Assembly (NCBI RefSeq): GCF_034008635.1
Contig: NZ_CP125378.1
Coordinates: forward strand, 3,531,501-3,595,500
Direction: 5' to 3'
Origin: Pseudomonas sp. P8_229
GTDB lineage: Bacteria; Pseudomonadota; Gammaproteobacteria; Pseudomonadales; Pseudomonadaceae
Length of the DNA: 64,000 nucleotides
Shown: positions 1 to 64,000 of the stretch, in pieces
How the letters are laid out: each line of letters begins with the position of its first letter
Numbering within the stretch: position 1 is the first letter of the stretch
Translations under genes and position numbers: made by a program
The notes under the pieces: generated by a model
Database searches by the model: none
Told to the model about the DNA's origin: nothing
Seen by the model: only the letters and a program-made list of their open reading frames with translations

Positions 1-13
1 TCAAGCTGAAAAG

Positions 14-79
14 ATCGCAGCCTGCGGCAGCGCCTACAGGGAAATGTATTCCACTGCAGGCGCTGCCGCAGGCTGCGAT
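14..79. repeat. Long intergenic palindrome, probable bidirectional terminator
   Basis: Two 26-base arms (14-39 and 54-79) are reverse complements except for one position and are separated by 14 bases. The right arm runs into six T residues on the plus strand, and the left arm is preceded by AAAA, which gives U residues on the minus strand. It lies just past the stop of the minus-strand gene at 90-1058, so it can end that transcript. It is one of several unrelated palindrome families in this window. Confidence 0.7.
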
Positions 80-89
80 TTTTTGCGTT

Positions 90-1058
90 TCAGGAACTGA
101 CTTTCTTGCGCGGTACGATCTTCTTCAGCAGTTGCTTGGCCTTGCCACGCAACCGCGCCAGTCCAGTGGGTTTCTCCGGTGGCGTCAGGCCTTGTTGGCG
201 CAACCAGTCCTTCCAGCGAATCCGCTCCTCGCGCACCAGCCAGCCATCCTGTTTGGCAAAGCTTTCAGCCAGATACAGACCGCGCGTGCCTGCCGGAGAC
301 AGCTGGCCTTTTTTCAAGGTGTAGAGTTCGGCCAGCGGCTCGCCGTCCTGCAACGGCATCAGGTACAGGTCCGGGCGTTTGCGGTCCAGACGTGCGACCA
401 GTTGATCACCTTCCAGCCGCTCATCGACATGAAACAGGCTCAGGGATTTGGCTTCCTTGGGCACGTCCAGGCGCAGGTCATAGATCAGTTGCAGCGACGC
501 GGTGGGCAAATGCACATAGGCCCTTGGACGCTCCAATAATTGCAGATTGGCACAGCGCACCGGCCGCGCCGAGCCGGACAGCGGCGTCAGGCGAAACGGC
601 AGGGCCTCGCGATAATGCAGCGCGGACGAGTAGGGCGCCGGTAGCCAGGTGTCGTTGAAGCGTCCGCCGAGCCAGCCTTCCGGGGTTTCCAGCAGGCACT
701 CTTCGGCAATCTCCTGAATCGCGGTGTGCAGCGGGATATTCAGCTCATGGGCCGGCACGTAACCGGAAATCAGCTTGAGCACCACGTCACCGCGATCCTG
801 GCGGCGTTGGCGTACCAACACCCAGTAGTCGCGATTCTGCCAATGCAGGGTCAGGCGCACCGAGACTCCGAGGTTGGCCAGCTCCAGCGCGAAACGCTCG
901 GCATCCGCCACGCTCACTGGTTTGCGCCGCTGCAAGGTCTGGGCGAAGTTCAGCGGCATGCCGACGCTCTGATAGGTCAGGCCTTCGGGCGTGGCTTCGA
1001 CGAACAGCGGCAGGGTCTTGAAGTTGCTCGGGTTCTTTCTGATGAGCGTGCGCGGCAT
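90..1058 (-). CDS. Conserved hypothetical protein (322 aa), PA4993-type
   Basis: I cannot assign a function. The protein has no signal peptide and no membrane segment, and ends in a strongly basic tail (about residues 295-322, KAKQLLKKIVPRKK), which could contact nucleic acid or membrane phosphates. Homologues are sometimes labelled metal ABC transporter ATPase, but there is no Walker A, no ABC signature and no metal-binding cluster here, so that name is not supported. It sits 31 bp downstream of the aldo/keto reductase on the same strand and may be the last gene of that operon. The ATG at 1058 is the natural start. The same neighbour order (this gene, reductase, FAD enzyme, SMR pump, LysR, waaA) is the PAO1 order as I recall it. 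Confidence 0.75.
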   Translation of the reverse strand: MPRTLIRKNPSNFKTLPLFVEATPEGLTYQSVGMPLNFAQTLQRRKPVSVADAERFALELANLGVSVRLTLHWQNRDYWVLVRQRRQDRGDVVLKLISGYVPAHELNIPLHTAIQEIAEECLLETPEGWLGGRFNDTWLPAPYSSALHYREALPFRLTPLSGSARPVRCANLQLLERPRAYVHLPTASLQLIYDLRLDVPKEAKSLSLFHVDERLEGDQLVARLDRKRPDLYLMPLQDGEPLAELYTLKKGQLSPAGTRGLYLAESFAKQDGWLVREERIRWKDWLRQQGLTPPEKPTGLARLRGKAKQLLKKIVPRKKVSS

Positions 1059-1089
1059 GTCGGCTCCTGCTTAAGGCCGCGGGGCGGCG

Positions 1090-1902
1090 TCAGTGACCAC
1101 GAAGGACCTGGGCAACGGTCGCAACGTTATGGGCGAGGTGCAGCGGATTGATCGTCCCGACAATAGCACTGGCAACGCCGGGTTGTTGGAACAACAACTC
1201 GAAGCTGGCGCGCACCGGGTCCACGCCGGGACTCAGGCACACATGGCCGCTGGCCAGGGCCTTTTTCACCAGGATGGCTTTGCCGTGGGCAGCAGCATAG
1301 TCAATGACTGCCTTCTCGTTCTGTTCGTTCAGATTGTAGGTGACCATCGCGCAGTCACCTTGCTTCAGCGCCTTGAGCCCGCCTTCGACGGTTTTGCCGG
1401 AGAAGCCGAAGCCACGAATCTTGCCCTCGGCCTTGAGCGTGGCGAGGGTGGCGTAGACCTCCTCCTGCTCAAGGATCACCAGGTCGTTGCCGTCGGAGTG
1501 CACCAGCACCAGGTCAATAAAGTCGGTTTCAAGACGTTGCAGGCTGCGCTCGACCGACATCCGCGTATGCGCGGCGCTGAAGTCATGGTGCGACAGGCCG
1601 TCGGCAAACTCTTCGCCGACCTTGCTGACGATCACCCAGTCCTGACGCTGGCCGCGCAGCAGCGGGCCGAGGCGTTCTTCGCTGCGGCCATAGGCCGGGG
1701 CGGTGTCGATCAGGTTGATGCCCAGTTGTTGCGCCTGTTTGAGCAGCATGCGTGCTGCGTCATCGTCAGGGATCTGAAACCCGTTGGGGTATTTCACACC
1801 CTGGTCGCGGCCGAGCTTGACCGTGCCCAGGCCCAGCGGAGAAACCAGCAGGCCAGTGCTGCCCAGCGGGCGATGCAGTTCGTGCAGGGTCGCTACGCTC
1901 AT
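1090..1902 (-). CDS. Aldo/keto reductase family oxidoreductase
   Basis: A 270-residue NAD(P)H-dependent carbonyl reductase of the aldo/keto reductase superfamily, presumably cytoplasmic. The TIM-barrel landmarks are visible: GLGTVKLG on an early strand, the catalytic Asp and Tyr in LIDTAPAYGRSEERLG, Lys in VSKVGEE, and the catalytic His in LVLVHSDG. The end of the barrel is more divergent than in sugar-reducing members. The ATG at 1902 was chosen because it overlaps the stop of the upstream FAD enzyme (ATGA), a typical coupled junction. The reductase and the FAD enzyme therefore probably act on a shared, unidentified substrate. Substrate not predictable. Confidence 0.88.
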   Translation of the reverse strand: MSVATLHELHRPLGSTGLLVSPLGLGTVKLGRDQGVKYPNGFQIPDDDAARMLLKQAQQLGINLIDTAPAYGRSEERLGPLLRGQRQDWVIVSKVGEEFADGLSHHDFSAAHTRMSVERSLQRLETDFIDLVLVHSDGNDLVILEQEEVYATLATLKAEGKIRGFGFSGKTVEGGLKALKQGDCAMVTYNLNEQNEKAVIDYAAAHGKAILVKKALASGHVCLSPGVDPVRASFELLFQQPGVASAIVGTINPLHLAHNVATVAQVLRGH

Positions 1903-3074
1903 GGCAACAGTTGCTCCCAGGCCGGTACGCCCATCGGTGGTTTCGGCAGCGCCGGCAATGGCTCGGCAGCTTGCGGCTGGATGCCGTCGCGTTCCAGCGA
2001 GGCGATGACCCGGTCGGCGAAGTCTGGCGCCAGTGCGAGTTTGGTTGGCCAGCCGACCAGCAGGCGTCCCTGTTCGGCGAGGAAAGCGTTGTCCGGGCGA
2101 GTCAGCCCGGTTTGCAGCGGTTCGGCGCGATCGACACGCAAGGTCGCCCACTGCGTAGTGCTGAGGTCGATCCACGGCAACAACTGCGCGATTTCTTTTT
2201 GCGCCGTGGCAATCTGCTCGGCCGGCTCGCGGTGCACACCTTCGCTTTCGGCGATGTCGCCGCCCATGTACCAGACCCAGTTGCCATCAGCGGCCGGGTG
2301 AGTGGTCACGGTGATGCGCGGTTTGGTGCCGCCGCCCAGGCAGTGAGCATACAGCGGCTTCAGGCCCGGGCCTTTGGCGATGATCATGTGCAGCGGGCGA
2401 CGTTGCATGGCGGGTTGGGTCAGGCCCAGGTCCTCCAGCAATTGGGCGGTACCGGCCCCGGCACTGAGGACGATGCGCTGAGCACGAATTTCGCGGCCGT
2501 CGACTTTCAGGCCGACCAGCACGCCCGCTTCCAGCAGTGGCTCGATGGTTTGTCCGGCGAGCAAACCGTCACCGGCCAGATCGGCCAGGCGCTGGATCAG
2601 ACTCGGCACATCGACCACCAGTTCGGCGAGGCGATAGACCTTGCCCTTGAAGCGCTTGTCTTGCAGCGCTGGCGGCAGTTGATCGCCCGTGACCTGATCG
2701 ACGCGGCCGCGCACGGCTTTGCTGGCGAAGAAACTGGTGAGGTTGCCGGCCAGAGTGCCTGGCGACCACAGGTAATGCGCTTCGGACAACAGGCGCACGC
2801 CGGACAGGTCCAGTTCGCCGTTGCCGGCCAGCGCCTCACGCCAGCGGCGCGGCATGTCGGCGATCGCTTCCGAAGCGCCGGTCAGCGCGCCGTGCAAGGC
2901 GTATTTGGCGCCACCGTGAATGATGCCCTGGGACTTCACACTTTGCCCACCGCCGAGGCTGGCGCTTTCCACCAGCACGGTCGAAAAACCCTGACCGCGC
3001 AGGCGCGCGTTCAGCCAGAGGCCGGCGACACCAGCGCCGACAATCAGAACGTCGGTGGAAATAACGGATGGCAT
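1899..3074 (-). CDS. FAD-dependent oxidoreductase, DAO family
   Basis: A 391-residue flavoenzyme of the D-amino-acid oxidase/glycerol-3-phosphate dehydrogenase fold. The N-terminal dinucleotide-binding motif VGAGVAGLWLNARL (about residues 12-25) is followed by an acidic residue after the second strand (LVESAS), as expected for FAD binding. A late GXG-type segment, LSAGAGTAQLLEDLGL, is also typical. No signal peptide or membrane segment. It is the first gene of a coupled pair: its TGA overlaps the ATG of the aldo/keto reductase. The substrate is unknown; an amine, amino acid or hydroxy acid is usual for the family. A REP pair separates it from the SMR gene upstream. Confidence 0.88.
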   Translation of the reverse strand: MPSVISTDVLIVGAGVAGLWLNARLRGQGFSTVLVESASLGGGQSVKSQGIIHGGAKYALHGALTGASEAIADMPRRWREALAGNGELDLSGVRLLSEAHYLWSPGTLAGNLTSFFASKAVRGRVDQVTGDQLPPALQDKRFKGKVYRLAELVVDVPSLIQRLADLAGDGLLAGQTIEPLLEAGVLVGLKVDGREIRAQRIVLSAGAGTAQLLEDLGLTQPAMQRRPLHMIIAKGPGLKPLYAHCLGGGTKPRITVTTHPAADGNWVWYMGGDIAESEGVHREPAEQIATAQKEIAQLLPWIDLSTTQWATLRVDRAEPLQTGLTRPDNAFLAEQGRLLVGWPTKLALAPDFADRVIASLERDGIQPQAAEPLPALPKPPMGVPAWEQLLP

Positions 3075-3164
3075 GCAACGACCTCAGTGTTCAAGACGAG
3101 GGCGCAGTATACAGACTCGGGAAAAGAGGGGATTTGTCGATGATCAACAGGGACGCCGCGAACC

Positions 3165-3253
3165 TGTAGGAGTGAGCCTGCTCGCGATAGCGGTGTATCA
3201 GCCGACATCAATGTTGATGACAGACAGTTATCGCGAGCAGGCTCACTCCTACA
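3165..3253. repeat. REP inverted pair
   Basis: Arms at 3165-3189 and 3229-3253 are perfect 25-base reverse complements carrying the core GAGTGAGCCTGCTCGCGA. The pair lies in the gap between two genes of the same strand. REPs of this type recur at about 14.25, 23.0-23.2, 24.4, 27.48, 39.77 and 57.92 kb in this window. Confidence 0.9.
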
Positions 3254-3272
3254 AGGGGAATGTGCTTTGCCG

Positions 3273-3605
3273 TTAGTGCCCGGCGGTCTTGGAGAACAGC
3301 TGAATCACCACCACACCCAGCACGATCAGCGCCATGCCGAGCATCGCCGGCAGATCCAGCTTCTGCCCATAAATGAACAGCGCCGCGACGCTGACCATCA
3401 CGATGCCCATGCCTGCCCACACGGCGTAGGCGACGCCCACCGGAACGGTGCGCACCACCAGCGTCAGCATCCAGAAAGCGATCCCGTAACCGACGATGAC
3501 CAGGATCAGCGGCAGCGGGGTGCTCAAGCCTTTGACCGCTTTCATCGAAACGGTGGCAATCACTTCGGCGCAGATGGCGATAGCCAGGTAGGCGTAAGCG
3601 TTCAT
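3273..3605 (-). CDS. Small multidrug resistance (SMR) family transporter
   Basis: A 110-residue inner-membrane protein with four hydrophobic helices, the usual SMR length, acting as a proton-coupled drug or guanidinium-type exporter dimer. The essential membrane glutamate is present at position 14 (AICAEVIATV), as in EmrE. The second helix region has the family segment AYAVWAGMG. The ATG at 3605 gives the canonical N-terminus; an upstream in-frame extension to 3647 lacks family similarity. It is divergent from a LysR regulator with 103 bp between them, which suggests control by that regulator. No guanidine riboswitch was recognised in its leader. Confidence 0.92.
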   Translation of the reverse strand: MNAYAYLAIAICAEVIATVSMKAVKGLSTPLPLILVIVGYGIAFWMLTLVVRTVPVGVAYAVWAGMGIVMVSVAALFIYGQKLDLPAMLGMALIVLGVVVIQLFSKTAGH

Positions 3606-3662
3606 GTGTAAATCCTCATGTAAAACGTTGCATTGCTGAGGCGGCATTCTAGTGATTCGCCA

Positions 3663-3686
3663 GATGGGGTAAAGTCATTACCTATC
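3663..3686. promoter_or_regulatory. Candidate LysR operator between the SMR gene and its divergent regulator
   Basis: The divergent intergenic region contains an interrupted palindrome with GGTAA (3668-3672), five bases, then TTACC (3678-3682). Symmetry continues outward as GAT and ATC at the ends. A dyad of about 15 bp with an AT-rich spacer is typical of LysR-type binding sites. It lies 22 bp before the regulator's start and 57 bp before the SMR start. The assignment to this regulator is inferred from position only. Confidence 0.45.
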
Positions 3687-3708
3687 TGATTTTAAGATGG
3701 GTCAAGCC

Positions 3709-4611
3709 ATGAATACCCAGTGGAATCTGGAACAACTGCGCGCCTTCGTCAGCGTCGCCGAGCAACGCTCGTTTTCCGCCGTGGCCCGCCAGCAGCGCAA
3801 GGCGCAGTCGGCGATCAGCAGTGCAATTGCCATGCTGGAAGATGATCTGGGCGTCAGCCTGTTCGAGCGTAGCAGTGGACGGCAACCCAGGCTCACCGAA
3901 GCCGGGGAAGCGCTGCTCGAAGAAGCCCGGGAAGTGTTACGTCAATGCGAGCGCCTGAACGGCCGGGCGATGGCGATGATGCGCGGCCAGGAAGCGCAGT
4001 TGCGCGTGGCTCAGGACGAAGCGATGCCATATCAGGCATTGGTGGAAAGCTTCGACGCTCTGGCCGAGCAATTTCCCAGCCTCGAAGTGCAACTGACCAG
4101 CGCCGCTCAGGGCGAAGTCGCGCGCAAACTGGTCGAGCGCCGCGCCGATCTGGGCCTGCTGTTCTATCACGATGAAATCCCTGAAGCGTTGGAACGCCGG
4201 GTATTGGGCCGGGTGGAAATGGTCACCGTCTGCGGGATCAATCATCCGCTGGCGACCCAGTCTTACGTCACCTGCCAGCAGATGGCGCAACACCGGCAGC
4301 TGTTGATGTCGACGCAAACCAGCGTCTATCCCGGCAACGAGCCAGCCAGCCCGCAGGTGTGGCGTGCCGACAGTTTCTACGTGATGGCCGAATGGCTGGT
4401 GCGTGATCTTGGTTGGGCGTGGCTGCCCCGGCACGTGGTGCAGTACTCGGCTTACCAGGGCCTGATGGTTGAGCTGGAGAGCGAATGGACACCGCCAGCG
4501 CTGGTGGTGGAACTGGTCTGGCGCCGGGATGAGCCATTAGGGCCTGCCGCGCGCTGGCTGGCTGAACGTTTTGCCGTGCACTTGCGGGCGATTGGCGACA
4601 AAAGTCGATAA
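3709..4611 (+). CDS. LysR-type transcriptional regulator
   Basis: A 300-residue DNA-binding regulator. The N-terminal winged helix-turn-helix spans about residues 4-62 (LEQLRAFVSVAEQRSFSAVA, then AISSAIAMLEDDLGVSLFER), joined to a periplasmic-binding-protein-like effector domain (about 90-295). The effector is unknown. It is divergent from the SMR pump and ends 11 bp before waaA. The ATG at 3709 gives the common MNTQW start; an ATG four codons upstream at 3697 is also possible. The likely target is the SMR gene together with itself, through the palindrome at 3663-3686. Confidence 0.92.
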   Translation: MNTQWNLEQLRAFVSVAEQRSFSAVARQQRKAQSAISSAIAMLEDDLGVSLFERSSGRQPRLTEAGEALLEEAREVLRQCERLNGRAMAMMRGQEAQLRVAQDEAMPYQALVESFDALAEQFPSLEVQLTSAAQGEVARKLVERRADLGLLFYHDEIPEALERRVLGRVEMVTVCGINHPLATQSYVTCQQMAQHRQLLMSTQTSVYPGNEPASPQVWRADSFYVMAEWLVRDLGWAWLPRHVVQYSAYQGLMVELESEWTPPALVVELVWRRDEPLGPAARWLAERFAVHLRAIGDKSR

Positions 4612-4622
4612 ACTCCGCCGCC

Positions 4623-5897
4623 ATGAATAGAACTCTCTACACCGTGCTGTTTTACCTGGGGCTGCCATTGGTGGCGATTCGGCTGTGGCTGCGCTCGCGC
4701 AAGGCCCCGGCGTATGCCAAGCGGATTGGAGAGCGCTTCTCCTACGGCATGCCGTCACTGCAACCCGGTGGGATCTGGGTGCACGCGGTGTCAGTGGGCG
4801 AAAGCATCGCCGCCGCGCCGATGATCCGTGCCTTGCTGCAACGTTATCCACAGCTGCCGATCACCGTGACCTGCATGACCCCGACCGGTTCGGAGCGGAT
4901 TCAGGCGCTGTTCGCCCACGAGCCGCGCATCCAGCATTGCTATCTGCCGTACGACTTGCCGTGTGCTGCGGCGCGCTTCCTTGATCGGGCACGGCCGAAA
5001 CTGGCAGTGATCATGGAAACCGAGCTGTGGCCCAACCACATTCATCAGTGCGCCAGACGCGGGATCCCGGTGGCGCTGGCCAACGGCCGATTGTCCGAAC
5101 GTTCGGCTCGGGGTTATGGCCGCTTCAGCAAGCTGACCGCGCCGATGCTCGCCGAAATGAGTTTGTTCGCGGTGCAGACCGAAGCCGAAGCCCAGCGCTT
5201 CCGCGATCTGGGCGCACGCCCGGAGACGGTCGAGGTCACCGGTTCGATCAAGTTCGACCTGACCATCGACCCGCAACTGCTGCAGCGCGCCAGTGAGTTG
5301 CGCGGCCAATGGCAGGCGCTGGAACGACCGGTGTGGATCGCCGCCAGCACCCACGAGGGTGAGGACGAAGTGGTGCTCAACGCCCATCGTCGGCTGCTGG
5401 CGAACTACCCGAACGCGCTACTGATTCTGGTCCCGCGGCATCCTGAGCGTTTCAACTCGGTGTTTGAACTGTGCCAGCGCGAAGGCTTTGCCATGGTGCG
5501 CCGTTCGACCGGCGCCAGCGTCGAGACGGATACCTCGGTGTTGCTCGGCGACACCATGGGTGAGTTGCTGTTTCTCTATGCCCTGGCCGACAGTGCTTTC
5601 GTTGGCGGTAGCCTGGTGCCGAATGGCGGACATAACCTGCTGGAACCTGCGGCACTGGCAAAACCGGTGATCTGTGGCCCGCACCTGTTCAACTTCCTCG
5701 ACATCGCCGCGCAGTTGCGCGAAGCCGGTGCGTTGGCGCAAGTGGATGATGCCGAAGGGCTGGCGGTGGAAGTGCAGCGACTGTTCGAATTGCCGCGTGA
5801 TGCGCAGCGCATGGCCGAGGCCGGGCTGGCGGTGATGCGCCGCAATCAGGGCGCGTTGCAGCGTTTGCTGGATGGACTGGGCCGGCTGGTTCGCTAA
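4623..5897 (+). CDS. waaA: Kdo transferase (lipid IV-A 3-deoxy-D-manno-octulosonic acid transferase)
   Basis: Transfers Kdo from CMP-Kdo to lipid IV-A at the inner face of the cytoplasmic membrane, the first step of LPS core assembly. The 424-residue length fits the GT30 family. An N-terminal anchor (about residues 5-24) is followed by the acceptor-binding domain with the catalytic-base glutamate in AVSVGESIAAAP (Glu60). The C-terminal donor domain contains GGSLVPNGGHNLLEP, the nucleotide-sugar site. The start lies 11 bp after the LysR gene. In PAO1 the next genes differ from those here, so the stretch downstream of waaA has been rearranged relative to that strain (from memory). Confidence 0.97.
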   Translation: MNRTLYTVLFYLGLPLVAIRLWLRSRKAPAYAKRIGERFSYGMPSLQPGGIWVHAVSVGESIAAAPMIRALLQRYPQLPITVTCMTPTGSERIQALFAHEPRIQHCYLPYDLPCAAARFLDRARPKLAVIMETELWPNHIHQCARRGIPVALANGRLSERSARGYGRFSKLTAPMLAEMSLFAVQTEAEAQRFRDLGARPETVEVTGSIKFDLTIDPQLLQRASELRGQWQALERPVWIAASTHEGEDEVVLNAHRRLLANYPNALLILVPRHPERFNSVFELCQREGFAMVRRSTGASVETDTSVLLGDTMGELLFLYALADSAFVGGSLVPNGGHNLLEPAALAKPVICGPHLFNFLDIAAQLREAGALAQVDDAEGLAVEVQRLFELPRDAQRMAEAGLAVMRRNQGALQRLLDGLGRLVR

Positions 5898-5929
5898 GGC
5901 ATACGGAACTGTCTGAACAGAGGAGATCT

Positions 5930-6064
5930 CTGTGGCGAGGGGATTTATCCCCGATCGGCTGCGCAGCAGTCGTAAGCCCTGCTTGCCCTATCTGACTGAA
6001 TCAACCCGGTGAATGGTTTTGGGGCTGCTACGCAACCCGTCGTGGATAAATCCCCTCGCCACAG
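5930..6064. repeat. Inverted repeat of a non-REP family
   Basis: Arms of 21 bases at 5930-5950 and 6044-6064 are perfect reverse complements (one reads CTGTGGCGAGGGGATTTATCC) and are separated by 93 bases. The repeat fills the gap between the convergent genes waaA and the TolC-type channel. The arm sequence differs from the GCGAGCAGGCTC REP core. I see no gene in the 185 bp here. Confidence 0.85.
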
Positions 6065-6082
6065 GGGATTTATCCAGAGTGT

Positions 6083-7516
6083 TTACGGTCGCGCCTTGAG
6101 CTGCGCTTCCGCTGCCTGGGCCAGATCCGGCGGCAGGAAATCCTTGTCCGGGTTGTAGTCGGCTTTCAGATAACGCCGCAGATCTTCCAGGTCCCCCGGA
6201 TTCAACGTCCCCGCTGCCTGCTTCAAACGCAGGTTGTCGAGAATGTAGTCATAGCGGGTGTTGTTGTAGTTGCGCACCGAGGTGTACAGCTGGCGCTGGG
6301 CGTCGAGCACGTCGACGATATTGCGCGTACCCACCTGGTAACCGATTTCTGTGGCTTCCACTGCGCTCTGGTTGGAGATGATTGACTGGCGGCGCGCCTG
6401 CACCTGCTCGACATCGGTGTTCACCGCGCGGTGCAGGTTGCGGGTGTTTTCCACGATCTGCCGGCGCAGCGATTCGCGCTGTTGCTCGCTCTGATCGAGT
6501 TGCGCGTAGGACTGGCGCACTTGCGAGCTGGTCAGTCCGCCGCTGTAGATCGGGATGCTCAGTTGCAGGCCCACCGTACTCTGCTCGACGTTGCCACTGT
6601 ACGGGGTACCGAACGCGTTCGGGTTGGCGAAACCGAGGGCGTCGTTGTCACCTTTTTCGTATTTGGCCACGGCGTCGAGGGTCGGCAAGTGGCCGGCCTT
6701 GCGCTGCTTCAGGGTCTGTTCGGCAGAGCTGACGGCAAAGTTGCTCGCCAGCAGATTGAGGTTCTGTCTGGCGGCGGTGTCGACCCAGGCCTTGGCGTCA
6801 TTCGGCGTTGGCGGCAGGATCGGCAGTGTGTGCACGATGCCCTGAATCGAGTTGTACTGACGGTTGGTCAGGGTGATCAGCGCTTCGAAGGCATCGTCGA
6901 CCTGACGCTGGGCAACGATCCGGTTGGCGCGCGCGGTGTCGTAACTGGCTTGCGATTGCAGCACGTCGGTCTTGTCCGACAGGCCCACGTCGAAGCGTTC
7001 GTTGGACTGGTCGAGCTGACGCTTGAACGCGGCCTCTTCGGCCTTGGTCGACGCGAGGTTGTCCTGGCTGCGCAGCACGTTGAAGTAGTCTTGCGCCGAT
7101 TGCAGGATCAGGTTCTGTTCGGTGGCCGAAAGTTGCAGCGCGGCTTGCTCGTTGACGTCCTTGGCGGCCTGGTACTGGAACCAGCGATCGGCGCGAAACA
7201 GCGGCTGGGCGAGGGTCGCCTGATAGGAATGCGCGCTGCGATTGGCGATGGCCGAAGGCTGGTCGATGGAGGTGCGCACGTTGGCTGTTTCGGCACCGCC
7301 GGACAGGTTCGGCAGCAGCCCGGCACGGGCCTGTGGCACGACCTCTTTCTGCGCACCGTACTGGGCGCGGGCGGCGGCCAGATCGGCGTTGTTGTCGACG
7401 GCTTCCTGATAGACGCTGACCAGATCGGTCTTGGTCGACAAGGGCGCTTCTGCTGCCCAGGCCATTGCGGTGGACGCACAAGACACGGCCACAGCCAGTG
7501 AAAGTTTGCGCAGCAT
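6083..7516 (-). CDS. TolC-family outer membrane efflux/secretion channel
   Basis: A 477-residue outer-membrane trimer subunit that forms the exit duct for tripartite efflux pumps or type I secretion. A signal peptide (about residues 1-21, ending AMAWAAEA) precedes two homologous OEP repeats of about 200 residues each. The repeats carry the long coiled-coil helices (such as SAQDYFNVLRSQDNLAS) and beta-strand pairs (SYQATLAQPLF and TVGLQLSIPIYSGG). No pump partner is adjacent, so the gene stands alone like E. coli tolC. The position next to waaA and thiC matches the PAO1 gene opmH as I recall, but I leave the symbol blank. Confidence 0.93.
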   Translation of the reverse strand: MLRKLSLAVAVSCASTAMAWAAEAPLSTKTDLVSVYQEAVDNNADLAAARAQYGAQKEVVPQARAGLLPNLSGGAETANVRTSIDQPSAIANRSAHSYQATLAQPLFRADRWFQYQAAKDVNEQAALQLSATEQNLILQSAQDYFNVLRSQDNLASTKAEEAAFKRQLDQSNERFDVGLSDKTDVLQSQASYDTARANRIVAQRQVDDAFEALITLTNRQYNSIQGIVHTLPILPPTPNDAKAWVDTAARQNLNLLASNFAVSSAEQTLKQRKAGHLPTLDAVAKYEKGDNDALGFANPNAFGTPYSGNVEQSTVGLQLSIPIYSGGLTSSQVRQSYAQLDQSEQQRESLRRQIVENTRNLHRAVNTDVEQVQARRQSIISNQSAVEATEIGYQVGTRNIVDVLDAQRQLYTSVRNYNNTRYDYILDNLRLKQAAGTLNPGDLEDLRRYLKADYNPDKDFLPPDLAQAAEAQLKARP

Positions 7517-7726
7517 GAGGCGATCCCTAGCATTAATATTATGGAAATAATCTTCGCGCCAAGGCTACGGCGCGTCCCGTTTAGCGTCAAGGCGTTACGG
7601 GGCAAAGCGAGTGTAGTTGCGCATTCGCATCGCAACAATCCGTCTCGCCTCTGTATTTGCGCCATTCATCATGGTGGCTGCTGCGGTGTTGGCGTTCTTT
7701 GCCGGTTGTGTCTAGACTGGCCGGGT
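7517..7726. other. Divergent intergenic region between the TolC-type gene and thiC
   Basis: Together with the riboswitch and leader this makes a 457-bp gap without a protein gene. The stretch next to the TolC gene is AT-rich (TTAATATTATGGAAATAATC, 7533-7552) and probably carries its promoter. A plausible thiC promoter is TTGGCG (7689-7694), 18 bases, then TAGACT (7713-7718), 9 bases before the riboswitch. Neither is a strong consensus match. Confidence 0.4.
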
Positions 7727-9866
<2,140 letters not shown>

Positions 9867-9879
9867 TCCGGTTCTCACT

Positions 9880-9981
9880 GATCGTTCCCACGCTCCGCGT
9901 GGGAATGCAGCCCGTGACGCTCCGCGTCACTAGACGCGGAGCGTCCCTAGAGGCATTCCCACGCAGAGCGTGGGAACGATC
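9880..9981. repeat. Composite 102-bp palindrome between thiC and cytX
   Basis: The outer arms begin GATCGTTCCCACGCT (9880) and end with the reverse complement AGCGTGGGAACGATC (9981). Inside are further small hairpins (CCCACGCTCCGCGTGGG and GTGACGCTCCGCGTCAC) and a third inverted segment (ACGCGGAGCGTCCC). It can fold as one long stem or as a row of short stem-loops. This family is unlike the REP core. It could trim or terminate the thiC message before cytX. Confidence 0.85.
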
Positions 9982-10026
9982 ACAACGATCACTACACAAC
10001 AAAAATGTCCCTCTGAGATAACACCC

Positions 10027-11319
10027 TTGAGCATTCAACCCGGCACCTATTCTCCCGACCTCGCCGTACCCGCCGACAAGCGTGTATTCGGCGGTCGCGA
10101 TCTGTTTTCCCTGTGGTTTTCCCTTGGCATCGGCTTGATGGTTCTGCAGACCGGCGCATTGCTGGCGCCAGGTCTGGGCCTGTCGGGTTCGTTGCTGGCG
10201 ATTTTTCTCGGCACGCTGGTGGGCGTTCTGCTGTTGGCCGCCGTTGGCGTGATTGGCAGCGACACCGGCCTGTCATCAATGGCGGCCCTCAAGCTGAGCC
10301 TGGGCAGCAAAGGCGCGAGCCTGCCGGCGCTGCTCAATTTGCTGCAACTGATCGGTTGGGGCTCGTTCGAAATCATCGTCATGCGCGACGCCGCCAGCCT
10401 GCTCGGTACCCGCGCGTTCAGCGAAGGTTCGCTATGGGCCAGTCCGATGCTGTGGACCTTGTGTTTCGGTGCACTGGCGACTTTGCTCGCGGTCAGCGGG
10501 CCGCTGACGTTCGTGCGCAAGATCCTGCGCAAATGGGGCATCTGGCTGATTCTGGCCGCGTGCATCTGGCTGACCTGGAACCTGTTCGCCAAGGCTGATC
10601 TGGCTGCACTGTGGGCGCGCACAGGTGACGGTTCGATGCCGTTCGCCGTGGGTTTTGACATTGCCATCGCGATGCCGCTGTCGTGGTTGCCGCTGATTGC
10701 CGACTACTCGCGATTCGGCAAGCGCGCGAAGAATGTCTTCGGTGGCACGGCCATTGGTTTCTTCATCGGCAATTTCTGGCTGATGAGCCTCGGCGTGGCC
10801 TACACCCTGGCGTTCGCCCCGAGCGGTGAAGTCAACGCGCTGCTGTTGGCCTTGGCCGGTGCCGGCCTGGGGATTCCGCTGTTGCTGATTCTGTTGGATG
10901 AGTCGGAAAACGCTTTCGCCGACATTCATTCGGCAGCGGTGTCGAGCGCGATTCTGTTGCGCTTGAAGGTCGAGCATCTGGCCTTGGCCATCGGCGTGAT
11001 CTGCACCCTGATCGCGTTGTTGGCGCCACTGGCGCAGTACCAGAACTTCCTGCTGTTGATCGGTTCGGTGTTCGCGCCGCTGTTCGGCGTGGTGCTGGTG
11101 GATCACTTCATCCTGCGCAAACGCAGCGCTCAGGTGGCCTCAGCCGCATTGCGCTGGCCGGCGCTGCTGGCGTGGCTGGGCGGGATCAGCACCTACCACT
11201 TGCTGGCGAATCTGTATCCGGACATCGGCGCGACCCTGCCGGCACTGGTGCTGGCAGGGCTGTTGCAACTGGTGCTCGGTCGAGCCTTCAGTTACGGCCC
11301 GGAAACAGCTCGGGTTTGA
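10027..11319 (+). CDS. cytX: Purine-cytosine permease family transporter, probable HMP transporter CytX
   Basis: A 430-residue integral membrane protein of the NCS1 family with about 10-12 hydrophobic helices and the family segment FGGRDLFSLWFSLGIGLMVL near the N-terminus. Because it follows thiC and its TPP riboswitch, the likely substrate is the thiamine precursor hydroxymethylpyrimidine rather than cytosine; CytX is the known thiamine-regulated branch of the family. The start is most likely TTG at 10027 (giving MSIQPG). The longer in-frame GTG start at 9970 lies inside a palindromic repeat and is unlikely. The last 32 bp overlap the convergent lipoprotein gene. Confidence 0.85.
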   Translation: MSIQPGTYSPDLAVPADKRVFGGRDLFSLWFSLGIGLMVLQTGALLAPGLGLSGSLLAIFLGTLVGVLLLAAVGVIGSDTGLSSMAALKLSLGSKGASLPALLNLLQLIGWGSFEIIVMRDAASLLGTRAFSEGSLWASPMLWTLCFGALATLLAVSGPLTFVRKILRKWGIWLILAACIWLTWNLFAKADLAALWARTGDGSMPFAVGFDIAIAMPLSWLPLIADYSRFGKRAKNVFGGTAIGFFIGNFWLMSLGVAYTLAFAPSGEVNALLLALAGAGLGIPLLLILLDESENAFADIHSAAVSSAILLRLKVEHLALAIGVICTLIALLAPLAQYQNFLLLIGSVFAPLFGVVLVDHFILRKRSAQVASAALRWPALLAWLGGISTYHLLANLYPDIGATLPALVLAGLLQLVLGRAFSYGPETARV

Positions 11320-12034
11320 TGATGCCGTTCAGACGCGGGTAAGGAATCTTCAGTTCGACGTGGCCCAGCGCGTAAGGCGCGAGGGTGCTCACGTCGTACT
11401 TGAGGATCACGCCGCCGTAGGTCAGCGCCACGTTCGGGGTTTTCACGAACGGCCAGTTCTTCACGAAGTCGGCTTCCTGATCAAGCTTGGTGCTGATCAG
11501 CCAGCTGTTGTGCGCGACTTGCGCAGCCTTCCAGAACGCCTCTTCCTGACCCGGCAGCAACATATCCGACAGGTTCAGCACTTTATGCTGCTGGCGCGAA
11601 TAGTTGATGAAGCCACGACCGGGGGTGCCGTGGGCGCCGCCGGTATCGAGGTAGCTCGACAGCTCGATGATCACCAAGCCGTCATGCTGCTCGCGTACCT
11701 TGGCCTGCAAATAGCTGCTGTTGCGCGGGCCGGCCGTTTGCAGGAACTGTTCACGATAAGCCGCCAGCGTCGGTGCCACCGGCGCATTCGCCTCGGTGCG
11801 GGTCATTTGCAGCAGGCGTTTTTCGATAATGCCGTCCAGCGCAGGTTCGGCCGCGAAGTGCACGGTATCGATATTCACCAGCGGACAGTCAGGGTTGGAA
11901 CAGCCGGGTTTCAGGGTTTCCGACGCGTCGCGGGTGGTTTCCAGCGGCGCACGGTAGTTGGGTTGGAACAGGTTGGCGCAGGCGCCCAGGGTCAGGGCGA
12001 TGGCGGCCACGGAGGCAATTTTGAAAAGCGACAT
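11288..12034 (-). CDS. DUF3298/RsiV-type lipoprotein
   Basis: A 248-residue predicted lipoprotein. The N-terminus MSLFKIASVAAIALTLGAC is a signal peptide with a lipobox (LGAC, Cys19). The body shows the DUF3298 pattern, including an extended-strand segment around GGAHGTPGRGFINYS and the closing VELKIPYPRLNGII. The family has no firmly known activity; relatives include the ectodomain of the anti-sigma factor RsiV. The ATG at 12034 follows AGGA; an upstream ATG at 12064 would bury the signal peptide. Its 3' end overlaps cytX by 32 bp in a convergent arrangement, so antisense interference is possible. Confidence 0.85.
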   Translation of the reverse strand: MSLFKIASVAAIALTLGACANLFQPNYRAPLETTRDASETLKPGCSNPDCPLVNIDTVHFAAEPALDGIIEKRLLQMTRTEANAPVAPTLAAYREQFLQTAGPRNSSYLQAKVREQHDGLVIIELSSYLDTGGAHGTPGRGFINYSRQQHKVLNLSDMLLPGQEEAFWKAAQVAHNSWLISTKLDQEADFVKNWPFVKTPNVALTYGGVILKYDVSTLAPYALGHVELKIPYPRLNGIIKPELFPGRN

Positions 12035-12262
12035 GGGCGTCCTTTCTGAAACAGGGGAAGGCAAAAAGTTATCCGCTTCGACTCTCGCCGAAGCAGTCAG
12101 TTCGCCACTAAGCTAATTAGAGTGGGTTTCGCCTCCACCGTCCATCCCGCTGACGGTAAAGGGGCTGCATCAATCATCAACGGCGCGTTAGGATGGCGCG
12201 AAGTCGAGGTTGCAAGTAACAAAACGGAACCTCGTATTGGATTTGCAGTAAAGAGGATGCTC
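12035..12262. other. Divergent promoter region between the lipoprotein and nudF
   Basis: 228 bp without a credible gene. In-frame sequence upstream of nudF is open from 12122 but lacks similarity to the Nudix family, so it is treated as leader. No repeat or terminator seen. Confidence 0.5.
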
Positions 12263-12880
12263 ATGACTGATTTTGCCAACGCCACTCCGGCCACCGTCGA
12301 TGTCGTAAAGCGCGAGCGCTGCTACGAGGGCTTCTACAAGCTCGACCGTTTGCACTTGCGCCATGAACTGTTCGCCGGCGGCATGAGTCGCGAAATCAAC
12401 CGCGAAGTCTTCGTGCGTCACGATGCCGTGTGCATGCTGCCCTACGATCCGCAGCGCGACGAAGTGGTGTTGATCGAGCAGTTTCGCGTCGGCGCCATGG
12501 GCAAGACCGACAACCCGTGGCTGGTAGAGCTGGTCGCCGGTCTGATCGACAAAGAAGAAGTGCCGGAAGAGGTTGCTCACCGCGAGGCGCAGGAGGAAGC
12601 TGGACTGGACATCAAGGCCCTGTGGCCGATGACCAAATATTTCCCGTCACCGGGTGGCAGCAACGAATTCGTGCATTTGTTTCTGGGGCGTTGCAGCACC
12701 GAAGGCGTAGGCGGCCTGCATGGGCTGGAGGAAGAAGCAGAAGATATCCGCGTCACGGTCTGGGCCTTCGAAGATGCCTTGCAGGCCGTCCGTGACGGAC
12801 GCATTGCCAACGCGGCGAGCATCATCGCCTTGCAATGGCTGGCGCTCAACCGCGCCGAAGTGAGGGGGTTATGGTCGTAA
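12263..12880 (+). CDS. nudF: ADP-ribose pyrophosphatase (Nudix hydrolase)
   Basis: Hydrolyses ADP-ribose to AMP and ribose 5-phosphate in the cytoplasm. The 205-residue length fits NudF/AspP. The complete Nudix box runs from GLIDKEE through REAQEEAGLD (about residues 94-117), with the metal-binding glutamates in REAQEEAG. N-terminal strands form the family's dimerisation domain. ATG 12263 was chosen; another in-frame ATG lies two codons upstream. The gene overlaps yqiB by 10 bp and starts a co-directional run nudF-yqiB-cpdA-yqiA-parE. ADP-ribose breakdown is of interest because the window also encodes TIR proteins, but there is no positional link. Confidence 0.94.
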   Translation: MTDFANATPATVDVVKRERCYEGFYKLDRLHLRHELFAGGMSREINREVFVRHDAVCMLPYDPQRDEVVLIEQFRVGAMGKTDNPWLVELVAGLIDKEEVPEEVAHREAQEEAGLDIKALWPMTKYFPSPGGSNEFVHLFLGRCSTEGVGGLHGLEEEAEDIRVTVWAFEDALQAVRDGRIANAASIIALQWLALNRAEVRGLWS

Positions 12881-13323
12881 ACAAGCTGCGCGATCGTTAT
12901 CGAGTTGACCTTGCGGGGCTGCAAGCCGCCTGCGAGGCCAACTACGCGCGCCTGATGCGACTGGTCCCGGACATGCGCAACGACCCGGAGGCGCGGCGCA
13001 TTGCCGTGACCCAGGGCGAGCAGATGCTCGGCGTGCTGGCTCTCGAAGTGCTGCAGACCTGCCCATACACCACCACTTTGCAGGTGCGTCAGGAGCACAG
13101 CCTGCCGTGGCTGCCGGTGCCGCAACTGGAAGTGCAGGTCTATCACGACGCGCGCATGGCCGAGGTGATCAGCGCCGAGCATGCACGACGCTTTCGCGGC
13201 ATCTATCCTTACCCGAACGCCGCGATGCATCAGCCGGATGAAAAGGCCCAGCTCAATCTGTTCCTGGGGGAATGGCTGAGCCATTGTCTGGCTTTGGGGC
13301 ACGAGTACGAAGTCGTACGCTAG
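12871..13323 (+). CDS. yqiB: DUF1249 family protein (YqiB)
   Basis: A 150-residue cytoplasmic protein of unknown function found next to nudF and cpdA across gammaproteobacteria, as in E. coli (nudF-yqiB-cpdA-yqiA-parE). The family pattern is seen in CEANYARLMRLVPDM near the N-terminus and the Tyr/His-rich segment RFRGIYPYPNAAMHQPDEK near the C-terminus. The ATG at 12871 overlaps the end of nudF. No catalytic motif, signal peptide or membrane segment is seen. Confidence 0.9.
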   Translation: MVVNKLRDRYRVDLAGLQAACEANYARLMRLVPDMRNDPEARRIAVTQGEQMLGVLALEVLQTCPYTTTLQVRQEHSLPWLPVPQLEVQVYHDARMAEVISAEHARRFRGIYPYPNAAMHQPDEKAQLNLFLGEWLSHCLALGHEYEVVR

Positions 13324-13422
13324 TTGTGAACTGCGTCCGGTTCGCCGGTTTCCCCTTTGCGTCTTCCCCCAGCATAATTGCGGCACTCAACCGATTCCGT
13401 GCTTTTGCCCTGGGAGAACGCC

Positions 13423-14238
13423 TTGCCGAGCGTATCCACATTGACCACCGCCGATCCGGCGTTGCTGGTGCAGCTATCCGACAGTCACCTGTTCGCCGAG
13501 GCGGACGGTACGCTGCTGGGCATGAACACCCGCGAGAGCCTGCAAAAGGTCATCGAACAGGTGCTCAGGCAGCAACCACGGATCGACTTGATTCTGGCCA
13601 CGGGTGACCTTTCCCAGGATGGCACGCTGGAGTCGTATCAACAGTTTCGTGAAATGACGGCACAGATCGATGCGCCGGCGCGCTGGATTCCCGGCAATCA
13701 CGATGAGCCGCAAATCATGGCTCAGGCCGCAGTGCAAAGTGCATTGCTGGAGTCAGTGGTCGATGTCGGCAACTGGCGCGTGACCTTGCTCGACTCGGCG
13801 GTGCCGGGCTCCGTGCCCGGTTATCTGCAGGACGATCAATTGCAGTTGCTCGCCCGTTCGCTGAGCGAGGCGCCGGAACGCCATCATCTGGTGTGTTTCC
13901 ACCATCATCCGGTACCGGTGGGTTGTGCCTGGGCGGAGCCGATCGGCTTGCGCAATCCCGAAGCATTCTTCGACGTGCTGGACCGCTTCCCGCAGGCGCG
14001 CGCGGTGCTGTGGGGGCATGTGCATCAGGAAATTGACCGAGAGCGCAACGGCGTACGGCTGATGGCTTCGCCTTCGACCTGCATTCAGTTCGAGCCGAAC
14101 AGTCACGACTTCAAGGTCGGCGAACAGGCCCCGGGGTATCGCTGGTTGCGGCTGTTGCCGGATGGACGGCTGGAGACTGGCGTCGAGCGAGTCACCGACT
14201 TCGAGTTCACCGTCGATTACGGCTCCAACGGTTATTGA
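13423..14238 (+). CDS. cpdA: 3',5'-cyclic AMP phosphodiesterase CpdA
   Basis: Hydrolyses cAMP and so limits Vfr/CRP-type signalling. It is a 271-residue class III cyclic nucleotide phosphodiesterase with all metallophosphoesterase motifs: LSDSHLF, GDLSQDG, GNHDE, FHHHP and GHVHQE. I chose a TTG start at 13423 because a good Shine-Dalgarno (GGGAGAA, 13412-13418) sits at the right spacing; starting at 13378 would remove this. It lies downstream of nudF-yqiB with 99 bp between. In other pseudomonads cpdA can be cAMP/Vfr-controlled, but I did not find a clear CRP site here. Confidence 0.94.
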   Translation: MPSVSTLTTADPALLVQLSDSHLFAEADGTLLGMNTRESLQKVIEQVLRQQPRIDLILATGDLSQDGTLESYQQFREMTAQIDAPARWIPGNHDEPQIMAQAAVQSALLESVVDVGNWRVTLLDSAVPGSVPGYLQDDQLQLLARSLSEAPERHHLVCFHHHPVPVGCAWAEPIGLRNPEAFFDVLDRFPQARAVLWGHVHQEIDRERNGVRLMASPSTCIQFEPNSHDFKVGEQAPGYRWLRLLPDGRLETGVERVTDFEFTVDYGSNGY

Positions 14239-14253
14239 AGACCGCGTTGCGGC

Positions 14254-14318
14254 CATCGCGAGCAGGCTCACTCCCAGGGGAATGCGATCAACTGTCGGAG
14301 CGAGCCTGCTCGCGAAGG
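14254..14318. repeat. REP inverted pair
   Basis: REP cores face each other: TCGCGAGCAGGCTCACTCCC from 14256 and GGAGCGAGCCTGCTCGCGA ending at 14316. The pair fills the gap between cpdA and yqiA. Confidence 0.85.
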
Positions 14319-14394
14319 CGTCCGCACAAACACCCACGATCTCCCAGACTCCCTGTAAACTCCGCTATCTTTCGCCGACACTCAGGGAGCTCAA

Positions 14395-15003
14395 ATGTCC
14401 GGTTCGATCCTCTATATCCACGGTTTCAACAGCGCCCCGGCCTCGAAAAAAGCCTGTCAGCTGGTCGCGGTGATGGAGCGGCTGGGTTTGAGCGACAAGT
14501 TGCGTATCCCGGCGCTGCACCACCACCCGCGCGAAGCCATCGGTCAGCTGGAGCAGGCAATCGCCGAGCTGGACAGCCCATTGCTGGTGGGAAGCTCACT
14601 CGGCGGCTACTATGCGACTCACCTTGCCGAGCGCCATGGCCTGAAAGCCCTGCTGGTCAACCCGGCGGTCAGCCCGCACCGGATGTTCGACGGATACCTT
14701 GGCCCGCAGAAAAACCTGTATACCGATGAAACCTGGGAACTGACCCACGACCACGTGACGGCCCTGGCCGAACTGGAAGTGCCGGCCCCCGTGGATGCGC
14801 AGCGCTATCAGGTGTGGTTGCAGACCGGCGATGAAACACTGGATTATCGCCTCGCCCAGCAGTACTACCGGGCCTGTGCCTTGCGCATTCAGGCCGGCGG
14901 CGACCATAGTTTCCAGGGTTTTGCCGGGCAATTGCCGGCGTTGCTGAGTTTTGCCGGCATTGGCGCCGATTTGTATCAGGCAATCGATTTCACCGCACTG
15001 TGA
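14395..15003 (+). CDS. yqiA: YqiA/YcfP family alpha/beta hydrolase (esterase)
   Basis: A 202-residue cytoplasmic esterase-like protein. The nucleophile elbow is GSSLGG (about residues 66-71), with IHGFNS near the N-terminus forming the oxyanion-hole strand. The C-terminal catalytic His is in GGDHSFQGF and the acid probably in LQTGDETLDY. E. coli YqiA hydrolyses palmitoyl-CoA and short esters; the physiological substrate is unknown. It sits directly upstream of parE, as in E. coli. Confidence 0.9.
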   Translation: MSGSILYIHGFNSAPASKKACQLVAVMERLGLSDKLRIPALHHHPREAIGQLEQAIAELDSPLLVGSSLGGYYATHLAERHGLKALLVNPAVSPHRMFDGYLGPQKNLYTDETWELTHDHVTALAELEVPAPVDAQRYQVWLQTGDETLDYRLAQQYYRACALRIQAGGDHSFQGFAGQLPALLSFAGIGADLYQAIDFTAL

Positions 15004-15045
15004 TGTCTTGCCCCTTTTTCATTGAATCACTGACGACGAGACCCT

Positions 15046-16953
15046 ATGGCCACTCCCAGCGCTAGCTCTTATAACGCCGACGCCATCGAAGTCCTCTCGG
15101 GCCTCGACCCGGTGCGTAAACGCCCCGGCATGTACACCGACACCAGTCGGCCGAACCACCTGGCCCAGGAAGTCATCGACAACAGTGTCGACGAAGCCCT
15201 GGCCGGCCACGCCAAATCGGTGCAGGTGATCCTGCACGCCGATCACTCGCTGGAAGTCAGCGACGACGGTCGCGGCATGCCGGTCGACATTCACCCGGAA
15301 GAGGGCGTGTCGGGTGTCGAGCTGATCCTCACCAAACTGCATGCGGGCGGCAAGTTTTCCAACAAGAACTACCAGTTCTCCGGCGGTCTGCACGGGGTGG
15401 GTATTTCTGTGGTCAACGCCTTGTCGACCGAAGTCCGGGTGCGTGTAAAACGTGACGGCAACGAATACCAGATGACCTTCAACGATGGCTTCAAGGCCAC
15501 CGAGCTGGAAATCGTCGGTACCGTCGGCAAGCGCAACACCGGTACCAGCGTGTACTTCGCGCCGGACCCGAAATACTTCGACTCACCGAAATTCTCCATC
15601 AGCCGCCTCAAGCACGTGCTCAAGGCCAAGGCTGTGCTGTGCCCGGGGCTGCTGGTCAGCTTCGAAGACAAAGGTACCGGCGAGAAAGTCGAGTGGCATT
15701 ACGAAGACGGCCTGCGCTCCTATCTGGTGGACGCGGTCAGCGAATTCGAACGCCTGCCGGACGAGCCGTTCTGCGGCAGCCTGGCCGGCAATAAAGAAGC
15801 GGTCGACTGGGCGCTGCTGTGGCTGCCGGAAGGTGGCGACGCGGTGCAGGAAAGCTACGTCAACCTGATCCCGACGCAGCAGGGCGGTACCCACGTCAAT
15901 GGTTTGCGTCAGGGCCTGCTCGATGCGATGCGCGAGTTCTGCGAATTCCGCAGCCTGCTGCCGCGCGGCGTGAAGCTGGCGCCGGAAGACGTCTGGGAGC
16001 GCATCGCTTTCGTGCTGTCGATGAAAATGCAGGAGCCGCAATTCTCCGGCCAGACCAAAGAGCGTCTGTCGTCCCGTGAAGCGGCGGCATTCGTTTCCGG
16101 CGTCGTGAAAGATGCATTCAGCCTGTGGCTCAACGCCAACCCGGAAACCGGTCTGGCGCTGGCCGAACTGGCGATCAACAACGCCGGTCGCCGCCTCAAG
16201 GCGAGCAAGAAAGTCGAGCGCAAGCGCGTCACCCAAGGCCCTGCGCTGCCGGGCAAACTGGCTGACTGCGCGGGTCAGGACCCGATGCGTTCGGAGCTGT
16301 TCCTGGTCGAAGGTGATTCCGCCGGTGGTTCCGCCAAGCAAGCGCGGGACAAGGAATTCCAGGCGATCCTGCCCTTGCGCGGCAAGATCCTCAACACCTG
16401 GGAAGTCGACGGCAGCGAAGTGCTCGCCAGCCAGGAAGTGCACAACATCGCCGTGGCCATCGGGGTTGATCCGGGTGCGGCAGACATGAGCCAGCTGCGC
16501 TACGGCAAAATCTGCATCCTCGCCGACGCCGACTCCGACGGTCTGCACATCGCCACGCTGCTGTGCGCGTTGTTCGTCCAGCATTTCCGCCCGCTGGTGG
16601 ACGCCGGTCACGTCTACGTGGCGATGCCGCCGCTGTACCGCATCGATCTCGGCAAAGAGATCTACTACGCCCTCGACGAAGCCGAGCGCGACGGTATTCT
16701 CGACCGTCTGGTGGCCGAGAAGAAGCGTGGCAAACCACAGGTCACCCGATTCAAAGGCCTGGGCGAAATGAACCCGCCACAGCTGCGTGAGACCACCATG
16801 GACCCGAATACCCGTCGTCTGGTGCAACTGACGCTGGGCGAAGATTTTGCCGAAACCTCGGAAATGATGGACATGCTGCTGGCGAAGAAACGCGCCGGTG
16901 ACCGCAAGACCTGGCTCGAATCCAAGGGCAACCTGGCCGAGGTGCTGGCCTGA
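15046..16953 (+). CDS. parE: DNA topoisomerase IV subunit B
   Basis: The ATPase subunit of topoisomerase IV, which decatenates daughter chromosomes together with ParC (encoded 2.8 kb downstream). The 635-residue length is standard. The GHKL ATPase domain has VIDNSVDEALAG and DDGRGMPVDIHPE; the transducer has the QTKERLSS-type lysine loop; the TOPRIM domain shows EGDSAGGSAKQARD and DADSDGLHI. It ends with the ATGA junction into the first phytase-like gene, so the two are translationally coupled. Confidence 0.98.
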   Translation: MATPSASSYNADAIEVLSGLDPVRKRPGMYTDTSRPNHLAQEVIDNSVDEALAGHAKSVQVILHADHSLEVSDDGRGMPVDIHPEEGVSGVELILTKLHAGGKFSNKNYQFSGGLHGVGISVVNALSTEVRVRVKRDGNEYQMTFNDGFKATELEIVGTVGKRNTGTSVYFAPDPKYFDSPKFSISRLKHVLKAKAVLCPGLLVSFEDKGTGEKVEWHYEDGLRSYLVDAVSEFERLPDEPFCGSLAGNKEAVDWALLWLPEGGDAVQESYVNLIPTQQGGTHVNGLRQGLLDAMREFCEFRSLLPRGVKLAPEDVWERIAFVLSMKMQEPQFSGQTKERLSSREAAAFVSGVVKDAFSLWLNANPETGLALAELAINNAGRRLKASKKVERKRVTQGPALPGKLADCAGQDPMRSELFLVEGDSAGGSAKQARDKEFQAILPLRGKILNTWEVDGSEVLASQEVHNIAVAIGVDPGAADMSQLRYGKICILADADSDGLHIATLLCALFVQHFRPLVDAGHVYVAMPPLYRIDLGKEIYYALDEAERDGILDRLVAEKKRGKPQVTRFKGLGEMNPPQLRETTMDPNTRRLVQLTLGEDFAETSEMMDMLLAKKRAGDRKTWLESKGNLAEVLA

Positions 16954-17942
16954 TGCGGTTTGGCTGGGTATTGGCGAGTGCGTTGCTACTGAGTGCGATG
17001 ACGGTGTCGGCGGAGCCTGCACCAGAGTTGAAGTTACTGTCCGAACATCCGGTTGACGGCATGCGCGGCGGCAACCTGTCGGGGCTGGCGATGTGCGGTA
17101 AAGATCTGTGGACGGTCTCTGACCGTGACGATGACCAGATCTATCGTCTCGACACCCGTGATCAGGTCTGGCAGGCCGAAACGGTGCGTGTCGACGTGCC
17201 GTCATTGCCAGACAGCGGATTGCCTTGGGGCTTGCGCGTGCGGACGTGGGCAGCGCAGTTCGTGCGTGGCGGTGATCTGGATTTCGAAGGCATCACGTGC
17301 GACAACGCGGGCAATCGCTACATCGTCAGCGAAGCCCATGCAGCCGTATTGCAGGTATCGCCGCAAGGCACGGCGTCGTGGCTGAAAATCTCGCCGATGC
17401 TGGTCCGTGAAGCACGAGCCAGTGGCATGTTGCTGCACTTCAACGCCTTGTTCGAAGGCCTGACGGTCAACCCGGCGGGCGATGAAATATGGCTGGCTGC
17501 CGAGCGCGAGCGCCGTGGCCTGCTGAAGATCAAGCGCCAGCAAACGGTCTGGGATTGCGACGGCGGCTGTGTGCTGTTCAGCGAAGACGGGGTCGAGATG
17601 CAGCCGCCGCAGTTTCCCAATGCCCGGGTGGTGACGCGCGACTTCGCCGATCTGGCGTTGTTCAACGGCAAGCTGTTCACGCTGGAGCGTAACGCGTACC
17701 AGATCTGCCGCCGCGATGCGGTGACGGCCAAAGTCGAACGTTGTTGGTCGTTCGCCGAGGAGGCCTTGCAGCCGCAGCGACGTTATTCACAGGCCTTCGG
17801 TTTGGCGGAAGCGCTGGTGGTGGACGCCGACGGCGCCTGGATCGGCCTCGACAACAATGATGGTGCCCGCGCTGACGGCGAGAAACGCCCGATTGTCTGG
17901 CGCTTCGCCGCACCTGATGGTGGCTGGAGCGCCCAGCCTTAG
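16953..17942 (+). CDS. Esterase-like activity of phytase family protein, copy 1
   Basis: A 329-residue exported protein. A signal peptide (MRFGWVLASALLLSAMTVSA) leads into a beta-propeller-like phytase-like domain (PF13449 type). Shared family segments are LSEHPVDGMRGGNLSGLA, LWTVSDRDDDQIYRLD, FEGITCDNAGN and GAWIGLDNN. The enzymatic activity of this family is not established; the name reflects fold similarity. It overlaps parE by one base (TGATG) and is followed 320 bp later by a paralogue. A single copy is found at this place in PAO1 as I recall. Confidence 0.88.
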   Translation: MRFGWVLASALLLSAMTVSAEPAPELKLLSEHPVDGMRGGNLSGLAMCGKDLWTVSDRDDDQIYRLDTRDQVWQAETVRVDVPSLPDSGLPWGLRVRTWAAQFVRGGDLDFEGITCDNAGNRYIVSEAHAAVLQVSPQGTASWLKISPMLVREARASGMLLHFNALFEGLTVNPAGDEIWLAAERERRGLLKIKRQQTVWDCDGGCVLFSEDGVEMQPPQFPNARVVTRDFADLALFNGKLFTLERNAYQICRRDAVTAKVERCWSFAEEALQPQRRYSQAFGLAEALVVDADGAWIGLDNNDGARADGEKRPIVWRFAAPDGGWSAQP

Positions 17943-18262
17943 CCGTGCTGTGTCGGAGTATTGCGCAAGGGTTTTCGCCGATCTGCGAGCAGATCAGGAA
18001 ACTGCTGCAATACTTCAATTGGGAACGATCGCCCGGTTATTGTTGAGCACGTCTGAGGTGGCTCAATCGGGCTGGTTATGAACAGCGTGCCATTGATGAG
18101 GCGCGCTGGATGATGTGTGCTGGCCGGTGGTTGAGGTCCGAGCCATGGTGAGCAGGCAATGAAGCTCTGAAGCAATGCTGTCGAGAGAGTTGTGTGGTCG
18201 TTGAATTCCGACATGTCGTGCAAGGCTCGGGGAAACTTGAAACGCCGACTGCGGGAGATTCA
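17943..18262. other. 320-bp gap between the tandem phytase-like paralogues
   Basis: No convincing gene. Short open frames exist on both strands but lack a ribosome binding site and recognisable protein character. A small hairpin (GATCTG/CAGATC) lies near 17980. The segment just before copy 2 carries its ribosome binding site (GGGAG, 18252-18256). The gap is relatively AT-rich compared with copy 1 and could mark the edge of inserted DNA. Confidence 0.5.
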
Positions 18263-19264
18263 ATGATGAAACTCAACCTCTTTATTGCGGGGTTTTTGCT
18301 TGTCTGGAGTGCACAGGGATTGGCCGCCGACCCTGAGCTGCGGATGCTTTCAGAGCATCCGGTTGATGGGATGCGCGGAGGTAATCTGTCCGGGCTGGCC
18401 AAGTGTGGCGAGCAGTTGTGGACGGTGTCGGATCGAGATGATGATCGGATCTACAGGCTCGATACGCAAGGCAAGGTGTGGAAGGCCGAGGCTGTTTTGA
18501 TTAATGTTCCACCGGTGCCTGAAGATCCCGGTCGGACCTTGGCCATGAAAACCCAGAGCTTTTTCAGGTCGCTTGCGGGAAACGGTGCGTTGGACTTTGA
18601 AGGGATCACCTGCGACGCTGCCCGGAATCTTTACGTTCTCAGTGAAACGTATTCAGCCATTCTCAAGGTCTCAACAAATGGAGCCTTGGTCTGGCTGACC
18701 ATCTCGCCGAGGATGTTGACGAAGGCGAGGGAAGCCGGGTTGTTGGCGCACGCCAATGCGCTGTTTGAAGGATTGGTGATTACGGGTGTTGCGAGCACTG
18801 AAATCTGGCTGGCTGCTGAGCGGCAAAAAAGAGGGTTGGTAAAAATCGAGCGGCGTATTACGCCCATTTATTACACATGGTATTGCGCTTCCGATTGTGT
18901 GGTGATGACCGAGGGAGGGCTGGCGCCGCAGCCACCACAATTTCCAGGTTCCAAACCGGTAGAGCGGGATTTTTCGGATATTGCTCTATTCAATGACAAG
19001 CTGTTTCTGCTGGATCGCAACGCTTTCAAAATCTGTCGACATGAAATGTTGACGGGTAAACAGGAGCGCTGCTGGTCATTCGCTGCGGATGCACTGGTTC
19101 CGAATCGTCAATATGCCTCCGAACACGGATTGACCGAGGCGTTGCTGATCGACGCGCAAGGCGCGTGGATTGGCGTCGACAACAATTTTGCAACCCGTGC
19201 CGATGGCGAGTCTCGCCCAATTGTGTGGCGCTTTGCAGCGCCTGAGGGTGGCTGGAGTCAATGA
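18263..19264 (+). CDS. Esterase-like activity of phytase family protein, copy 2
   Basis: A 333-residue exported paralogue of the preceding protein, with signal peptide MMKLNLFIAGFLLVWSAQGLAA and the same block LSEHPVDGMRGGNLSGLA. It differs by a short insertion near the middle (PIYYTWYCASDCVVM against WDCDGGCVLF) and many substitutions, while the paired cysteines are retained. Codon use is visibly more AT-rich than in copy 1 (many TTT, ATT and GTT-type codons), which suggests it diverged long ago or came from another strain rather than being a fresh duplication. It overlaps the retropepsin-like gene by 4 bp (ATGA). ATG 18263 follows GGGAG. Confidence 0.87.
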   Translation: MMKLNLFIAGFLLVWSAQGLAADPELRMLSEHPVDGMRGGNLSGLAKCGEQLWTVSDRDDDRIYRLDTQGKVWKAEAVLINVPPVPEDPGRTLAMKTQSFFRSLAGNGALDFEGITCDAARNLYVLSETYSAILKVSTNGALVWLTISPRMLTKAREAGLLAHANALFEGLVITGVASTEIWLAAERQKRGLVKIERRITPIYYTWYCASDCVVMTEGGLAPQPPQFPGSKPVERDFSDIALFNDKLFLLDRNAFKICRHEMLTGKQERCWSFAADALVPNRQYASEHGLTEALLIDAQGAWIGVDNNFATRADGESRPIVWRFAAPEGGWSQ

Positions 19265-19791
19265 GCATGAGTGAACAACCACCGGGCAAGCGCGCCGGGC
19301 GGATTTTTATGATTTTGGCCTGGTGCGCAGCGCTGTTTCTGGCCACACGGTTTTTCGGCCAGTGGGAGCAACGCCAGCAGAATCCGAACGTGGTGGTCAG
19401 TTCGGAGCAGGGCGAAGGATTTATCGAAGTGAAGCTGGCCGGCAATGCCCAAGGGCATTTTGTCGCCAGCGGCCAGATCAACGGTGAGCCGGTGGAGTTC
19501 ATGCTCGACACCGGTGCCACCGATGTGGCGATCCCGGCGGATCTGGCCCAGCGCTTGAAACTGGAAGAAGGTTTCGGTGTGACCCTGAGCACGGCCAACG
19601 GCCTGAGCCAGGGCTACCGGACAAAGATCGACCGCCTGCAACTGGGCGACATTGTGCTGCGGGACGTCCGCGCATTGGTCGCGCCGGGGCTGCATGGCGA
19701 TCAGGTGCTGCTCGGCATGAGCGCCCTGAATAAACTTGAATTTACCCAGCGCGGTGGCACCATGCTGCTGCGCCAGACAACGAACCGATGA
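19261..19791 (+). CDS. Membrane-anchored retropepsin-like aspartic protease
   Basis: A 176-residue protein of the TIGR02281 type (clan AA aspartic protease). A single N-terminal membrane helix (about residues 15-30, [18 protein letters not shown]) anchors a periplasmic protease domain. The active-site motif is [13 protein letters not shown], the D-T/S-G of retropepsins, with a later hydrophobic-hydrophobic-Gly element ([13 protein letters not shown]). Like retroviral proteases it would need to dimerise. Its substrate is unknown. It is translationally coupled to the phytase-like gene upstream and lies 7 bp before parC. Confidence 0.88.
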
Positions 19792-19798
19792 GGCCCGC

Positions 19799-22063
19799 AT
19801 GAGCGACTCCCTTGATCTCAGCCTGGACGGTGTAGAACGCCGCTCGCTGGCTGACTTCACCGAAAATGCCTACCTCAACTACTCCATGTACGTGATCATG
19901 GACCGTGCTTTGCCGCATATCGGCGACGGCTTGAAACCCGTACAGCGGCGTATCGTCTACGCCATGAGCGAGCTGGGGCTGGACGCCGATTCCAAGCACA
20001 AGAAATCGGCGCGTACCGTCGGTGACGTGCTCGGCAAGTTCCACCCGCACGGTGACTCGGCGTGCTACGAAGCGATGGTGCTGATGGCCCAGCCGTTCAG
20101 CTATCGCTACACGCTGGTCGACGGCCAGGGCAACTGGGGTGCGCCGGACGATCCGAAGTCTTTCGCCGCCATGCGTTACACCGAAGCGCGGCTGTCGCGT
20201 TATTCCGAAGTGCTGCTCAGCGAACTGGGTCAGGGTACTGCCGACTGGGGCCCGAACTTCGACGGCACCCTGCAGGAACCGCTGGTGCTGCCGGCACGTT
20301 TGCCGAATATCCTGCTCAACGGCACCACCGGTATCGCCGTGGGCATGGCCACCGACGTACCGCCGCACAACCTGCGCGAAGTCGCCACTGCCTGCGTGCG
20401 CCTGCTCGATGAGCCGAAAGCCACGGTCGAGCAGCTCTGCGAACACATTCAAGGCCCGGACTATCCGACCGAAGCGGAAATCATCACCCCGCGCGCCGAC
20501 CTGCTGAAAATTTACGAAACCGGCAAGGGCTCGGTGCGCATGCGCGCTGTGTACCACGTCGAGGACGGCGACATCATCGTCACTGCGCTGCCGCATCAGG
20601 TTTCCGGGGCCAAGGTGCTGGAGCAGATTGCTGCGCTGATGCAGGCCAAACCGTCGAAAGCGCCGCAGATCGCCGATCTGCGTGACGAATCCGACCACGA
20701 AAACCCGTGCCGCATCGTGATCATTCCGGTCAACAGCCGCGTCGATCACGAAGCGCTGATGCAGCACCTGTTCGCCAGCACCGAACTGGAGTCGACCTAC
20801 CGGGTCAACGTCAACATCATCGGTCTGGACGGCAAGCCGCAACTGAAAAACCTGCGTGCGTTGCTGGTCGAATGGCTGGAGTTCCGCGTGCTGACCGTGC
20901 GTCGCCGCCTGCAATTCCGCCTCGACAAGGTCGAGCGCCGCCTGCACCTGTTGGACGGTTTGCTGATCGCTTATCTCAACCTGGATGAAGTGATCCACAT
21001 CATCCGTACCGAAGAGCACCCGAAAGCCAAGCTGATCGAGCGTTTCGCCCTCAGCGAGATCCAGGCCGACTACATCCTCGACACCCGTCTGCGTCAGTTG
21101 GCGCGACTGGAAGAGATGAAGCTGCGCGACGAGCAGGATGAACTGCTCAAGGAACAAGCCAAGCTGCAAGCGCTGTTGGGCAGCGAAGCCAAGCTGAAGA
21201 AGCTGGTGCGCACCGAGCTGTTGAAAGACGCTGAAACCTATGGCGATGACCGTCGCTCGCCAATCGTCGAGCGCGCTGAGGCCAAAGCGCTGACCGAACA
21301 CGATCTGCTGCCGAACGAGAAAGTCACCGTCGTACTGTCGGAAAAAGGCTGGATCCGTTCGGCCAAGGGCCACGAGATCGACGCTACCGGCCTGTCGTAC
21401 AAGGCTGGCGACGGCTTCAAGACCTCGGCGGCGGGGCGTTCCAATCAGTCTGCCGTGGTGATTGACTCCACGGGTCGCAGCTACTCGGTCGCCGCGCACA
21501 CGTTGCCGTCGGCCCGGGGCCAGGGCGAGCCGTTGACCGGCCGTCTGACGCCGCCACCGGGTGCCACGTTCGAATGCGTGCTGATGCCGGAAGACGATGC
21601 GCTATACGTGATCGCCTCCGATGCCGGTTACGGCTTCGTGGTCAAAGGCGAAGACCTGCAAGCCAAGAACAAGGCTGGTAAAGCCCTGTTGAGCCTGCCG
21701 AACAACGCCAAGGTCATCACGCCGCGTCCGGTGACTGATCGCGAGAATGACTTGCTTGCCGCCGTGACAAGCGAGGGGCGGATGCTGGTCTTCAATATCA
21801 GCGATTTGCCGCAGTTGGCGAAGGGCAAGGGCAACAAGATCATCGGTGTCCCGGGTGACCGTGTCGCCAGCCGTGAAGAGTTTGTCACGGACATCGCTGT
21901 TATCCCCGCGGGGGCTACGTTGATCCTGCAGGCAGGCAAACGTCCATATAAACTGAAAGCTGAAGACCTCGAACACTACAAAGGTGAGCGCGGACGGCGT
22001 GGTAACAAGCTTCCACGTGGCTTCCAGCGGGTCGATGCGCTGCTCGTCGAAAACCTCAATTAG
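19799..22063 (+). CDS. parC: DNA topoisomerase IV subunit A
   Basis: The DNA cleavage/religation subunit of topoisomerase IV. The 754-residue length matches P. aeruginosa ParC. The active-site tyrosine is in [11 protein letters not shown] (Tyr127). The quinolone-resistance positions read [10 protein letters not shown], so Ser87 and Glu91 are wild type. The C-terminal beta-pinwheel begins after about residue 500. The ATG at 19799 follows the retropepsin gene by 7 bp; an in-frame extension upstream overlaps that gene and is rejected. A strong hairpin follows the stop. Confidence 0.98.
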
Positions 22064-22083
22064 GCGAAAACGCCCATCTAGAG

Positions 22084-22120
22084 GCGTCGATCTACGATTT
22101 AACGCGTAGATCGACGCTTT
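22084..22120 (+). terminator. Hairpin after parC
   Basis: A perfect 13-bp stem (GCGTCGATCTACG at 22084-22096 and its complement at 22105-22117) with an 8-base loop, 20 bases past the parC stop. Only three T residues follow, so termination may be partial. Confidence 0.7.
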
Positions 22121-22246
22121 GGCGCTGGAGTCGGAACGCATATTCACGGATGATATGGCCTTTCCAAGCGCCGGCGTGGCCGAGCGTTCTTCATATTTAT
22201 TGAGTATTTTCACTGTGGTCAGCCTTGTGGCGGCCACCTGGACGGG

Positions 22247-22960
22247 ATGATGACTTCTCTGCGCCCCCTTATTTTCCTGCTCGCCGGCGTTCTTGGCCTG
22301 GCGGGTTGCAGCGTTCACCAGCCGGTGTCGCTGTATCAGCTGGACAGCGGAAGTCCGGCTCAGCCTGCGCAAAGCACAGGTATGGCGGTTTTGTTGGGCC
22401 CGGTAGTCATCGCTGATTACCTGCAACGTGAAACCCTGCTGCAACGTCAACCGGACGGCAGCCTGCAAGCCTCGACCGACGGTCGCTGGGCGGGCAGCCT
22501 TTCGTCGGATATTGATCAATTGCTAATGCGTCAGGTTGCCGGTCATCTCGACAGCCAGCGTGTGGTATTGGCGCCGGCCACCTTGGGGTTTACCCCGGAT
22601 GTGCAGGTATTGCTGACCATCACGCGTCTGGACTCCGGTGAGAAGCAACCGGCGATTCTCGATGCGCAATGGCGCCTGATCGACCGCCGTGGTCAGGTGC
22701 GCGATAACCGCATCGTCCATCTGCAAGAGCTGCACGCTGGCACGACGGCTTCGCAGGTTCAGGCACAAGGCATTCTGCTGCAACGTCTGGCCGAGCAACT
22801 GTCGGTGGCGCTTAAACCATTGGCCAACCAGCCTCCGGTAGCCGAAGCACCGCGTAAAGCGGCGCCAAAACCGGCAGCGCCGGCAGCGGAATCCGGGAAG
22901 CAGCCGAAGATCCCGATGGCTTCGCCGATTCGCACCGACATGGAAGTGTTCCGCTTCTGA
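22247..22960 (+). CDS. PqiC-type ABC transport auxiliary lipoprotein
   Basis: A 237-residue predicted outer-membrane lipoprotein of the PqiC/YmbA (DUF330) family. The N-terminus has a signal peptide and lipobox (LGLAGC). The domain begins YQLDSG and includes LGPVVIADYLQRETLLQR and the late segment LLQRLAEQLSVAL. PqiC lipoproteins work with MCE-type PqiB/PqiA machines that move lipids between membranes; no such partner is encoded nearby. A proline/alanine-rich tail (about residues 195-225) precedes the C-terminus. The start codon may be ATG 22247 or the adjacent ATG 22250. Confidence 0.82.
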   Translation: MMTSLRPLIFLLAGVLGLAGCSVHQPVSLYQLDSGSPAQPAQSTGMAVLLGPVVIADYLQRETLLQRQPDGSLQASTDGRWAGSLSSDIDQLLMRQVAGHLDSQRVVLAPATLGFTPDVQVLLTITRLDSGEKQPAILDAQWRLIDRRGQVRDNRIVHLQELHAGTTASQVQAQGILLQRLAEQLSVALKPLANQPPVAEAPRKAAPKPAAPAAESGKQPKIPMASPIRTDMEVFRF

Positions 22961-22977
22961 GTCTGATTTGAGTCAAA

Positions 22978-23005
22978 ACAAAGCCCGCCTTGTGCGGGCT
23001 TTGTT
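22978..23005 (+). terminator. Intrinsic terminator after the PqiC-type gene
   Basis: The stem ACAAAGCCCGC / GCGGGCTTTGT with a short loop ends in TTGTTGTG. It is 17 bases past the stop codon. Confidence 0.8.
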
Positions 23006-23040
23006 GTGTCTGGGGGCTGGAGATCTACGGTATGACAGCT

Positions 23041-23242
23041 GGCCTCTTCGCGAGCAAGCCCGCTCCCACGGGGAAGTGATGAGCGTCGCACAACCGATGC
23101 AGCAGTTGAAGATCCGCATTGTGTGGGCTGGCCTCTTCGCGAGCAGGCTCGCTCCCACGGGGAAGTGATGAGCGTCGTACAACCGATGCAGCAGTTGAAG
23201 ATCCGCATTGTGTGGGCTGGCCTCTTCGCGAGCAGGCTCGCT
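23041..23242. repeat. Tandem 89-bp direct repeat containing REPs
   Basis: The unit starting GGCCTCTTCGCGAGCA begins at 23041, 23130 and 23219, an exact 89-bp period. The first two copies are complete and nearly identical (differences include CAAGCCCGCTC against CAGGCTCGCTC and one C/T change). The third copy stops at 23242, where the IS110 element begins. Each unit has one REP followed by about 60 bases of shared spacer, so this arose by duplication of a REP plus its flank. Confidence 0.93.
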
Positions 23243-23257
23243 TGTATGGTAGGACTT

Positions 23258-23400
23258 GAAGGGAGGAGGAGGGACAAGGCTCGATTCTGACTGTTAGCGC
23301 AGTACAGACCGTGGGAGATTTCACCCCTCCTCCTTTCACCCAAGCGCCGATAAAGAATGCATCTGGCCTAGACCGACGATAGGAACAAGCCTGCGCCTCT
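23258..23400 (+). ncRNA. Candidate bridge (seek) RNA of the IS110 element
   Basis: A 12-bp stem (23258-23269 with 23326-23337, one G-U pair) encloses a loop that holds AGGCTCG (23277-23283), identical to the left REP target flank, and CCGTGGGAG (23309-23317), the reverse complement of the right target CTCCCACGG found in the REP copies. A second region carries AGAAT (23354-23358), like the element's right end, and ACAAG (23385-23389), complementary to CTTGT at its left junction. This matches the target-loop and donor-loop plan of IS110 bridge RNAs. The ends of the RNA are not determined by sequence. Confidence 0.75.
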
Positions 23401-23445
23401 GGGTGAACCCTTCAAGCGTTCAAACCTTAGCCCGGAGGATTTCTC

Positions 23446-24393
23446 ATGGCAATGCCCGTCGTTACCACTCAGTCGATTATCGGGGTTGATGTCGCCAAGG
23501 ACGAACTGGTGATTTATCACGCCGAATCAGATCAGCTCGAGACAATCTCCAATACCAAAGCGGCGATCAAGAAATGGCTCAAAACCGCTGCCAAGCCAGT
23601 GGCAATCGCCATCGAAGCCACCAATATCTATCACCAGGAATTTGCTGATCTGGCGTATGCCGATGGTTGCGTGATCTATATGGTTGGCGGTTATGAGCTC
23701 AGCCATTACCGCAAAGGTGTGAACGTTCGCGCCAAAACTGATGCGCTGGATGCCCGATTACTGGCCCGTTATCTGACAAACGAAGGGGACCACTTACGCC
23801 CTTGGACACCGCCGTCGCCCTTGTATTGCCGGCTCATCAGTCTTTTCCGGCGTCGTGCGGCTCTGGTCCAGGCTCGTGTCAGCCTCAAGCAGAGCTGGGA
23901 GAATGAGCCATTGCTCAAAACCGCTTTCAAAAATCAGATAAACGCCATGCAAAGACTGGAAATCCTGCTGGAGAAAACGATCCTGGCGCAGATAGACGAA
24001 GCCGGTTTAGGCGCTCAGCTCAAGCGTTGCATGAAGGTAGAAGGCATCGGTACGTTGACCGGCGCCCGCTTGCTCGCATCCTTTCAGCGTGGGGACTTCA
24101 GGAATGCCGACGCTTTCATCGCCTTTCTAGGCCTGGATCTGCGCATATCGGACTCAGGCAAAAAGAAAGGCCGTCGCTGCCTGACCAAACGAGGCGACTC
24201 AGAGGCACGTCGATTGCTGCACAACGCTGCAATGGCGGCGAGCCGGACCTCGGCGTGGAAAGGGTTTTATGAGGCTTTAAGAGAGCGCGGATTGAGCACT
24301 ACCCAAGCACTGGTCGCACTAGCCCGCAAGCTTGCCCGGGTGGTATTTGCTCTGTTGAAAAACCAGAGCGAATACTCACCTAAAGCCGTTTAG
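23446..24393 (+). CDS. IS110-family transposase (DEDD recombinase)
   Basis: A 315-residue RNA-guided recombinase that moves the element. The N-terminal RuvC-like DEDD domain shows the acidic residues in GVDVAKDEL, AIEATNIYH and KTDALDARLLARY. The C-terminal Tnp domain has EGIGTLTGARLLA, FIAFLGLDLR and the serine in RGDSEARRLLHNAA that serves as nucleophile in the family. The reading frame is intact from ATG 23446, with a strong ribosome binding site (CGGAGGA). The element may therefore be active. Confidence 0.95.
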   Translation: MAMPVVTTQSIIGVDVAKDELVIYHAESDQLETISNTKAAIKKWLKTAAKPVAIAIEATNIYHQEFADLAYADGCVIYMVGGYELSHYRKGVNVRAKTDALDARLLARYLTNEGDHLRPWTPPSPLYCRLISLFRRRAALVQARVSLKQSWENEPLLKTAFKNQINAMQRLEILLEKTILAQIDEAGLGAQLKRCMKVEGIGTLTGARLLASFQRGDFRNADAFIAFLGLDLRISDSGKKKGRRCLTKRGDSEARRLLHNAAMAASRTSAWKGFYEALRERGLSTTQALVALARKLARVVFALLKNQSEYSPKAV

Positions 24394-24436
24394 GGGCTAG
24401 GCATGAACCATAGAATCTCCCACAGGGAATGTGGGC

Positions 24437-24472
24437 GCTGAAGTGTGGGAGCGGGCTTGCTCGCGAAGGGGC
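24437..24472. repeat. REP element right of the IS
   Basis: GTGTGGGAGCGGGCTTGCTCGCGAAGG is a REP in the opposite orientation to the tandem copies on the left. With the REP half starting at 24417 it forms the right part of the REP cluster that the IS entered. Confidence 0.8.
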
Positions 24473-24488
24473 CGGTACAGGCAACAAA

Positions 24489-24523
24489 AAAGCCCGCAGA
24501 CAATCACTCGTCTGCGGGCTTCT
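24489..24523 (-). terminator. Intrinsic terminator of the AhpA/YtjB gene
   Basis: AGCCCGCAGA (24491-24500) pairs with TCTGCGGGCT (24511-24520). On the minus strand the stem is followed by TTTTTTG, a good U-tract, just past the stop of the gene at 24542. Confidence 0.85.
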
Positions 24524-24541
24524 GTGTTTCAGGTCTAAGGC

Positions 24542-26056
24542 TTACGCCCGGCGCTCATGCATCCGCGCCAGTTGCCGTTCGAGCATCGATGGATACGGCT
24601 CCATCAAGCGCTCCACACAGCAAGCCCCTTCAGGGCTGGCGATCGGGCGGATCCGTGCACGCTGGCGAATCAGCGAGTCGTCACCGATCTTGCGCTCGAC
24701 CAGCAGCAGGTTGCGGCTGTGCTGCGACAGGGCCAGGGCATCCTGAGCCGAATCGGTCAGCAGCAGGTCGATCTGGCTCAGACCGAACAGCTCATCGCCC
24801 AGGGTCAGGCCCAGCTGCAATTGCAGGGTGATGCCGCTGTCGGCGACTTCGATCTGCAACTGATGACCCAGCGCCCGCAGCAACTCGCCGCAGCAGATCG
24901 CGTTGGTCAGGTAGTCGTCGCCACTGTCTTCGGTGTGGAACAGCATCAGCGTGCTGCCGTCGTTCAGGGTTTCGATTTCGCCCTGATACAGCGAGGCTGC
25001 CTGATCGAGGCAATCGCGATAACGTTCCAGCAACTCTTCCAGACGCGCACGCGGCAGGCGACGCAGTTGCTCCTGCGAGCCCAGTTGCACGGCAAGCACC
25101 GCACTGTGTTGCGGCACGCTCGGCGTGGCCTTGCGTACGACCGGTTGTGGCGCTTCATCCAGCGATTCGTCGCGCAGGTCGGCAAACGCGTCGTCGTCTT
25201 CATCGTCTTCGACAGTGCTGACCACGTGGCGCGGCGCCGGCTTTTGCGCGGCCAGCGGGCGGGTTTCGTCAAAGCTCGGGTCACGCAGATTGCGCACTTC
25301 GAACTCCGGCTCATCCTCTTCTTCGAACTCGGGTTCCGGCTCAGGCTCAGGCTTTGGCGCAGGCTCCGGAGCGAAGTTGGCGTGCAGCTGGCGCGCCAGA
25401 TCGCCGATCTCGTCCTGACGGTCGGTGCCCGGGGTGTATTCGTCGATATTGCGCAGCCATACGCGCAATTGCAGGAGCGGCGTGGACAGGTAGCGGCCCA
25501 TGCGCAGGCTCAAGGCCAGTGACAGCGCCAGCAGGATTGCGCTGAGAATACCCATGCTCTGCAGGCTGATGGTCATCGGCTGCTGGAACTGATCCATGTC
25601 CAGGCTGATGCGCAATTGCCCGGCCGTCACGTCCTGGAAGGTGATCTTGCTCTCGTACATGCCCTCGGCTTCGCCCAGCAGGCTGTGCTTGGGGCGCTGA
25701 CCGGATTCGGCGAGGATGCGGTTGTCCACGCTATAGATAGCCGCGTGGGCCACCAGTTTGTTTTTGGTCAGGTTGTTGAGCAGCACGTTGAGACTGAGGA
25801 TGTCGTTGGACACCAACAGTTCAGTGGCGGAGGTGGCGGTCTGCGTGGTCAGGCTTTCGCCCAGCGCATCGGCCTGCTCGTGCATGGCCTGCTTGAACTG
25901 CAAGCCCATCACCCCGGCATAGATCACCAGGGCCAGAGCGACCAGGATCACGTTATGGCTGGCAATGCGCAATGCAATCGGTACACGGCGATGACGCAGT
26001 GCACGGAAGATCAGCAGGAAGAAGTTATCGGTTTTAACTGGCGTGGGCCGGTTCAC
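24542..26056 (-). CDS. AhpA/YtjB family membrane protein with cyclase-like C-terminus
   Basis: A 504-residue inner-membrane protein divergent from serB, as ytjB is in E. coli. Two membrane helices (about residues 26-50 and 165-190) bracket a periplasmic domain of some 110 residues. After a HAMP-like stretch comes an acidic, proline-rich linker (about 230-300, with runs of Pro-Glu) and then a domain (about 310-500) resembling class III nucleotide cyclases, for example ETLNDGSTLMLFHTEDSGDD and LQLGLTLGDELFG. The catalytic metal aspartates are not evident, so it is probably a binding or regulatory module. The start codon is GTG. Function unproven; the family is named for effects on haemolysin or stress phenotypes. 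Confidence 0.8.
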   Translation of the reverse strand: MNRPTPVKTDNFFLLIFRALRHRRVPIALRIASHNVILVALALVIYAGVMGLQFKQAMHEQADALGESLTTQTATSATELLVSNDILSLNVLLNNLTKNKLVAHAAIYSVDNRILAESGQRPKHSLLGEAEGMYESKITFQDVTAGQLRISLDMDQFQQPMTISLQSMGILSAILLALSLALSLRMGRYLSTPLLQLRVWLRNIDEYTPGTDRQDEIGDLARQLHANFAPEPAPKPEPEPEPEFEEEDEPEFEVRNLRDPSFDETRPLAAQKPAPRHVVSTVEDDEDDDAFADLRDESLDEAPQPVVRKATPSVPQHSAVLAVQLGSQEQLRRLPRARLEELLERYRDCLDQAASLYQGEIETLNDGSTLMLFHTEDSGDDYLTNAICCGELLRALGHQLQIEVADSGITLQLQLGLTLGDELFGLSQIDLLLTDSAQDALALSQHSRNLLLVERKIGDDSLIRQRARIRPIASPEGACCVERLMEPYPSMLERQLARMHERRA

Positions 26057-26190
26057 TGAGCTCGGCTCTTTTGTCCGTGAAGTTGACGCGCAGTATAGCG
26101 ACAGGCCCTAGACCGGCAAAGCGCTCGCGGTGCCCGATGGTCACTGAAAGTGGGTAGAATGCGGTTTTTTTCCAGTTGCGGGGGTGCGCG

Positions 26191-27405
26191 TTGCGCGAAA
26201 TCGTCCTGATTAACATCACGGGAGTCGACCGTCCGGGTCTGACTGCGGCCATTACCGGCGTTCTGGCCCAGGGTGGTGTGAACATCCTGGACATCGGTCA
26301 GGCGGTGATCCACGACACCCTGTCGTTCGGCATCCTGGTCGAGATTCCCGATTCCGAGCAAGGCAAAGCCGTGCTCAAGGACATCCTGTTCAAGGGCTAC
26401 GAGCTCGATCAGCAGGTGCGCTTCACCCCGGTGTCCGAAGAGGATTACCAGCAATGGGTGGGCAATCAGGGCAAGAAACGCCACATCGTCACCCTGTTGA
26501 CCCGCAAAGTGACCGCCGGCCAATTGCAGGCGGTCAGCTCGATCACCGCCAAATATGGCTTGAACATCGACCATATCGACCGTCTGTCGGGGCGCATGCC
26601 GCTGGACACGCCAGAGGACAAGGGCAAGGGCTGCATCGAGTTCTCCGTGCGTGGCGAAGCGGCTGATCCGCAGGCCCTGCGCGCTGAATTCCTCAGCGTC
26701 GCCCAAGAGCTGAACGTCGATATCGCCTTTCAGGAAGATTCGCTGTTCCGCCGCAACCGGCGTCTGGCGGTGTTTGACATGGACTCGACGCTGATCGAAG
26801 CCGAAGTCATCGATGAGCTGGCCAAAGCGGCCGGTGTGGGCGAGCAAGTTTCGGCCATCACCGAGCGGGCGATGGCCGGCGAACTGGATTTCCGTGCCAG
26901 TTTCAAGGAGCGTCTGGCGTTGCTCAAGGGCCTGGACGTCAGCGTGCTGGACTCGATCGGCGCGTCGCTGCGGTTGACCGAAGGCGCCGAAACCCTGTTC
27001 GCCGAACTCAAGCGACTGGGTTACAAGACGGCGATCCTGTCCGGCGGCTTTACTTACTTCGCCAAGCAGTTGCAGGCCAGGCTCGGCATCGACTACGTGT
27101 TCGCCAACGAACTGGAAGTGGTCGACGGCAAGTGCACCGGCGTGGCGATCGAGCCGATTGTCGACGCCCAGCGCAAGGCTGATCTGCTGACGGAACTGGC
27201 GCACAAGGAAGGCCTGCGTCTGGAGCAGACCATTGCGGTTGGCGACGGCGCGAATGACCTGCCGATGCTGGCGATCGCCGGGCTGGGTGTGGCCTTCCGC
27301 GCCAAGCCGCTGGTCAAACAGTCGGCCAAGCAAGCGATTTCCACCCTGGGGTTGGATGGTGTGTTGTATCTGTTGGGCTTTCGCGACCGCGACGGGCAGC
27401 TTTAA
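26191..27405 (+). CDS. serB: Phosphoserine phosphatase SerB
   Basis: Removes phosphate from L-phosphoserine, the last step of serine synthesis. A 404-residue, long-form SerB: two ACT-type regulatory domains (about residues 1-85 and 97-180) precede the HAD phosphatase domain. The nucleophile aspartate is in VFDMDSTLIEAEVIDE (Asp196), with SGGFTYF as motif II and GDGANDLPML as motif IV. The start is most likely TTG 26191 (MREIVLINITGVDRPG); a TTG five codons earlier is possible. Divergent from the AhpA/YtjB gene. Confidence 0.96.
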   Translation: MREIVLINITGVDRPGLTAAITGVLAQGGVNILDIGQAVIHDTLSFGILVEIPDSEQGKAVLKDILFKGYELDQQVRFTPVSEEDYQQWVGNQGKKRHIVTLLTRKVTAGQLQAVSSITAKYGLNIDHIDRLSGRMPLDTPEDKGKGCIEFSVRGEAADPQALRAEFLSVAQELNVDIAFQEDSLFRRNRRLAVFDMDSTLIEAEVIDELAKAAGVGEQVSAITERAMAGELDFRASFKERLALLKGLDVSVLDSIGASLRLTEGAETLFAELKRLGYKTAILSGGFTYFAKQLQARLGIDYVFANELEVVDGKCTGVAIEPIVDAQRKADLLTELAHKEGLRLEQTIAVGDGANDLPMLAIAGLGVAFRAKPLVKQSAKQAISTLGLDGVLYLLGFRDRDGQL

Positions 27406-27480
27406 GAATTCTGCTGTCTGAACTGGCCTCATCGCCAGCAGGCTAGCTCTCACATTGGATCTTTGGACATTGGAGATCCC

Positions 27481-27509
27481 CTGTAGGAGTGAGCCTGCTC
27501 GCGATGGCC
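27481..27509. repeat. REP element between serB and the PilZ-fold gene
   Basis: CTGTAGGAGTGAGCCTGCTCGCGATGGCC carries the REP core. A degenerate, oppositely oriented copy (CATCGCCAGCAGGCTAGCTCTC) lies at about 27431-27452. These occupy the convergent gap where PAO1, as I recall, carries fimX. Confidence 0.8.
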
Positions 27510-27534
27510 ACACCGCCAATCCAATGCCGTGCGC

Positions 27535-29289
27535 TTATAACGACTTCCACAGCGAATCGAAATCCTCCTCGCTCCCGCCATTGTGCGCGGCCTCCAGCGA
27601 GCGATAGGCAAACTGATTGAAACTGTGCGTACTCGCCACCCGTCGATCCAGTCCGGCGCGGTGTTCTTCGCCGTGGGTGTTGATCAACACTTTATGGCCT
27701 TCCTGAAACGGCAGACGCGGTGCGAGCAAGGTTGCGGGCAAGTCGATGGCGCTGATCTCGGGCAGTAACAGGCCACGCAAATAGTGGCTGTGATCGTCCC
27801 GCGAACGCACCAGTTGCAAACCGCAGGGTTCGGCGTACGGCGCCACCAGCTCGATGCCCATTTGTGCTCCTGCACCGCGTACCTGACGAATCCAGCGGAC
27901 CACCGCAATGCTCCAGCCCTGATTCGAACTGTCCTGAATCCCGACCATCTCCCCGGCCTGCAACTCGGCGGGCACCTCGCTCGGCCAGCCCAGGCAATAA
28001 CCACCGGGACTGTGGTTGATCACCGGCAACGTATAGGTCGGGTAGTGCGGTGTGTGGTCGGTTGTGCTTTCGTCTTCACCGATATGGTCGTACTGGATTT
28101 CTTCGTAGGGCAGAAACTCATCCGCGTTGCTTTGCGGGGCGGCGTCGAAAGCCTGGCTCCAGCTGTCCTTTTCGCCCTTGGCCACGGCGCTGCTGAAGTT
28201 GGCGGCACGGGCACCGGGGTGCTTGAGCAGTTCGCTGAAGGTGCGCTCGCCGCCCAGATAAAAGTGCAGGGCGCTCATGCCCACGCACACGGTCAGGTTG
28301 CCTTGGCCTGGGGTACGCTGAAAACTGCGCTCGGCGGTCTGGCCCCAACTGGCGTGCACATGTTGCAAGGTGTCGAGGCTCAGTCCTGCCGGGACGGGCA
28401 GGGGCGTCGAGGTCTCCTGATGCAGTAAATGCGCTTCGATGACATTCACCAGGGCTTGCGGATTGAAGCCGAGCAGGGCGTCCTGTTGTTCTTTGCGAAA
28501 CATGCTGCGATAGCGCGGGCCGGTGTCCAGTTCGGCGCTGATGGCGAACAGGCCGTCGTCCGTGCCGCCAAAATGCAGCTTGAGCTGGGCGCTCCACGGT
28601 TCCAGCACTTCAGCCAGCCGTGCGATCTGGTTCTGGCGCAGTTGGTTGCAGCGAGCGCTGCCCAGCAGCAGGGTGGCAATGTAGGTCTGTTCCAGGCTCA
28701 GTTCGGTGGTCAGGCTCGCCAGATCGTCATGCACGCGGCGCTGTTGCAGCTGCAATCCGCAGGCGCAGCGGTACAACTGATGCAGCTCGAACCACAGCTG
28801 TTCCGGTGCCGGGCTATACAGCTGCGCGGCTCGCTGCAGTTGCCCCTTGAGTGCATGCGCGGCTCGTTGCAGGGCCTGACTGACCAGCGTCGCCCGATCC
28901 TTGTTGTACTTGGGCGCAATGCGCAGAACGATCTGCTTGTAACCGATGGCCAGCTGACTTTGCAGTGCCTGACACAGGTTACTGATCTTGCGCGAACGAT
29001 CGTCGAGCATGATCGCCTGATGCAGGAAGTGCCGTTCCAGATGCTGGCAGACGAAATACACCTCGGGACGCAGCAGCTCCAAGAGTTGCAGGCGATTATC
29101 GCTGGGGGTGAGCAGTAGGTTGAGTTCGCCCAGGCCTTGATACAACTGGCGGGCGGTTTCGCCGATGTTGGCCTTGGGCAGGCCGGCGATCCAGCGTTTG
29201 AGGTCGCGCGGGGTGGCTTCGCAGAACGACAGGCGCGACTGCGTTGGAGTCGGGGTGCTTAGCAGCGGTGGGGAAATGGTCTGGCTCAT
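27535..29289 (-). CDS. PilZ-fold protein with large N-terminal domain, PA4958-type
   Basis: A 584-residue cytoplasmic protein. The first 380 residues are mostly helical and not recognised. The C-terminal part (about 430-530) has the PilZ-like pattern INHSPGGYCLGW (NxSxxG), then a barrel segment with GEMVGIQDSSNQGWSIAVVRW and QMGIELVAP. The upstream RxxxR motif needed for canonical c-di-GMP binding is not visible, so it is either an atypical receptor or a PilZ fold that does not bind. Homologues are often called molecular chaperone without evidence. The start is ATG 29289; ATG 29301 is an alternative, and neither has a strong ribosome binding site. Confidence 0.75.
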   Translation of the reverse strand: MSQTISPPLLSTPTPTQSRLSFCEATPRDLKRWIAGLPKANIGETARQLYQGLGELNLLLTPSDNRLQLLELLRPEVYFVCQHLERHFLHQAIMLDDRSRKISNLCQALQSQLAIGYKQIVLRIAPKYNKDRATLVSQALQRAAHALKGQLQRAAQLYSPAPEQLWFELHQLYRCACGLQLQQRRVHDDLASLTTELSLEQTYIATLLLGSARCNQLRQNQIARLAEVLEPWSAQLKLHFGGTDDGLFAISAELDTGPRYRSMFRKEQQDALLGFNPQALVNVIEAHLLHQETSTPLPVPAGLSLDTLQHVHASWGQTAERSFQRTPGQGNLTVCVGMSALHFYLGGERTFSELLKHPGARAANFSSAVAKGEKDSWSQAFDAAPQSNADEFLPYEEIQYDHIGEDESTTDHTPHYPTYTLPVINHSPGGYCLGWPSEVPAELQAGEMVGIQDSSNQGWSIAVVRWIRQVRGAGAQMGIELVAPYAEPCGLQLVRSRDDHSHYLRGLLLPEISAIDLPATLLAPRLPFQEGHKVLINTHGEEHRAGLDRRVASTHSFNQFAYRSLEAAHNGGSEEDFDSLWKSL

Positions 29290-29357
29290 GCCAAAAACCA
29301 TAGCAGCAATTACAGCAATCGGTGGGAGCGGCCGAAGCCGCTCTCATCGAAAACGAA

Positions 29358-30218
29358 TCAGGCTGTTGGCAGCGCCAGGCCTTGACCCATCTGCACTGGC
29401 GAACCGGCGACCAGTTCTTCAGCCCATTTCACCTGATCCGGCCCGAACAGCACGATTGCGGTCGAACCCAGCTTGAAGCGGCCAAGTTCAGCGCCTTTTT
29501 CCAGATGGATCGGCGCACGAGCGGCTTCGTCGTAGCGGAAGGTTTTCAGTTCACGCTTCGGTGGAGTGACCAGACCGGCCCACACGGTTTCGATCGACGC
29601 GACGATCATCGCGCCGACCAGTACCACGGCCATCGGTCCGCGCTCGGTGTCGAAGATGCACGCCACACGCTCGTTGCGGGCGAACAGCTCCGGAACGTTT
29701 TCGGCGGTGGTCTGGTTGACCGAGAAGATTCGGCCCGGGATGTAGACCATCTCGCGCAGGGTGCCGGCCAGCGGCATGTGCACGCGGTGGTAATCCTTCG
29801 GCGACAGGTAGATGGTGGCGAAGTCGCCGCCCATGAACGGCGCAGCGTTGGCTGTGTCACCGCCGAGCAGTTCCAGCACGCTGAAGCTGTGGCCCTTGGC
29901 CTGGAACACGCGACCGTGTTCGATCGGACCGAGCTGGCTGACCGCGCCGTCGGCCGGGCTGAGGATCGCGCCCGGGGTTTCGTCCAGTGGGCGCGCGCCG
30001 TCTTTCAGGGCGCGGGTGAAGAAGGCGTTGAAGTGCTCGTAGGCGGTCAGGTCTTCGACCAGCGCTTGCGACATGTCCACCTGATAACGCTTGGCGAACC
30101 ACTGGGTGAAGGCATTTTTGAACCAGCGCACACGGCACTCGGCAACGCAGCCGGCCAGGCGCGACAGCAGGTGATGAGGCAGCAGGTACTGGCTGAGGAT
30201 AAACAGACGCTCTTTCAT
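29358..30218 (-). CDS. psd: Phosphatidylserine decarboxylase proenzyme
   Basis: Converts phosphatidylserine to phosphatidylethanolamine at the inner membrane. The 286-residue proenzyme cleaves itself at LGST near the C-terminus ([12 protein letters not shown]) to create the pyruvoyl group on the serine. The catalytic Asp and His motifs are in [11 protein letters not shown] and YHRVHMP. Its ATG overlaps the TAA of rhdA by one base (TAATG), so translation of the two is coupled. Confidence 0.97.
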
Positions 30219-31051
30219 TAGTTGTCCTTAGAACCTTGAATCTCGACAGGCGTATCGGGGTGGTTGCCCCATTCGCCCCAGGAACCGGCGTAGCCCTTGA
30301 CCCGCGGATAACCGAGGGACTTGGCCACCAGATAAGTGAAGCCCGACCGGTGATGGGTCTGGCAGTGGGTAATGATTTCTTTGTCCTTGGTGATCCCCAG
30401 GTCTTCGAGGATCTGCGGCATGTCGGTGCGAATCCGCAGCTGGCGTGCCTTGTCCATGCCGGCGGTCCACTCGAAGTTCACCGCGCCCGGAATGTGCCCA
30501 GCCTTGGCGGCCAGTACTTTCTCGCCGGAATACTCCAGCGGCCCACGGGCGTCCCAGATCGCCAGATCGGCAGCACCGAGGCGGCTTTGCAGGTATTCGC
30601 GCGTTGCCGTCGGCTCGTCGAGCAGTGTCAACGATACCGGGCCGCCGACTGCCGGTGGCACCTGGATCGACATTGGCATGCCTGCCTCCAGCCACGCCGG
30701 CAGACCACCGTCGACGTAGTGGTACTTGTCGTGGCCGATCACGTCGAGCAGCCAGATGAAACGCCCGGCCCAGCCGCCACCTTCGTCGTCATACACCACG
30801 TAGACCGCGTCCTGACGATGGCCCAGTTCACCGAACAAGGCTTCCAGATCGGCCTTGGCCGGCAGCAGCCCCGGCGCCGGCGGCTGGCCGAGCTGGGTGC
30901 GTTTCGGGTCGACAAAGCGTGCGCCGGGGAGATGGCCTTCTGTATAGCGGGCAGCGCTGGTCAGATCCACCAGAATCAGCTCTTCAGACTCAAGCCGAGG
31001 CAGCAGGTCGCTCGGCTCGATGACGAGCGGCAAGCCAGAGAAGTCAGACAT
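30218..31051 (-). CDS. rhdA: Thiosulfate:cyanide sulfurtransferase (rhodanese)
   Basis: A 277-residue rhodanese with two tandem domains. The C-terminal active domain has Cys in [10 protein letters not shown], the same loop found in Azotobacter vinelandii RhdA. The N-terminal inactive domain has [20 protein letters not shown]. It moves sulfane sulfur and may detoxify cyanide, which fluorescent pseudomonads make. Start ATG 31051 ([14 protein letters not shown]). It is coupled to psd downstream, an arrangement kept in other pseudomonads; no biochemical reason for the pairing is evident. Confidence 0.94.
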
Positions 31052-31093
31052 GTGAGGTCTCCAGAGCACAAAGGGGGGGATTGTAGCGCAGCC

Positions 31094-32632
31094 TCATCGG
31101 CCACGGCTGCTAAAGCTGTGCAGGGCTTTTTCGATGCACTGTGCGGTTTTGCCGAAAGCCTGCACGGTGATGTCGGCGAACGGCCCGCCGCCCTGGTCGG
31201 CGACGACGATCATGATCACCCGGCCGTTATTGACCAGCGAGCGCAGGAACAGGTGTTCGCCGCGAAACAGCGAGCGCAGGCCTTGCGGCAGCAGCGCGGA
31301 GAATTGTGCGTTGTTCTCGGGGTTGATCCGCACCTGCGCCTGCTGCGCGAGCAGCCGTTGCAAGACTTTGCTCTGGCTGACGACAAAATTCAGCGCGGCG
31401 GCTTCTTTAGGCAGGCCGAAGGTCTGGTGCACGCGCAGATTGGACTGCGTGCGATCGGCCATCAGAATCATCACCCGGCGCATGCCGCTGGCGACCAGGG
31501 CATCGCGGGCGGCGACGGTCAGGCTCATGGCATTGGTGAAGCGGCTCGGCTCGGCCAGCAATTCGGCGCATTGCCGGCGCCATTGAGTCAGATCCTCGGC
31601 ACTCGGCGCGGCTGCGGGCAGCATCCCGGCCGGCAAACGATGGGTGCCCCACGGCCATAATAATGAAACGGCCGGGTGCCACAGATCGGGCATGGCATGC
31701 TGGCGCGCACTGTTGGCGGCTTGCTGGTGCAACTGCTGCTGCACCTCATCCATCGGAATCTGCAGATAAAGGCTGGTCAGGTATTGCCAGCGTTCGCTGT
31801 GCGGACTGTCCCAGGCCTGTTGCGCGGACAGCGCCAGACCGTTGGCCAACAGCACGGTGTTGGCCGGCTGGTTGAGCCAGCGGCGCAGGGTCGGATCGTC
31901 ATCGAGGCGATTTTGCTGGCGCAGCGGATGTTCGCTGTCGCGGGCGATGCGCAGCACTTTGACCAGTTCACGCTGTTCGCTGAGCAGCAACTTATAGCCT
32001 TGCTGCACCCAGATCGGCAGGTGCCAGACTTGCACCAGCGCCTCGGCGACCTTCAGCAGGCGCACGCCAAACAGTTGCTGCTCGACCACCGGGGCCGATT
32101 CGCCCTTGTGGATCACCCGCAGTTCCCACTCTTCGAGCAACTCTGGGTACGTCAGCGCCAGCGGCCATAAAGGCGAGAGAAACAACAGGCTGCCCCAATG
32201 AATGTCCTGCCACAGTCGCGCCAGGCGACTGGCGAAAAAACCGTTGGCCTGTTGCGTGGCGTGCTGGCTGATCAGCTGCAGTTGGCGCAGGGCCTTGGGA
32301 ATCTGCATCTGCGGTTCGACGGGCAGGCGTGCGAGCAATTCTTCGGTACGCGCCAGGCCTAGACGATTGATCGCCACCTCGAGATTTTCCGCCGGCGCGG
32401 CCATGGTGCCGAGGGTGTGACGATTGGCCTCACGGATGATACTCAAGGCCAGTGCCGGGCTGTCCTGCATCAGGTCGGCGATGTCGCGCAGCGAGCTGCG
32501 GTTGTCGCGGATCGCGCGGCACACCTTGTCGTGAGCCTCCTGCGGCACGGGCAGGCGCACGCCATCGAGCAACTTTACCCAGCCCTCAAGGGTGGTCGGT
32601 TTTGCGTGTGGGACGTTCGTTTCATTAGCCAT
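31094..32632 (-). CDS. HDOD domain-containing protein
   Basis: A 512-residue cytoplasmic protein. The N-terminal half (about residues 20-230) fits the HDOD fold: LPVPQEAHDKVCRAIRD, LADLM-type helix SLRDIADLMQDSPALALSIIREAN and the conserved INRLGLARTEELL. The catalytic HD residues of true HD hydrolases are not present, as is usual for HDOD. The rest (about 370-505) has a GAF-like look (VMILMADRTQSNLRVHQTFGLP) but is not firmly assigned. It is divergent from motA and precedes rhdA-psd by 42 bp, so it may head that operon. Function likely signalling. Confidence 0.85.
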   Translation of the reverse strand: MANETNVPHAKPTTLEGWVKLLDGVRLPVPQEAHDKVCRAIRDNRSSLRDIADLMQDSPALALSIIREANRHTLGTMAAPAENLEVAINRLGLARTEELLARLPVEPQMQIPKALRQLQLISQHATQQANGFFASRLARLWQDIHWGSLLFLSPLWPLALTYPELLEEWELRVIHKGESAPVVEQQLFGVRLLKVAEALVQVWHLPIWVQQGYKLLLSEQRELVKVLRIARDSEHPLRQQNRLDDDPTLRRWLNQPANTVLLANGLALSAQQAWDSPHSERWQYLTSLYLQIPMDEVQQQLHQQAANSARQHAMPDLWHPAVSLLWPWGTHRLPAGMLPAAAPSAEDLTQWRRQCAELLAEPSRFTNAMSLTVAARDALVASGMRRVMILMADRTQSNLRVHQTFGLPKEAAALNFVVSQSKVLQRLLAQQAQVRINPENNAQFSALLPQGLRSLFRGEHLFLRSLVNNGRVIMIVVADQGGGPFADITVQAFGKTAQCIEKALHSFSSRGR

Positions 32633-32703
32633 GTCTGGACGAGATCTTCACTGACTGTAGACGCGCCCGGCATGGGCTAAATTGGCTTTTCGCCTGAACT
32701 GGC

Positions 32704-32730
32704 TATAGTCTGGCGCAGTTTTGCCGATAA
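32704..32730 (+). promoter_or_regulatory. FliA (sigma-28) promoter of motAB
   Basis: TATAGTCT (32704-32711), exactly 11 bases, then GCCGATAA (32723-32730). This is a full match in the -10 and 6 of 8 in the -35 to the flagellar consensus TAAAGTTT-N11-GCCGATAA. It lies 67 bp before motA and points toward it. Confidence 0.85.
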
Positions 32731-32797
32731 GTAGAAGAAGAGATTTTTTAACTTCCGAATATGACCTTGAACCCGACTCAGTAAGTACTTTCTACCT

Positions 32798-33649
32798 ATG
32801 GCTAAAATTATCGGCATCATCGTCGTATTCGCGAGCGTGCTCGGCGGATACGTGCTCTCCCACGGCAAAATTGCCGCCTTGATCCAGCCCTTCGAGGTGA
32901 TGATCATCGGTGGTGCGGCCCTCGGTGCATTCCTCCAGGCCAACCCCGGTTACATGACGATGCACGTGCTCAAGAAATCCCTGAGCATGTTCAGTTCGCG
33001 TTTCAGCCACACGTTCTATCTGGAAGTGCTGGGCCTGATCTACGAGATCCTCAACAAGAGTCGCCGCGAAGGCATGATGGCCATCGAGGGCGACATCGAA
33101 GACGCCGCCGCGAGCCCGATTTTCGCCAAGTACCCGGCCGTGCTCAAAGACGAGCGCATGACCGCGTTCATCTGCGATTACCTGCGCATCATGTCGTCCG
33201 GCAACATGGCGCCGCACGAACTGGAGGGGCTGTTCGACATGGAACTCTACAGCCTCAAGGAAGACCTCGAGCATCCATCCCATGCGGTGAACGGCATCGC
33301 CGACGCCATGCCCGGTTTCGGTATCGTCGCGGCGGTACTGGGTATCGTGGTGACCATGGCCTCGCTGGGTGAAGGCGATCAGAAATCCATCGGTCTGCAC
33401 GTCGGCGCGGCACTGGTCGGTACCTTCTTCGGTATTCTCGCGGCCTATGGCTTCTTCGGTCCGTTGGCGCACTCCCTGGCCCACGATGCCAAGGAAGAAC
33501 TGAACGTCTACGAAGCCATCAAGGCCTCGCTGGTCGCTTCGGCTTCCGGCATGCCGCCATCGCTGGCCGTGGAGTTCGGGCGCAAGGTTCTGTATCCGGC
33601 GCACCGTCCAAGCTTTGCCGAGCTGGAACAAGCGGTTCGCGGTCGCTAA
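32798..33649 (+). CDS. motA: Flagellar stator protein MotA
   Basis: The 283-residue inner-membrane stator subunit that, with MotB, conducts protons to drive flagellar rotation. Four hydrophobic helices are seen (about residues 3-20, 30-50, 168-190, 200-222), with the large cytoplasmic loop between the second and third containing the rotor-contact charged residues. The paired helices with GIVAAVLGIVVTMASLGEG and ALVGTFFGILAAYGFFGP are the MotA signature. It starts an operon with motB (3 bp gap), behind a FliA-type promoter. Confidence 0.97.
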   Translation: MAKIIGIIVVFASVLGGYVLSHGKIAALIQPFEVMIIGGAALGAFLQANPGYMTMHVLKKSLSMFSSRFSHTFYLEVLGLIYEILNKSRREGMMAIEGDIEDAAASPIFAKYPAVLKDERMTAFICDYLRIMSSGNMAPHELEGLFDMELYSLKEDLEHPSHAVNGIADAMPGFGIVAAVLGIVVTMASLGEGDQKSIGLHVGAALVGTFFGILAAYGFFGPLAHSLAHDAKEELNVYEAIKASLVASASGMPPSLAVEFGRKVLYPAHRPSFAELEQAVRGR

Positions 33650-33652
33650 GAA

Positions 33653-34714
33653 ATGGAAAATAATCAGCCGATTATCATCAAGCGCGTCAAGCGCATAGCC
33701 GGCGGGCATCACGGCGGGGCGTGGAAGATCGCCTTCGCCGACTTCGCCACGGCGATGATGGCGTTCTTCCTGGTGCTGTGGCTGCTGTCCACCGCCACAC
33801 CGGAGCAGAAGATCGCCATCGCCGGTTACTTCAAGGATCCGGTCGGCTTTTCCGAAAGCGGCACGCCGTACATCATCGACCTGGGCGGTACGCCGACCCT
33901 GGCCCCGGAAAATACCCTCAACCCTGAGGTGAAGTCGCAGCCGCAACCGGACAAGGTCACGGTCGATACCGAACAGGTTGAAGGCATGGCCGAGCAGGTC
34001 GAGAAGGAGCGTCTGGAGCTGTTGCTGCAAGAACTGCAGAACAAGGTCGACGAGAACCCGCAGCTGCAGAAGTTCAAGGATCAGATCCTCTTCGAGATCA
34101 CCCCGAACGGCTTGCGCATCCAGATCATGGACGCCGAGAACCGGCCGATGTTCGACTCGGGTTCTGCACGCTTGAAGCCGTACTTCGAAGACATCCTGCT
34201 GGCCATGGCCGACACCATCAAGGCAGTGCCGAACAAGATCAGCATCAGCGGCCACACCGACGCCAAGCCGTACACCGGCACCGGTGATTTCGGTAACTGG
34301 GAGCTCTCGGCCAACCGCGCCAACGCCGCGCGGCGTGCGCTGGTGGCGGGCAGCTATCCGGACGGGCAAGTGGCGCGGGTCGTCGGTTATGCCTCGTCGG
34401 CGCTGTTCGACAAGGAGAACCCGTTCAACCCGGTCAACCGCCGTATCGACATCGTGGTGCTGACCAAGAAGGCGCAAGCGGCCATCGAAGGCTCGCAAGG
34501 CGCCGACCCGGCCAAGCCCGCAATAGAAGGGGAGAGCGGCGCCGCGCCGGCGACGTCAGTCGACCCGAACGCGCTGCCGGCGGATCAGCAACCGGTGCCG
34601 GCGCATGAGCTGCGCGAACGGCTGAACCTGTTCGACGACGCGGCACCGAAACCGGCCGGGCCGGGGACTGCGCCGCCGCCAGCCACTGCACCGGCTCCCG
34701 CGCCCAAGCAGTGA
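33653..34714 (+). CDS. motB: Flagellar stator protein MotB
   Basis: A 353-residue peptidoglycan-anchored stator subunit. The single membrane helix carries the proton-binding aspartate (AFADFATAMMAFFLVLWLLS, Asp30). The periplasmic plug and linker (about 55-140) lead to an OmpA-like peptidoglycan-binding domain (about 150-280) with ISGHTDAKPY and NWELSANRANAARR. The C-terminus is a long proline/alanine-rich tail. A strong terminator follows. Confidence 0.97.
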   Translation: MENNQPIIIKRVKRIAGGHHGGAWKIAFADFATAMMAFFLVLWLLSTATPEQKIAIAGYFKDPVGFSESGTPYIIDLGGTPTLAPENTLNPEVKSQPQPDKVTVDTEQVEGMAEQVEKERLELLLQELQNKVDENPQLQKFKDQILFEITPNGLRIQIMDAENRPMFDSGSARLKPYFEDILLAMADTIKAVPNKISISGHTDAKPYTGTGDFGNWELSANRANAARRALVAGSYPDGQVARVVGYASSALFDKENPFNPVNRRIDIVVLTKKAQAAIEGSQGADPAKPAIEGESGAAPATSVDPNALPADQQPVPAHELRERLNLFDDAAPKPAGPGTAPPPATAPAPAPKQ

Positions 34715-34724
34715 TTCACAAAAA

Positions 34725-34747
34725 GCCACGGTCACCGTGGCTTTTTT
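34725..34747 (+). terminator. Intrinsic terminator of motAB
   Basis: GCCACGG (34725-34731), loop TCA, CCGTGGC (34735-34741), then TTTTTT. It lies 10 bases past the motB stop. Confidence 0.92.
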
Positions 34748-34804
34748 GTTTCTGCCTGCGTCGCAATGACCAGTCGCAGTTTTCGCAATCACGGAAGATC
34801 AGTT

Positions 34805-35938
34805 ATGGAAAGACTCAAAGCCTATTTTCAGCGGCACGGTAACGCACCCTTCAAGTTCGGTGAGGGGCGAGTCAGTGGCTATATTTCCGCCACCCTCGGG
34901 CTATTGAGTCTGTTGGCGGTGTTCTGCTTCCTGTTTCCCGAGTGGCTGACCACAGCCGAACTGCGCAAGGTCTATGACGAGCAGTTCGCGCGCACCACGC
35001 TGTTGCTCGGTCTGGTGCTGTCGTTCAGTCTCGGCACCCTGAATATCCTGCTCAACAAACGCAAGCGCTTGGGGATTACTGGTCTGGTTGCATCAGGGCT
35101 GGCGGTGTTCCTCGGTGGCACCAATGTCCAGGTCAGTTCGATCGGACAGACGCCTTACTCGCTGGGTCTGGACTGGTTTGTTTTGGCGCTGCTGGTGTCG
35201 GCGATCGTGTTTATTCCTCTGGAAAAGCTCTATTCCAAGGATCCCGAGCAAAACATCCTGCGCCCGCACTGGCGCACCGACCTGACCTACTTTTTCGTCA
35301 GCCACATGCTGGTGCAGTTCATCCTGATCTTCATCACCGCCTCTTCAAGCTATATCGCCGGTTGGGCGGTGTCGCCTGGCTTGCAGGCAAGTGTGCAAAG
35401 CCTGCCGCTCGTTGTGCAGTTTCTGCTGGCGATCCTGGTCGCCGATCTCGGTCAGTATTGGCTGCACCGGCTCTACCATGTGGTGCCATGGCTGTGGCGC
35501 ATACACGCGGTGCATCACTCCAGCACGCACATGGATTGGCTCGCCGGTTCGCGCGTGCACTTCATTGAAATCCTGCTGACCCGCACTGGCGTGCTGGTGC
35601 CGTTGATGCTGCTGGGCTTCGCACCACAAGCGCTGAATGCCTATGTGATTCTGGTTGGTGTTCAGGCGGTACTGGCCCACGCCAACGTGCGGATCAACGG
35701 CGGCTGGCTGAACTACCTGATCGTGCTGCCGCGCTACCACCATTGGCACCATGCGCGGCACAAGGATTACATCTACAAGAACTATGCGATCCACACGCCG
35801 CTGGTGGACATGCTGTTCGGTACGTTCAAGCTGCCGCCGAAAGAATGGCCGGTACGTTACGGCGTGTTCGGCAAGGAACTGCCGGGCGGGATCGTGCGCC
35901 AGCATCTGTATGCGTTTCGCAAGCCTGAGCCGAAGTAG
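34805..35938 (+). CDS. Sterol desaturase/fatty acid hydroxylase superfamily protein
   Basis: A 377-residue integral membrane di-iron oxygenase-like protein with about six hydrophobic segments. The eight-histidine pattern of the family is present: LHRLYH, IHAVHHSSTHMDW and YHHWHHARH. The family inserts oxygen or double bonds into lipids; the substrate here is unknown. Start ATG 34805 follows GGAAG. Its location between motB and rsgA, genes that adjoin in PAO1 as I recall, shows that this stretch is strain-variable. It is convergent with the TIR-caspase operon and has its own terminator, so it is probably not part of that system. Confidence 0.88.
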   Translation: MERLKAYFQRHGNAPFKFGEGRVSGYISATLGLLSLLAVFCFLFPEWLTTAELRKVYDEQFARTTLLLGLVLSFSLGTLNILLNKRKRLGITGLVASGLAVFLGGTNVQVSSIGQTPYSLGLDWFVLALLVSAIVFIPLEKLYSKDPEQNILRPHWRTDLTYFFVSHMLVQFILIFITASSSYIAGWAVSPGLQASVQSLPLVVQFLLAILVADLGQYWLHRLYHVVPWLWRIHAVHHSSTHMDWLAGSRVHFIEILLTRTGVLVPLMLLGFAPQALNAYVILVGVQAVLAHANVRINGGWLNYLIVLPRYHHWHHARHKDYIYKNYAIHTPLVDMLFGTFKLPPKEWPVRYGVFGKELPGGIVRQHLYAFRKPEPK

Positions 35939-35955
35939 GGCAGGTGGACACAAAG

Positions 35956-35979
35956 AGCCCCGAATGTTCGGGGCTTTTT
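35956..35979 (+). terminator. Terminator between the desaturase and the TIR operon
   Basis: AGCCCCGAA (35956-35964) pairs with TTCGGGGCT (35967-35975) and is followed by TTTT. It sits 17 bp past the desaturase stop and 14 bp from the end of the convergent TIR gene, and may act in both directions. Confidence 0.9.
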
Positions 35980-35992
35980 GTATCCGGTGGGG

Positions 35993-36484
35993 TTAGAAGC
36001 CGCGCCGAATCCGGTTCTTCAACCCCTCGTGGAACATCTCGGCATTGATCTTGTTGGCGCTGCGCGTCGATTGATCGCCGCTCACCGAGTCGAGCGTCAT
36101 TGAGCGCTTGATCGTCCCTTCGCTGCGATAAGCCTCGATGAAGAAATCCACATCGGTCGGTGTACTCAGTTTCGGCCACTTGTCCAGATAGGCCGGCAAT
36201 TGCGTGGGGCCGGTCTTGAACGAGCAGATCCGCCGATTGCTGATCGTCGCTTCGCCGATTTCGAACGGGACCCACCACGACAACGCGGTTTTCTCTGATA
36301 CCACCGCCAGCAAGTGCGTGCACTCGGTGATGTTGCGCGTGATGACCCCGGTGATGTCGTCGGTGGTCTGCGATTCCGGGTCGAGCACGTCGAGGTAGGT
36401 CTTGATGTTGGCCTGCATCAATTGGGTATTGATGGCCATGGCCTGTGGACGATCCATGTGGCGGTAGCTGATGAATACGGGCAT
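35993..36484 (-). CDS. TIR domain protein, third gene of the TIR-caspase operon
   Basis: A 163-residue protein that is essentially one TIR domain (about residues 1-120) plus a short C-terminal extension. The TIR hallmarks are the first strand PVFISYRH, the hydrophobic strand THLLAVVSEKTALSWWVPFE, and a glutamate (Glu75) in the place of the NAD-cleaving glutamate of enzymatic TIRs. It could make or cleave an NAD-derived signal, or be a partner of the other TIR. The ATG at 36484 overlaps the caspase-like gene's TGA by one base (TGATG), so the two are coupled. An in-frame extension to 36823 overlaps the caspase gene and has low-complexity Arg-rich translation, so it is rejected. Confidence 0.88.
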   Translation of the reverse strand: MPVFISYRHMDRPQAMAINTQLMQANIKTYLDVLDPESQTTDDITGVITRNITECTHLLAVVSEKTALSWWVPFEIGEATISNRRICSFKTGPTQLPAYLDKWPKLSTPTDVDFFIEAYRSEGTIKRSMTLDSVSGDQSTRSANKINAEMFHEGLKNRIRRGF

Positions 36485-37443
36485 CAGAAATGTCCTTTTA
36501 TGGCGAGTTCTCGGTAGTAAGCACCTAGGGCGGTGAGGCGGCAGCCGGTGGAATTCAGGGCGGCGTAGTACATGTGCTCGGCATCCACAGGCTCGATCAG
36601 GCTGTGGCGATTGCACATTTGCAGTTGCTTGAAGATGTCGCCGTGCTCGGGGTCGAACAGCGCTTCGGTGGGCTCGTAGCTGGGATCGAGTCTGAACACG
36701 AAGCTCGGCTCCGGGAACCAGTCCTTGAGTTTGCGCAGGGTCTCTTCGGCAATCAGCGGCGCGACCTCGCGCAGCGGCACAAACTGCGAGACATTGGTCT
36801 TGAATACCGGACGCTGCTCCCAAGCCCCCAGCGCATTGTCGACAAACGAGTAAACGCTACCGGGGGTGACCTTGCCGAGTACGTTGGCAGCGCCACCGTG
36901 CAGCGCTTGCAGCAACAGATCGGTGAAGATTCCGTGGCCGCGACTTTCCAGGGCGTACTGTTCTTTTTTGCAGGCCGTGAGAATGGTCACGCCTTCGCCG
37001 ATCACACTGCTGCCGCCACGCAGGTTGCGCATGGCCCCTGCTGCGCCGGCCTGGCAGCAATCGAGAATGATGATTTTGTTCTTGATGTGCGGGGCCTTGT
37101 CCGCCCATTCCAGAATGTCGCTGATGCGGATACCGTCTCCCTCAGGTTGATAGTCCTGGGGAATCAGTAGTCCTTCGTCAATGCTGGTGTCGAACTGCCC
37201 ATGACCGGCGAAGTACAGCAGTGCCACGTCACAGTCGCCTGAGAACAGGCTCTGAATCTGCTGTTTCATGTGGTTGAGCGTGAGTTTTTCTTCGGCTGAA
37301 GTCAGCACTTTGCTGCTGAAGTTCGGTCGCCCGTTGGCGTGACGCTCCAGCACCGAAGCCATGGCCATTGCGTCGTTGTTACAGCCGCTCAAGGGCGAGA
37401 CGTAGTCGTAGTGGTTGATGCCGATAAACAGTCCTTTGCGCAT
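36484..37443 (-). CDS. Caspase-like (peptidase C14) protease of the TIR-caspase operon
   Basis: A 319-residue protein with an N-terminal caspase/metacaspase fold (about residues 1-225). It begins KGLFIGINHYDYVSPLSGC, has the catalytic histidine in YFAGHGQ (His81) and the catalytic cysteine in IIILDCCQAG (Cys130). The C-terminal ~95 residues (from about 225, REVAPLIAEETLRKL onward) are not recognised and are a candidate ligand-sensing or substrate domain. In published TIR-caspase defence (type IV Thoeris) a TIR-made ADP-ribose cyclic signal activates such a protease, which then degrades host proteins. Here both neighbours are TIR proteins, with a 2-bp gap to the upstream one and TGATG to the downstream one. 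Confidence 0.9.
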   Translation of the reverse strand: MRKGLFIGINHYDYVSPLSGCNNDAMAMASVLERHANGRPNFSSKVLTSAEEKLTLNHMKQQIQSLFSGDCDVALLYFAGHGQFDTSIDEGLLIPQDYQPEGDGIRISDILEWADKAPHIKNKIIILDCCQAGAAGAMRNLRGGSSVIGEGVTILTACKKEQYALESRGHGIFTDLLLQALHGGAANVLGKVTPGSVYSFVDNALGAWEQRPVFKTNVSQFVPLREVAPLIAEETLRKLKDWFPEPSFVFRLDPSYEPTEALFDPEHGDIFKQLQMCNRHSLIEPVDAEHMYYAALNSTGCRLTALGAYYRELAIKGHF

Positions 37444-37445
37444 GG

Positions 37446-37853
37446 TTACACCGCCGTGTGCTGACGGATTGCACCGATGATGCTGTTGGTGTTCCACGCG
37501 CATTCGGCATGCGCCGCTTCACGCACCACGGCGGAAATACGCTCGGCGCCGAACGGCTTGATCGCGATGATCACCTTGCCCATGCGCTTGGCGATCTCGA
37601 TTTCCTTGTTGATCCACTTGCTGTAGGTCGAATACATCCCGGCCATGATCAGCACCGCCGAGCAAGGGCGAATCTTGTTTTCGATGGCTTCTTCGAGCTG
37701 CTTGTCGGTCTGCGCGCCCAGGATCGGATTGTGCGGCGGCACGGAAAAATTCTTGAAACTGAAATCCGGTTTGGCGCCGAGCAGGCGTACCAGATTGTCG
37801 TGAGCGTGGGCGTAGTTCCACGAATGGCTGATGAACAGGTGATAGGTTTGCAT
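37446..37853 (-). CDS. ThsB-like (MTH538/DUF1863) TIR protein, first gene of the operon
   Basis: A 135-residue protein that is a single TIR-like domain of the kind found in Thoeris ThsB. It starts TYHLFISHSW, has the mid-domain segment FKNFSVPPHNPI, the strand CSAVLIMAGMYSTYSKW, and Glu84 in KWINKEIEIAKRMGK at the place of the catalytic glutamate, ending in CAWNTNSIIGAIRQH. It is the best candidate for the NAD-using signal producer. ATG 37853 follows a strong ribosome binding site (GAGGAAG), and is the first gene of the operon. No membrane segment or sensor domain is attached, so how it detects infection is unknown. Confidence 0.9.
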   Translation of the reverse strand: MQTYHLFISHSWNYAHAHDNLVRLLGAKPDFSFKNFSVPPHNPILGAQTDKQLEEAIENKIRPCSAVLIMAGMYSTYSKWINKEIEIAKRMGKVIIAIKPFGAERISAVVREAAHAECAWNTNSIIGAIRQHTAV

Positions 37854-38065
37854 GGGCTTCCTCGGAGGTCGCGAAAGTGCGAAGGAGGACCCCAATCTAG
37901 GCATCTGGCGCGAGCCTACAAGGGCTGGGCGGTGAAAGAGAAATGTCCTGCAAGCAGGCGTGGGTGGGTCTGTCAGAAAGGTCTGATGTTTAATTGAGTC
38001 GGGGAGGTGTCAGGCGCGATCCGACATCCGGCAGCCCTCGGGCGAGGTGCTGCCGGAGCGGATGT
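37854..38065. other. Promoter region of the TIR operon and end of rsgA
   Basis: This 212-bp stretch lies upstream of the first TIR gene and downstream of rsgA, all on the minus strand. A hairpin CGGCAGC/GCTGCCG (about 38029-38055) lies just past the rsgA stop without a U-tract. No palindromic operator or repressor gene is seen, so the cassette may be constitutive. Confidence 0.5.
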
Positions 38066-39097
38066 TTAGTAGCCGTTTTCCGGCAGGCTGGCGATGATCG
38101 AGCGGTAGCTGTTCATACGTTGCTGCTGCACGCGGCCATCTTCCAGGGCCTTGAGCAGTGCACAGCCCGGTTCGCGGTCGTGTTTGCAGTCGCGGAAGCG
38201 GCAGGTGCCGAGCAGATCATCGAACTCGATGAAACCGGCTTCGACGTCGGCGCGGCTGACGTGGCCCAGGCCGAACTCACGGATACCCGGGGAGTCGATC
38301 AGCTCACCGCCACCGGGGAAGTGGAACAGGCGCGCGGTGGTCGTCGTGTGCGTGCCCTGGCCGGACAGCTCGGACAACGGCCCGACGCGGGTTTCGACTT
38401 CCGGCAGCAGGCTGTTGACCAGCGACGACTTGCCGACACCGGACTGGCCGACGAACACACTGATGCGCCCGTCGAGCTGCTTCTGCAACTGCTCCATGCC
38501 GTTGCCGTGATGCGCCGAGACTTCCAGCACCGGATAACCCAGCGTGCGGTACACCGCCAGCAGCGCATTGAGCGCCGGAGCGTTTTGCTCGTCGATCAGG
38601 TCGAACTTGTTCAGCAGCAGCAACGGGCGGATGCCGGCGTGTTCGGCGGCGACCAGATAGCGGTCGATCAGGTTGGCGTGCGGCTCAGGCAGTGGCGCGA
38701 AGACGATGACGATCATGTCGACGTTGGCCGCTACGGGTTTGAGCTGACCACGGCTGTCCGGACGGCACAGTTCGGTGGTGCGCGGCAGTTGCGCGACGAT
38801 CACCCCGATGCCCTGATTGCCGGCGCGCCAGACGACGGTGTCGCCGGTCACCAGTGCTGGCAGGTTGGCGCGCAAGTGGCAGCGGAACACCTGGCCGGCC
38901 TGATCGCCGTCAACAGCTTCGACCTCGACCTGCACACCGAAGTGGGCGATCACCAGGCCGGTTTGTTCCGGGCCCAGGTCGCCGCCCTCCAGGGCTTCGA
39001 CCGCCGAGGACTCGCGTTTGGCGGCACGTGCGGCGCGCTCGCCCTGAATCTTTTCGATGCGCCAGTTTTGACGACGATTGAGTTGGCGTTTGGCCAT
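38066..39097 (-). CDS. rsgA: Ribosome small-subunit-dependent GTPase RsgA
   Basis: A 343-residue late 30S assembly GTPase. The order of motifs is circularly permuted, as in the family: an OB domain, then the G4 NKFDLI, then the P-loop [12 protein letters not shown], then the switch [10 protein letters not shown]. The C-terminal zinc site is formed by the cysteines in [17 protein letters not shown] basic N-terminus ([16 protein letters not shown]) is typical. It is divergent from orn with 107 bp between them. Confidence 0.96.
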
Positions 39098-39204
39098 GGG
39101 TGTTCCGTCTGAAGAATGCAGCGATTAGGTAAAACGGCAGCGAGTTTAGCACGCCCGGGCACCGGCCTAGGCTAAACTGCGCAGCATTGCCTAGGAGCCC
39201 GAAT

Positions 39205-39747
39205 ATGCAAAACCCGCAGAACCTGATCTGGATCGACTTGGAAATGACCGGTCTGGATCCGGAAAACGACGTCATCATCGAAATGGCCACCATCGTCACC
39301 GACAGCGACCTGAACACCTTGGCCGAAGGCCCGGTGATCGCCATTCACCACAGTGATGAAGTGCTCGCTCGCATGGACGAGTGGAACACCCGCACCCACG
39401 GCAACTCAGGCCTGACCCAGCGCGTGCGCGACAGCCGTATCAGCATGGCCGAAGCCGAGGCCGAAACCATCGCCTTCCTGGAAAAGTGGGTGCCGAAGGG
39501 CAAGTCGCCGATCTGCGGCAACAGCATCTGCCAGGACCGCCGCTTCCTTTATACGCACATGAAAGGGCTGGAAAGCTACTTCCACTACCGCAACCTCGAC
39601 GTGTCGACGCTCAAGGAGCTGGCCGCGCGCTGGGCGCCGGACGTGCGCGACAGCTTCAAGAAGGGCAGCACCCACCTGGCGCTGGATGACATCCGCGAAT
39701 CGATCGCCGAGCTGCAGCACTACCGCAAGCACTTCATCAAGTTCTGA
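39205..39747 (+). CDS. orn: Oligoribonuclease
   Basis: A 180-residue DEDDh 3'-5' exonuclease that degrades diribonucleotides, including pGpG from c-di-GMP breakdown, so it affects c-di-GMP signalling. The exonuclease motifs are [11 protein letters not shown], the [10 protein letters not shown] segment and [11 protein letters not shown]. Start ATG 39205 ([13 protein letters not shown]). Divergent from rsgA; a REP pair follows. Confidence 0.97.
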
Positions 39748-39770
39748 TTGAGCGGTGTCTGCACTGACGT

Positions 39771-39837
39771 CTTCGCGAGCAAGCCCGCTCCCACAATTTG
39801 GAATGCGTTGTCTGTGGGAGCGGGCTTGCTCGCGAAG
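39771..39837. repeat. REP inverted pair
   Basis: Perfect 25-base inverted arms at 39771-39795 and 39813-39837, one reading CTTCGCGAGCAAGCCCGCTC, separated by 17 bases. Between orn and the TRIC-type gene. Confidence 0.93.
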
Positions 39838-39950
39838 AGGGCGTCAGAGTCACCGGAAGATTCAAGTCAGACATGCATCCCCGAGCGCGCCCCCTTCTGG
39901 TGCGGCGCTGAAATGGCTAGACTGCGCGCCTTCCTGCCAGGACCGCCGCC

Positions 39951-40562
39951 ATGTTGCTGATGCTCTATCTGATCGCCATTACCGCTGAAGCCATGACTGG
40001 CGCGCTGTCTGCCGGACGGCGCGGCATGGACTGGTTCGGTGTGGTGCTGATCGCCTGCGTCACCGCGCTGGGTGGCGGTTCGGTGCGCGACGTGTTGCTC
40101 GGGCATTACCCGCTGACTTGGGTCAAACACCCGGAATACCTGGTGCTGACCTCGGCAGCAGCGATGCTCACCGTGTTCACCGCCCGCTGGATGCGTCACT
40201 TGCGTTCGCTGTTTCTGGTGCTTGATGCGGTCGGCCTGGTGGCCTTCACCCTGATCGGCTGCATGACCGCACTGGAAATGGGCCACGGCATGCTGGTGGC
40301 TTCGGTCAGCGGCGTGATCACCGGGGTGTTCGGCGGCATCCTGCGCGACATCTTCTGCAACGACATCCCGCTGATCTTCCGCCGTGAGCTGTACGCCAGC
40401 GTCTCGTTCGCGGCGGCGTGGTGCTACATGCTCTGCCTGTACCTGAATGTGCCGAGCGAGCAGGCAATCCTGATCACCTTGTTCGGCGGCTTCCTGTTAC
40501 GGCTGCTGGCGATCCGGTTCCACTGGGAAATGCCCAAGTTCGTCTATAACGACGCACCTTGA
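39951..40562 (+). CDS. TRIC-type cation channel family protein (UPF0126/YicG)
   Basis: A 203-residue membrane protein with about six to seven helices in two homologous halves, each ending in a glycine-rich bend with an acidic residue (GGGSVRDVL and GGILRDIF). These repeats are the signature of prokaryotic TRIC-type trimeric potassium channels. The start ATG 39951 gives MLLMLYLIAITAEAM. The physiological role in bacteria is not settled. Confidence 0.9.
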   Translation: MLLMLYLIAITAEAMTGALSAGRRGMDWFGVVLIACVTALGGGSVRDVLLGHYPLTWVKHPEYLVLTSAAAMLTVFTARWMRHLRSLFLVLDAVGLVAFTLIGCMTALEMGHGMLVASVSGVITGVFGGILRDIFCNDIPLIFRRELYASVSFAAAWCYMLCLYLNVPSEQAILITLFGGFLLRLLAIRFHWEMPKFVYNDAP

Positions 40563-40624
40563 CGTCACGCTGGCGGGCGCGTGGAAATATTCTGTTGGGA
40601 ATGTTGCATAGATGTCGCGCCTCT

Positions 40625-40680
40625 AAATAGGGTAAAAAATAAAGCCTAAAGGGGGTATTTTGTTCTGAAATACCCTATTT
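40625..40680. promoter_or_regulatory. AT-rich palindromic promoter region of the fic gene
   Basis: A 10-base inverted repeat, AAATAGGGTA (40625-40634) and TACCCTATTT (40671-40680), overlaps a second one, GGGTATTT (40653-40660) and AAATACCC (40668-40675). It lies 36 bp before the fic start. Two related dyads of this type suit a repressor dimer; the winged-helix tail of the Fic protein is the obvious candidate. No separate regulator gene is nearby. Confidence 0.55.
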
Positions 40681-40716
40681 GAGTCTTTTTACCTCATTTA
40701 GAAGGCTGCCTGAATC

Positions 40717-41763
40717 ATGCATTCACTCACCCCGGAATTTCTTGACGCCTTGCGCTTCGACGGTCTTCAGATTGCGACGCTTCGTGCATTGGGGGAGTTT
40801 CGGGGTAAGCAACAACTGTTCGTTGCTCAATCGCCGCAGGTCCTCCAGGGGCTTACGCAGATAGCCGTAATTGAATCCACGGAGTCATCTAACCGACTGG
40901 AGGGTGTAACTGTCGCGCCAGCGCGATTGAAGTCACTGATGAGCAAAAACGCTGACCCCAAAAGCCGATCCGAACAGGAAATTGCTGGCTATCGGGACGC
41001 TCTGTCACTCATCCATGAATCTGCCGATGGAATGCCATTTTCCGAAGGTGTTCTTAGACAGTTACATAGTCTTCTTTACCGCTATCTACCTCAGGATGGT
41101 GGTGAATGGAAGGCGATGAACAACGACATCATTGAGCGCCATGCCGATGGTTCATCGCGGATTCGCTTCCAACCTATTCCTGCTCATATGACCCCTGTTG
41201 CGGTGACTGAAACCCTGGCGTATTACCACCGGGCGCTGGCATTGAATCTAGCTGACCCTCTGGTTTTGGTGCCGCTTACGGTCCTCGACTTCCTTTGCAT
41301 ACACCCCTTCTCTGACGGCAATGGTCGCGTCGCTCGTCTGCTGACATTGCTGCTGCTCTATCAATTTGATTACAGAGTCGGGCGATTTATCAGTCTTGAA
41401 CGGATATTCGAGGAATCAAAGGAGGGCTATTACGCAACGCTTGAGCTGAGTTCTCAGGGGTGGCACGGGGGTACGCATGATGTTCGGCCATGGATGGATT
41501 ATTTTTGGGGGGCAATGCTTAGAGCGTACAAAGAGTTCGAGGAGCGAGTGGGCACGATAGAGAAGCGTCGAGGGGGTAAAAGCGATCGAATCAGAGACGA
41601 AGCCTTGAGGCGAGTCCTCCCTTTTTCCATCTCGGAAATTGAAGAGTCCTGTCCGGGAGTCAGTCGCGACACAGTGCGCCTGGTTTTACGATCACTGAAA
41701 GCAGAAGGGCTGATTGAGCCGACAGGTAAGGGGCGTACAGCCAAGTGGAGAAAACCGGCATAG
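40717..41763 (+). CDS. Fic family protein (probable AMPylase) with C-terminal winged helix
   Basis: A 348-residue protein that would transfer AMP (or another nucleotide part) to a target hydroxyl. The full Fic motif HPFSDGNGRVAR is at residues 196-207. The inhibitory motif SNRLEG (Ser58 to Gly63, the [S/T]xxxE[G/N] class II form) sits in the N-terminal helix, so it is probably autoinhibited without a separate antitoxin. The last 60 residues form a winged helix-turn-helix (ISEIEESCPGVSRDTVRLVL, then a wing). SoFic-type proteins share this layout. The gene is clearly less GC-rich than its neighbours and inserted between core genes, suggesting acquisition. Ends 2 bp before the queG stop on the opposite strand. 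Confidence 0.92.
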   Translation: MHSLTPEFLDALRFDGLQIATLRALGEFRGKQQLFVAQSPQVLQGLTQIAVIESTESSNRLEGVTVAPARLKSLMSKNADPKSRSEQEIAGYRDALSLIHESADGMPFSEGVLRQLHSLLYRYLPQDGGEWKAMNNDIIERHADGSSRIRFQPIPAHMTPVAVTETLAYYHRALALNLADPLVLVPLTVLDFLCIHPFSDGNGRVARLLTLLLLYQFDYRVGRFISLERIFEESKEGYYATLELSSQGWHGGTHDVRPWMDYFWGAMLRAYKEFEERVGTIEKRRGGKSDRIRDEALRRVLPFSISEIEESCPGVSRDTVRLVLRSLKAEGLIEPTGKGRTAKWRKPA

Positions 41764-41765
41764 CC

Positions 41766-42836
41766 TCAAGTACGGCGTTCGGCGTGTTGTTTCAGCGCCC
41801 ACTCGACATGTTCACGCACCAGCTCTGACGGGTAGTCACGGCGCGCCTTCAAGGCTTCCAGCACCGGAATGCTCGACGGCGCATTGCCCAGGCCCACGGC
41901 CAGATTGCGCAACCAGCGCTCGTAACCGGCGCGGCGCAGCGGCGAGCCTTCGGTGCTGCTGAGAAACTTGTCCTCGTCCCACAGGAACAGTTCGGCCAGT
42001 TCGGCGTTGTCGAGGTTGTGTCGTGGCTTGAAGTCGCTTTCTCCGGAAGGTTTGGCGAAGCGGTTCCACGGGCAGACGATCTGGCAGTCGTCGCAGCCGA
42101 ACACCCGGTTGCCGATCAACGGGCGCAGGTCTTCGGGGATCGCGTTTTTCAGTTCGATGGTCAGGTAAGAGATGCAGCGCCGGGCGTCCAGCACATACGG
42201 ACCGACGAACGCGCTGGTCGGGCAGATGTCCAGGCACGCCGTGCAGCGGCCGCAATGTTCGGTGCTGTGTGGTTCGTCCACCGGTAGCGGCAGATCGACG
42301 AACAGTTCGCTCAAGAAGAAATAGCTGCCGGCCTTGCGGTTCAACACCAGAGTATTTTTGCCGATCCAGCCCAGTCCGGCCTGTTCGGCGATGGCTTTTT
42401 CCAGCACCGGGGCGCTGTCGACGAACGCGCGGAAACCGAACGGGCCGATCTCGGCCTGAATCTTGTCGGCCAGTTGTTGCACGCGTTTACGGATCAATTT
42501 GTGGTAATCGCGGCCCAAGGCATAACGCGAGACGTAGGCTTTTTCCGGTTGCGCGAGCATTTGTGCCATTTGCGTGTCGCCGGGCAGGTAGTCCATGCGT
42601 AGCGAAACCACGCGCAACGTGCCCGGCACCAGCTCTTCGGGATGCGAGCGTTTGCTGCCATGGGCACCCATGTAGTCCATTTCGCCGTGGTAGCCGGCGG
42701 CGAGCCAGCGCTCCAGGTGCTGCTCATGCTCGGCCAGGTCCAGACCGCTGATGCCGACTTGCTGGAAGCCCAGCTCGCGGCCCCAATCCTTGATCGATTG
42801 GGCGAGGGTGGGCAGATCTGTGGTGATGGCGGACAT
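41766..42836 (-). CDS. queG: Epoxyqueuosine reductase
   Basis: Reduces epoxyqueuosine to queuosine in tRNA, using cobalamin and two [4Fe-4S] clusters. A 356-residue protein. The cluster ligands are in CGRCTACLDICPT and CDDCQIVCPWNRF. A C-terminal HEAT-like stretch follows. Start ATG 42836 (MSAITTDLPTLAQS). It is divergent from nnr with 63 bp between them and is convergent with fic. Confidence 0.96.
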   Translation of the reverse strand: MSAITTDLPTLAQSIKDWGRELGFQQVGISGLDLAEHEQHLERWLAAGYHGEMDYMGAHGSKRSHPEELVPGTLRVVSLRMDYLPGDTQMAQMLAQPEKAYVSRYALGRDYHKLIRKRVQQLADKIQAEIGPFGFRAFVDSAPVLEKAIAEQAGLGWIGKNTLVLNRKAGSYFFLSELFVDLPLPVDEPHSTEHCGRCTACLDICPTSAFVGPYVLDARRCISYLTIELKNAIPEDLRPLIGNRVFGCDDCQIVCPWNRFAKPSGESDFKPRHNLDNAELAELFLWDEDKFLSSTEGSPLRRAGYERWLRNLAVGLGNAPSSIPVLEALKARRDYPSELVREHVEWALKQHAERRT

Positions 42837-42899
42837 GAGGCGAGAGAAACCGGAGCTGAGGTGCGTATAATTCTGCCAGACATCGGAGCCCGAAGACGC

Positions 42900-44399
42900 A
42901 TGCCGCACACGAAAGATGAATTACCCGACGCGCTGTACGCTGCCGCCCAGGTGCGTGCACTCGACGCGCGGCTGATTGCCGCCGGCACGCCGGGCTTCGA
43001 ATTGATGCAGCGCGCAGCGTATGCGTGCTGGCGCGCGCTGGTGCGGCGCTGGCCTGCAGCGACTGAGCTGACCGTGCTCGCCGGGCATGGCAACAACGCC
43101 GGTGACGGCTATTTGCTGGCCGTGCTGGCGCAGCGCGCCGGTTGGGCGGTACGGGTGCTGGCGGTCGGTGAGCCGCAGCGTTTGCAGGGCGACGCGGCGC
43201 TGGCGCACGCCGAGGCGCTGGCCGAGGGTGTCGCGATGCAGAGCTGGAGCGCCCAGACCGAGTTGCGTGGCGTTGTCCTTGATGCGCTGCTCGGCACTGG
43301 CTTGAGTGGCGAGGTGCGCGAGCCCTGTGCCGCGGCCATTGCTGCGATCAACGCCACTGGCCTGCCGGTGGTGGCGGTGGATATTCCTTCCGGATTGTGT
43401 GCCGACACCGGGCGAGTGCTGGGTCTCGCGGTGCGCGCAGACCTCACGGTGACTTTCATCGGTCTGAAGCTGGGGCTGTTCACCGGTGACGCGGCAGATT
43501 GTGTCGGTGAACTGGTGTTCAACGATCTGCAGGCCGGCGCTGAAACCTATGCTGATATTCCGCTCGCGGCTCGCCGGCTCAACGCGGCTAATCTGCCGCG
43601 TCTGCCCGCGAGGGCGCCGACCTCCCACAAGGGCCGCTTCGGTCATGTGCTGTTGATTGGCGGCGACCATGGCTTTGGTGGGGCGATCCTGCTCAGTACC
43701 GAAATCGCCTTGCGCAGCGGCGCGGGCATGGTGTCGCTGGCGACACGCCCGGAACATATCCCCGCTGCGCTGACCCGCGTACCGGAAGCCATGGCGCTGG
43801 GTACTTCATCGGCCAATCAGTTGATGGGTTTGCTGGAGAAAGTCTCGGTGCTGGTCGTCGGGCCGGGGCTGGGACAGGCGAGTTGGGGGCGGGCGTTATT
43901 GTCGGCCGCAGCGAATGCGGCGCTGCCACAGGTGTGGGACGCCGATGCATTGAATCTGCTGGCCGGCGGTATTGTCAGTCTGCCCAAGGATTGCGTGATC
44001 ACCCCGCACCCGGGCGAGGCAGCGCGTCTGCTGGGGATCAGTACTGCCCAGGTGCAGGCCGATCGTCTGGCAGCAGCGCATGCGCTGAGCAAGAAATACT
44101 TGGCTGTTGTCGTGCTCAAAGGCGCCGGCAGCCTGATCGCCCATCCCGACGGTCGCCTGGCACTGTGTCATCAGGGCCATCCGGCCATGGCCACTGCGGG
44201 CCTTGGCGATGTACTCGCGGGGTTGACCGGCGCATTGCTGGTTCAGGGCATGGACGGCTTCGATGCCGCGTGCCTGGCAGTCTGGCTGCACGCCAATGCC
44301 GGCGCGCAACAAGGTAAATTCGGCCGTGGGCTGGCGGCCAGTGATCTGATTCCAGTCATTCGTCAGTTGTTGGAGGAGCATGCACCGTGTCTGAAGTAA
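42900..44399 (+). CDS. nnr: Bifunctional NAD(P)HX epimerase/dehydratase
   Basis: Repairs hydrated NAD(P)H. A 499-residue fusion: the N-terminal epimerase (YjeF_N, about residues 1-215) has AGHGNNAGDGYLLA, and the C-terminal ADP-dependent dehydratase (YjeF_C, about 225-495) has HKGRFGHVLLIGGDHGFGGA and the ATAGLGDVLAG nucleotide motif. The start is ATG 42900 (MPHTKDELPDALY). It overlaps tsaE by 13 bp. Confidence 0.95.
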   Translation: MPHTKDELPDALYAAAQVRALDARLIAAGTPGFELMQRAAYACWRALVRRWPAATELTVLAGHGNNAGDGYLLAVLAQRAGWAVRVLAVGEPQRLQGDAALAHAEALAEGVAMQSWSAQTELRGVVLDALLGTGLSGEVREPCAAAIAAINATGLPVVAVDIPSGLCADTGRVLGLAVRADLTVTFIGLKLGLFTGDAADCVGELVFNDLQAGAETYADIPLAARRLNAANLPRLPARAPTSHKGRFGHVLLIGGDHGFGGAILLSTEIALRSGAGMVSLATRPEHIPAALTRVPEAMALGTSSANQLMGLLEKVSVLVVGPGLGQASWGRALLSAAANAALPQVWDADALNLLAGGIVSLPKDCVITPHPGEAARLLGISTAQVQADRLAAAHALSKKYLAVVVLKGAGSLIAHPDGRLALCHQGHPAMATAGLGDVLAGLTGALLVQGMDGFDAACLAVWLHANAGAQQGKFGRGLAASDLIPVIRQLLEEHAPCLK

Positions 44400-44857
44400 C
44401 CCTGTACCTGGCCGATGAACAGGCCATGAGCGACTTTGGCGCACGGATTGCCCACGTTACCCAGGGCCATGGCCTGATTTTTCTCGAAGGTAACCTGGGC
44501 ATGGGCAAGACCACCCTGTCGCGGGGCATCATTCGTGGTCTGGGGCATGTCGGCGCGGTGAAAAGTCCGACCTTCACCCTGGTCGAACCCTACGAGATCG
44601 GCGATGTACGCGCCTTCCACTTCGACCTGTATCGTCTGGTCGATCCAGAGGAACTGGAGTTTCTTGGCATCCGCGACTATTTCGAAGACGATGCTCTGTG
44701 TCTGATCGAGTGGCCCGATAAAGGTGCAGGCTTTTTGCCAAAGCCTGACCTGACCATTACCATTAGCCCGCAAGACAGCGGGCGTTCGCTGAAAATTTTA
44801 TCCCAGGGCTCGCGCGGCGAGACCTGGTGTGCCGCTTTGGCATTGGAATCCAATTAA
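44387..44857 (+). CDS. tsaE: tRNA threonylcarbamoyladenosine biosynthesis ATPase TsaE
   Basis: A 156-residue ATPase of the t6A complex (with TsaB and TsaD, encoded elsewhere). The Walker A is LEGNLGMGKTTLSRG and a TFTLVEPYE-type switch follows. The GTG start at 44387 lies inside the nnr coding region, and the stop directly abuts the ATG of amiB, so nnr-tsaE-amiB-mutL-miaA form one tightly packed operon. Confidence 0.95.
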   Translation: MSEVTLYLADEQAMSDFGARIAHVTQGHGLIFLEGNLGMGKTTLSRGIIRGLGHVGAVKSPTFTLVEPYEIGDVRAFHFDLYRLVDPEELEFLGIRDYFEDDALCLIEWPDKGAGFLPKPDLTITISPQDSGRSLKILSQGSRGETWCAALALESN

Positions 44858-46288
44858 ATGATGGGGTTAGGTATGCGCTTTCGCGCGTTGGTGGCTGCCG
44901 CAGGACTGATGTTGATGGCAGTGGCCGTCAGCGCTGTGGCCGACACAAAGGTCAACAGCGTGCGCCTGTGGCGGGCGCCGGATAACACGCGACTGGTCTT
45001 CGACCTGAGCGGCCCGGTGCAGCACAGCGTCTTCACCCTGACTGCACCGGATCGGCTGGTGATCGACATCAATGGCGCCACTTTGGGTGCGCCGCTGAAG
45101 GTATCGACTGCCAACACGCCGATCACCGCGATGCGCTCGGCCCAGCGCACGCCGACCGACCTGCGGGTGGTCATCGACCTGAAAAAAGCCGTTACCCCGA
45201 AAAGCTTCTCGCTGGCGCCGAACGCGCAATACGGCAACCGTCTGGTGGTCGACTTGTTCGACAACCCGGCCGATGCCGCTCCGCCGCCTGCGCCGACGCC
45301 ACAAGTGGCGACGGTACCAGCGGTGCCGGTCACCCCTGCGGAACCTGCCATCAAGTTGCCGCCAGCCCCGGCCGGCAAACGCGACATCATTGTGGTGATC
45401 GACGCCGGCCACGGCGGCGAAGACCCGGGTGCATCCGGCTCACGCGGTCAGCGTGAAAAAGACGTGGTACTGCAGATCGCTCGTGAACTGCAGCGTCAGG
45501 TCAACGGCATGAAAGGCTTCCGCGCCGAGCTGACCCGTACCGGCGACTACTTCATCCCGTTGCGCGGTCGTACTGAAATTGCGCGCAAGAAGGGCGCAGA
45601 CCTGTTCGTCTCGATCCACGCCGATGCCGCGCCGTCTGCTGCAGCCTTCGGTGCCTCGGTGTTTGCCTTGTCCGATCGCGGTGCCACGTCGGAGACCGCA
45701 CGTTGGCTGGCCGACAGTGAAAACCGTTCCGACCTGATTGGCGGTGCCGGCAACGTCAGCCTCGACGACAAGGACCGCATGCTCGCCGGTGTACTGCTCG
45801 ACCTGTCGATGACCGCGTCGCTGACCTCCAGCCTCAACGTCGGCCAGAAAGTCCTGACCAACATCGGTCGCGTGACGCCACTGCACAAGCAGCGTGTGGA
45901 ACAGGCCGGGTTCATGGTGCTGAAATCGCCGGACATCCCATCGATCCTCGTTGAAACCGGATTTATCTCCAACGCCAACGAAGCGAACAAGCTCTCGGCC
46001 TCGAGCCACCAGCAGGCGCTGGCCCGTTCGATCAGCAGCGGCGTGCGCCAGTTCTTCCAGCAAAACCCGCCACCGGGCACTTACATTGCCTGGCTGCGTG
46101 ACTCCGGCAAGATCGCCCAGGGCCCGCGTGATCACCGCGTGAGTCCGGGCGAGACGCTGGCGATGATTGCGGTGCGTTATCAGGTGTCGCCCGCGACCCT
46201 GCGCAGTGCCAACAATCTCAGCAGCGATGAGCTGAAAATCGGTCAGCACCTGACCATTCCTGGCACCGAACTGGCGTCCAAAGAATGA
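44858..46288 (+). CDS. amiB: N-acetylmuramoyl-L-alanine amidase AmiB
   Basis: A periplasmic zinc amidase that splits septal peptidoglycan. Signal peptide near residues 6-28, AMIN domain (about 30-135), proline-rich linker (about 140-170), Amidase_3 catalytic domain with [22 protein letters not shown] and [10 protein letters not shown], and a C-terminal LysM domain ([20 protein letters not shown]). The start is either ATG 44858 or ATG 44873 (MRFRALV), which has GGGGTTAGG upstream and yields a cleaner signal peptide. It overlaps mutL by 4 bp. Confidence 0.95.
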
Positions 46289-48195
46289 ATCAGCTGTTGA
46301 ACGCCGCACGCATCGAACTGCTCAGCCCACGGCTGGCGAACCAGATCGCCGCCGGTGAGGTGGTTGAACGTCCGGCGTCGGTGATCAAGGAACTGCTGGA
46401 GAACAGCCTCGACTCCGGTGCCAAGCGCATCGATGTCGATGTCGAGCAGGGCGGCGTCAAGCTGCTGCGGGTGCGTGACGACGGTAGCGGCATTTCTGCT
46501 GACGACTTGCCGCTGGCGCTGGCCCGTCACGCCACCAGCAAGATCCGCAACCTCGAAGACCTCGAGCAGGTGATGAGCCTCGGTTTTCGCGGTGAAGCAC
46601 TGGCGTCGATCAGCTCCGTGGCGCGCCTGACCCTGACCTCGCGCACCCGCGATGCCGATCAGGCCTGGCAGGTGGAGACCGAAGGCCGCGACATGGCGCC
46701 TCGTGTTCAGCCGGCGGCGCATCCGGTAGGTACATCGGTGGAAGTGCGCGACCTGTTCTTCAACACCCCGGCGCGACGCAAGTTTCTCAAGACCGAAAAA
46801 ACCGAATTCGATCATCTGCAAGAAGTGATCAAGCGTCTGGCGCTCGCACGTTTCGACGTGGCTTTCCACCTGCGCCACAACGGCAAGACCATCCTCAGCC
46901 TGCACGAGGCCCACGATGATGCGGCCCGCGCTCGGCGTGTGGCGGCAATCTGCGGCTCGGGCTTCCTGGAGCAGGCACTGCCGATCGAGATCGAGCGTAA
47001 TGGCCTGCACCTGTGGGGCTGGGTCGGCTTGCCGACCTTCAACCGCAGTCAGGCGGATTTGCAGTATTTCTTTGTGAATGGCCGTGCGGTACGCGACAAA
47101 CTGGTGGCCCACGCGGTGCGCCAGGCCTATCGCGACGTGCTGTTCAATGGTCGCCATCCGACCTTCGCGCTGTTTTTCGAGGTCGATCCGGCGGCGGTCG
47201 ACGTCAACGTGCACCCGACCAAACACGAAGTGCGCTTCCGTGACGGGCGCATGGTGCATGACTTCCTTTATGGCACGCTGCATCGTGCGCTGGGCGATGT
47301 GCGCCCAGAGGATCAGTTGGCCGGTTCAGTGACGACTGCTGTCGTCCGGCCAACGGGCCTCGATGCCGGTGAGTTCGGCCCGCAGGGTGAAATGCGTCTG
47401 GCGGCCAACGCGCTGCTGGAGCAGCCGCAGGCGCAGCCGGCGTTCAACACCTCGTCTGGCGCGAGTGCCGGCGGCGCTTATCAGTATCAGTACACGCCGC
47501 GGCCACAATCCGCGGTGCCGCCAGCCGCCGAGGCGCAGGCTGCCTACCGCGAGTTTTTCGCGCCGCTGCCTGAGGCCAATGCCAACGCGCTGCCGGCCGG
47601 CCAGGAAGACATTCCGCCGCTCGGTTACGCGCTGGCGCAGCTCAAGGGCATCTACATCTTGTCCGAGAACGCCCTGGGGCTGGTGCTGGTGGACATGCAC
47701 GCCGCTCACGAGCGGATCATGTATGAACGACTGAAGATTGCCATGGCCAGTGAAGGCCTGAGCGGCCAGCCATTGCTGGTGCCAGAGTCGCTGGCAGTCA
47801 GTCAGCGTGAAGCCGATTGCGCCGAAGAGCATGCAGCGTGGTTCCAGCGCCTGGGCTTCGAGCTGCAGCGTCTGGGCCCGGAAACCCTGGCGATCCGGCA
47901 GATTCCGGCGCTGCTCAAACAGGCCGAGGCCAACCGTCTGGTGGGTGATGTGCTGTCGGACCTGATGGAATACGGCACCAGCGACCGGATTCAGGCCCAC
48001 CTGAACGAACTGCTCGGCACCATGGCCTGTCACGGCGCGATCCGCGCCAACCGGCGCCTGGCCTTGCCGGAAATGAACGGCCTGCTGCGTGACATGGAAA
48101 ACACCGAGCGCAGCGGTCAATGCAACCATGGCCGACCGACCTGGACCCAATTGGGCCTGGACGATCTGGACAAACTGTTCCTGCGCGGTCGTTGA
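46285..48195 (+). CDS. mutL: DNA mismatch repair protein MutL
   Basis: Couples MutS mismatch recognition to strand cleavage. A 636-residue protein: the N-terminal GHKL ATPase has [23 protein letters not shown] and [10 protein letters not shown]. The C-terminal dimer domain carries [12 protein letters not shown], matching the metal-binding endonuclease motif of MutL from bacteria lacking MutH. The linker (about 340-440) is glutamine/alanine-rich. Coupled to amiB (ATGA) and miaA (TGATG). Confidence 0.97.
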
Positions 48196-49166
48196 TGAGC
48201 CAGCTTCCTCCAGCGATTTTCCTGATGGGCCCGACCGCTGCGGGCAAGACCGACCTGGCCATCGAGCTGACCAAGGTGCTGCCGTGCGAGCTGATCAGTG
48301 TCGATTCGGCGCTGGTCTATCGCGGCATGGACATTGGCACCGCCAAGCCATCGAAAGAACTGCTGGCCGAATTCCCGCATCGCCTGATCGACATTCTTGA
48401 TCCGGCAGAGGCCTATTCCGCCGCCGATTTCCGCCGCGATGCCCTGCAAGCCATGGCTGAAATCACCGCGCGCGGGAAAATTCCGCTGCTGGTGGGCGGC
48501 ACGATGCTCTATTACAAGGCATTGGTCGAAGGTCTGGCGGACATGCCGGCGGCGGATCCCGAGGTTCGCGCGCAGATCGAAGAAGAAGCTGCACGCCTTG
48601 GCTGGCAAGCCCTGCACGAGCAATTGGCGGTGATCGACCCGGAGTCAGCGGCGCGCATTCACCCCAATGATCCACAACGTCTGAGTCGTGCGCTGGAGGT
48701 TTATCGGGTCAGTGGTCAGAGCATGACCGCCCTGCGTCAGCAACAATCTGCGCAAAGTACTGAAGCAGCCGCTTCGGGACGGCAACAATTGCCCTATACT
48801 GTCGCGAACTTGGCCATTGCTCCGGCAAATCGCCAGGTACTGCACGAGCGCATTAAACAAAGATTCACAAATATGCTGGAACAGGGGTTCATCGACGAGG
48901 TCGTAGCCCTGCGTAAAAGAAGTGACCTGCATTCCGGGTTGCCGTCTATACGTGCGGTAGGCTACCGCCAAGTCTGGGACTACCTGAACGGCAAGCTGTC
49001 GTTAGCCGAAATGCAGGAACGCGGCATCATTGCCACGCGTCAATTGGCCAAGCGCCAGTTCACCTGGCTGCGCAGCTGGGATGATCTGCACTGGCTGGAC
49101 AGTCTTGATTGCGACAATCTGCCACGCGCCTTGAAATACCTTGGGACCATCTCCATATTGAGCTGA
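48195..49166 (+). CDS. miaA: tRNA dimethylallyltransferase MiaA
   Basis: Adds a dimethylallyl group to A37 of tRNAs reading U-starting codons. A 323-residue protein with P-loop GPTAAGKTD, the segment [18 protein letters not shown] and [14 protein letters not shown] near the C-terminus. Start ATG 48195 overlaps the mutL TGA. A gap of 94 bp separates it from hfq, where the hfq promoter lies. Confidence 0.97.
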
Positions 49167-49260
49167 GTCCTTGCAATTGCCGTCTATCCTTGGGGGTGTG
49201 GCGGCCAAAGCCATCTGAATTACCTATTTTTATTATTGAATCCTTAAAGGAGTGCGGCAC

Positions 49261-49521
49261 ATGTCAAAAGGGCATTCGCTACAAGACCCTTACTTGAATA
49301 CTTTACGTAAAGAGAAAGTTGGGGTTTCCATCTACCTGGTCAACGGTATCAAACTGCAGGGCACGATCGAGTCGTTCGACCAGTTCGTTATCCTGCTGAA
49401 AAACACCGTGAGCCAGATGGTTTACAAACACGCTATCTCTACAGTCGTGCCAGTACGTCCAATTCGTCTGCCTAGCGCAACCGAATCCGATGCAGGTGAC
49501 GCTGAGCCAGGTAACGCCTGA
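49261..49521 (+). CDS. hfq: RNA chaperone Hfq
   Basis: A hexameric Sm-like protein that pairs small RNAs with mRNAs. The 86-residue protein has the Sm1 segment [15 protein letters not shown] and the Sm2 segment [10 protein letters not shown], followed by a short acidic C-terminus, typical of pseudomonads. ATG 49261 follows AAAGGAG. It is 12 bp upstream of hflX in the standard hfq-hflX-hflK-hflC order. Confidence 0.98.
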
Positions 49522-49533
49522 TAGGAGTCTCCT

Positions 49534-50835
49534 TTGTTCTTTGAGCGCCACGGTGGTGGTGAGCGAGTGATCCTCGTTCACTTGGATGGTCAGGACCCTG
49601 AGGCGCGCGAAGATCCGCAGGAGTTTCAGGAATTGGCTAATTCGGCGGGCGCCGAGACCGTTGCGTTTTTTAACGTACCGCGTCATCGGCCAACCGCCAA
49701 ATTCCTGATCGGCAGCGGCAAGGTCGAGGAACTGCGCGACCTGGTCAAGGCTGAAGAAGCCGATCTGGTGATTTTCAATCACATTCTCACGCCCAGTCAG
49801 GAACGTAACCTCGAACGTGTTTTCGAGTGTCGCGTGATCGACCGCACCGGCCTGATTCTCGATATTTTCGCCCAGCGCGCCCGTACCCATGAAGGCAAGC
49901 TCCAGGTAGAACTGGCCCAGCTTGACCACATGAGCACCCGCCTGGTTCGCGGCTGGACTCACCTTGAACGTCAGGGTGGCGGTATCGGCATGCGCGGTCC
50001 GGGTGAAACCCAGCTCGAAACCGACCGCCGTCTGCTGCGGGTTCGCCTGCGCCAGATCAAGGGCCGACTGGAAAAAGTACGCAGCCAGCGCGAGCAATCG
50101 CGACGCGGCCGCTCGCGTGCGGATATCCCTACCGTATCCCTGGTGGGTTATACCAACGCCGGCAAGTCCACGCTGTTCAATAACGTGACCAAGTCCGAGG
50201 TGTACGCGGCTGACCAGTTGTTCGCGACGCTGGACCCGACCTTGCGCCGTCTGGAACTGGACGACCTGGGGCCGATTGTTCTCGCGGACACCGTAGGTTT
50301 CATTCGCCACTTGCCGCACAAGCTGGTCGAGGCATTTCGGTCTACGCTCGAAGAGTCGAGCAACTCCGACCTGCTGTTGCACGTGATCGATGCGGCCGAG
50401 CCGGATCGCATGTTGCAGATCGAGCAGGTGATGGTGGTGCTGGGGGAGATCGGGGCTCAGGACTTGCCGATCCTGGAGGTATACAACAAACTCGATTTGC
50501 TTGAAGGCGTTGAGCCACAGATCCAGCGCGATGCCGATGGCAAGCCGCAACGGGTCTGGTTGTCGGCGCGTGATGGCACGGGTCTGGAATTGCTTGAACA
50601 AGCCATTGCCGAGTTGCTGGGCAGTGATTTGTTCGTGGGGACATTGCGCTTGCCGCAACGGTTCGCTCGACTGCGTGCGCAGTTCTTCGAACTCGGTGCG
50701 GTGCAGAAAGAAGAGCACGACGAAGAAGGCATCTGCCTGCTGGCCGTTCGTTTGCCCCGGGTCGAGTTGAATCGACTGGTAAGCCGCGAAGGATTGCAGC
50801 CGATGGAATTCATCGAGCAACACACTTTGCAATAA
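49534..50835 (+). CDS. hflX: Ribosome-splitting GTPase HflX
   Basis: Rescues stalled 70S ribosomes after heat or antibiotics. A 433-residue protein with the glycine-rich family motif GGGIGMRGPGETQLETDRR, the P-loop GYTNAGKSTLFN, DTVGFIRHLP (switch) and NKLDLL. The start is TTG 49534 with a good AGGAG ribosome binding site (49523-49527). Confidence 0.96.
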   Translation: MFFERHGGGERVILVHLDGQDPEAREDPQEFQELANSAGAETVAFFNVPRHRPTAKFLIGSGKVEELRDLVKAEEADLVIFNHILTPSQERNLERVFECRVIDRTGLILDIFAQRARTHEGKLQVELAQLDHMSTRLVRGWTHLERQGGGIGMRGPGETQLETDRRLLRVRLRQIKGRLEKVRSQREQSRRGRSRADIPTVSLVGYTNAGKSTLFNNVTKSEVYAADQLFATLDPTLRRLELDDLGPIVLADTVGFIRHLPHKLVEAFRSTLEESSNSDLLLHVIDAAEPDRMLQIEQVMVVLGEIGAQDLPILEVYNKLDLLEGVEPQIQRDADGKPQRVWLSARDGTGLELLEQAIAELLGSDLFVGTLRLPQRFARLRAQFFELGAVQKEEHDEEGICLLAVRLPRVELNRLVSREGLQPMEFIEQHTLQ

Positions 50836-50931
50836 AAGCCTGGCAAAGCGGTTGTGCCGCAACGGCAGGCATTCTGTAGCATTGGTCGGCGCGCCGTGGG
50901 TGCGTCTTTGCTTTATCAGATGGAGAGCGCT

Positions 50932-52110
50932 ATGGCTTGGAATGAGCCGGGTGGCAACTCGAATAATCAGGATCCTTGGGGTGGCAAGCGCCGCAATAAC
51001 GGCGACCGCAAGGGGCCACCGGATCTCGACGAGGCCTTCCGAAAGCTGCAGGAAAGCCTGAACGGGTTGTTCGGTGGTGGTAAGAAACGCGGTGGTGATG
51101 ACGGCGGTGGTTCGGGCAGGAGTGGTGGCGGCTTCGGCGGTCTGCTCGGCATCGGCCTCGTGGTGCTGGCGGCTGTCTGGCTGTACAGCGCGGTCTATGT
51201 AGTCGACGAGCAGGAGCAAGCCGTGGTGCTGCGCTTCGGCAAGTACTACGAGACAGTCGGCCCGGGCCTGAACATCTATTTCCCGCCGATCGACAAGAAG
51301 TACATGGAAAACGTCACGCGTGAGCGTGCGTACACCAAGCAGGGCCAGATGCTGACCGAAGACGAGAACATCGTCGAAGTGCCGCTGACCGTGCAGTACA
51401 AGATCACCAACCTGCAGGATTTCGTGCTGAACGTCGATCAGCCGGAAATCAGCCTGCAGCATGCGACCGACAGCGCCCTGCGCCACGTGGTGGGTTCGAC
51501 CGCCATGGACCAGGTGCTGACCGAAGGTCGTGAATTGATGGCCAGCGAAATCAAGGAGCGTCTGCAACGCTTCCTCGATACCTATCGCACCGGTATCACC
51601 GTCACCCAGGTCAACGTACAGAACGCGGCAGCCCCGCGTGAAGTGCAGGAAGCCTTTGACGACGTGATCCGTGCCCGTGAAGACGAGCAGCGTTCGCGCA
51701 ACCAGGCTGAAACCTACGCCAACGGCGTCGTGCCGGAAGCCCGTGGTCAGGCTCAGCGCATCCTCGAAGATGCCAATGGTTACCGTGACGAAACGATCTC
51801 GCGCGCCAAGGGTGAGGCCGACCGCTTCACCAAACTGGTTGCCGAGTATCGCAAGGCACCTGAAGTCACCCGCCAGCGTCTGTATCTGGACACCATGCAG
51901 GAAGTCTTCAGCAATACCAGCAAGGTACTCGTGACCGGCAACAAGAACGGCCAGAGCAACCTGCTTTACCTGCCGTTGGACAAGATGATTCAGAACAGCT
52001 CGGGTGGCAGCAATGCACCGGTGACCGGTTCGGCCGCTGCCAGCAACAACTCGGACGTCGCGCCGCATGTCACTGACTTGCCGCAGACACGCACAAGGGA
52101 GGCCCGCTGA
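50932..52110 (+). CDS. hflK: FtsH modulator HflK
   Basis: With HflC forms a large membrane cage around the FtsH protease. A 392-residue SPFH/band-7 protein: a Gly/Asn-rich cytoplasmic N-terminus, a single membrane helix (about residues 68-88, LLGIGLVVLAAVWLYSAVYV) and the SPFH domain beginning VVDEQEQAVVLRFGKY. ATG 50932 gives MAWNEPGGNS; an ATG four codons earlier is possible. The stop overlaps the hflC start. Confidence 0.96.
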   Translation: MAWNEPGGNSNNQDPWGGKRRNNGDRKGPPDLDEAFRKLQESLNGLFGGGKKRGGDDGGGSGRSGGGFGGLLGIGLVVLAAVWLYSAVYVVDEQEQAVVLRFGKYYETVGPGLNIYFPPIDKKYMENVTRERAYTKQGQMLTEDENIVEVPLTVQYKITNLQDFVLNVDQPEISLQHATDSALRHVVGSTAMDQVLTEGRELMASEIKERLQRFLDTYRTGITVTQVNVQNAAAPREVQEAFDDVIRAREDEQRSRNQAETYANGVVPEARGQAQRILEDANGYRDETISRAKGEADRFTKLVAEYRKAPEVTRQRLYLDTMQEVFSNTSKVLVTGNKNGQSNLLYLPLDKMIQNSSGGSNAPVTGSAAASNNSDVAPHVTDLPQTRTREAR

Positions 52111-52979
52111 TGAGCAATAAATCGCTGATCGCCCTGATTGTTGGCGTCGTTGTGCTTCTGGTTGGCTGGAACTGCTTCTACATCGTGGCTCAGACCGAGC
52201 GCGCGGTGTTGCTGCAGTTCGGTCGTGTGGTTCAGGCTGATGTTCAGCCGGGTCTGCATGTGAAGGTTCCTTACGTTAACCAGGTGCGTAAATTTGACGC
52301 ACGTCTGATGACGCTGGACGCACCGACACAGCGTTTCCTGACCCTGGAAAAGAAAGCCGTGATGGTCGATGCCTACGCCAAGTGGCGGGTGAAAGATGCC
52401 GAGCGCTTCTACACCGCGACCTCCGGCCTCAAGCAGATTGCCGATGAGCGTCTGTCCCGTCGTCTGGAATCGGGCCTGCGTGACCAGTTCGGCAAGCGCA
52501 CCCTGCACGAAGTGGTGTCGGGTGAGCGTGATGCGCTGATGGCTGACATCACCGCGTCGCTGAACTCGATGGCTGAAAAAGAGCTGGGTATCGAAGTGGT
52601 CGATGTCCGGGTCAAGGCCATCGATCTGCCGAAGGAAGTGAACCGCAGCGTGTTCGAGCGTATGAGCACCGAGCGTGAGCGTGAAGCTCGCGAGCACCGC
52701 GCCAAGGGTAACGAGCTGGCCGAAGGCATCCGTGCCGACGCCGATCGTCAACGCCGCGTACTGCTGGCTGAAGCCTATCGTGAATCCGAAGAGGTTCGCG
52801 GTGACGGTGATGCCCAGGCTGCTGCGATCTACTCCAAGGCCTACGGTCAGGATCAGGAGTTCTACGGTTTCTACCGTAGCCTGCGTGCCTACCGTGAAAG
52901 CTTCGCGAACAAATCCGACGTCATGGTTCTCGACCCAAGCAGCGACTTCTTCCGTTATCTGGAAAAGTCCAAGCCTTGA
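52110..52979 (+). CDS. hflC: FtsH modulator HflC
   Basis: A 289-residue partner of HflK with an N-terminal membrane helix (LIALIVGVVVLLVGWNCFYIV) and SPFH domain (VAQTERAVLLQFGRVV). Coiled-coil and C-terminal segments include RADADRQRRVLLAEAYRESE. Coupled to hflK by TGATG. Confidence 0.97.
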   Translation: MSNKSLIALIVGVVVLLVGWNCFYIVAQTERAVLLQFGRVVQADVQPGLHVKVPYVNQVRKFDARLMTLDAPTQRFLTLEKKAVMVDAYAKWRVKDAERFYTATSGLKQIADERLSRRLESGLRDQFGKRTLHEVVSGERDALMADITASLNSMAEKELGIEVVDVRVKAIDLPKEVNRSVFERMSTEREREAREHRAKGNELAEGIRADADRQRRVLLAEAYRESEEVRGDGDAQAAAIYSKAYGQDQEFYGFYRSLRAYRESFANKSDVMVLDPSSDFFRYLEKSKP

Positions 52980-53292
52980 TGCAACGTTGACCTGAATCGC
53001 TCCGCCCGGCGGCTAAAACCTCGGGCGGGGTGATCCTTTGGGAAAACGTGTGTATGATGCGGCAGCCGGGAAATTCCCGGCTTTTTTGCGTCTGCACGTT
53101 TGATTGCTGTTTTTTGTTGCAGGCATCGGGTTGAATGGCCCGAGAGATTTTCGAGGAAAGTGATGGGCGAAGCCGGTAACAGGCCTTTCGCCGCGTCGTT
53201 CATGCGCGTGCGTTTTGAACGGGTCGGTCATTTTCTGCTTCACTCAAGGCTCGCCCGCAGGCTGGCCGCCCGGATCAAAGGGGAATGGCGTA
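52980..53292. other. 313-bp gap between hflC and hisZ with a possible small leader ORF
   Basis: Holds a terminator and the hisZ leader. An open frame from ATG 53163 has a strong ribosome binding site (GAGGAAAG, 53153-53160) and runs to 53366, overlapping the hisZ start in another frame. The predicted 67-residue product is Arg-rich with no family I recognise. It may be a real leader gene or chance. PAO1 has, as I recall, a small DUF2065 (YjeT-type) gene in this place; no such protein is encoded here. Confidence 0.4.
53065..53087 (+). terminator. Terminator after hflC
   Basis: GCCGGG (53065-53070), loop AAATT, CCCGGC (53076-53081), then six T. It ends the hfq-to-hflC operon. Confidence 0.85.
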
Positions 53293-54480
53293 ATGGCAAC
53301 GGTAGACCGCTGGCTGCTGCCAGATGGCATCGAAGAAGTACTGCCACCGGAAGCGGCGCGCATTGAAGTCGCGCGTCGTCAGGTGTTGGATCTGTTCCAG
53401 AGCTGGGGTTACGAGTTTGTCGTGACTCCCCATATCGAGTACCTGGAATCCCTGCTGACCGGTGCGGGCCAGGATCTGGATCTGCGTACCTTCAAGGTCA
53501 TCGACCCGCAATCGGGCCGGCAGATGGGGTTCCGTGCCGACATCACGCCGCAAGTGGCGCGCATTGATGCGCACACCCTGCGTCGCGAAGGCCCGAGCCG
53601 TCTGTGCTACGCCGGCAGCGTACTGCATGCCCAGCCGCGTGCACTGTCGTCCTCGCGCAGCCCGATCCAGTTGGGCGCCGAGTTGTACGGCGACGCCAGC
53701 CCGAGCAGCGACGTTGAAGTGATCAGCCTGATGCTGGCCATGCTGCAACTGGCCGATGTGCCGGATGTGCACATGGACCTCGGTCATGTCGGCATCTACC
53801 GTGGTCTGGCGCGTGCTGCCGGTCTGTCCGGTGAAGTCGAGCAGCAGTTGTTCGACGCGTTGCAACGCAAGGCCATCGACGAGGTCATTACCTTGACCGA
53901 AGGCCTGCCGGCGGATTTGTCCGGCATGCTGCGGGCGCTGGTCGACCTGTGTGGCGGACGTGAAGTGCTGGCCGCCGCCCGTGAGCGTCTGGCCAATGCG
54001 CCGGCGCCAGTGTTGGCTGCGCTGGAAGACTTGCTGGCGATCGCCGAGCGTCTGTCGGCGCGTTTCCCGGATCTGCCGCTGTACTTCGATCTGGGTGAGT
54101 TGCGCGGCTACCACTACCACACCGGTGTGGTGTTTGCGGTGTTCGTACCGGGCGTGGGTCAGTCCATCGCTCAGGGCGGTCGTTATGATGATATTGGTGC
54201 CGACTTCGGTCGTGCCCGTCCGGCGACCGGCTTCTCTACCGATTTGAAAACCCTGGTGACCCTGGGGCGTGCTGAGATCGAGCTACCGTCTGGCGGTATC
54301 TGGATGCCTGACAGTACGGATGCGGCACTCTGGCAGCAGGTTTGCCAGTTGCGCAGTGAGGGTCAGCGTGTCGTTCAGGCGTTGCCTGGACAACCTTTGG
54401 CCGCCGCCCGTGATGCGGACTGCGACCGGCAATTGATTCAGCAGAACGGGCTTTGGCAAGTATCGCCACTGGCTTCTTGA
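53293..54480 (+). CDS. hisZ: ATP phosphoribosyltransferase regulatory subunit HisZ
   Basis: A class II histidyl-tRNA-synthetase-like protein (395 residues) that lacks aminoacylation and activates the short-form HisG for the first step of histidine synthesis. Segments typical of the fold are [28 protein letters not shown] and the late [13 protein letters not shown]. Start ATG 53293 follows GGGGAA. hisG is not nearby. It lies 54 bp before purA, the common pseudomonad arrangement. Confidence 0.94.
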
Positions 54481-55824
<1,344 letters not shown>

Positions 55825-55844
55825 TAAGTTGTTGATGTAAAAAA

Positions 55845-55871
55845 CAAAGGCCCCTTAATCGGGGCCTTTGT
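55845..55871 (+). terminator. Intrinsic terminator of purA
   Basis: CAAAGGCCCC (55845-55854), loop of six, GGGGCCTTTG (55861-55870). It is 20 bases past the stop. Confidence 0.9.
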
Positions 55872-55963
55872 CGTTTATGCCGGCTGGACGGCATGACCTT
55901 TGCTGTAAATCTTCCTACAAGAGTGCCATCAAATTAATGGCGTCAGAAGTAGAGGGATTCACA

Positions 55964-57898
55964 GTGTCGGCCGTTCTCTCACTGTTACAAAGCCGTTTGT
56001 TGCGGCCCGTGTTCGTTACCCTTGGTATCGCTCTTTTGGTGCAAGTGCTGGTGGCGGTCGCCCTGACACGAAGCACGGTCACGGCGCTGGAAGCGGACCT
56101 TGGCACTCGTTTGGGTGTCGACAGCCAGAAGCTCTCGGGCGAGCTGGAGCAGGCCGGGCGTGAAGTCACGTCGAGCCTCGATAACCTGTCCTCAAGTACC
56201 CGCCAGCGCCTGACTGCCGGCCTGTCCGCACGCCTGAAGGACGAGCAGGCGCAACTGCGTACGACGCTGGAAAAGGACCTGAAGGACTCGGCCAATGACA
56301 TGGCCCAATTGCTTGCCTCGGTGGCGCCGCGCGCCATGTGGGACAGTGACGTGCCAACTCTCTCCGAATTCGCCCGCCGGGCCCAGCGTAATCCCAACGT
56401 GTTGTTCGTGGTCTACGACGACGCCACCGGGCAGCACCTGACCCGCTACCTCAACCGCGAAAACCCGATCAACAAGGCCCTGCTGGAAAAAGGCCAGGGC
56501 GAACGTGCGCTGGACAAGGTGCTGGACGCGGCGAAGCACGATCCGTCGGTCTACTACCTCGAAGCCTCGATCAATCCCAATGGCGTGGAAATCGGCAAGG
56601 TACTGATGGGCGTTTCGACGGCCTCGGTGGAAACCGATCTGGCCGCGCTCGACCAGCGCTTTTCGGCGCTGATCGCCAGCAGTGATCAACTGGTAGGCGA
56701 CAGCCTCAAGGGCGCCGCAGCGGACAGCGCCGCAGCGATGCAGGCGCGCCTGCAATCGGCGCAATCCACTGTTGCCGAGATGAAAGCCAACACCCGCAGC
56801 ACCGTGCAGGACGCGGCCGCGACATTGCGCTGGCGCATCGGTATGGGCCTGGCGCTGGTCGGCTGTGGCGTGCTGCTGTTGCTGGCGGTGGTGCTGGGGC
56901 ATCGAGTGGTCAATCGCCTGAAGATGCTCAATGCGGCGATGGATGACCTGGCGGCAGGCGAGGGTGACCTGACCAAGCGCGTGCAGATCAACAGCAAGGA
57001 CGAGATCGGCGACATGGCGTCGGCGGTCAATCGCTTTGTGGATAAGTTGCAGCCAATCGTGCGCGAGGCGGGCGATGTGGCCCAGCGTACCGGCGTGGAA
57101 ATCGGCGCCATGACCCTGCGCAATGCCGGCGCAGACGCGGCGGCCGGGATGCAGCGCGACGAGGTTGCTGAAAGCCTGCGAGCGCTGTCGCAAATGGCCG
57201 ATGAGGCGCAATCGGAAAGCCACGCCATGCAGGCAGCATTGAAGCAGGTGGTGGACATTCGCCAGGCCACCGACGAAAACACCCGCACCTCGGCCAAGGT
57301 CGGCAGCCTGATCGAGGCGCTGGCCGGGCAGGTCGATACCGGGGCGAAAGTCATTGAGCGACTGGCGCAGCAAAGTGAACAGATTGAAGTGGTGCTGACG
57401 GTGATTCACGGGATCGCCGAGCAGACGAACCTGCTGGCGCTCAACGCGGCCATTGAAGCGGCACGGGCCGGCGAGACCGGGCGTGGCTTTGCGGTGGTGG
57501 CGGACGAAGTGCGCGCGTTGGCGAGCAAGACGCAAAGCTCAACTGGCGATATTCAGGCGCACATCGTCGCGTTGCAACAGGGCGCGCGTGAGGCGGTCGA
57601 GGCGATCGGTCAGGCCGGGCGTCAGGCCAGTGAAGGTTTGCTGGTGCTGCGTGACAGTGCGCGGCTGCAGCAGTCGGTGCAGGCCTCGGTCGAGCAGGTG
57701 CACGCGGCGATCGGCCTTGCGACGCAGGCGGCAGCGCATCAGGCGCAGGGCGCGCAAGCGGTACGGGGCCGGGTCGAGACGATTCATGCTCAGGCCGAGA
57801 AAGCGGCGCAGGCGGTGGTGGAGACCACGGCCAGTGGCAAGGTGCTGGATGGGTTGGCGGCGCAGCTGAAAGCTAGCCTGGGACAGTTCCGGGCTTGA
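55964..57898 (+). CDS. Methyl-accepting chemotaxis protein
   Basis: A 644-residue chemoreceptor. Membrane helix 1 (about residues 13-34) and helix 2 (about 289-313) enclose a periplasmic domain of some 250 residues whose ligand is not predictable; it contains a Cache-like stretch ([20 protein letters not shown]). A HAMP domain (about 314-366) and a signalling coiled coil follow, with the conserved tip [20 protein letters not shown] (about residue 486). There is no C-terminal CheR-tethering pentapeptide. GTG 55964 has the ribosome binding site AGAGGGA at good spacing; an ATG nine codons earlier is less well placed. It is an addition between purA and the tRNA-Leu/rnr block relative to PAO1 (from memory). 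Confidence 0.92.
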
Positions 57899-57918
57899 TG
57901 TTGTCTTGTCGGGCCCCA

Positions 57919-57981
57919 TCGCGAGCAGGCTCACTCCTACAGGAGAAATGCAATCCTCTGTAGGAGTGAGCCTGCTCGCGA
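57919..57981. repeat. REP inverted pair
   Basis: Perfect 24-base inverted arms (57919-57942 and 57958-57981), one reading TCGCGAGCAGGCTCACTCCT, with a 15-base loop. Lies between the convergent chemoreceptor and iron-permease genes. Confidence 0.93.
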
Positions 57982-57989
57982 AGGCGATT

Positions 57990-59555
57990 TCAGCGACTCA
58001 GATACATCCGCGTTGTGAGCAGATAAACCGGCAACCCCGACACCACAATCAACAACGCCGCATAAGGCGCCGCCGCCGCAAACTCGACATTCGCGGTATG
58101 CGCCCAGACCTCGGTCGCCAGTGTGTTGAGCCCGGTCGGGCTCAGCAGCAGCGTCGCCGTCAGTTCCTTCATCGCATCCAGAAACACCAGCGCAAACGCC
58201 GCGCCCAATGCCGGGAAGATGATCGGCAGGGTTACCCGGCAAAAGGCCGTGAACGACGAAGCGCCCAACGTACGCGCGGCCTCTTCCAGCTGTGGCACCG
58301 CCTTGTTCAGTGCCGTGCGAATCGGCGCCTGCGCCAGTGGCAAAAACAGCAGCGCATAGGCAATCAACAGCAGCGCCGAAGTCTGGTACAGCGCCGGCAC
58401 GTAATGCAGGGCGAAATACACCAGTGTCAGCGCAATCACCAGACCCGGCAGCGCATGCAGAAGATACGGCAAGCGCTCGGCCCAGATCGCCAGCTGGCCC
58501 TTATAGCGAACCACCAGCAGCCCGACCGGCACCGCCAGCAGCAAGCACAACGCCGCGCCACCCAGCGACAGGGCCAGCGACGACAGCAGGGCTTCAGTGA
58601 TCGCGGCGACCGGGAACGCTGCTGACGAACCGACCGCCAGCCAATACGCGAGCATGCCCAGCGGAATCCCGCTGCCGACAATCGCCAGTAGCAGGCAATA
58701 CAGCTGACCGATTGCGGTCCAAGGTCCGAGACGTACTTGTTCAGCCTGGCGCGCTGCGCCCTGGCCTGTGCGCACATGGCGGCCCTTGCCGCGTACGCGC
58801 AATTCCAGCCACAGCAGCATCAGGCACAGCGCGAGCAATACCGCCGAGAGCATCGCCGCGTTGGCGTTGCTGAACTCCAGTTCGAATTGCTGATAGATCG
58901 CTGTGGTGAAGGTTTGCAGGCCGATGATCGACAGCGCGCCGAATTCCACCAGCATGTGCAGGGCAATCAGCAGTGAACCCGCCAGCAGTGACGGCCAAAG
59001 CAAGGGCAGGGTGACGCGGAAAAACACGCCCCAGCGATTCTGCCCCAGGGTACGGGCGGACTCTTCAAGGGAGGGATCGAGGTTGCGCAGGGTCGCCGCG
59101 ACTGGCAGAAAGATCAGCGGGTACTTCGACAGGCTCATCACCAGGATCGCCCCGCCGAGGCCTTCGAACTGCGCGCTCAACGAGACCCAGGTGAAGCTGC
59201 TGACGAACGCCGGCACGGCGAACGGCAGACACAGAATCACGCCCCACAGGCGCCGCCCCGGCAGATTGCTGCGCTCCAGCAGCCAGGCCAGCGACAGGCC
59301 GATCACGCCGCAGGTGAGCGTCACCCCCACCATCAGTGCCAAGGTGTTGCGCAGCAGGCCGAACACGTAAGGGCGCCACAGCAAGTGCAGCGCCTCGGCC
59401 CAGCCGGCCTGCCAGGCTTTCAGACCGACGTAGGCCAGCGGCAACAGGCTTAGCACCACCAGCAGCAATACCGGCAGCACCAGCCAGATCGACGGCCGCT
59501 TGCGCCGTGGCGCGTAACCCCCGCGCGGGGCGGGGGCGGATAACGATGCGGCCAT
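57990..59555 (-). CDS. Iron(III) ABC transporter permease, FbpB/SfuB type
   Basis: A 521-residue inner-membrane permease made of two fused halves, as in FbpB/HitB. About 12 helices. Each half has the EAA loop that contacts the ATPase: EESARTLGQNRWGVFFRVTLP and EEAARTLGASSFTAFCRVTLP. Its ATG overlaps the substrate-binding protein's TGA (TGATG). No ATPase gene follows; the next gene downstream is the convergent chemoreceptor, so the energising subunit must come from elsewhere. Confidence 0.93.
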   Translation of the reverse strand: MAASLSAPAPRGGYAPRRKRPSIWLVLPVLLLVVLSLLPLAYVGLKAWQAGWAEALHLLWRPYVFGLLRNTLALMVGVTLTCGVIGLSLAWLLERSNLPGRRLWGVILCLPFAVPAFVSSFTWVSLSAQFEGLGGAILVMSLSKYPLIFLPVAATLRNLDPSLEESARTLGQNRWGVFFRVTLPLLWPSLLAGSLLIALHMLVEFGALSIIGLQTFTTAIYQQFELEFSNANAAMLSAVLLALCLMLLWLELRVRGKGRHVRTGQGAARQAEQVRLGPWTAIGQLYCLLLAIVGSGIPLGMLAYWLAVGSSAAFPVAAITEALLSSLALSLGGAALCLLLAVPVGLLVVRYKGQLAIWAERLPYLLHALPGLVIALTLVYFALHYVPALYQTSALLLIAYALLFLPLAQAPIRTALNKAVPQLEEAARTLGASSFTAFCRVTLPIIFPALGAAFALVFLDAMKELTATLLLSPTGLNTLATEVWAHTANVEFAAAAPYAALLIVVSGLPVYLLTTRMYLSR

Positions 59556-60565
59556 CAGTTCAGGCCAACTTCGCGTTCCAGTTCCAGGGCTTCTTCGGCG
59601 TTGCCGAGGTCGGCCGGGGTGACATTCGGCGCTTGCAGTTCACTGAATGGCTTGAGCCCGCGATCCGAATCCATGCCTTTGTGCAGCGGGTATTCGGCGG
59701 TGGTCTGGGTGATCACGCGCTGACCTTCTTCGCTGGCCATGTAGGCAAGCAGTTGCTGGGCTTCTTTCGGGTGCTTGCTGGACTTCAGCACGGCAGCGCT
59801 GGACACAGTAATCAGCCCGCCGACGTCGCCGCCGGTGAAGTAATGCAGTTTCGAGTCGAGTTTGCCTTTTTCGCGCTGCAGGGCGAACCAGTAGTAGTTA
59901 TTCACCAGTACCGTGGCGACTTCACCGTTTTCCACGGCTTTGAGTGCGACCATGTTGTTGCTGTAGGTCTTGCCGAAGGCGCGCAGCCCGGTCAACCATT
60001 CTTCGGCGGCGTCGCGACCGTGCACCTTGATGATTGCCACGGCCTGTTCCTGGAATGCGCCGCTGGTTGGCACGAAACCGACCTTGCCTTGCCATTTCGG
60101 ATCGGAGAAACCGAGTACCGATTTCGGCAGATCCTTTTCATCGATCAGCTTCGGGTTGTAGGCGACCACGCGAACCCGCGCGGTGACGCCGATCCAGGTG
60201 CCGTTGCCGGCGACATACTCTTTCGGCAATACGGCCAGCGTGGCGTCATCGGTCTTGGCCAGCAAGCCTTGTTCGCCAAGGTTGTTCAGTGGCGGGGATT
60301 CTTCGGTGTAGATCACATCGGCGGGGGAGCGGTCGCCTTCTTCGATCACCTGGCTGGCGAGCTGATTGCTGCTGCCTTTGCGCACATTGACGTGAATACC
60401 GGTCTTGGCCTCGAAGGCTTTGGCGATCGCATCGCCGACTTCCTTGTGTTGACCGTTGTAGAGGGTCAGGGCAGTTGTGTCGGCTGCCTGGGTGAGGGGA
60501 GTGGCGAGTGCCAGGCCGAGCAGGGTGTAGGTCAAGCCTCGGCGCAGGGTATTTCGAAACGTCAT
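59555..60565 (-). CDS. Periplasmic iron(III)-binding protein, FbpA family
   Basis: A 336-residue substrate-binding protein that delivers ferric iron to the fused permease. Signal peptide about residues 1-27 (ending TPLTQA). Mature start TTALTLYNGQHKEVG is typical; the iron ligands include the paired tyrosines in NNYYWFALQ. A Fur-box-like site 38 bp upstream suggests iron repression. First gene of a two-gene operon. Confidence 0.93.
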   Translation of the reverse strand: MTFRNTLRRGLTYTLLGLALATPLTQAADTTALTLYNGQHKEVGDAIAKAFEAKTGIHVNVRKGSSNQLASQVIEEGDRSPADVIYTEESPPLNNLGEQGLLAKTDDATLAVLPKEYVAGNGTWIGVTARVRVVAYNPKLIDEKDLPKSVLGFSDPKWQGKVGFVPTSGAFQEQAVAIIKVHGRDAAEEWLTGLRAFGKTYSNNMVALKAVENGEVATVLVNNYYWFALQREKGKLDSKLHYFTGGDVGGLITVSSAAVLKSSKHPKEAQQLLAYMASEEGQRVITQTTAEYPLHKGMDSDRGLKPFSELQAPNVTPADLGNAEEALELEREVGLN

Positions 60566-60602
60566 TCGCAGGGTTCCTCACTGTCGCATTGCAAAAACTT
60601 GC

Positions 60603-60621
60603 AACAATGATAAACGATATT
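60603..60621 (-). promoter_or_regulatory. Fur-box-like site upstream of the iron-binding protein
   Basis: The 19 bases at 60603-60621 match the Fur consensus GATAATGATAATCATTATC at 13 positions, including an unbroken AATGATAA block. Its place just upstream of a ferric-iron transport operon supports the call. Confidence 0.65.
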
Positions 60622-60700
60622 GTTTCTCAGATGCGCTTTGTGGGAAGGGCAGATGTTTGTCAGGACGGGTGCTATTGGTTTTTTCAAGCGCCAGAAACGC

Positions 60701-60724
60701 AAAAACCCGCTTTCGCGGGTTTTT
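60701..60724 (-). terminator. Terminator of the first tRNA-Leu gene
   Basis: AAAAACCCGC (60701-60710) and GCGGGTTTTT (60715-60724) with loop TTTC. On the minus strand it ends in U residues, 34 bases past the tRNA. Confidence 0.9.
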
Positions 60725-60757
60725 GTGAAACTCAAGGTCGTAGCCTTGAGTTTGAAT

Positions 60758-60844
60758 TGGTGCCCAGAAGAAGACTCGAACTTCCACGACCGTAAGGTCA
60801 CCAGCACCTGAAGCTGGCGTGTCTACCAATTTCACCATCTGGGC
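60758..60844 (-). tRNA. tRNA-Leu(CAG)
   Basis: An 87-base minus-strand tRNA with encoded CCA. The acceptor stem is GCCCAGA/TCTGGGC, the anticodon stem CCAGC/GCTGG encloses TTCAGGT, giving anticodon CAG (reads CUG, the main leucine codon at high GC). The long variable arm and GTTCGAGTC T-loop are present. Confidence 0.95.
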
Positions 60845-60879
60845 ATTCATCGCGAGCGTTGCCGCTGTTGATGTGGCGC

Positions 60880-60908
60880 ACTATACGGAGCGCTTTTTGA
60901 TCTGTAAA
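60880..60908 (-). promoter_or_regulatory. Sigma-70 promoter of the first tRNA-Leu gene
   Basis: On the minus strand TTTACA (60908-60903), 17 bases, TATAGT (60885-60880), followed by a GC-rich discriminator (GCGCC), as in stable-RNA promoters under stringent control. Confidence 0.8.
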
Positions 60909-60962
60909 CCCCTGATTTAATTTTAATTAATCGGTTTTAACAAATCCGTTCTCTGGAATGCA

Positions 60963-60986
60963 AAAAACCCGCTTTCGCGGGTTTTT
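60963..60986 (-). terminator. Terminator of the second tRNA-Leu gene
   Basis: AAAAACCCGC / GCGGGTTTTT with loop TTTC, the same hairpin as after the first tRNA. It lies between the two tRNA genes, so each is its own unit. Confidence 0.9.
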
Positions 60987-61025
60987 GTGTGAGCCTTGAA
61001 ACTGATCTAGTCTCAAACTCGAAAT

Positions 61026-61112
61026 TGGTGCCCAGGAGAAGACTCGAACTTCCACGACCGTAAGGTCACCAGCACCTGAAGCTGGCGTGTCTACCAATTT
61101 CACCACCTGGGC
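61026..61112 (-). tRNA. tRNA-Leu(CAG), second copy
   Basis: An 87-base minus-strand tRNA identical to the first except for compensated changes in the acceptor stem (CCAGG/CCTGG in place of CCAGA/TCTGG). Same anticodon CAG and encoded CCA. Confidence 0.95.
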
Positions 61113-61147
61113 ATCTCGTCAACGTATGTACGTCGTCGATGGCGCGC

Positions 61148-61176
61148 ACTATACGGAGCGTCTTTTTAACTGTAAA
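61148..61176 (-). promoter_or_regulatory. Sigma-70 promoter of the second tRNA-Leu gene
   Basis: Minus strand TTTACA (61176-61171), 17 bases, TATAGT (61153-61148), then GCGCGCC. Nearly the same as the first tRNA's promoter. Confidence 0.8.
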
Positions 61177-61337
61177 CCCCTGTCAGCAAAAAAAATGATT
61201 TTTTTTACCGACGGTGTTCAAAAGGGCTTTCAGGCGTCGATACAAGGCTCTAGAAGAGCCTTATAGAGTGGGAAATTTCCCGTTTGATGGCGCCTATGCC
61301 AAACTAACCCGCATATAGACAAGGTGAAAACTCTCTA

Positions 61338-63968
61338 ATGGCCGATTGGCAGTCCCTCGATCCCGAGGCCGCTCGTGAAGCGGAAAAATATGAAAACCCT
61401 ATTCCTAGCCGCGAACTGATCCTGGCGCATCTCGCCGATCGGGGTTCGCCGGCTGCCCGCGAGCAACTGGTCGAAGAGTTTGGTCTGACCACAGAAGACC
61501 AGATCGAAGCCCTGCGCCGCCGCCTGCGCGCCATGGAGCGCGACGCTCAACTGATCTACACCCGCCGCGGCACTTACGCGCCGGTGGACAAGCTCGACCT
61601 GATCCTCGGCCGCATCAGCGGTCACCGTGATGGTTTTGGCTTCCTGGTGCCGGATGATGGCAGCGATGACCTGTTCATGAGCCCGGCGCAAATGCGTCTG
61701 GTGTTCGACGGTGACCGTGCCTTGGCCCGTGTTTCCGGTCTCGACCGTCGCGGCCGTCGTGAAGGCGTGATCGTCGAAGTGGTGACCCGTGCTCACGAGA
61801 GCATCGTCGGTCGTTACTTCGAAGAAGGCGGCATCGGTTTCGTCGTTGCCGATAATCCGAAGATCCAGCAGGAAGTGCTGGTCACCCCGGGTCGCAACGC
61901 CAACGCGCAGATCGGTCAGTTCGTCGAGGTGAAAATCACCCACTGGCCAACCCCGCGCTTCCAGCCGCAAGGCGACGTGGTCGAAGTCGTCGGTAACTAC
62001 ATGGCGCCGGGCATGGAAATCGATGTTGCCCTGCGCACCTACGACATTCCACACGTCTGGCCTGAAGCCGTTCTGAAAGAAGCGGCCAAGCTCAAGCCGG
62101 AAGTCGAAGAGAAAGACAAAGAGAAGCGCATTGACCTGCGCCATCTGCCGTTCGTGACCATCGACGGTGAAGACGCTCGCGACTTCGACGACGCGGTCTA
62201 CTGCGAAGCCAAGCCGGGCAAGCTGCGCCTGTTCTCCGGTGGTTGGAAGCTGTACGTGGCCATCGCCGACGTTTCCAGCTACGTGAAGATCGGTTCTGCG
62301 CTGGACAACGAAGCCCAGGTGCGCGGCAACTCGGTGTACTTCCCTGAGCGCGTAGTGCCGATGCTGCCTGAGCAGCTGTCCAACGGGCTGTGCTCGCTGA
62401 ACCCGCAAGTCGACCGTTTGGCCATGGTTTGCGAGATGACCATCTCCAAGTCCGGCGAAATGACCGACTACTGCTTCTATGAGGCGGTGATCCATTCCCA
62501 CGCTCGTCTGACCTACAACAAGGTCAGCGCGATGCTGGAAACGCCTAAGGTCGCTGAAGCGCGCAAGCTGCGTGGCGAGTACACCGACGTCGTGCCGCAC
62601 CTCAAACAGCTTTATGCGCTGTACAAAGTGTTGCTGGCCGCCCGTCATGTGCGTGGCGCGATCGACTTCGAAACGCAGGAAACCCGGATCATCTTCGGTT
62701 CCGAGCGCAAGATTGCCGAAATCCGTCCGACCACCCGCAACGATGCGCACAAGCTGATCGAGGAATGCATGCTGGCGGCCAACGTGGCCACCGCCGAGTT
62801 CCTCAAGAAGCATGAGATTCCAGCGCTGTATCGCGTCCACGACGGCCCGCCACCGGAGCGTCTGGAAAAACTGCGCGCCTTCCTCGGCGAGCTCGGCCTG
62901 TCCCTGCACAAAGGCAAGGATGGCCCGTCGCCGAAGGATTATCAGGCCCTGTTGGCGAGCATCAAGGACCGTCCGGATTTTCATCTGATCCAGACCGTGA
63001 TGCTGCGTTCGCTGAGCCAGGCGGTCTACAGCGCTGATAATCAGGGCCACTTTGGCCTGAATTACGAAGCCTATACCCACTTCACTTCGCCGATCCGTCG
63101 TTATCCAGACCTGCTGACGCACCGCGCGATCCGCAGTGTGATCCATTCGAAACAGGACACCCCGCACGTTCGTCGTGCCGGTGCGATGACCATTCCGAAG
63201 GCGCGCATCTATCCGTACGACGAGGCGGCGCTGGAGCAACTCGGCGAACAATGCTCGATGAGCGAGCGCCGTGCCGACGAAGCGACCCGCGACGTCGTGA
63301 ACTGGCTCAAGTGCGAGTTCATGAAGGATCGCGTGGGCGAGTCGTTCCCGGGTGTGATCACCGCCGTGACCGGTTTTGGCCTGTTTGTCGAGCTGACCGA
63401 TATCTACGTCGAAGGCCTGGTGCATGTCACCGCGCTGCCGGGCGATTACTACCACTTCGATCCTGTGCATCACCGCCTGGCGGGCGAGCGTACCGGTCGC
63501 AGCTTCCGTCTTGGCGATACCGTTGAAGTGCGCGTCATGCGCGTTGACCTCGACGAGCGCAAGATCGACTTCGAGATGGCGGAAAAAACCATCAGCGCGC
63601 CGATTGGTCGCAAAAAGCGTGGTGCCGAAACTTCAGCGCCTGCCGCGAAAACCTCGGAAGAGAAGGCCCCGGCAAAAACCGCCAGCCGCCGTCCTGCCAA
63701 GGAAAAAGCCGCAGAAGCCTATCGCCCGAGTGACGCCGTAGCGAAAAACGCCGAGCTGCGCAAAAGCCGTGAAATGAAGAAGGCCTTGCTGGCCGATGCC
63801 AAAAGCGGTGGTAAAGCGGCGTCCGGGGGGAAGACCGGGCGGTCGGCGCCTGAAAAGGCCTCCGGCGGCAAGCCAGCGAAACCGAGCAAACATCGTAAGG
63901 GCCCGCCAAAAGCGGGTTCCGCTCCAGCCAAAAGTGGCGGGGCACGTAAACCGAAGGCGAAGTCATGA
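61338..63968 (+). CDS. rnr: Ribonuclease R
   Basis: An 876-residue 3'-5' exoribonuclease that degrades structured RNA. A winged-helix N-terminus (about residues 20-85), two cold-shock domains, the RNB catalytic domain with the metal-binding DGEDARDFDDAVY, the S1 domain (FPGVITAVTGFGLFVELTDI), and a long Lys/Ala/Gly-rich tail (about 745-876). A small hairpin (AAGGCTCT/AGAGCCTT, 61244-61262) lies upstream. It overlaps rlmB by 4 bp. Confidence 0.98.
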   Translation: MADWQSLDPEAAREAEKYENPIPSRELILAHLADRGSPAAREQLVEEFGLTTEDQIEALRRRLRAMERDAQLIYTRRGTYAPVDKLDLILGRISGHRDGFGFLVPDDGSDDLFMSPAQMRLVFDGDRALARVSGLDRRGRREGVIVEVVTRAHESIVGRYFEEGGIGFVVADNPKIQQEVLVTPGRNANAQIGQFVEVKITHWPTPRFQPQGDVVEVVGNYMAPGMEIDVALRTYDIPHVWPEAVLKEAAKLKPEVEEKDKEKRIDLRHLPFVTIDGEDARDFDDAVYCEAKPGKLRLFSGGWKLYVAIADVSSYVKIGSALDNEAQVRGNSVYFPERVVPMLPEQLSNGLCSLNPQVDRLAMVCEMTISKSGEMTDYCFYEAVIHSHARLTYNKVSAMLETPKVAEARKLRGEYTDVVPHLKQLYALYKVLLAARHVRGAIDFETQETRIIFGSERKIAEIRPTTRNDAHKLIEECMLAANVATAEFLKKHEIPALYRVHDGPPPERLEKLRAFLGELGLSLHKGKDGPSPKDYQALLASIKDRPDFHLIQTVMLRSLSQAVYSADNQGHFGLNYEAYTHFTSPIRRYPDLLTHRAIRSVIHSKQDTPHVRRAGAMTIPKARIYPYDEAALEQLGEQCSMSERRADEATRDVVNWLKCEFMKDRVGESFPGVITAVTGFGLFVELTDIYVEGLVHVTALPGDYYHFDPVHHRLAGERTGRSFRLGDTVEVRVMRVDLDERKIDFEMAEKTISAPIGRKKRGAETSAPAAKTSEEKAPAKTASRRPAKEKAAEAYRPSDAVAKNAELRKSREMKKALLADAKSGGKAASGGKTGRSAPEKASGGKPAKPSKHRKGPPKAGSAPAKSGGARKPKAKS

Positions 63969-64000
63969 GTCAGTTGGAAAAAATCTACGGCGTTCACGCG
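63965..64000 (+). CDS. rlmB: 23S rRNA 2'-O-methyltransferase RlmB, start only
   Basis: Only the first 12 codons (MSQLEKIYGVHA) lie in the window. The N-terminus and the position right after rnr, as in E. coli and PAO1, identify RlmB, which methylates G2251 of 23S rRNA. ATGA overlap with rnr. Confidence 0.85.
   Translation, partial: MSQLEKIYGVHA

Follow-up and report, generated by a model that had tools for sequence, protein, structure and literature searches.

The window, by which we mean the whole 64,000-nucleotide stretch of DNA analysed here, carries on its minus strand a packed trio of genes, TIR1, CASP and TIR2, that is probably a TIR-caspase system like type IV Thoeris, acting by abortive infection: two proteins make the signal and a single one carries out the execution. 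On this reading TIR2 can act without TIR1, and the catalysis of TIR2 is useful only together with CASP. We take the trio to be a real TIR-caspase operon that would be new as a variant, in that its two TIRs are separated in nature.

TIR1 (37446..37853, minus strand), recognized from its frame, Pfam and homologue residues, encodes a ThsB-like TIR protein of 135 amino acids, a predicted NADase or cyclase with S78, W80 and E84, this glutamate sitting in KWINKE. Its start at 37853 is the one common to relatives, and a longer frame exists upstream. The stop of TIR1 lies 2 nt ahead of the ATG of CASP (36484..37443, minus strand; frame and Pfam), which encodes a caspase-like protease of 319 amino acids with H81 in AGHG and C130 in DCC. 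The CASP stop in turn overlaps, as TGATG, the ATG of TIR2 (35993..36484, minus strand; frame and Pfam), whose product is a second TIR protein, of another subfamily, with 163 amino acids and the residues W70, W71 and E75, the last in WWVPFE. The order, sizes, motifs, 2-bp gap and overlap of the three minus-strand genes had been described in an earlier reading of the sequence alone (hereafter the sequence-only reading), and all are confirmed. No fourth gene of the operon is present among the open reading frames of the window.

The same reading placed the cassette between motB and rsgA. Locus comparison agrees that both genes flank it, with rsgA (38066..39097, minus strand), the flank common to homologous cassettes, on one side and motB (33653..34714, plus strand), which converges on the cassette, on the other. 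However, a fatty-acid-hydroxylase-like gene (PF04116 by Pfam; 34766..35938, plus strand), optional in relatives, separates the cassette from motB. The surroundings also include orn on the rsgA side and motA on the motB side, and a Fic/DOC family protein (PF02661) is encoded nearby at window positions 40717-41763. An intrinsic-terminator-like hairpin from a terminator scan lies 3' of TIR2 (35956..35975, minus strand); it is weak alone, the region holding two such hairpins against 1.9 expected by chance.

Pfam assigns TIR1 to ThsB_TIR (E-value 7.7e-15), CASP to Peptidase_C14 (3.3e-19) and TIR2 to TIR_2 (1.7e-11), and PADLOC matches the cassette with its ThsB and caspase models. The two TIR proteins are accordingly assigned to distinct subfamilies within one operon. 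The ThsB_TIR family matches only these two places, at E<=0.001, in the genome of the window, a single contig of 6,365,050 bases. The sequence-only reading depended on its catalytic residues being conserved across the family, and they are: TIR1 S78, W80 and E84 are each invariant in 76/76 homologue rows, H81 and C130 of CASP are each present in 82/82, and E75 of TIR2 is present in 78/78 rows from cassettes with CASP. These rows leave out the broken or cut copies L027, L124 and L125, and in the 78 rows of TIR2 the window and the copy in its own genome are counted separately. The choice of C130 as the catalytic cysteine also proved right, given that among 35 divergent caspases position 130 is Cys in 34, the exception being L125, and position 129 is Ser in 16; H81 is kept in all 35. 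Altered residues were seen in three of 121 caspase proteins, namely N at position 81 (P0107) and Y (P0110) or F (P0119) at position 130. P0119 seems to come from locus L125, as the contigs of both measure 427,122 bases; in L125, C130 is changed to F and both TIRs are gone, there being no TIR gene between rsgA and motB. Residues 1-209 of a structural model of CASP align with caspases and with MALT1. The C-terminal ~95 residues are conserved and, in the model, may weakly resemble a winged helix.

Type IV Thoeris (Rousset 2025) reportedly combines a TIR protein with a caspase-like protease and uses N7-cADPR. The accessible portions of PMC12847820 and PMC13373217 give the same composition and signal with reference to Rousset 2025, and those of PMC12847820 state that TIR-made N7-cADPR activates the caspase-like protease. 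The cassette has this architecture, with a ThsB-like TIR and a caspase-like protease encoded in one operon, and it has the TIR Glu and the protease His/Cys dyad as predicted catalytic residues. By architecture it fits type IV Thoeris; it differs from the systems outlined in those portions by adding a second TIR of another subfamily, and its signal and activation are only predicted. The sequence-only reading's proposal of a TIR-caspase immune cassette finds support in the protein families, the gene order, the conserved catalytic residues and plasmid-borne relatives.

Other classes were considered and rejected. For types I and II Thoeris, the operon lacks ThsA (SIR2-SLOG or TM-macro), its effector gene being Peptidase_C14. 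For type III (NCBIfam ThcB4, NF058526), TIR2 scores 12 bits against a cut-off of 220. CASP does match the caspase domain of the EACC1-associated caspase family (caspase_w_EACC1, NF047832) over 200 residues, but at 89.8 bits it is below the curated cut-off of 140, and its partner is a TIR. Multi-TIR Thoeris systems, as far as the accessible text of their reports goes (ThsA/ThsB1/ThsB2 of S. aureus, PMC12578639; multi-ThsB systems of Bacillus, PMC11204291), resemble the cassette in having at least two TIRs and one effector. However, their effector is SIR2-SLOG or TM-macro where the cassette has a caspase, and TIR1 of the cassette is dispensable in some natural lineages.

In 49 loci from other Pseudomonas genomes, CASP and TIR2 matched in all 49 and TIR1 in 46. 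The gap between TIR1 and CASP is 2-4 nt in 44/46 loci, and the 1-nt overlap between CASP and TIR2 is retained in 45/49, the exceptions being L047 and three loci whose caspase is broken. Because partners and spacing are kept across these loci, the packing of the genes is not chance. The site is also kept: rsgA adjoins the cassette in 48/49 loci (a hydroxylase lies in between in L042), and motB is within the fetched stretch in 43/49. When distinct strong caspase loci were pooled with the window's genome included, 79 of 84 had rsgA in the fetched stretch, and the five without it were one from Salmonella and four from IMG/VR. Two rsgA-site cassettes, L027 and L048, have a broken caspase frame with TIR1 and TIR2 intact.

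A lack of co-inheritance had been named in the sequence-only reading as something that would count against it. CASP was found in 18 of 199 Pseudomonas genomes taken in one draw (E<=1e-20), TIR2 in 36 and TIR1 in 18 (E<=1e-8). Seen from CASP, the genes travel together, with TIR2 in 18/18 and TIR1 in 15/18 of the CASP genomes; seen from TIR2 they do so only in part, as 18/36 TIR2-bearing genomes of the draw gave no CASP match.

It might seem that a cassette at a fixed chromosomal site beside core genes is a housekeeping or stress-induced cell-death module with no antiphage role. The neighbourhood is compatible with this, as five of the six neighbour genes scanned are housekeeping-like and the other encodes the Fic protein, and so is the scan of the cassette region, which detected no sigma-70-like promoter. 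However, we consider such a module improbable, because the cassette is patchy, with a CASP homologue at E<=1e-20 in 50/398 Pseudomonas species genomes, and because empty sites are common. We found rsgA in 58/59 genomes, and among the 30 best rsgA matches, 7 had the cassette, 19 had motB near rsgA without the cassette (two of these with a hydroxylase between the genes) and 4 showed neither within reach, although in one of the last, G406, the cassette lies further on. Near relatives are over-represented in this set, since the best matches were taken. Further points against a housekeeping module are that partial loss is repeated and that plasmids from several phyla carry homologues of CASP; there are 88 matching records, of which 42 cover 80% of the query, and 42/88 are predicted to be conjugative.

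Homologues of CASP were found in 3/369 genomes sampled from the class, counting that of the window, and in 7/398 drawn from the phylum, two of these from Pseudomonas. We inspected 30 divergent loci: 13 from the 88 plasmid records, the two phage-collection records, four of the six IMG/VR loci and 11 genome loci; of the last, L047 and L048 sit at the rsgA site, which leaves 28 loci elsewhere. A TIR1-class gene is upstream of CASP in 29/30, mostly <=20 nt away, and is divergent from CASP in L070; in L084, an IMG/VR locus outside the list of 30, it lies downstream. All 23 of the 29 TIR1-class genes that were scanned match ThsB_TIR above cut-off.

A TIR2 homologue is present in the fetched flanks of 8/28 systems away from the rsgA site, in the order TIR1-CASP-TIR2 in L065, L066, L067 and L129 and in other orders in L069, L070, L127 and L133. 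In addition, L200, from another genus, has CASP and a TIR2 with the Glu. The presence of two TIRs, which the sequence-only reading called unusual, is therefore less so than it seemed, the more as multi-TIR Thoeris is already described in the accessible parts of PMC12578639 and PMC11204291; still, no TIR2 was detected within the fetched flanks of TIR1-CASP in 20/28 sampled systems. The two-TIR arrangement is a recurrent variant that reaches beyond this lineage. By analogy with those other systems, and from them only, TIR1 may also be sufficient for CASP.

Some neighbouring genes of these relatives are worth recording. Small RyR-like genes adjoin the TIR-caspase pair in L070, L073, L076 and L078, the one in L073 matching PF02026 at E 0.0022, below cut-off, and the others being assigned by resemblance. 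Phage RyR proteins are reported, in the accessible part of PMC13232231, to degrade or sequester cADPR signals, so the RyR-like neighbours may be a host off-switch. An S8 subtilisin-like protease gene lies directly 3' of the caspase in L069 (annotated) and in L127 and L133 (by resemblance), and a protease cascade is possible. P. baetica has a second locus (L049:1-7455) with several TIR-like genes, another caspase-like gene, a frameshift-broken caspase and an intact TIR2, and with no rsgA in the fetched stretch. L128 (G991) and L129 (G1009) are second, divergent TIR-caspase systems, with 47-49% identity, alongside an rsgA-site cassette.

The relation between the two TIRs can be judged from cassettes that have naturally lost TIR1. 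Among 77 rsgA-linked rows, which leave out L027, L124 (cut by the contig end) and L125 (dead caspase), TIR2 is present in 77 and TIR1 in 71. The six rows without TIR1 (L020, L046, L063, L114, L122 and L123) all hold an in-frame stub, of 33, 33, 33, 26, 23 and 55 codons, that retains the start, the end and the 2-nt gap to CASP. The CASP tree implies three losses of TIR1, with four related stubs forming a clade (SH-aLRT 100); the rsgA tree implies four, and a tree uniting the four stub carriers is not rejected (p-AU 0.699). In this four-species lineage, omega is 0.05-0.12 for CASP and 0.02-0.08 for TIR2 at dS 0.14-0.34, next to medians of 0.071 and 0.152, respectively, for TIR1-bearing pairs. 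H81, C130 and the E75 of TIR2 are retained in 6/6 stub-carrying cassettes. In the three stubs compared, per-site nonsynonymous change exceeds synonymous change; that they are open and in frame despite this excess suggests that they are kept for coupling and not for their peptide. No TIR1 was found elsewhere in 3/3 stub genomes at E<=0.01, in a search that held no positive control and did not extend to the genome of L123. At E<=1e-8, TIR1 was not found in G401, G402 and G466, and the same query matches 18/199 genomes. We infer that TIR2 probably suffices as the partner of CASP in these lineages, but they could be fed by an unrelated TIR encoded elsewhere. This deletion series of single genes at one chromosomal site, rsgA-motB, is new here.

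Of the three options that the sequence-only reading offered for the pair of TIRs, the best fit is that both are sensors or producers. Cassettes without TIR1 that retain CASP and a TIR2 with the Glu speak against the other two, in which the TIRs form an obligate heteromer or TIR1 is the producer and TIR2 its regulator. An obligate sensor-producer pair in the style of staphylococcal Thoeris, with one TIR binding a phage protein and recruiting the other to make the signal, has a precedent in the two TIRs that act as one complex in S. aureus (according to the accessible part of PMC12578639), and the sharing of an operon by TIRs of distinct subfamilies is in keeping with it. It is nevertheless unlikely, considering the three losses of TIR1 with CASP and TIR2 kept under selection, the unbroken conservation of the TIR1 Glu, which is unexpected in a mere binder, and the 20 sampled systems in which TIR1-CASP had no TIR2 detected nearby. 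Even less credit is due to TIR2 as a brake or regulator that degrades the signal or restrains the caspase while TIR1 is the sole producer. TIR2 is never missing from rsgA-linked cassettes with an intact caspase, which would be expected of an antidote, yet CASP lacks a detected TIR2 in those same 20 systems, a brake would be pointless in lineages where CASP and TIR2 persist under selection without a producer, and E75 is retained only alongside CASP.

This last observation comes from the 18 genomes of the 199-genome draw that have TIR2 without CASP. All 18 genes adjoin rsgA, and motB is on the other side in 17 and not within reach in L175. In 15, the spacers are so short (117-266 nt on the rsgA side and 46-220 nt on the motB side) that TIR2 stands alone; in L170, aminotransferase-like and LysR-like genes (by resemblance) intervene, and L199 has a 0.94-kb stretch with no clear caspase remnant. 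At position 75 the solitary genes encode L (10 genes), Q (4), S (2), G (1) or A (1), so that Glu is found in 0/18, against 78/78 rows with CASP. The frames of the solitary genes are open, and omega is 0.02-0.17 in seven pairs with dS <0.7, with a median of 0.23 over 65 pairs with dS <1.2 (L199 left out). It is important to note that this residue-partner correlation rests on few independent events, one or two: 16 of the 18 Glu-less genes form one clade (100/100), L170 lies outside it, and L199, a long branch, is its closest neighbour. Two events are counted under parsimony, and a single origin for the whole set is not rejected (p-AU 0.324). Among the 120 listed of 435 homologues of one solitary TIR2, 62 have the E and 58 do not, and among the matches listed many of those lacking the Glu carry the name 'molecular chaperone Tir' in records from Pseudomonas. 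Loss of Glu without CASP is no rule for TIR1, because the two solitary TIR1 homologues at the rsgA site (L171 and L172) keep it; a third TIR1-like gene, L176, lies away from the site. Because TIR2 retains the Glu alongside CASP and lacks it in the solitary genes, the chemistry of TIR2 most likely serves the caspase.

Returning to the preferred reading of two signal producers and one executioner, we infer its NAD chemistry, signal, sensing, site of activation and protection as follows. TIR1, TIR2 or both would sense infection, and each would cleave NAD+ through its glutamate to make a cyclic ADP-ribose type signal. This signal would switch on CASP, perhaps through the conserved C-terminal domain, and the activated protease would stop the infected cell. 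TIR1 and TIR2 would be parallel inputs and not obligate partners, TIR2 and the caspase would work alone where TIR1 has been lost, and TIR2 catalysis would be useful only alongside the caspase.

A more speculative proposal, to which we give somewhat less than an even chance, is that the rsgA-motB site is a long-lived immune locus that is dismantled stepwise. Its states would be the two-TIR caspase cassette, CASP and TIR2 behind a TIR1 stub that is retained solely for translational coupling, a solitary TIR1, a dead caspase, and a solitary Glu-less TIR2 under purifying selection. The last would be an immune pseudoenzyme that has been domesticated for a new task, e.g., the non-catalytic binding of a phage protein or an NAD signal. 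We found no report of a two-TIR caspase system or of a Glu-less solitary TIR2 in the open-licence literature searched, which is no proof of absence.

Whether the TIRs of multi-TIR Thoeris operons are parallel sensors or one complex has been answered differently, as far as the accessible text of the reports goes: a capsid triggers a ThsB1-ThsB2 complex in S. aureus and a single ThsB is sufficient against one phage in streptococcal Thoeris (PMC12578639), and independent ThsBs are held most likely for the multi-ThsB systems of Bacillus (PMC11204291). The loci described here supply natural single-gene deletions, found at one site and in close relatives, and so make the question testable for a caspase effector. 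Moreover, the missing Glu in 18/18 solitary TIR2 genes links the chemistry of TIR2 with the caspase and suggests that pseudomonads have domesticated a dead TIR.
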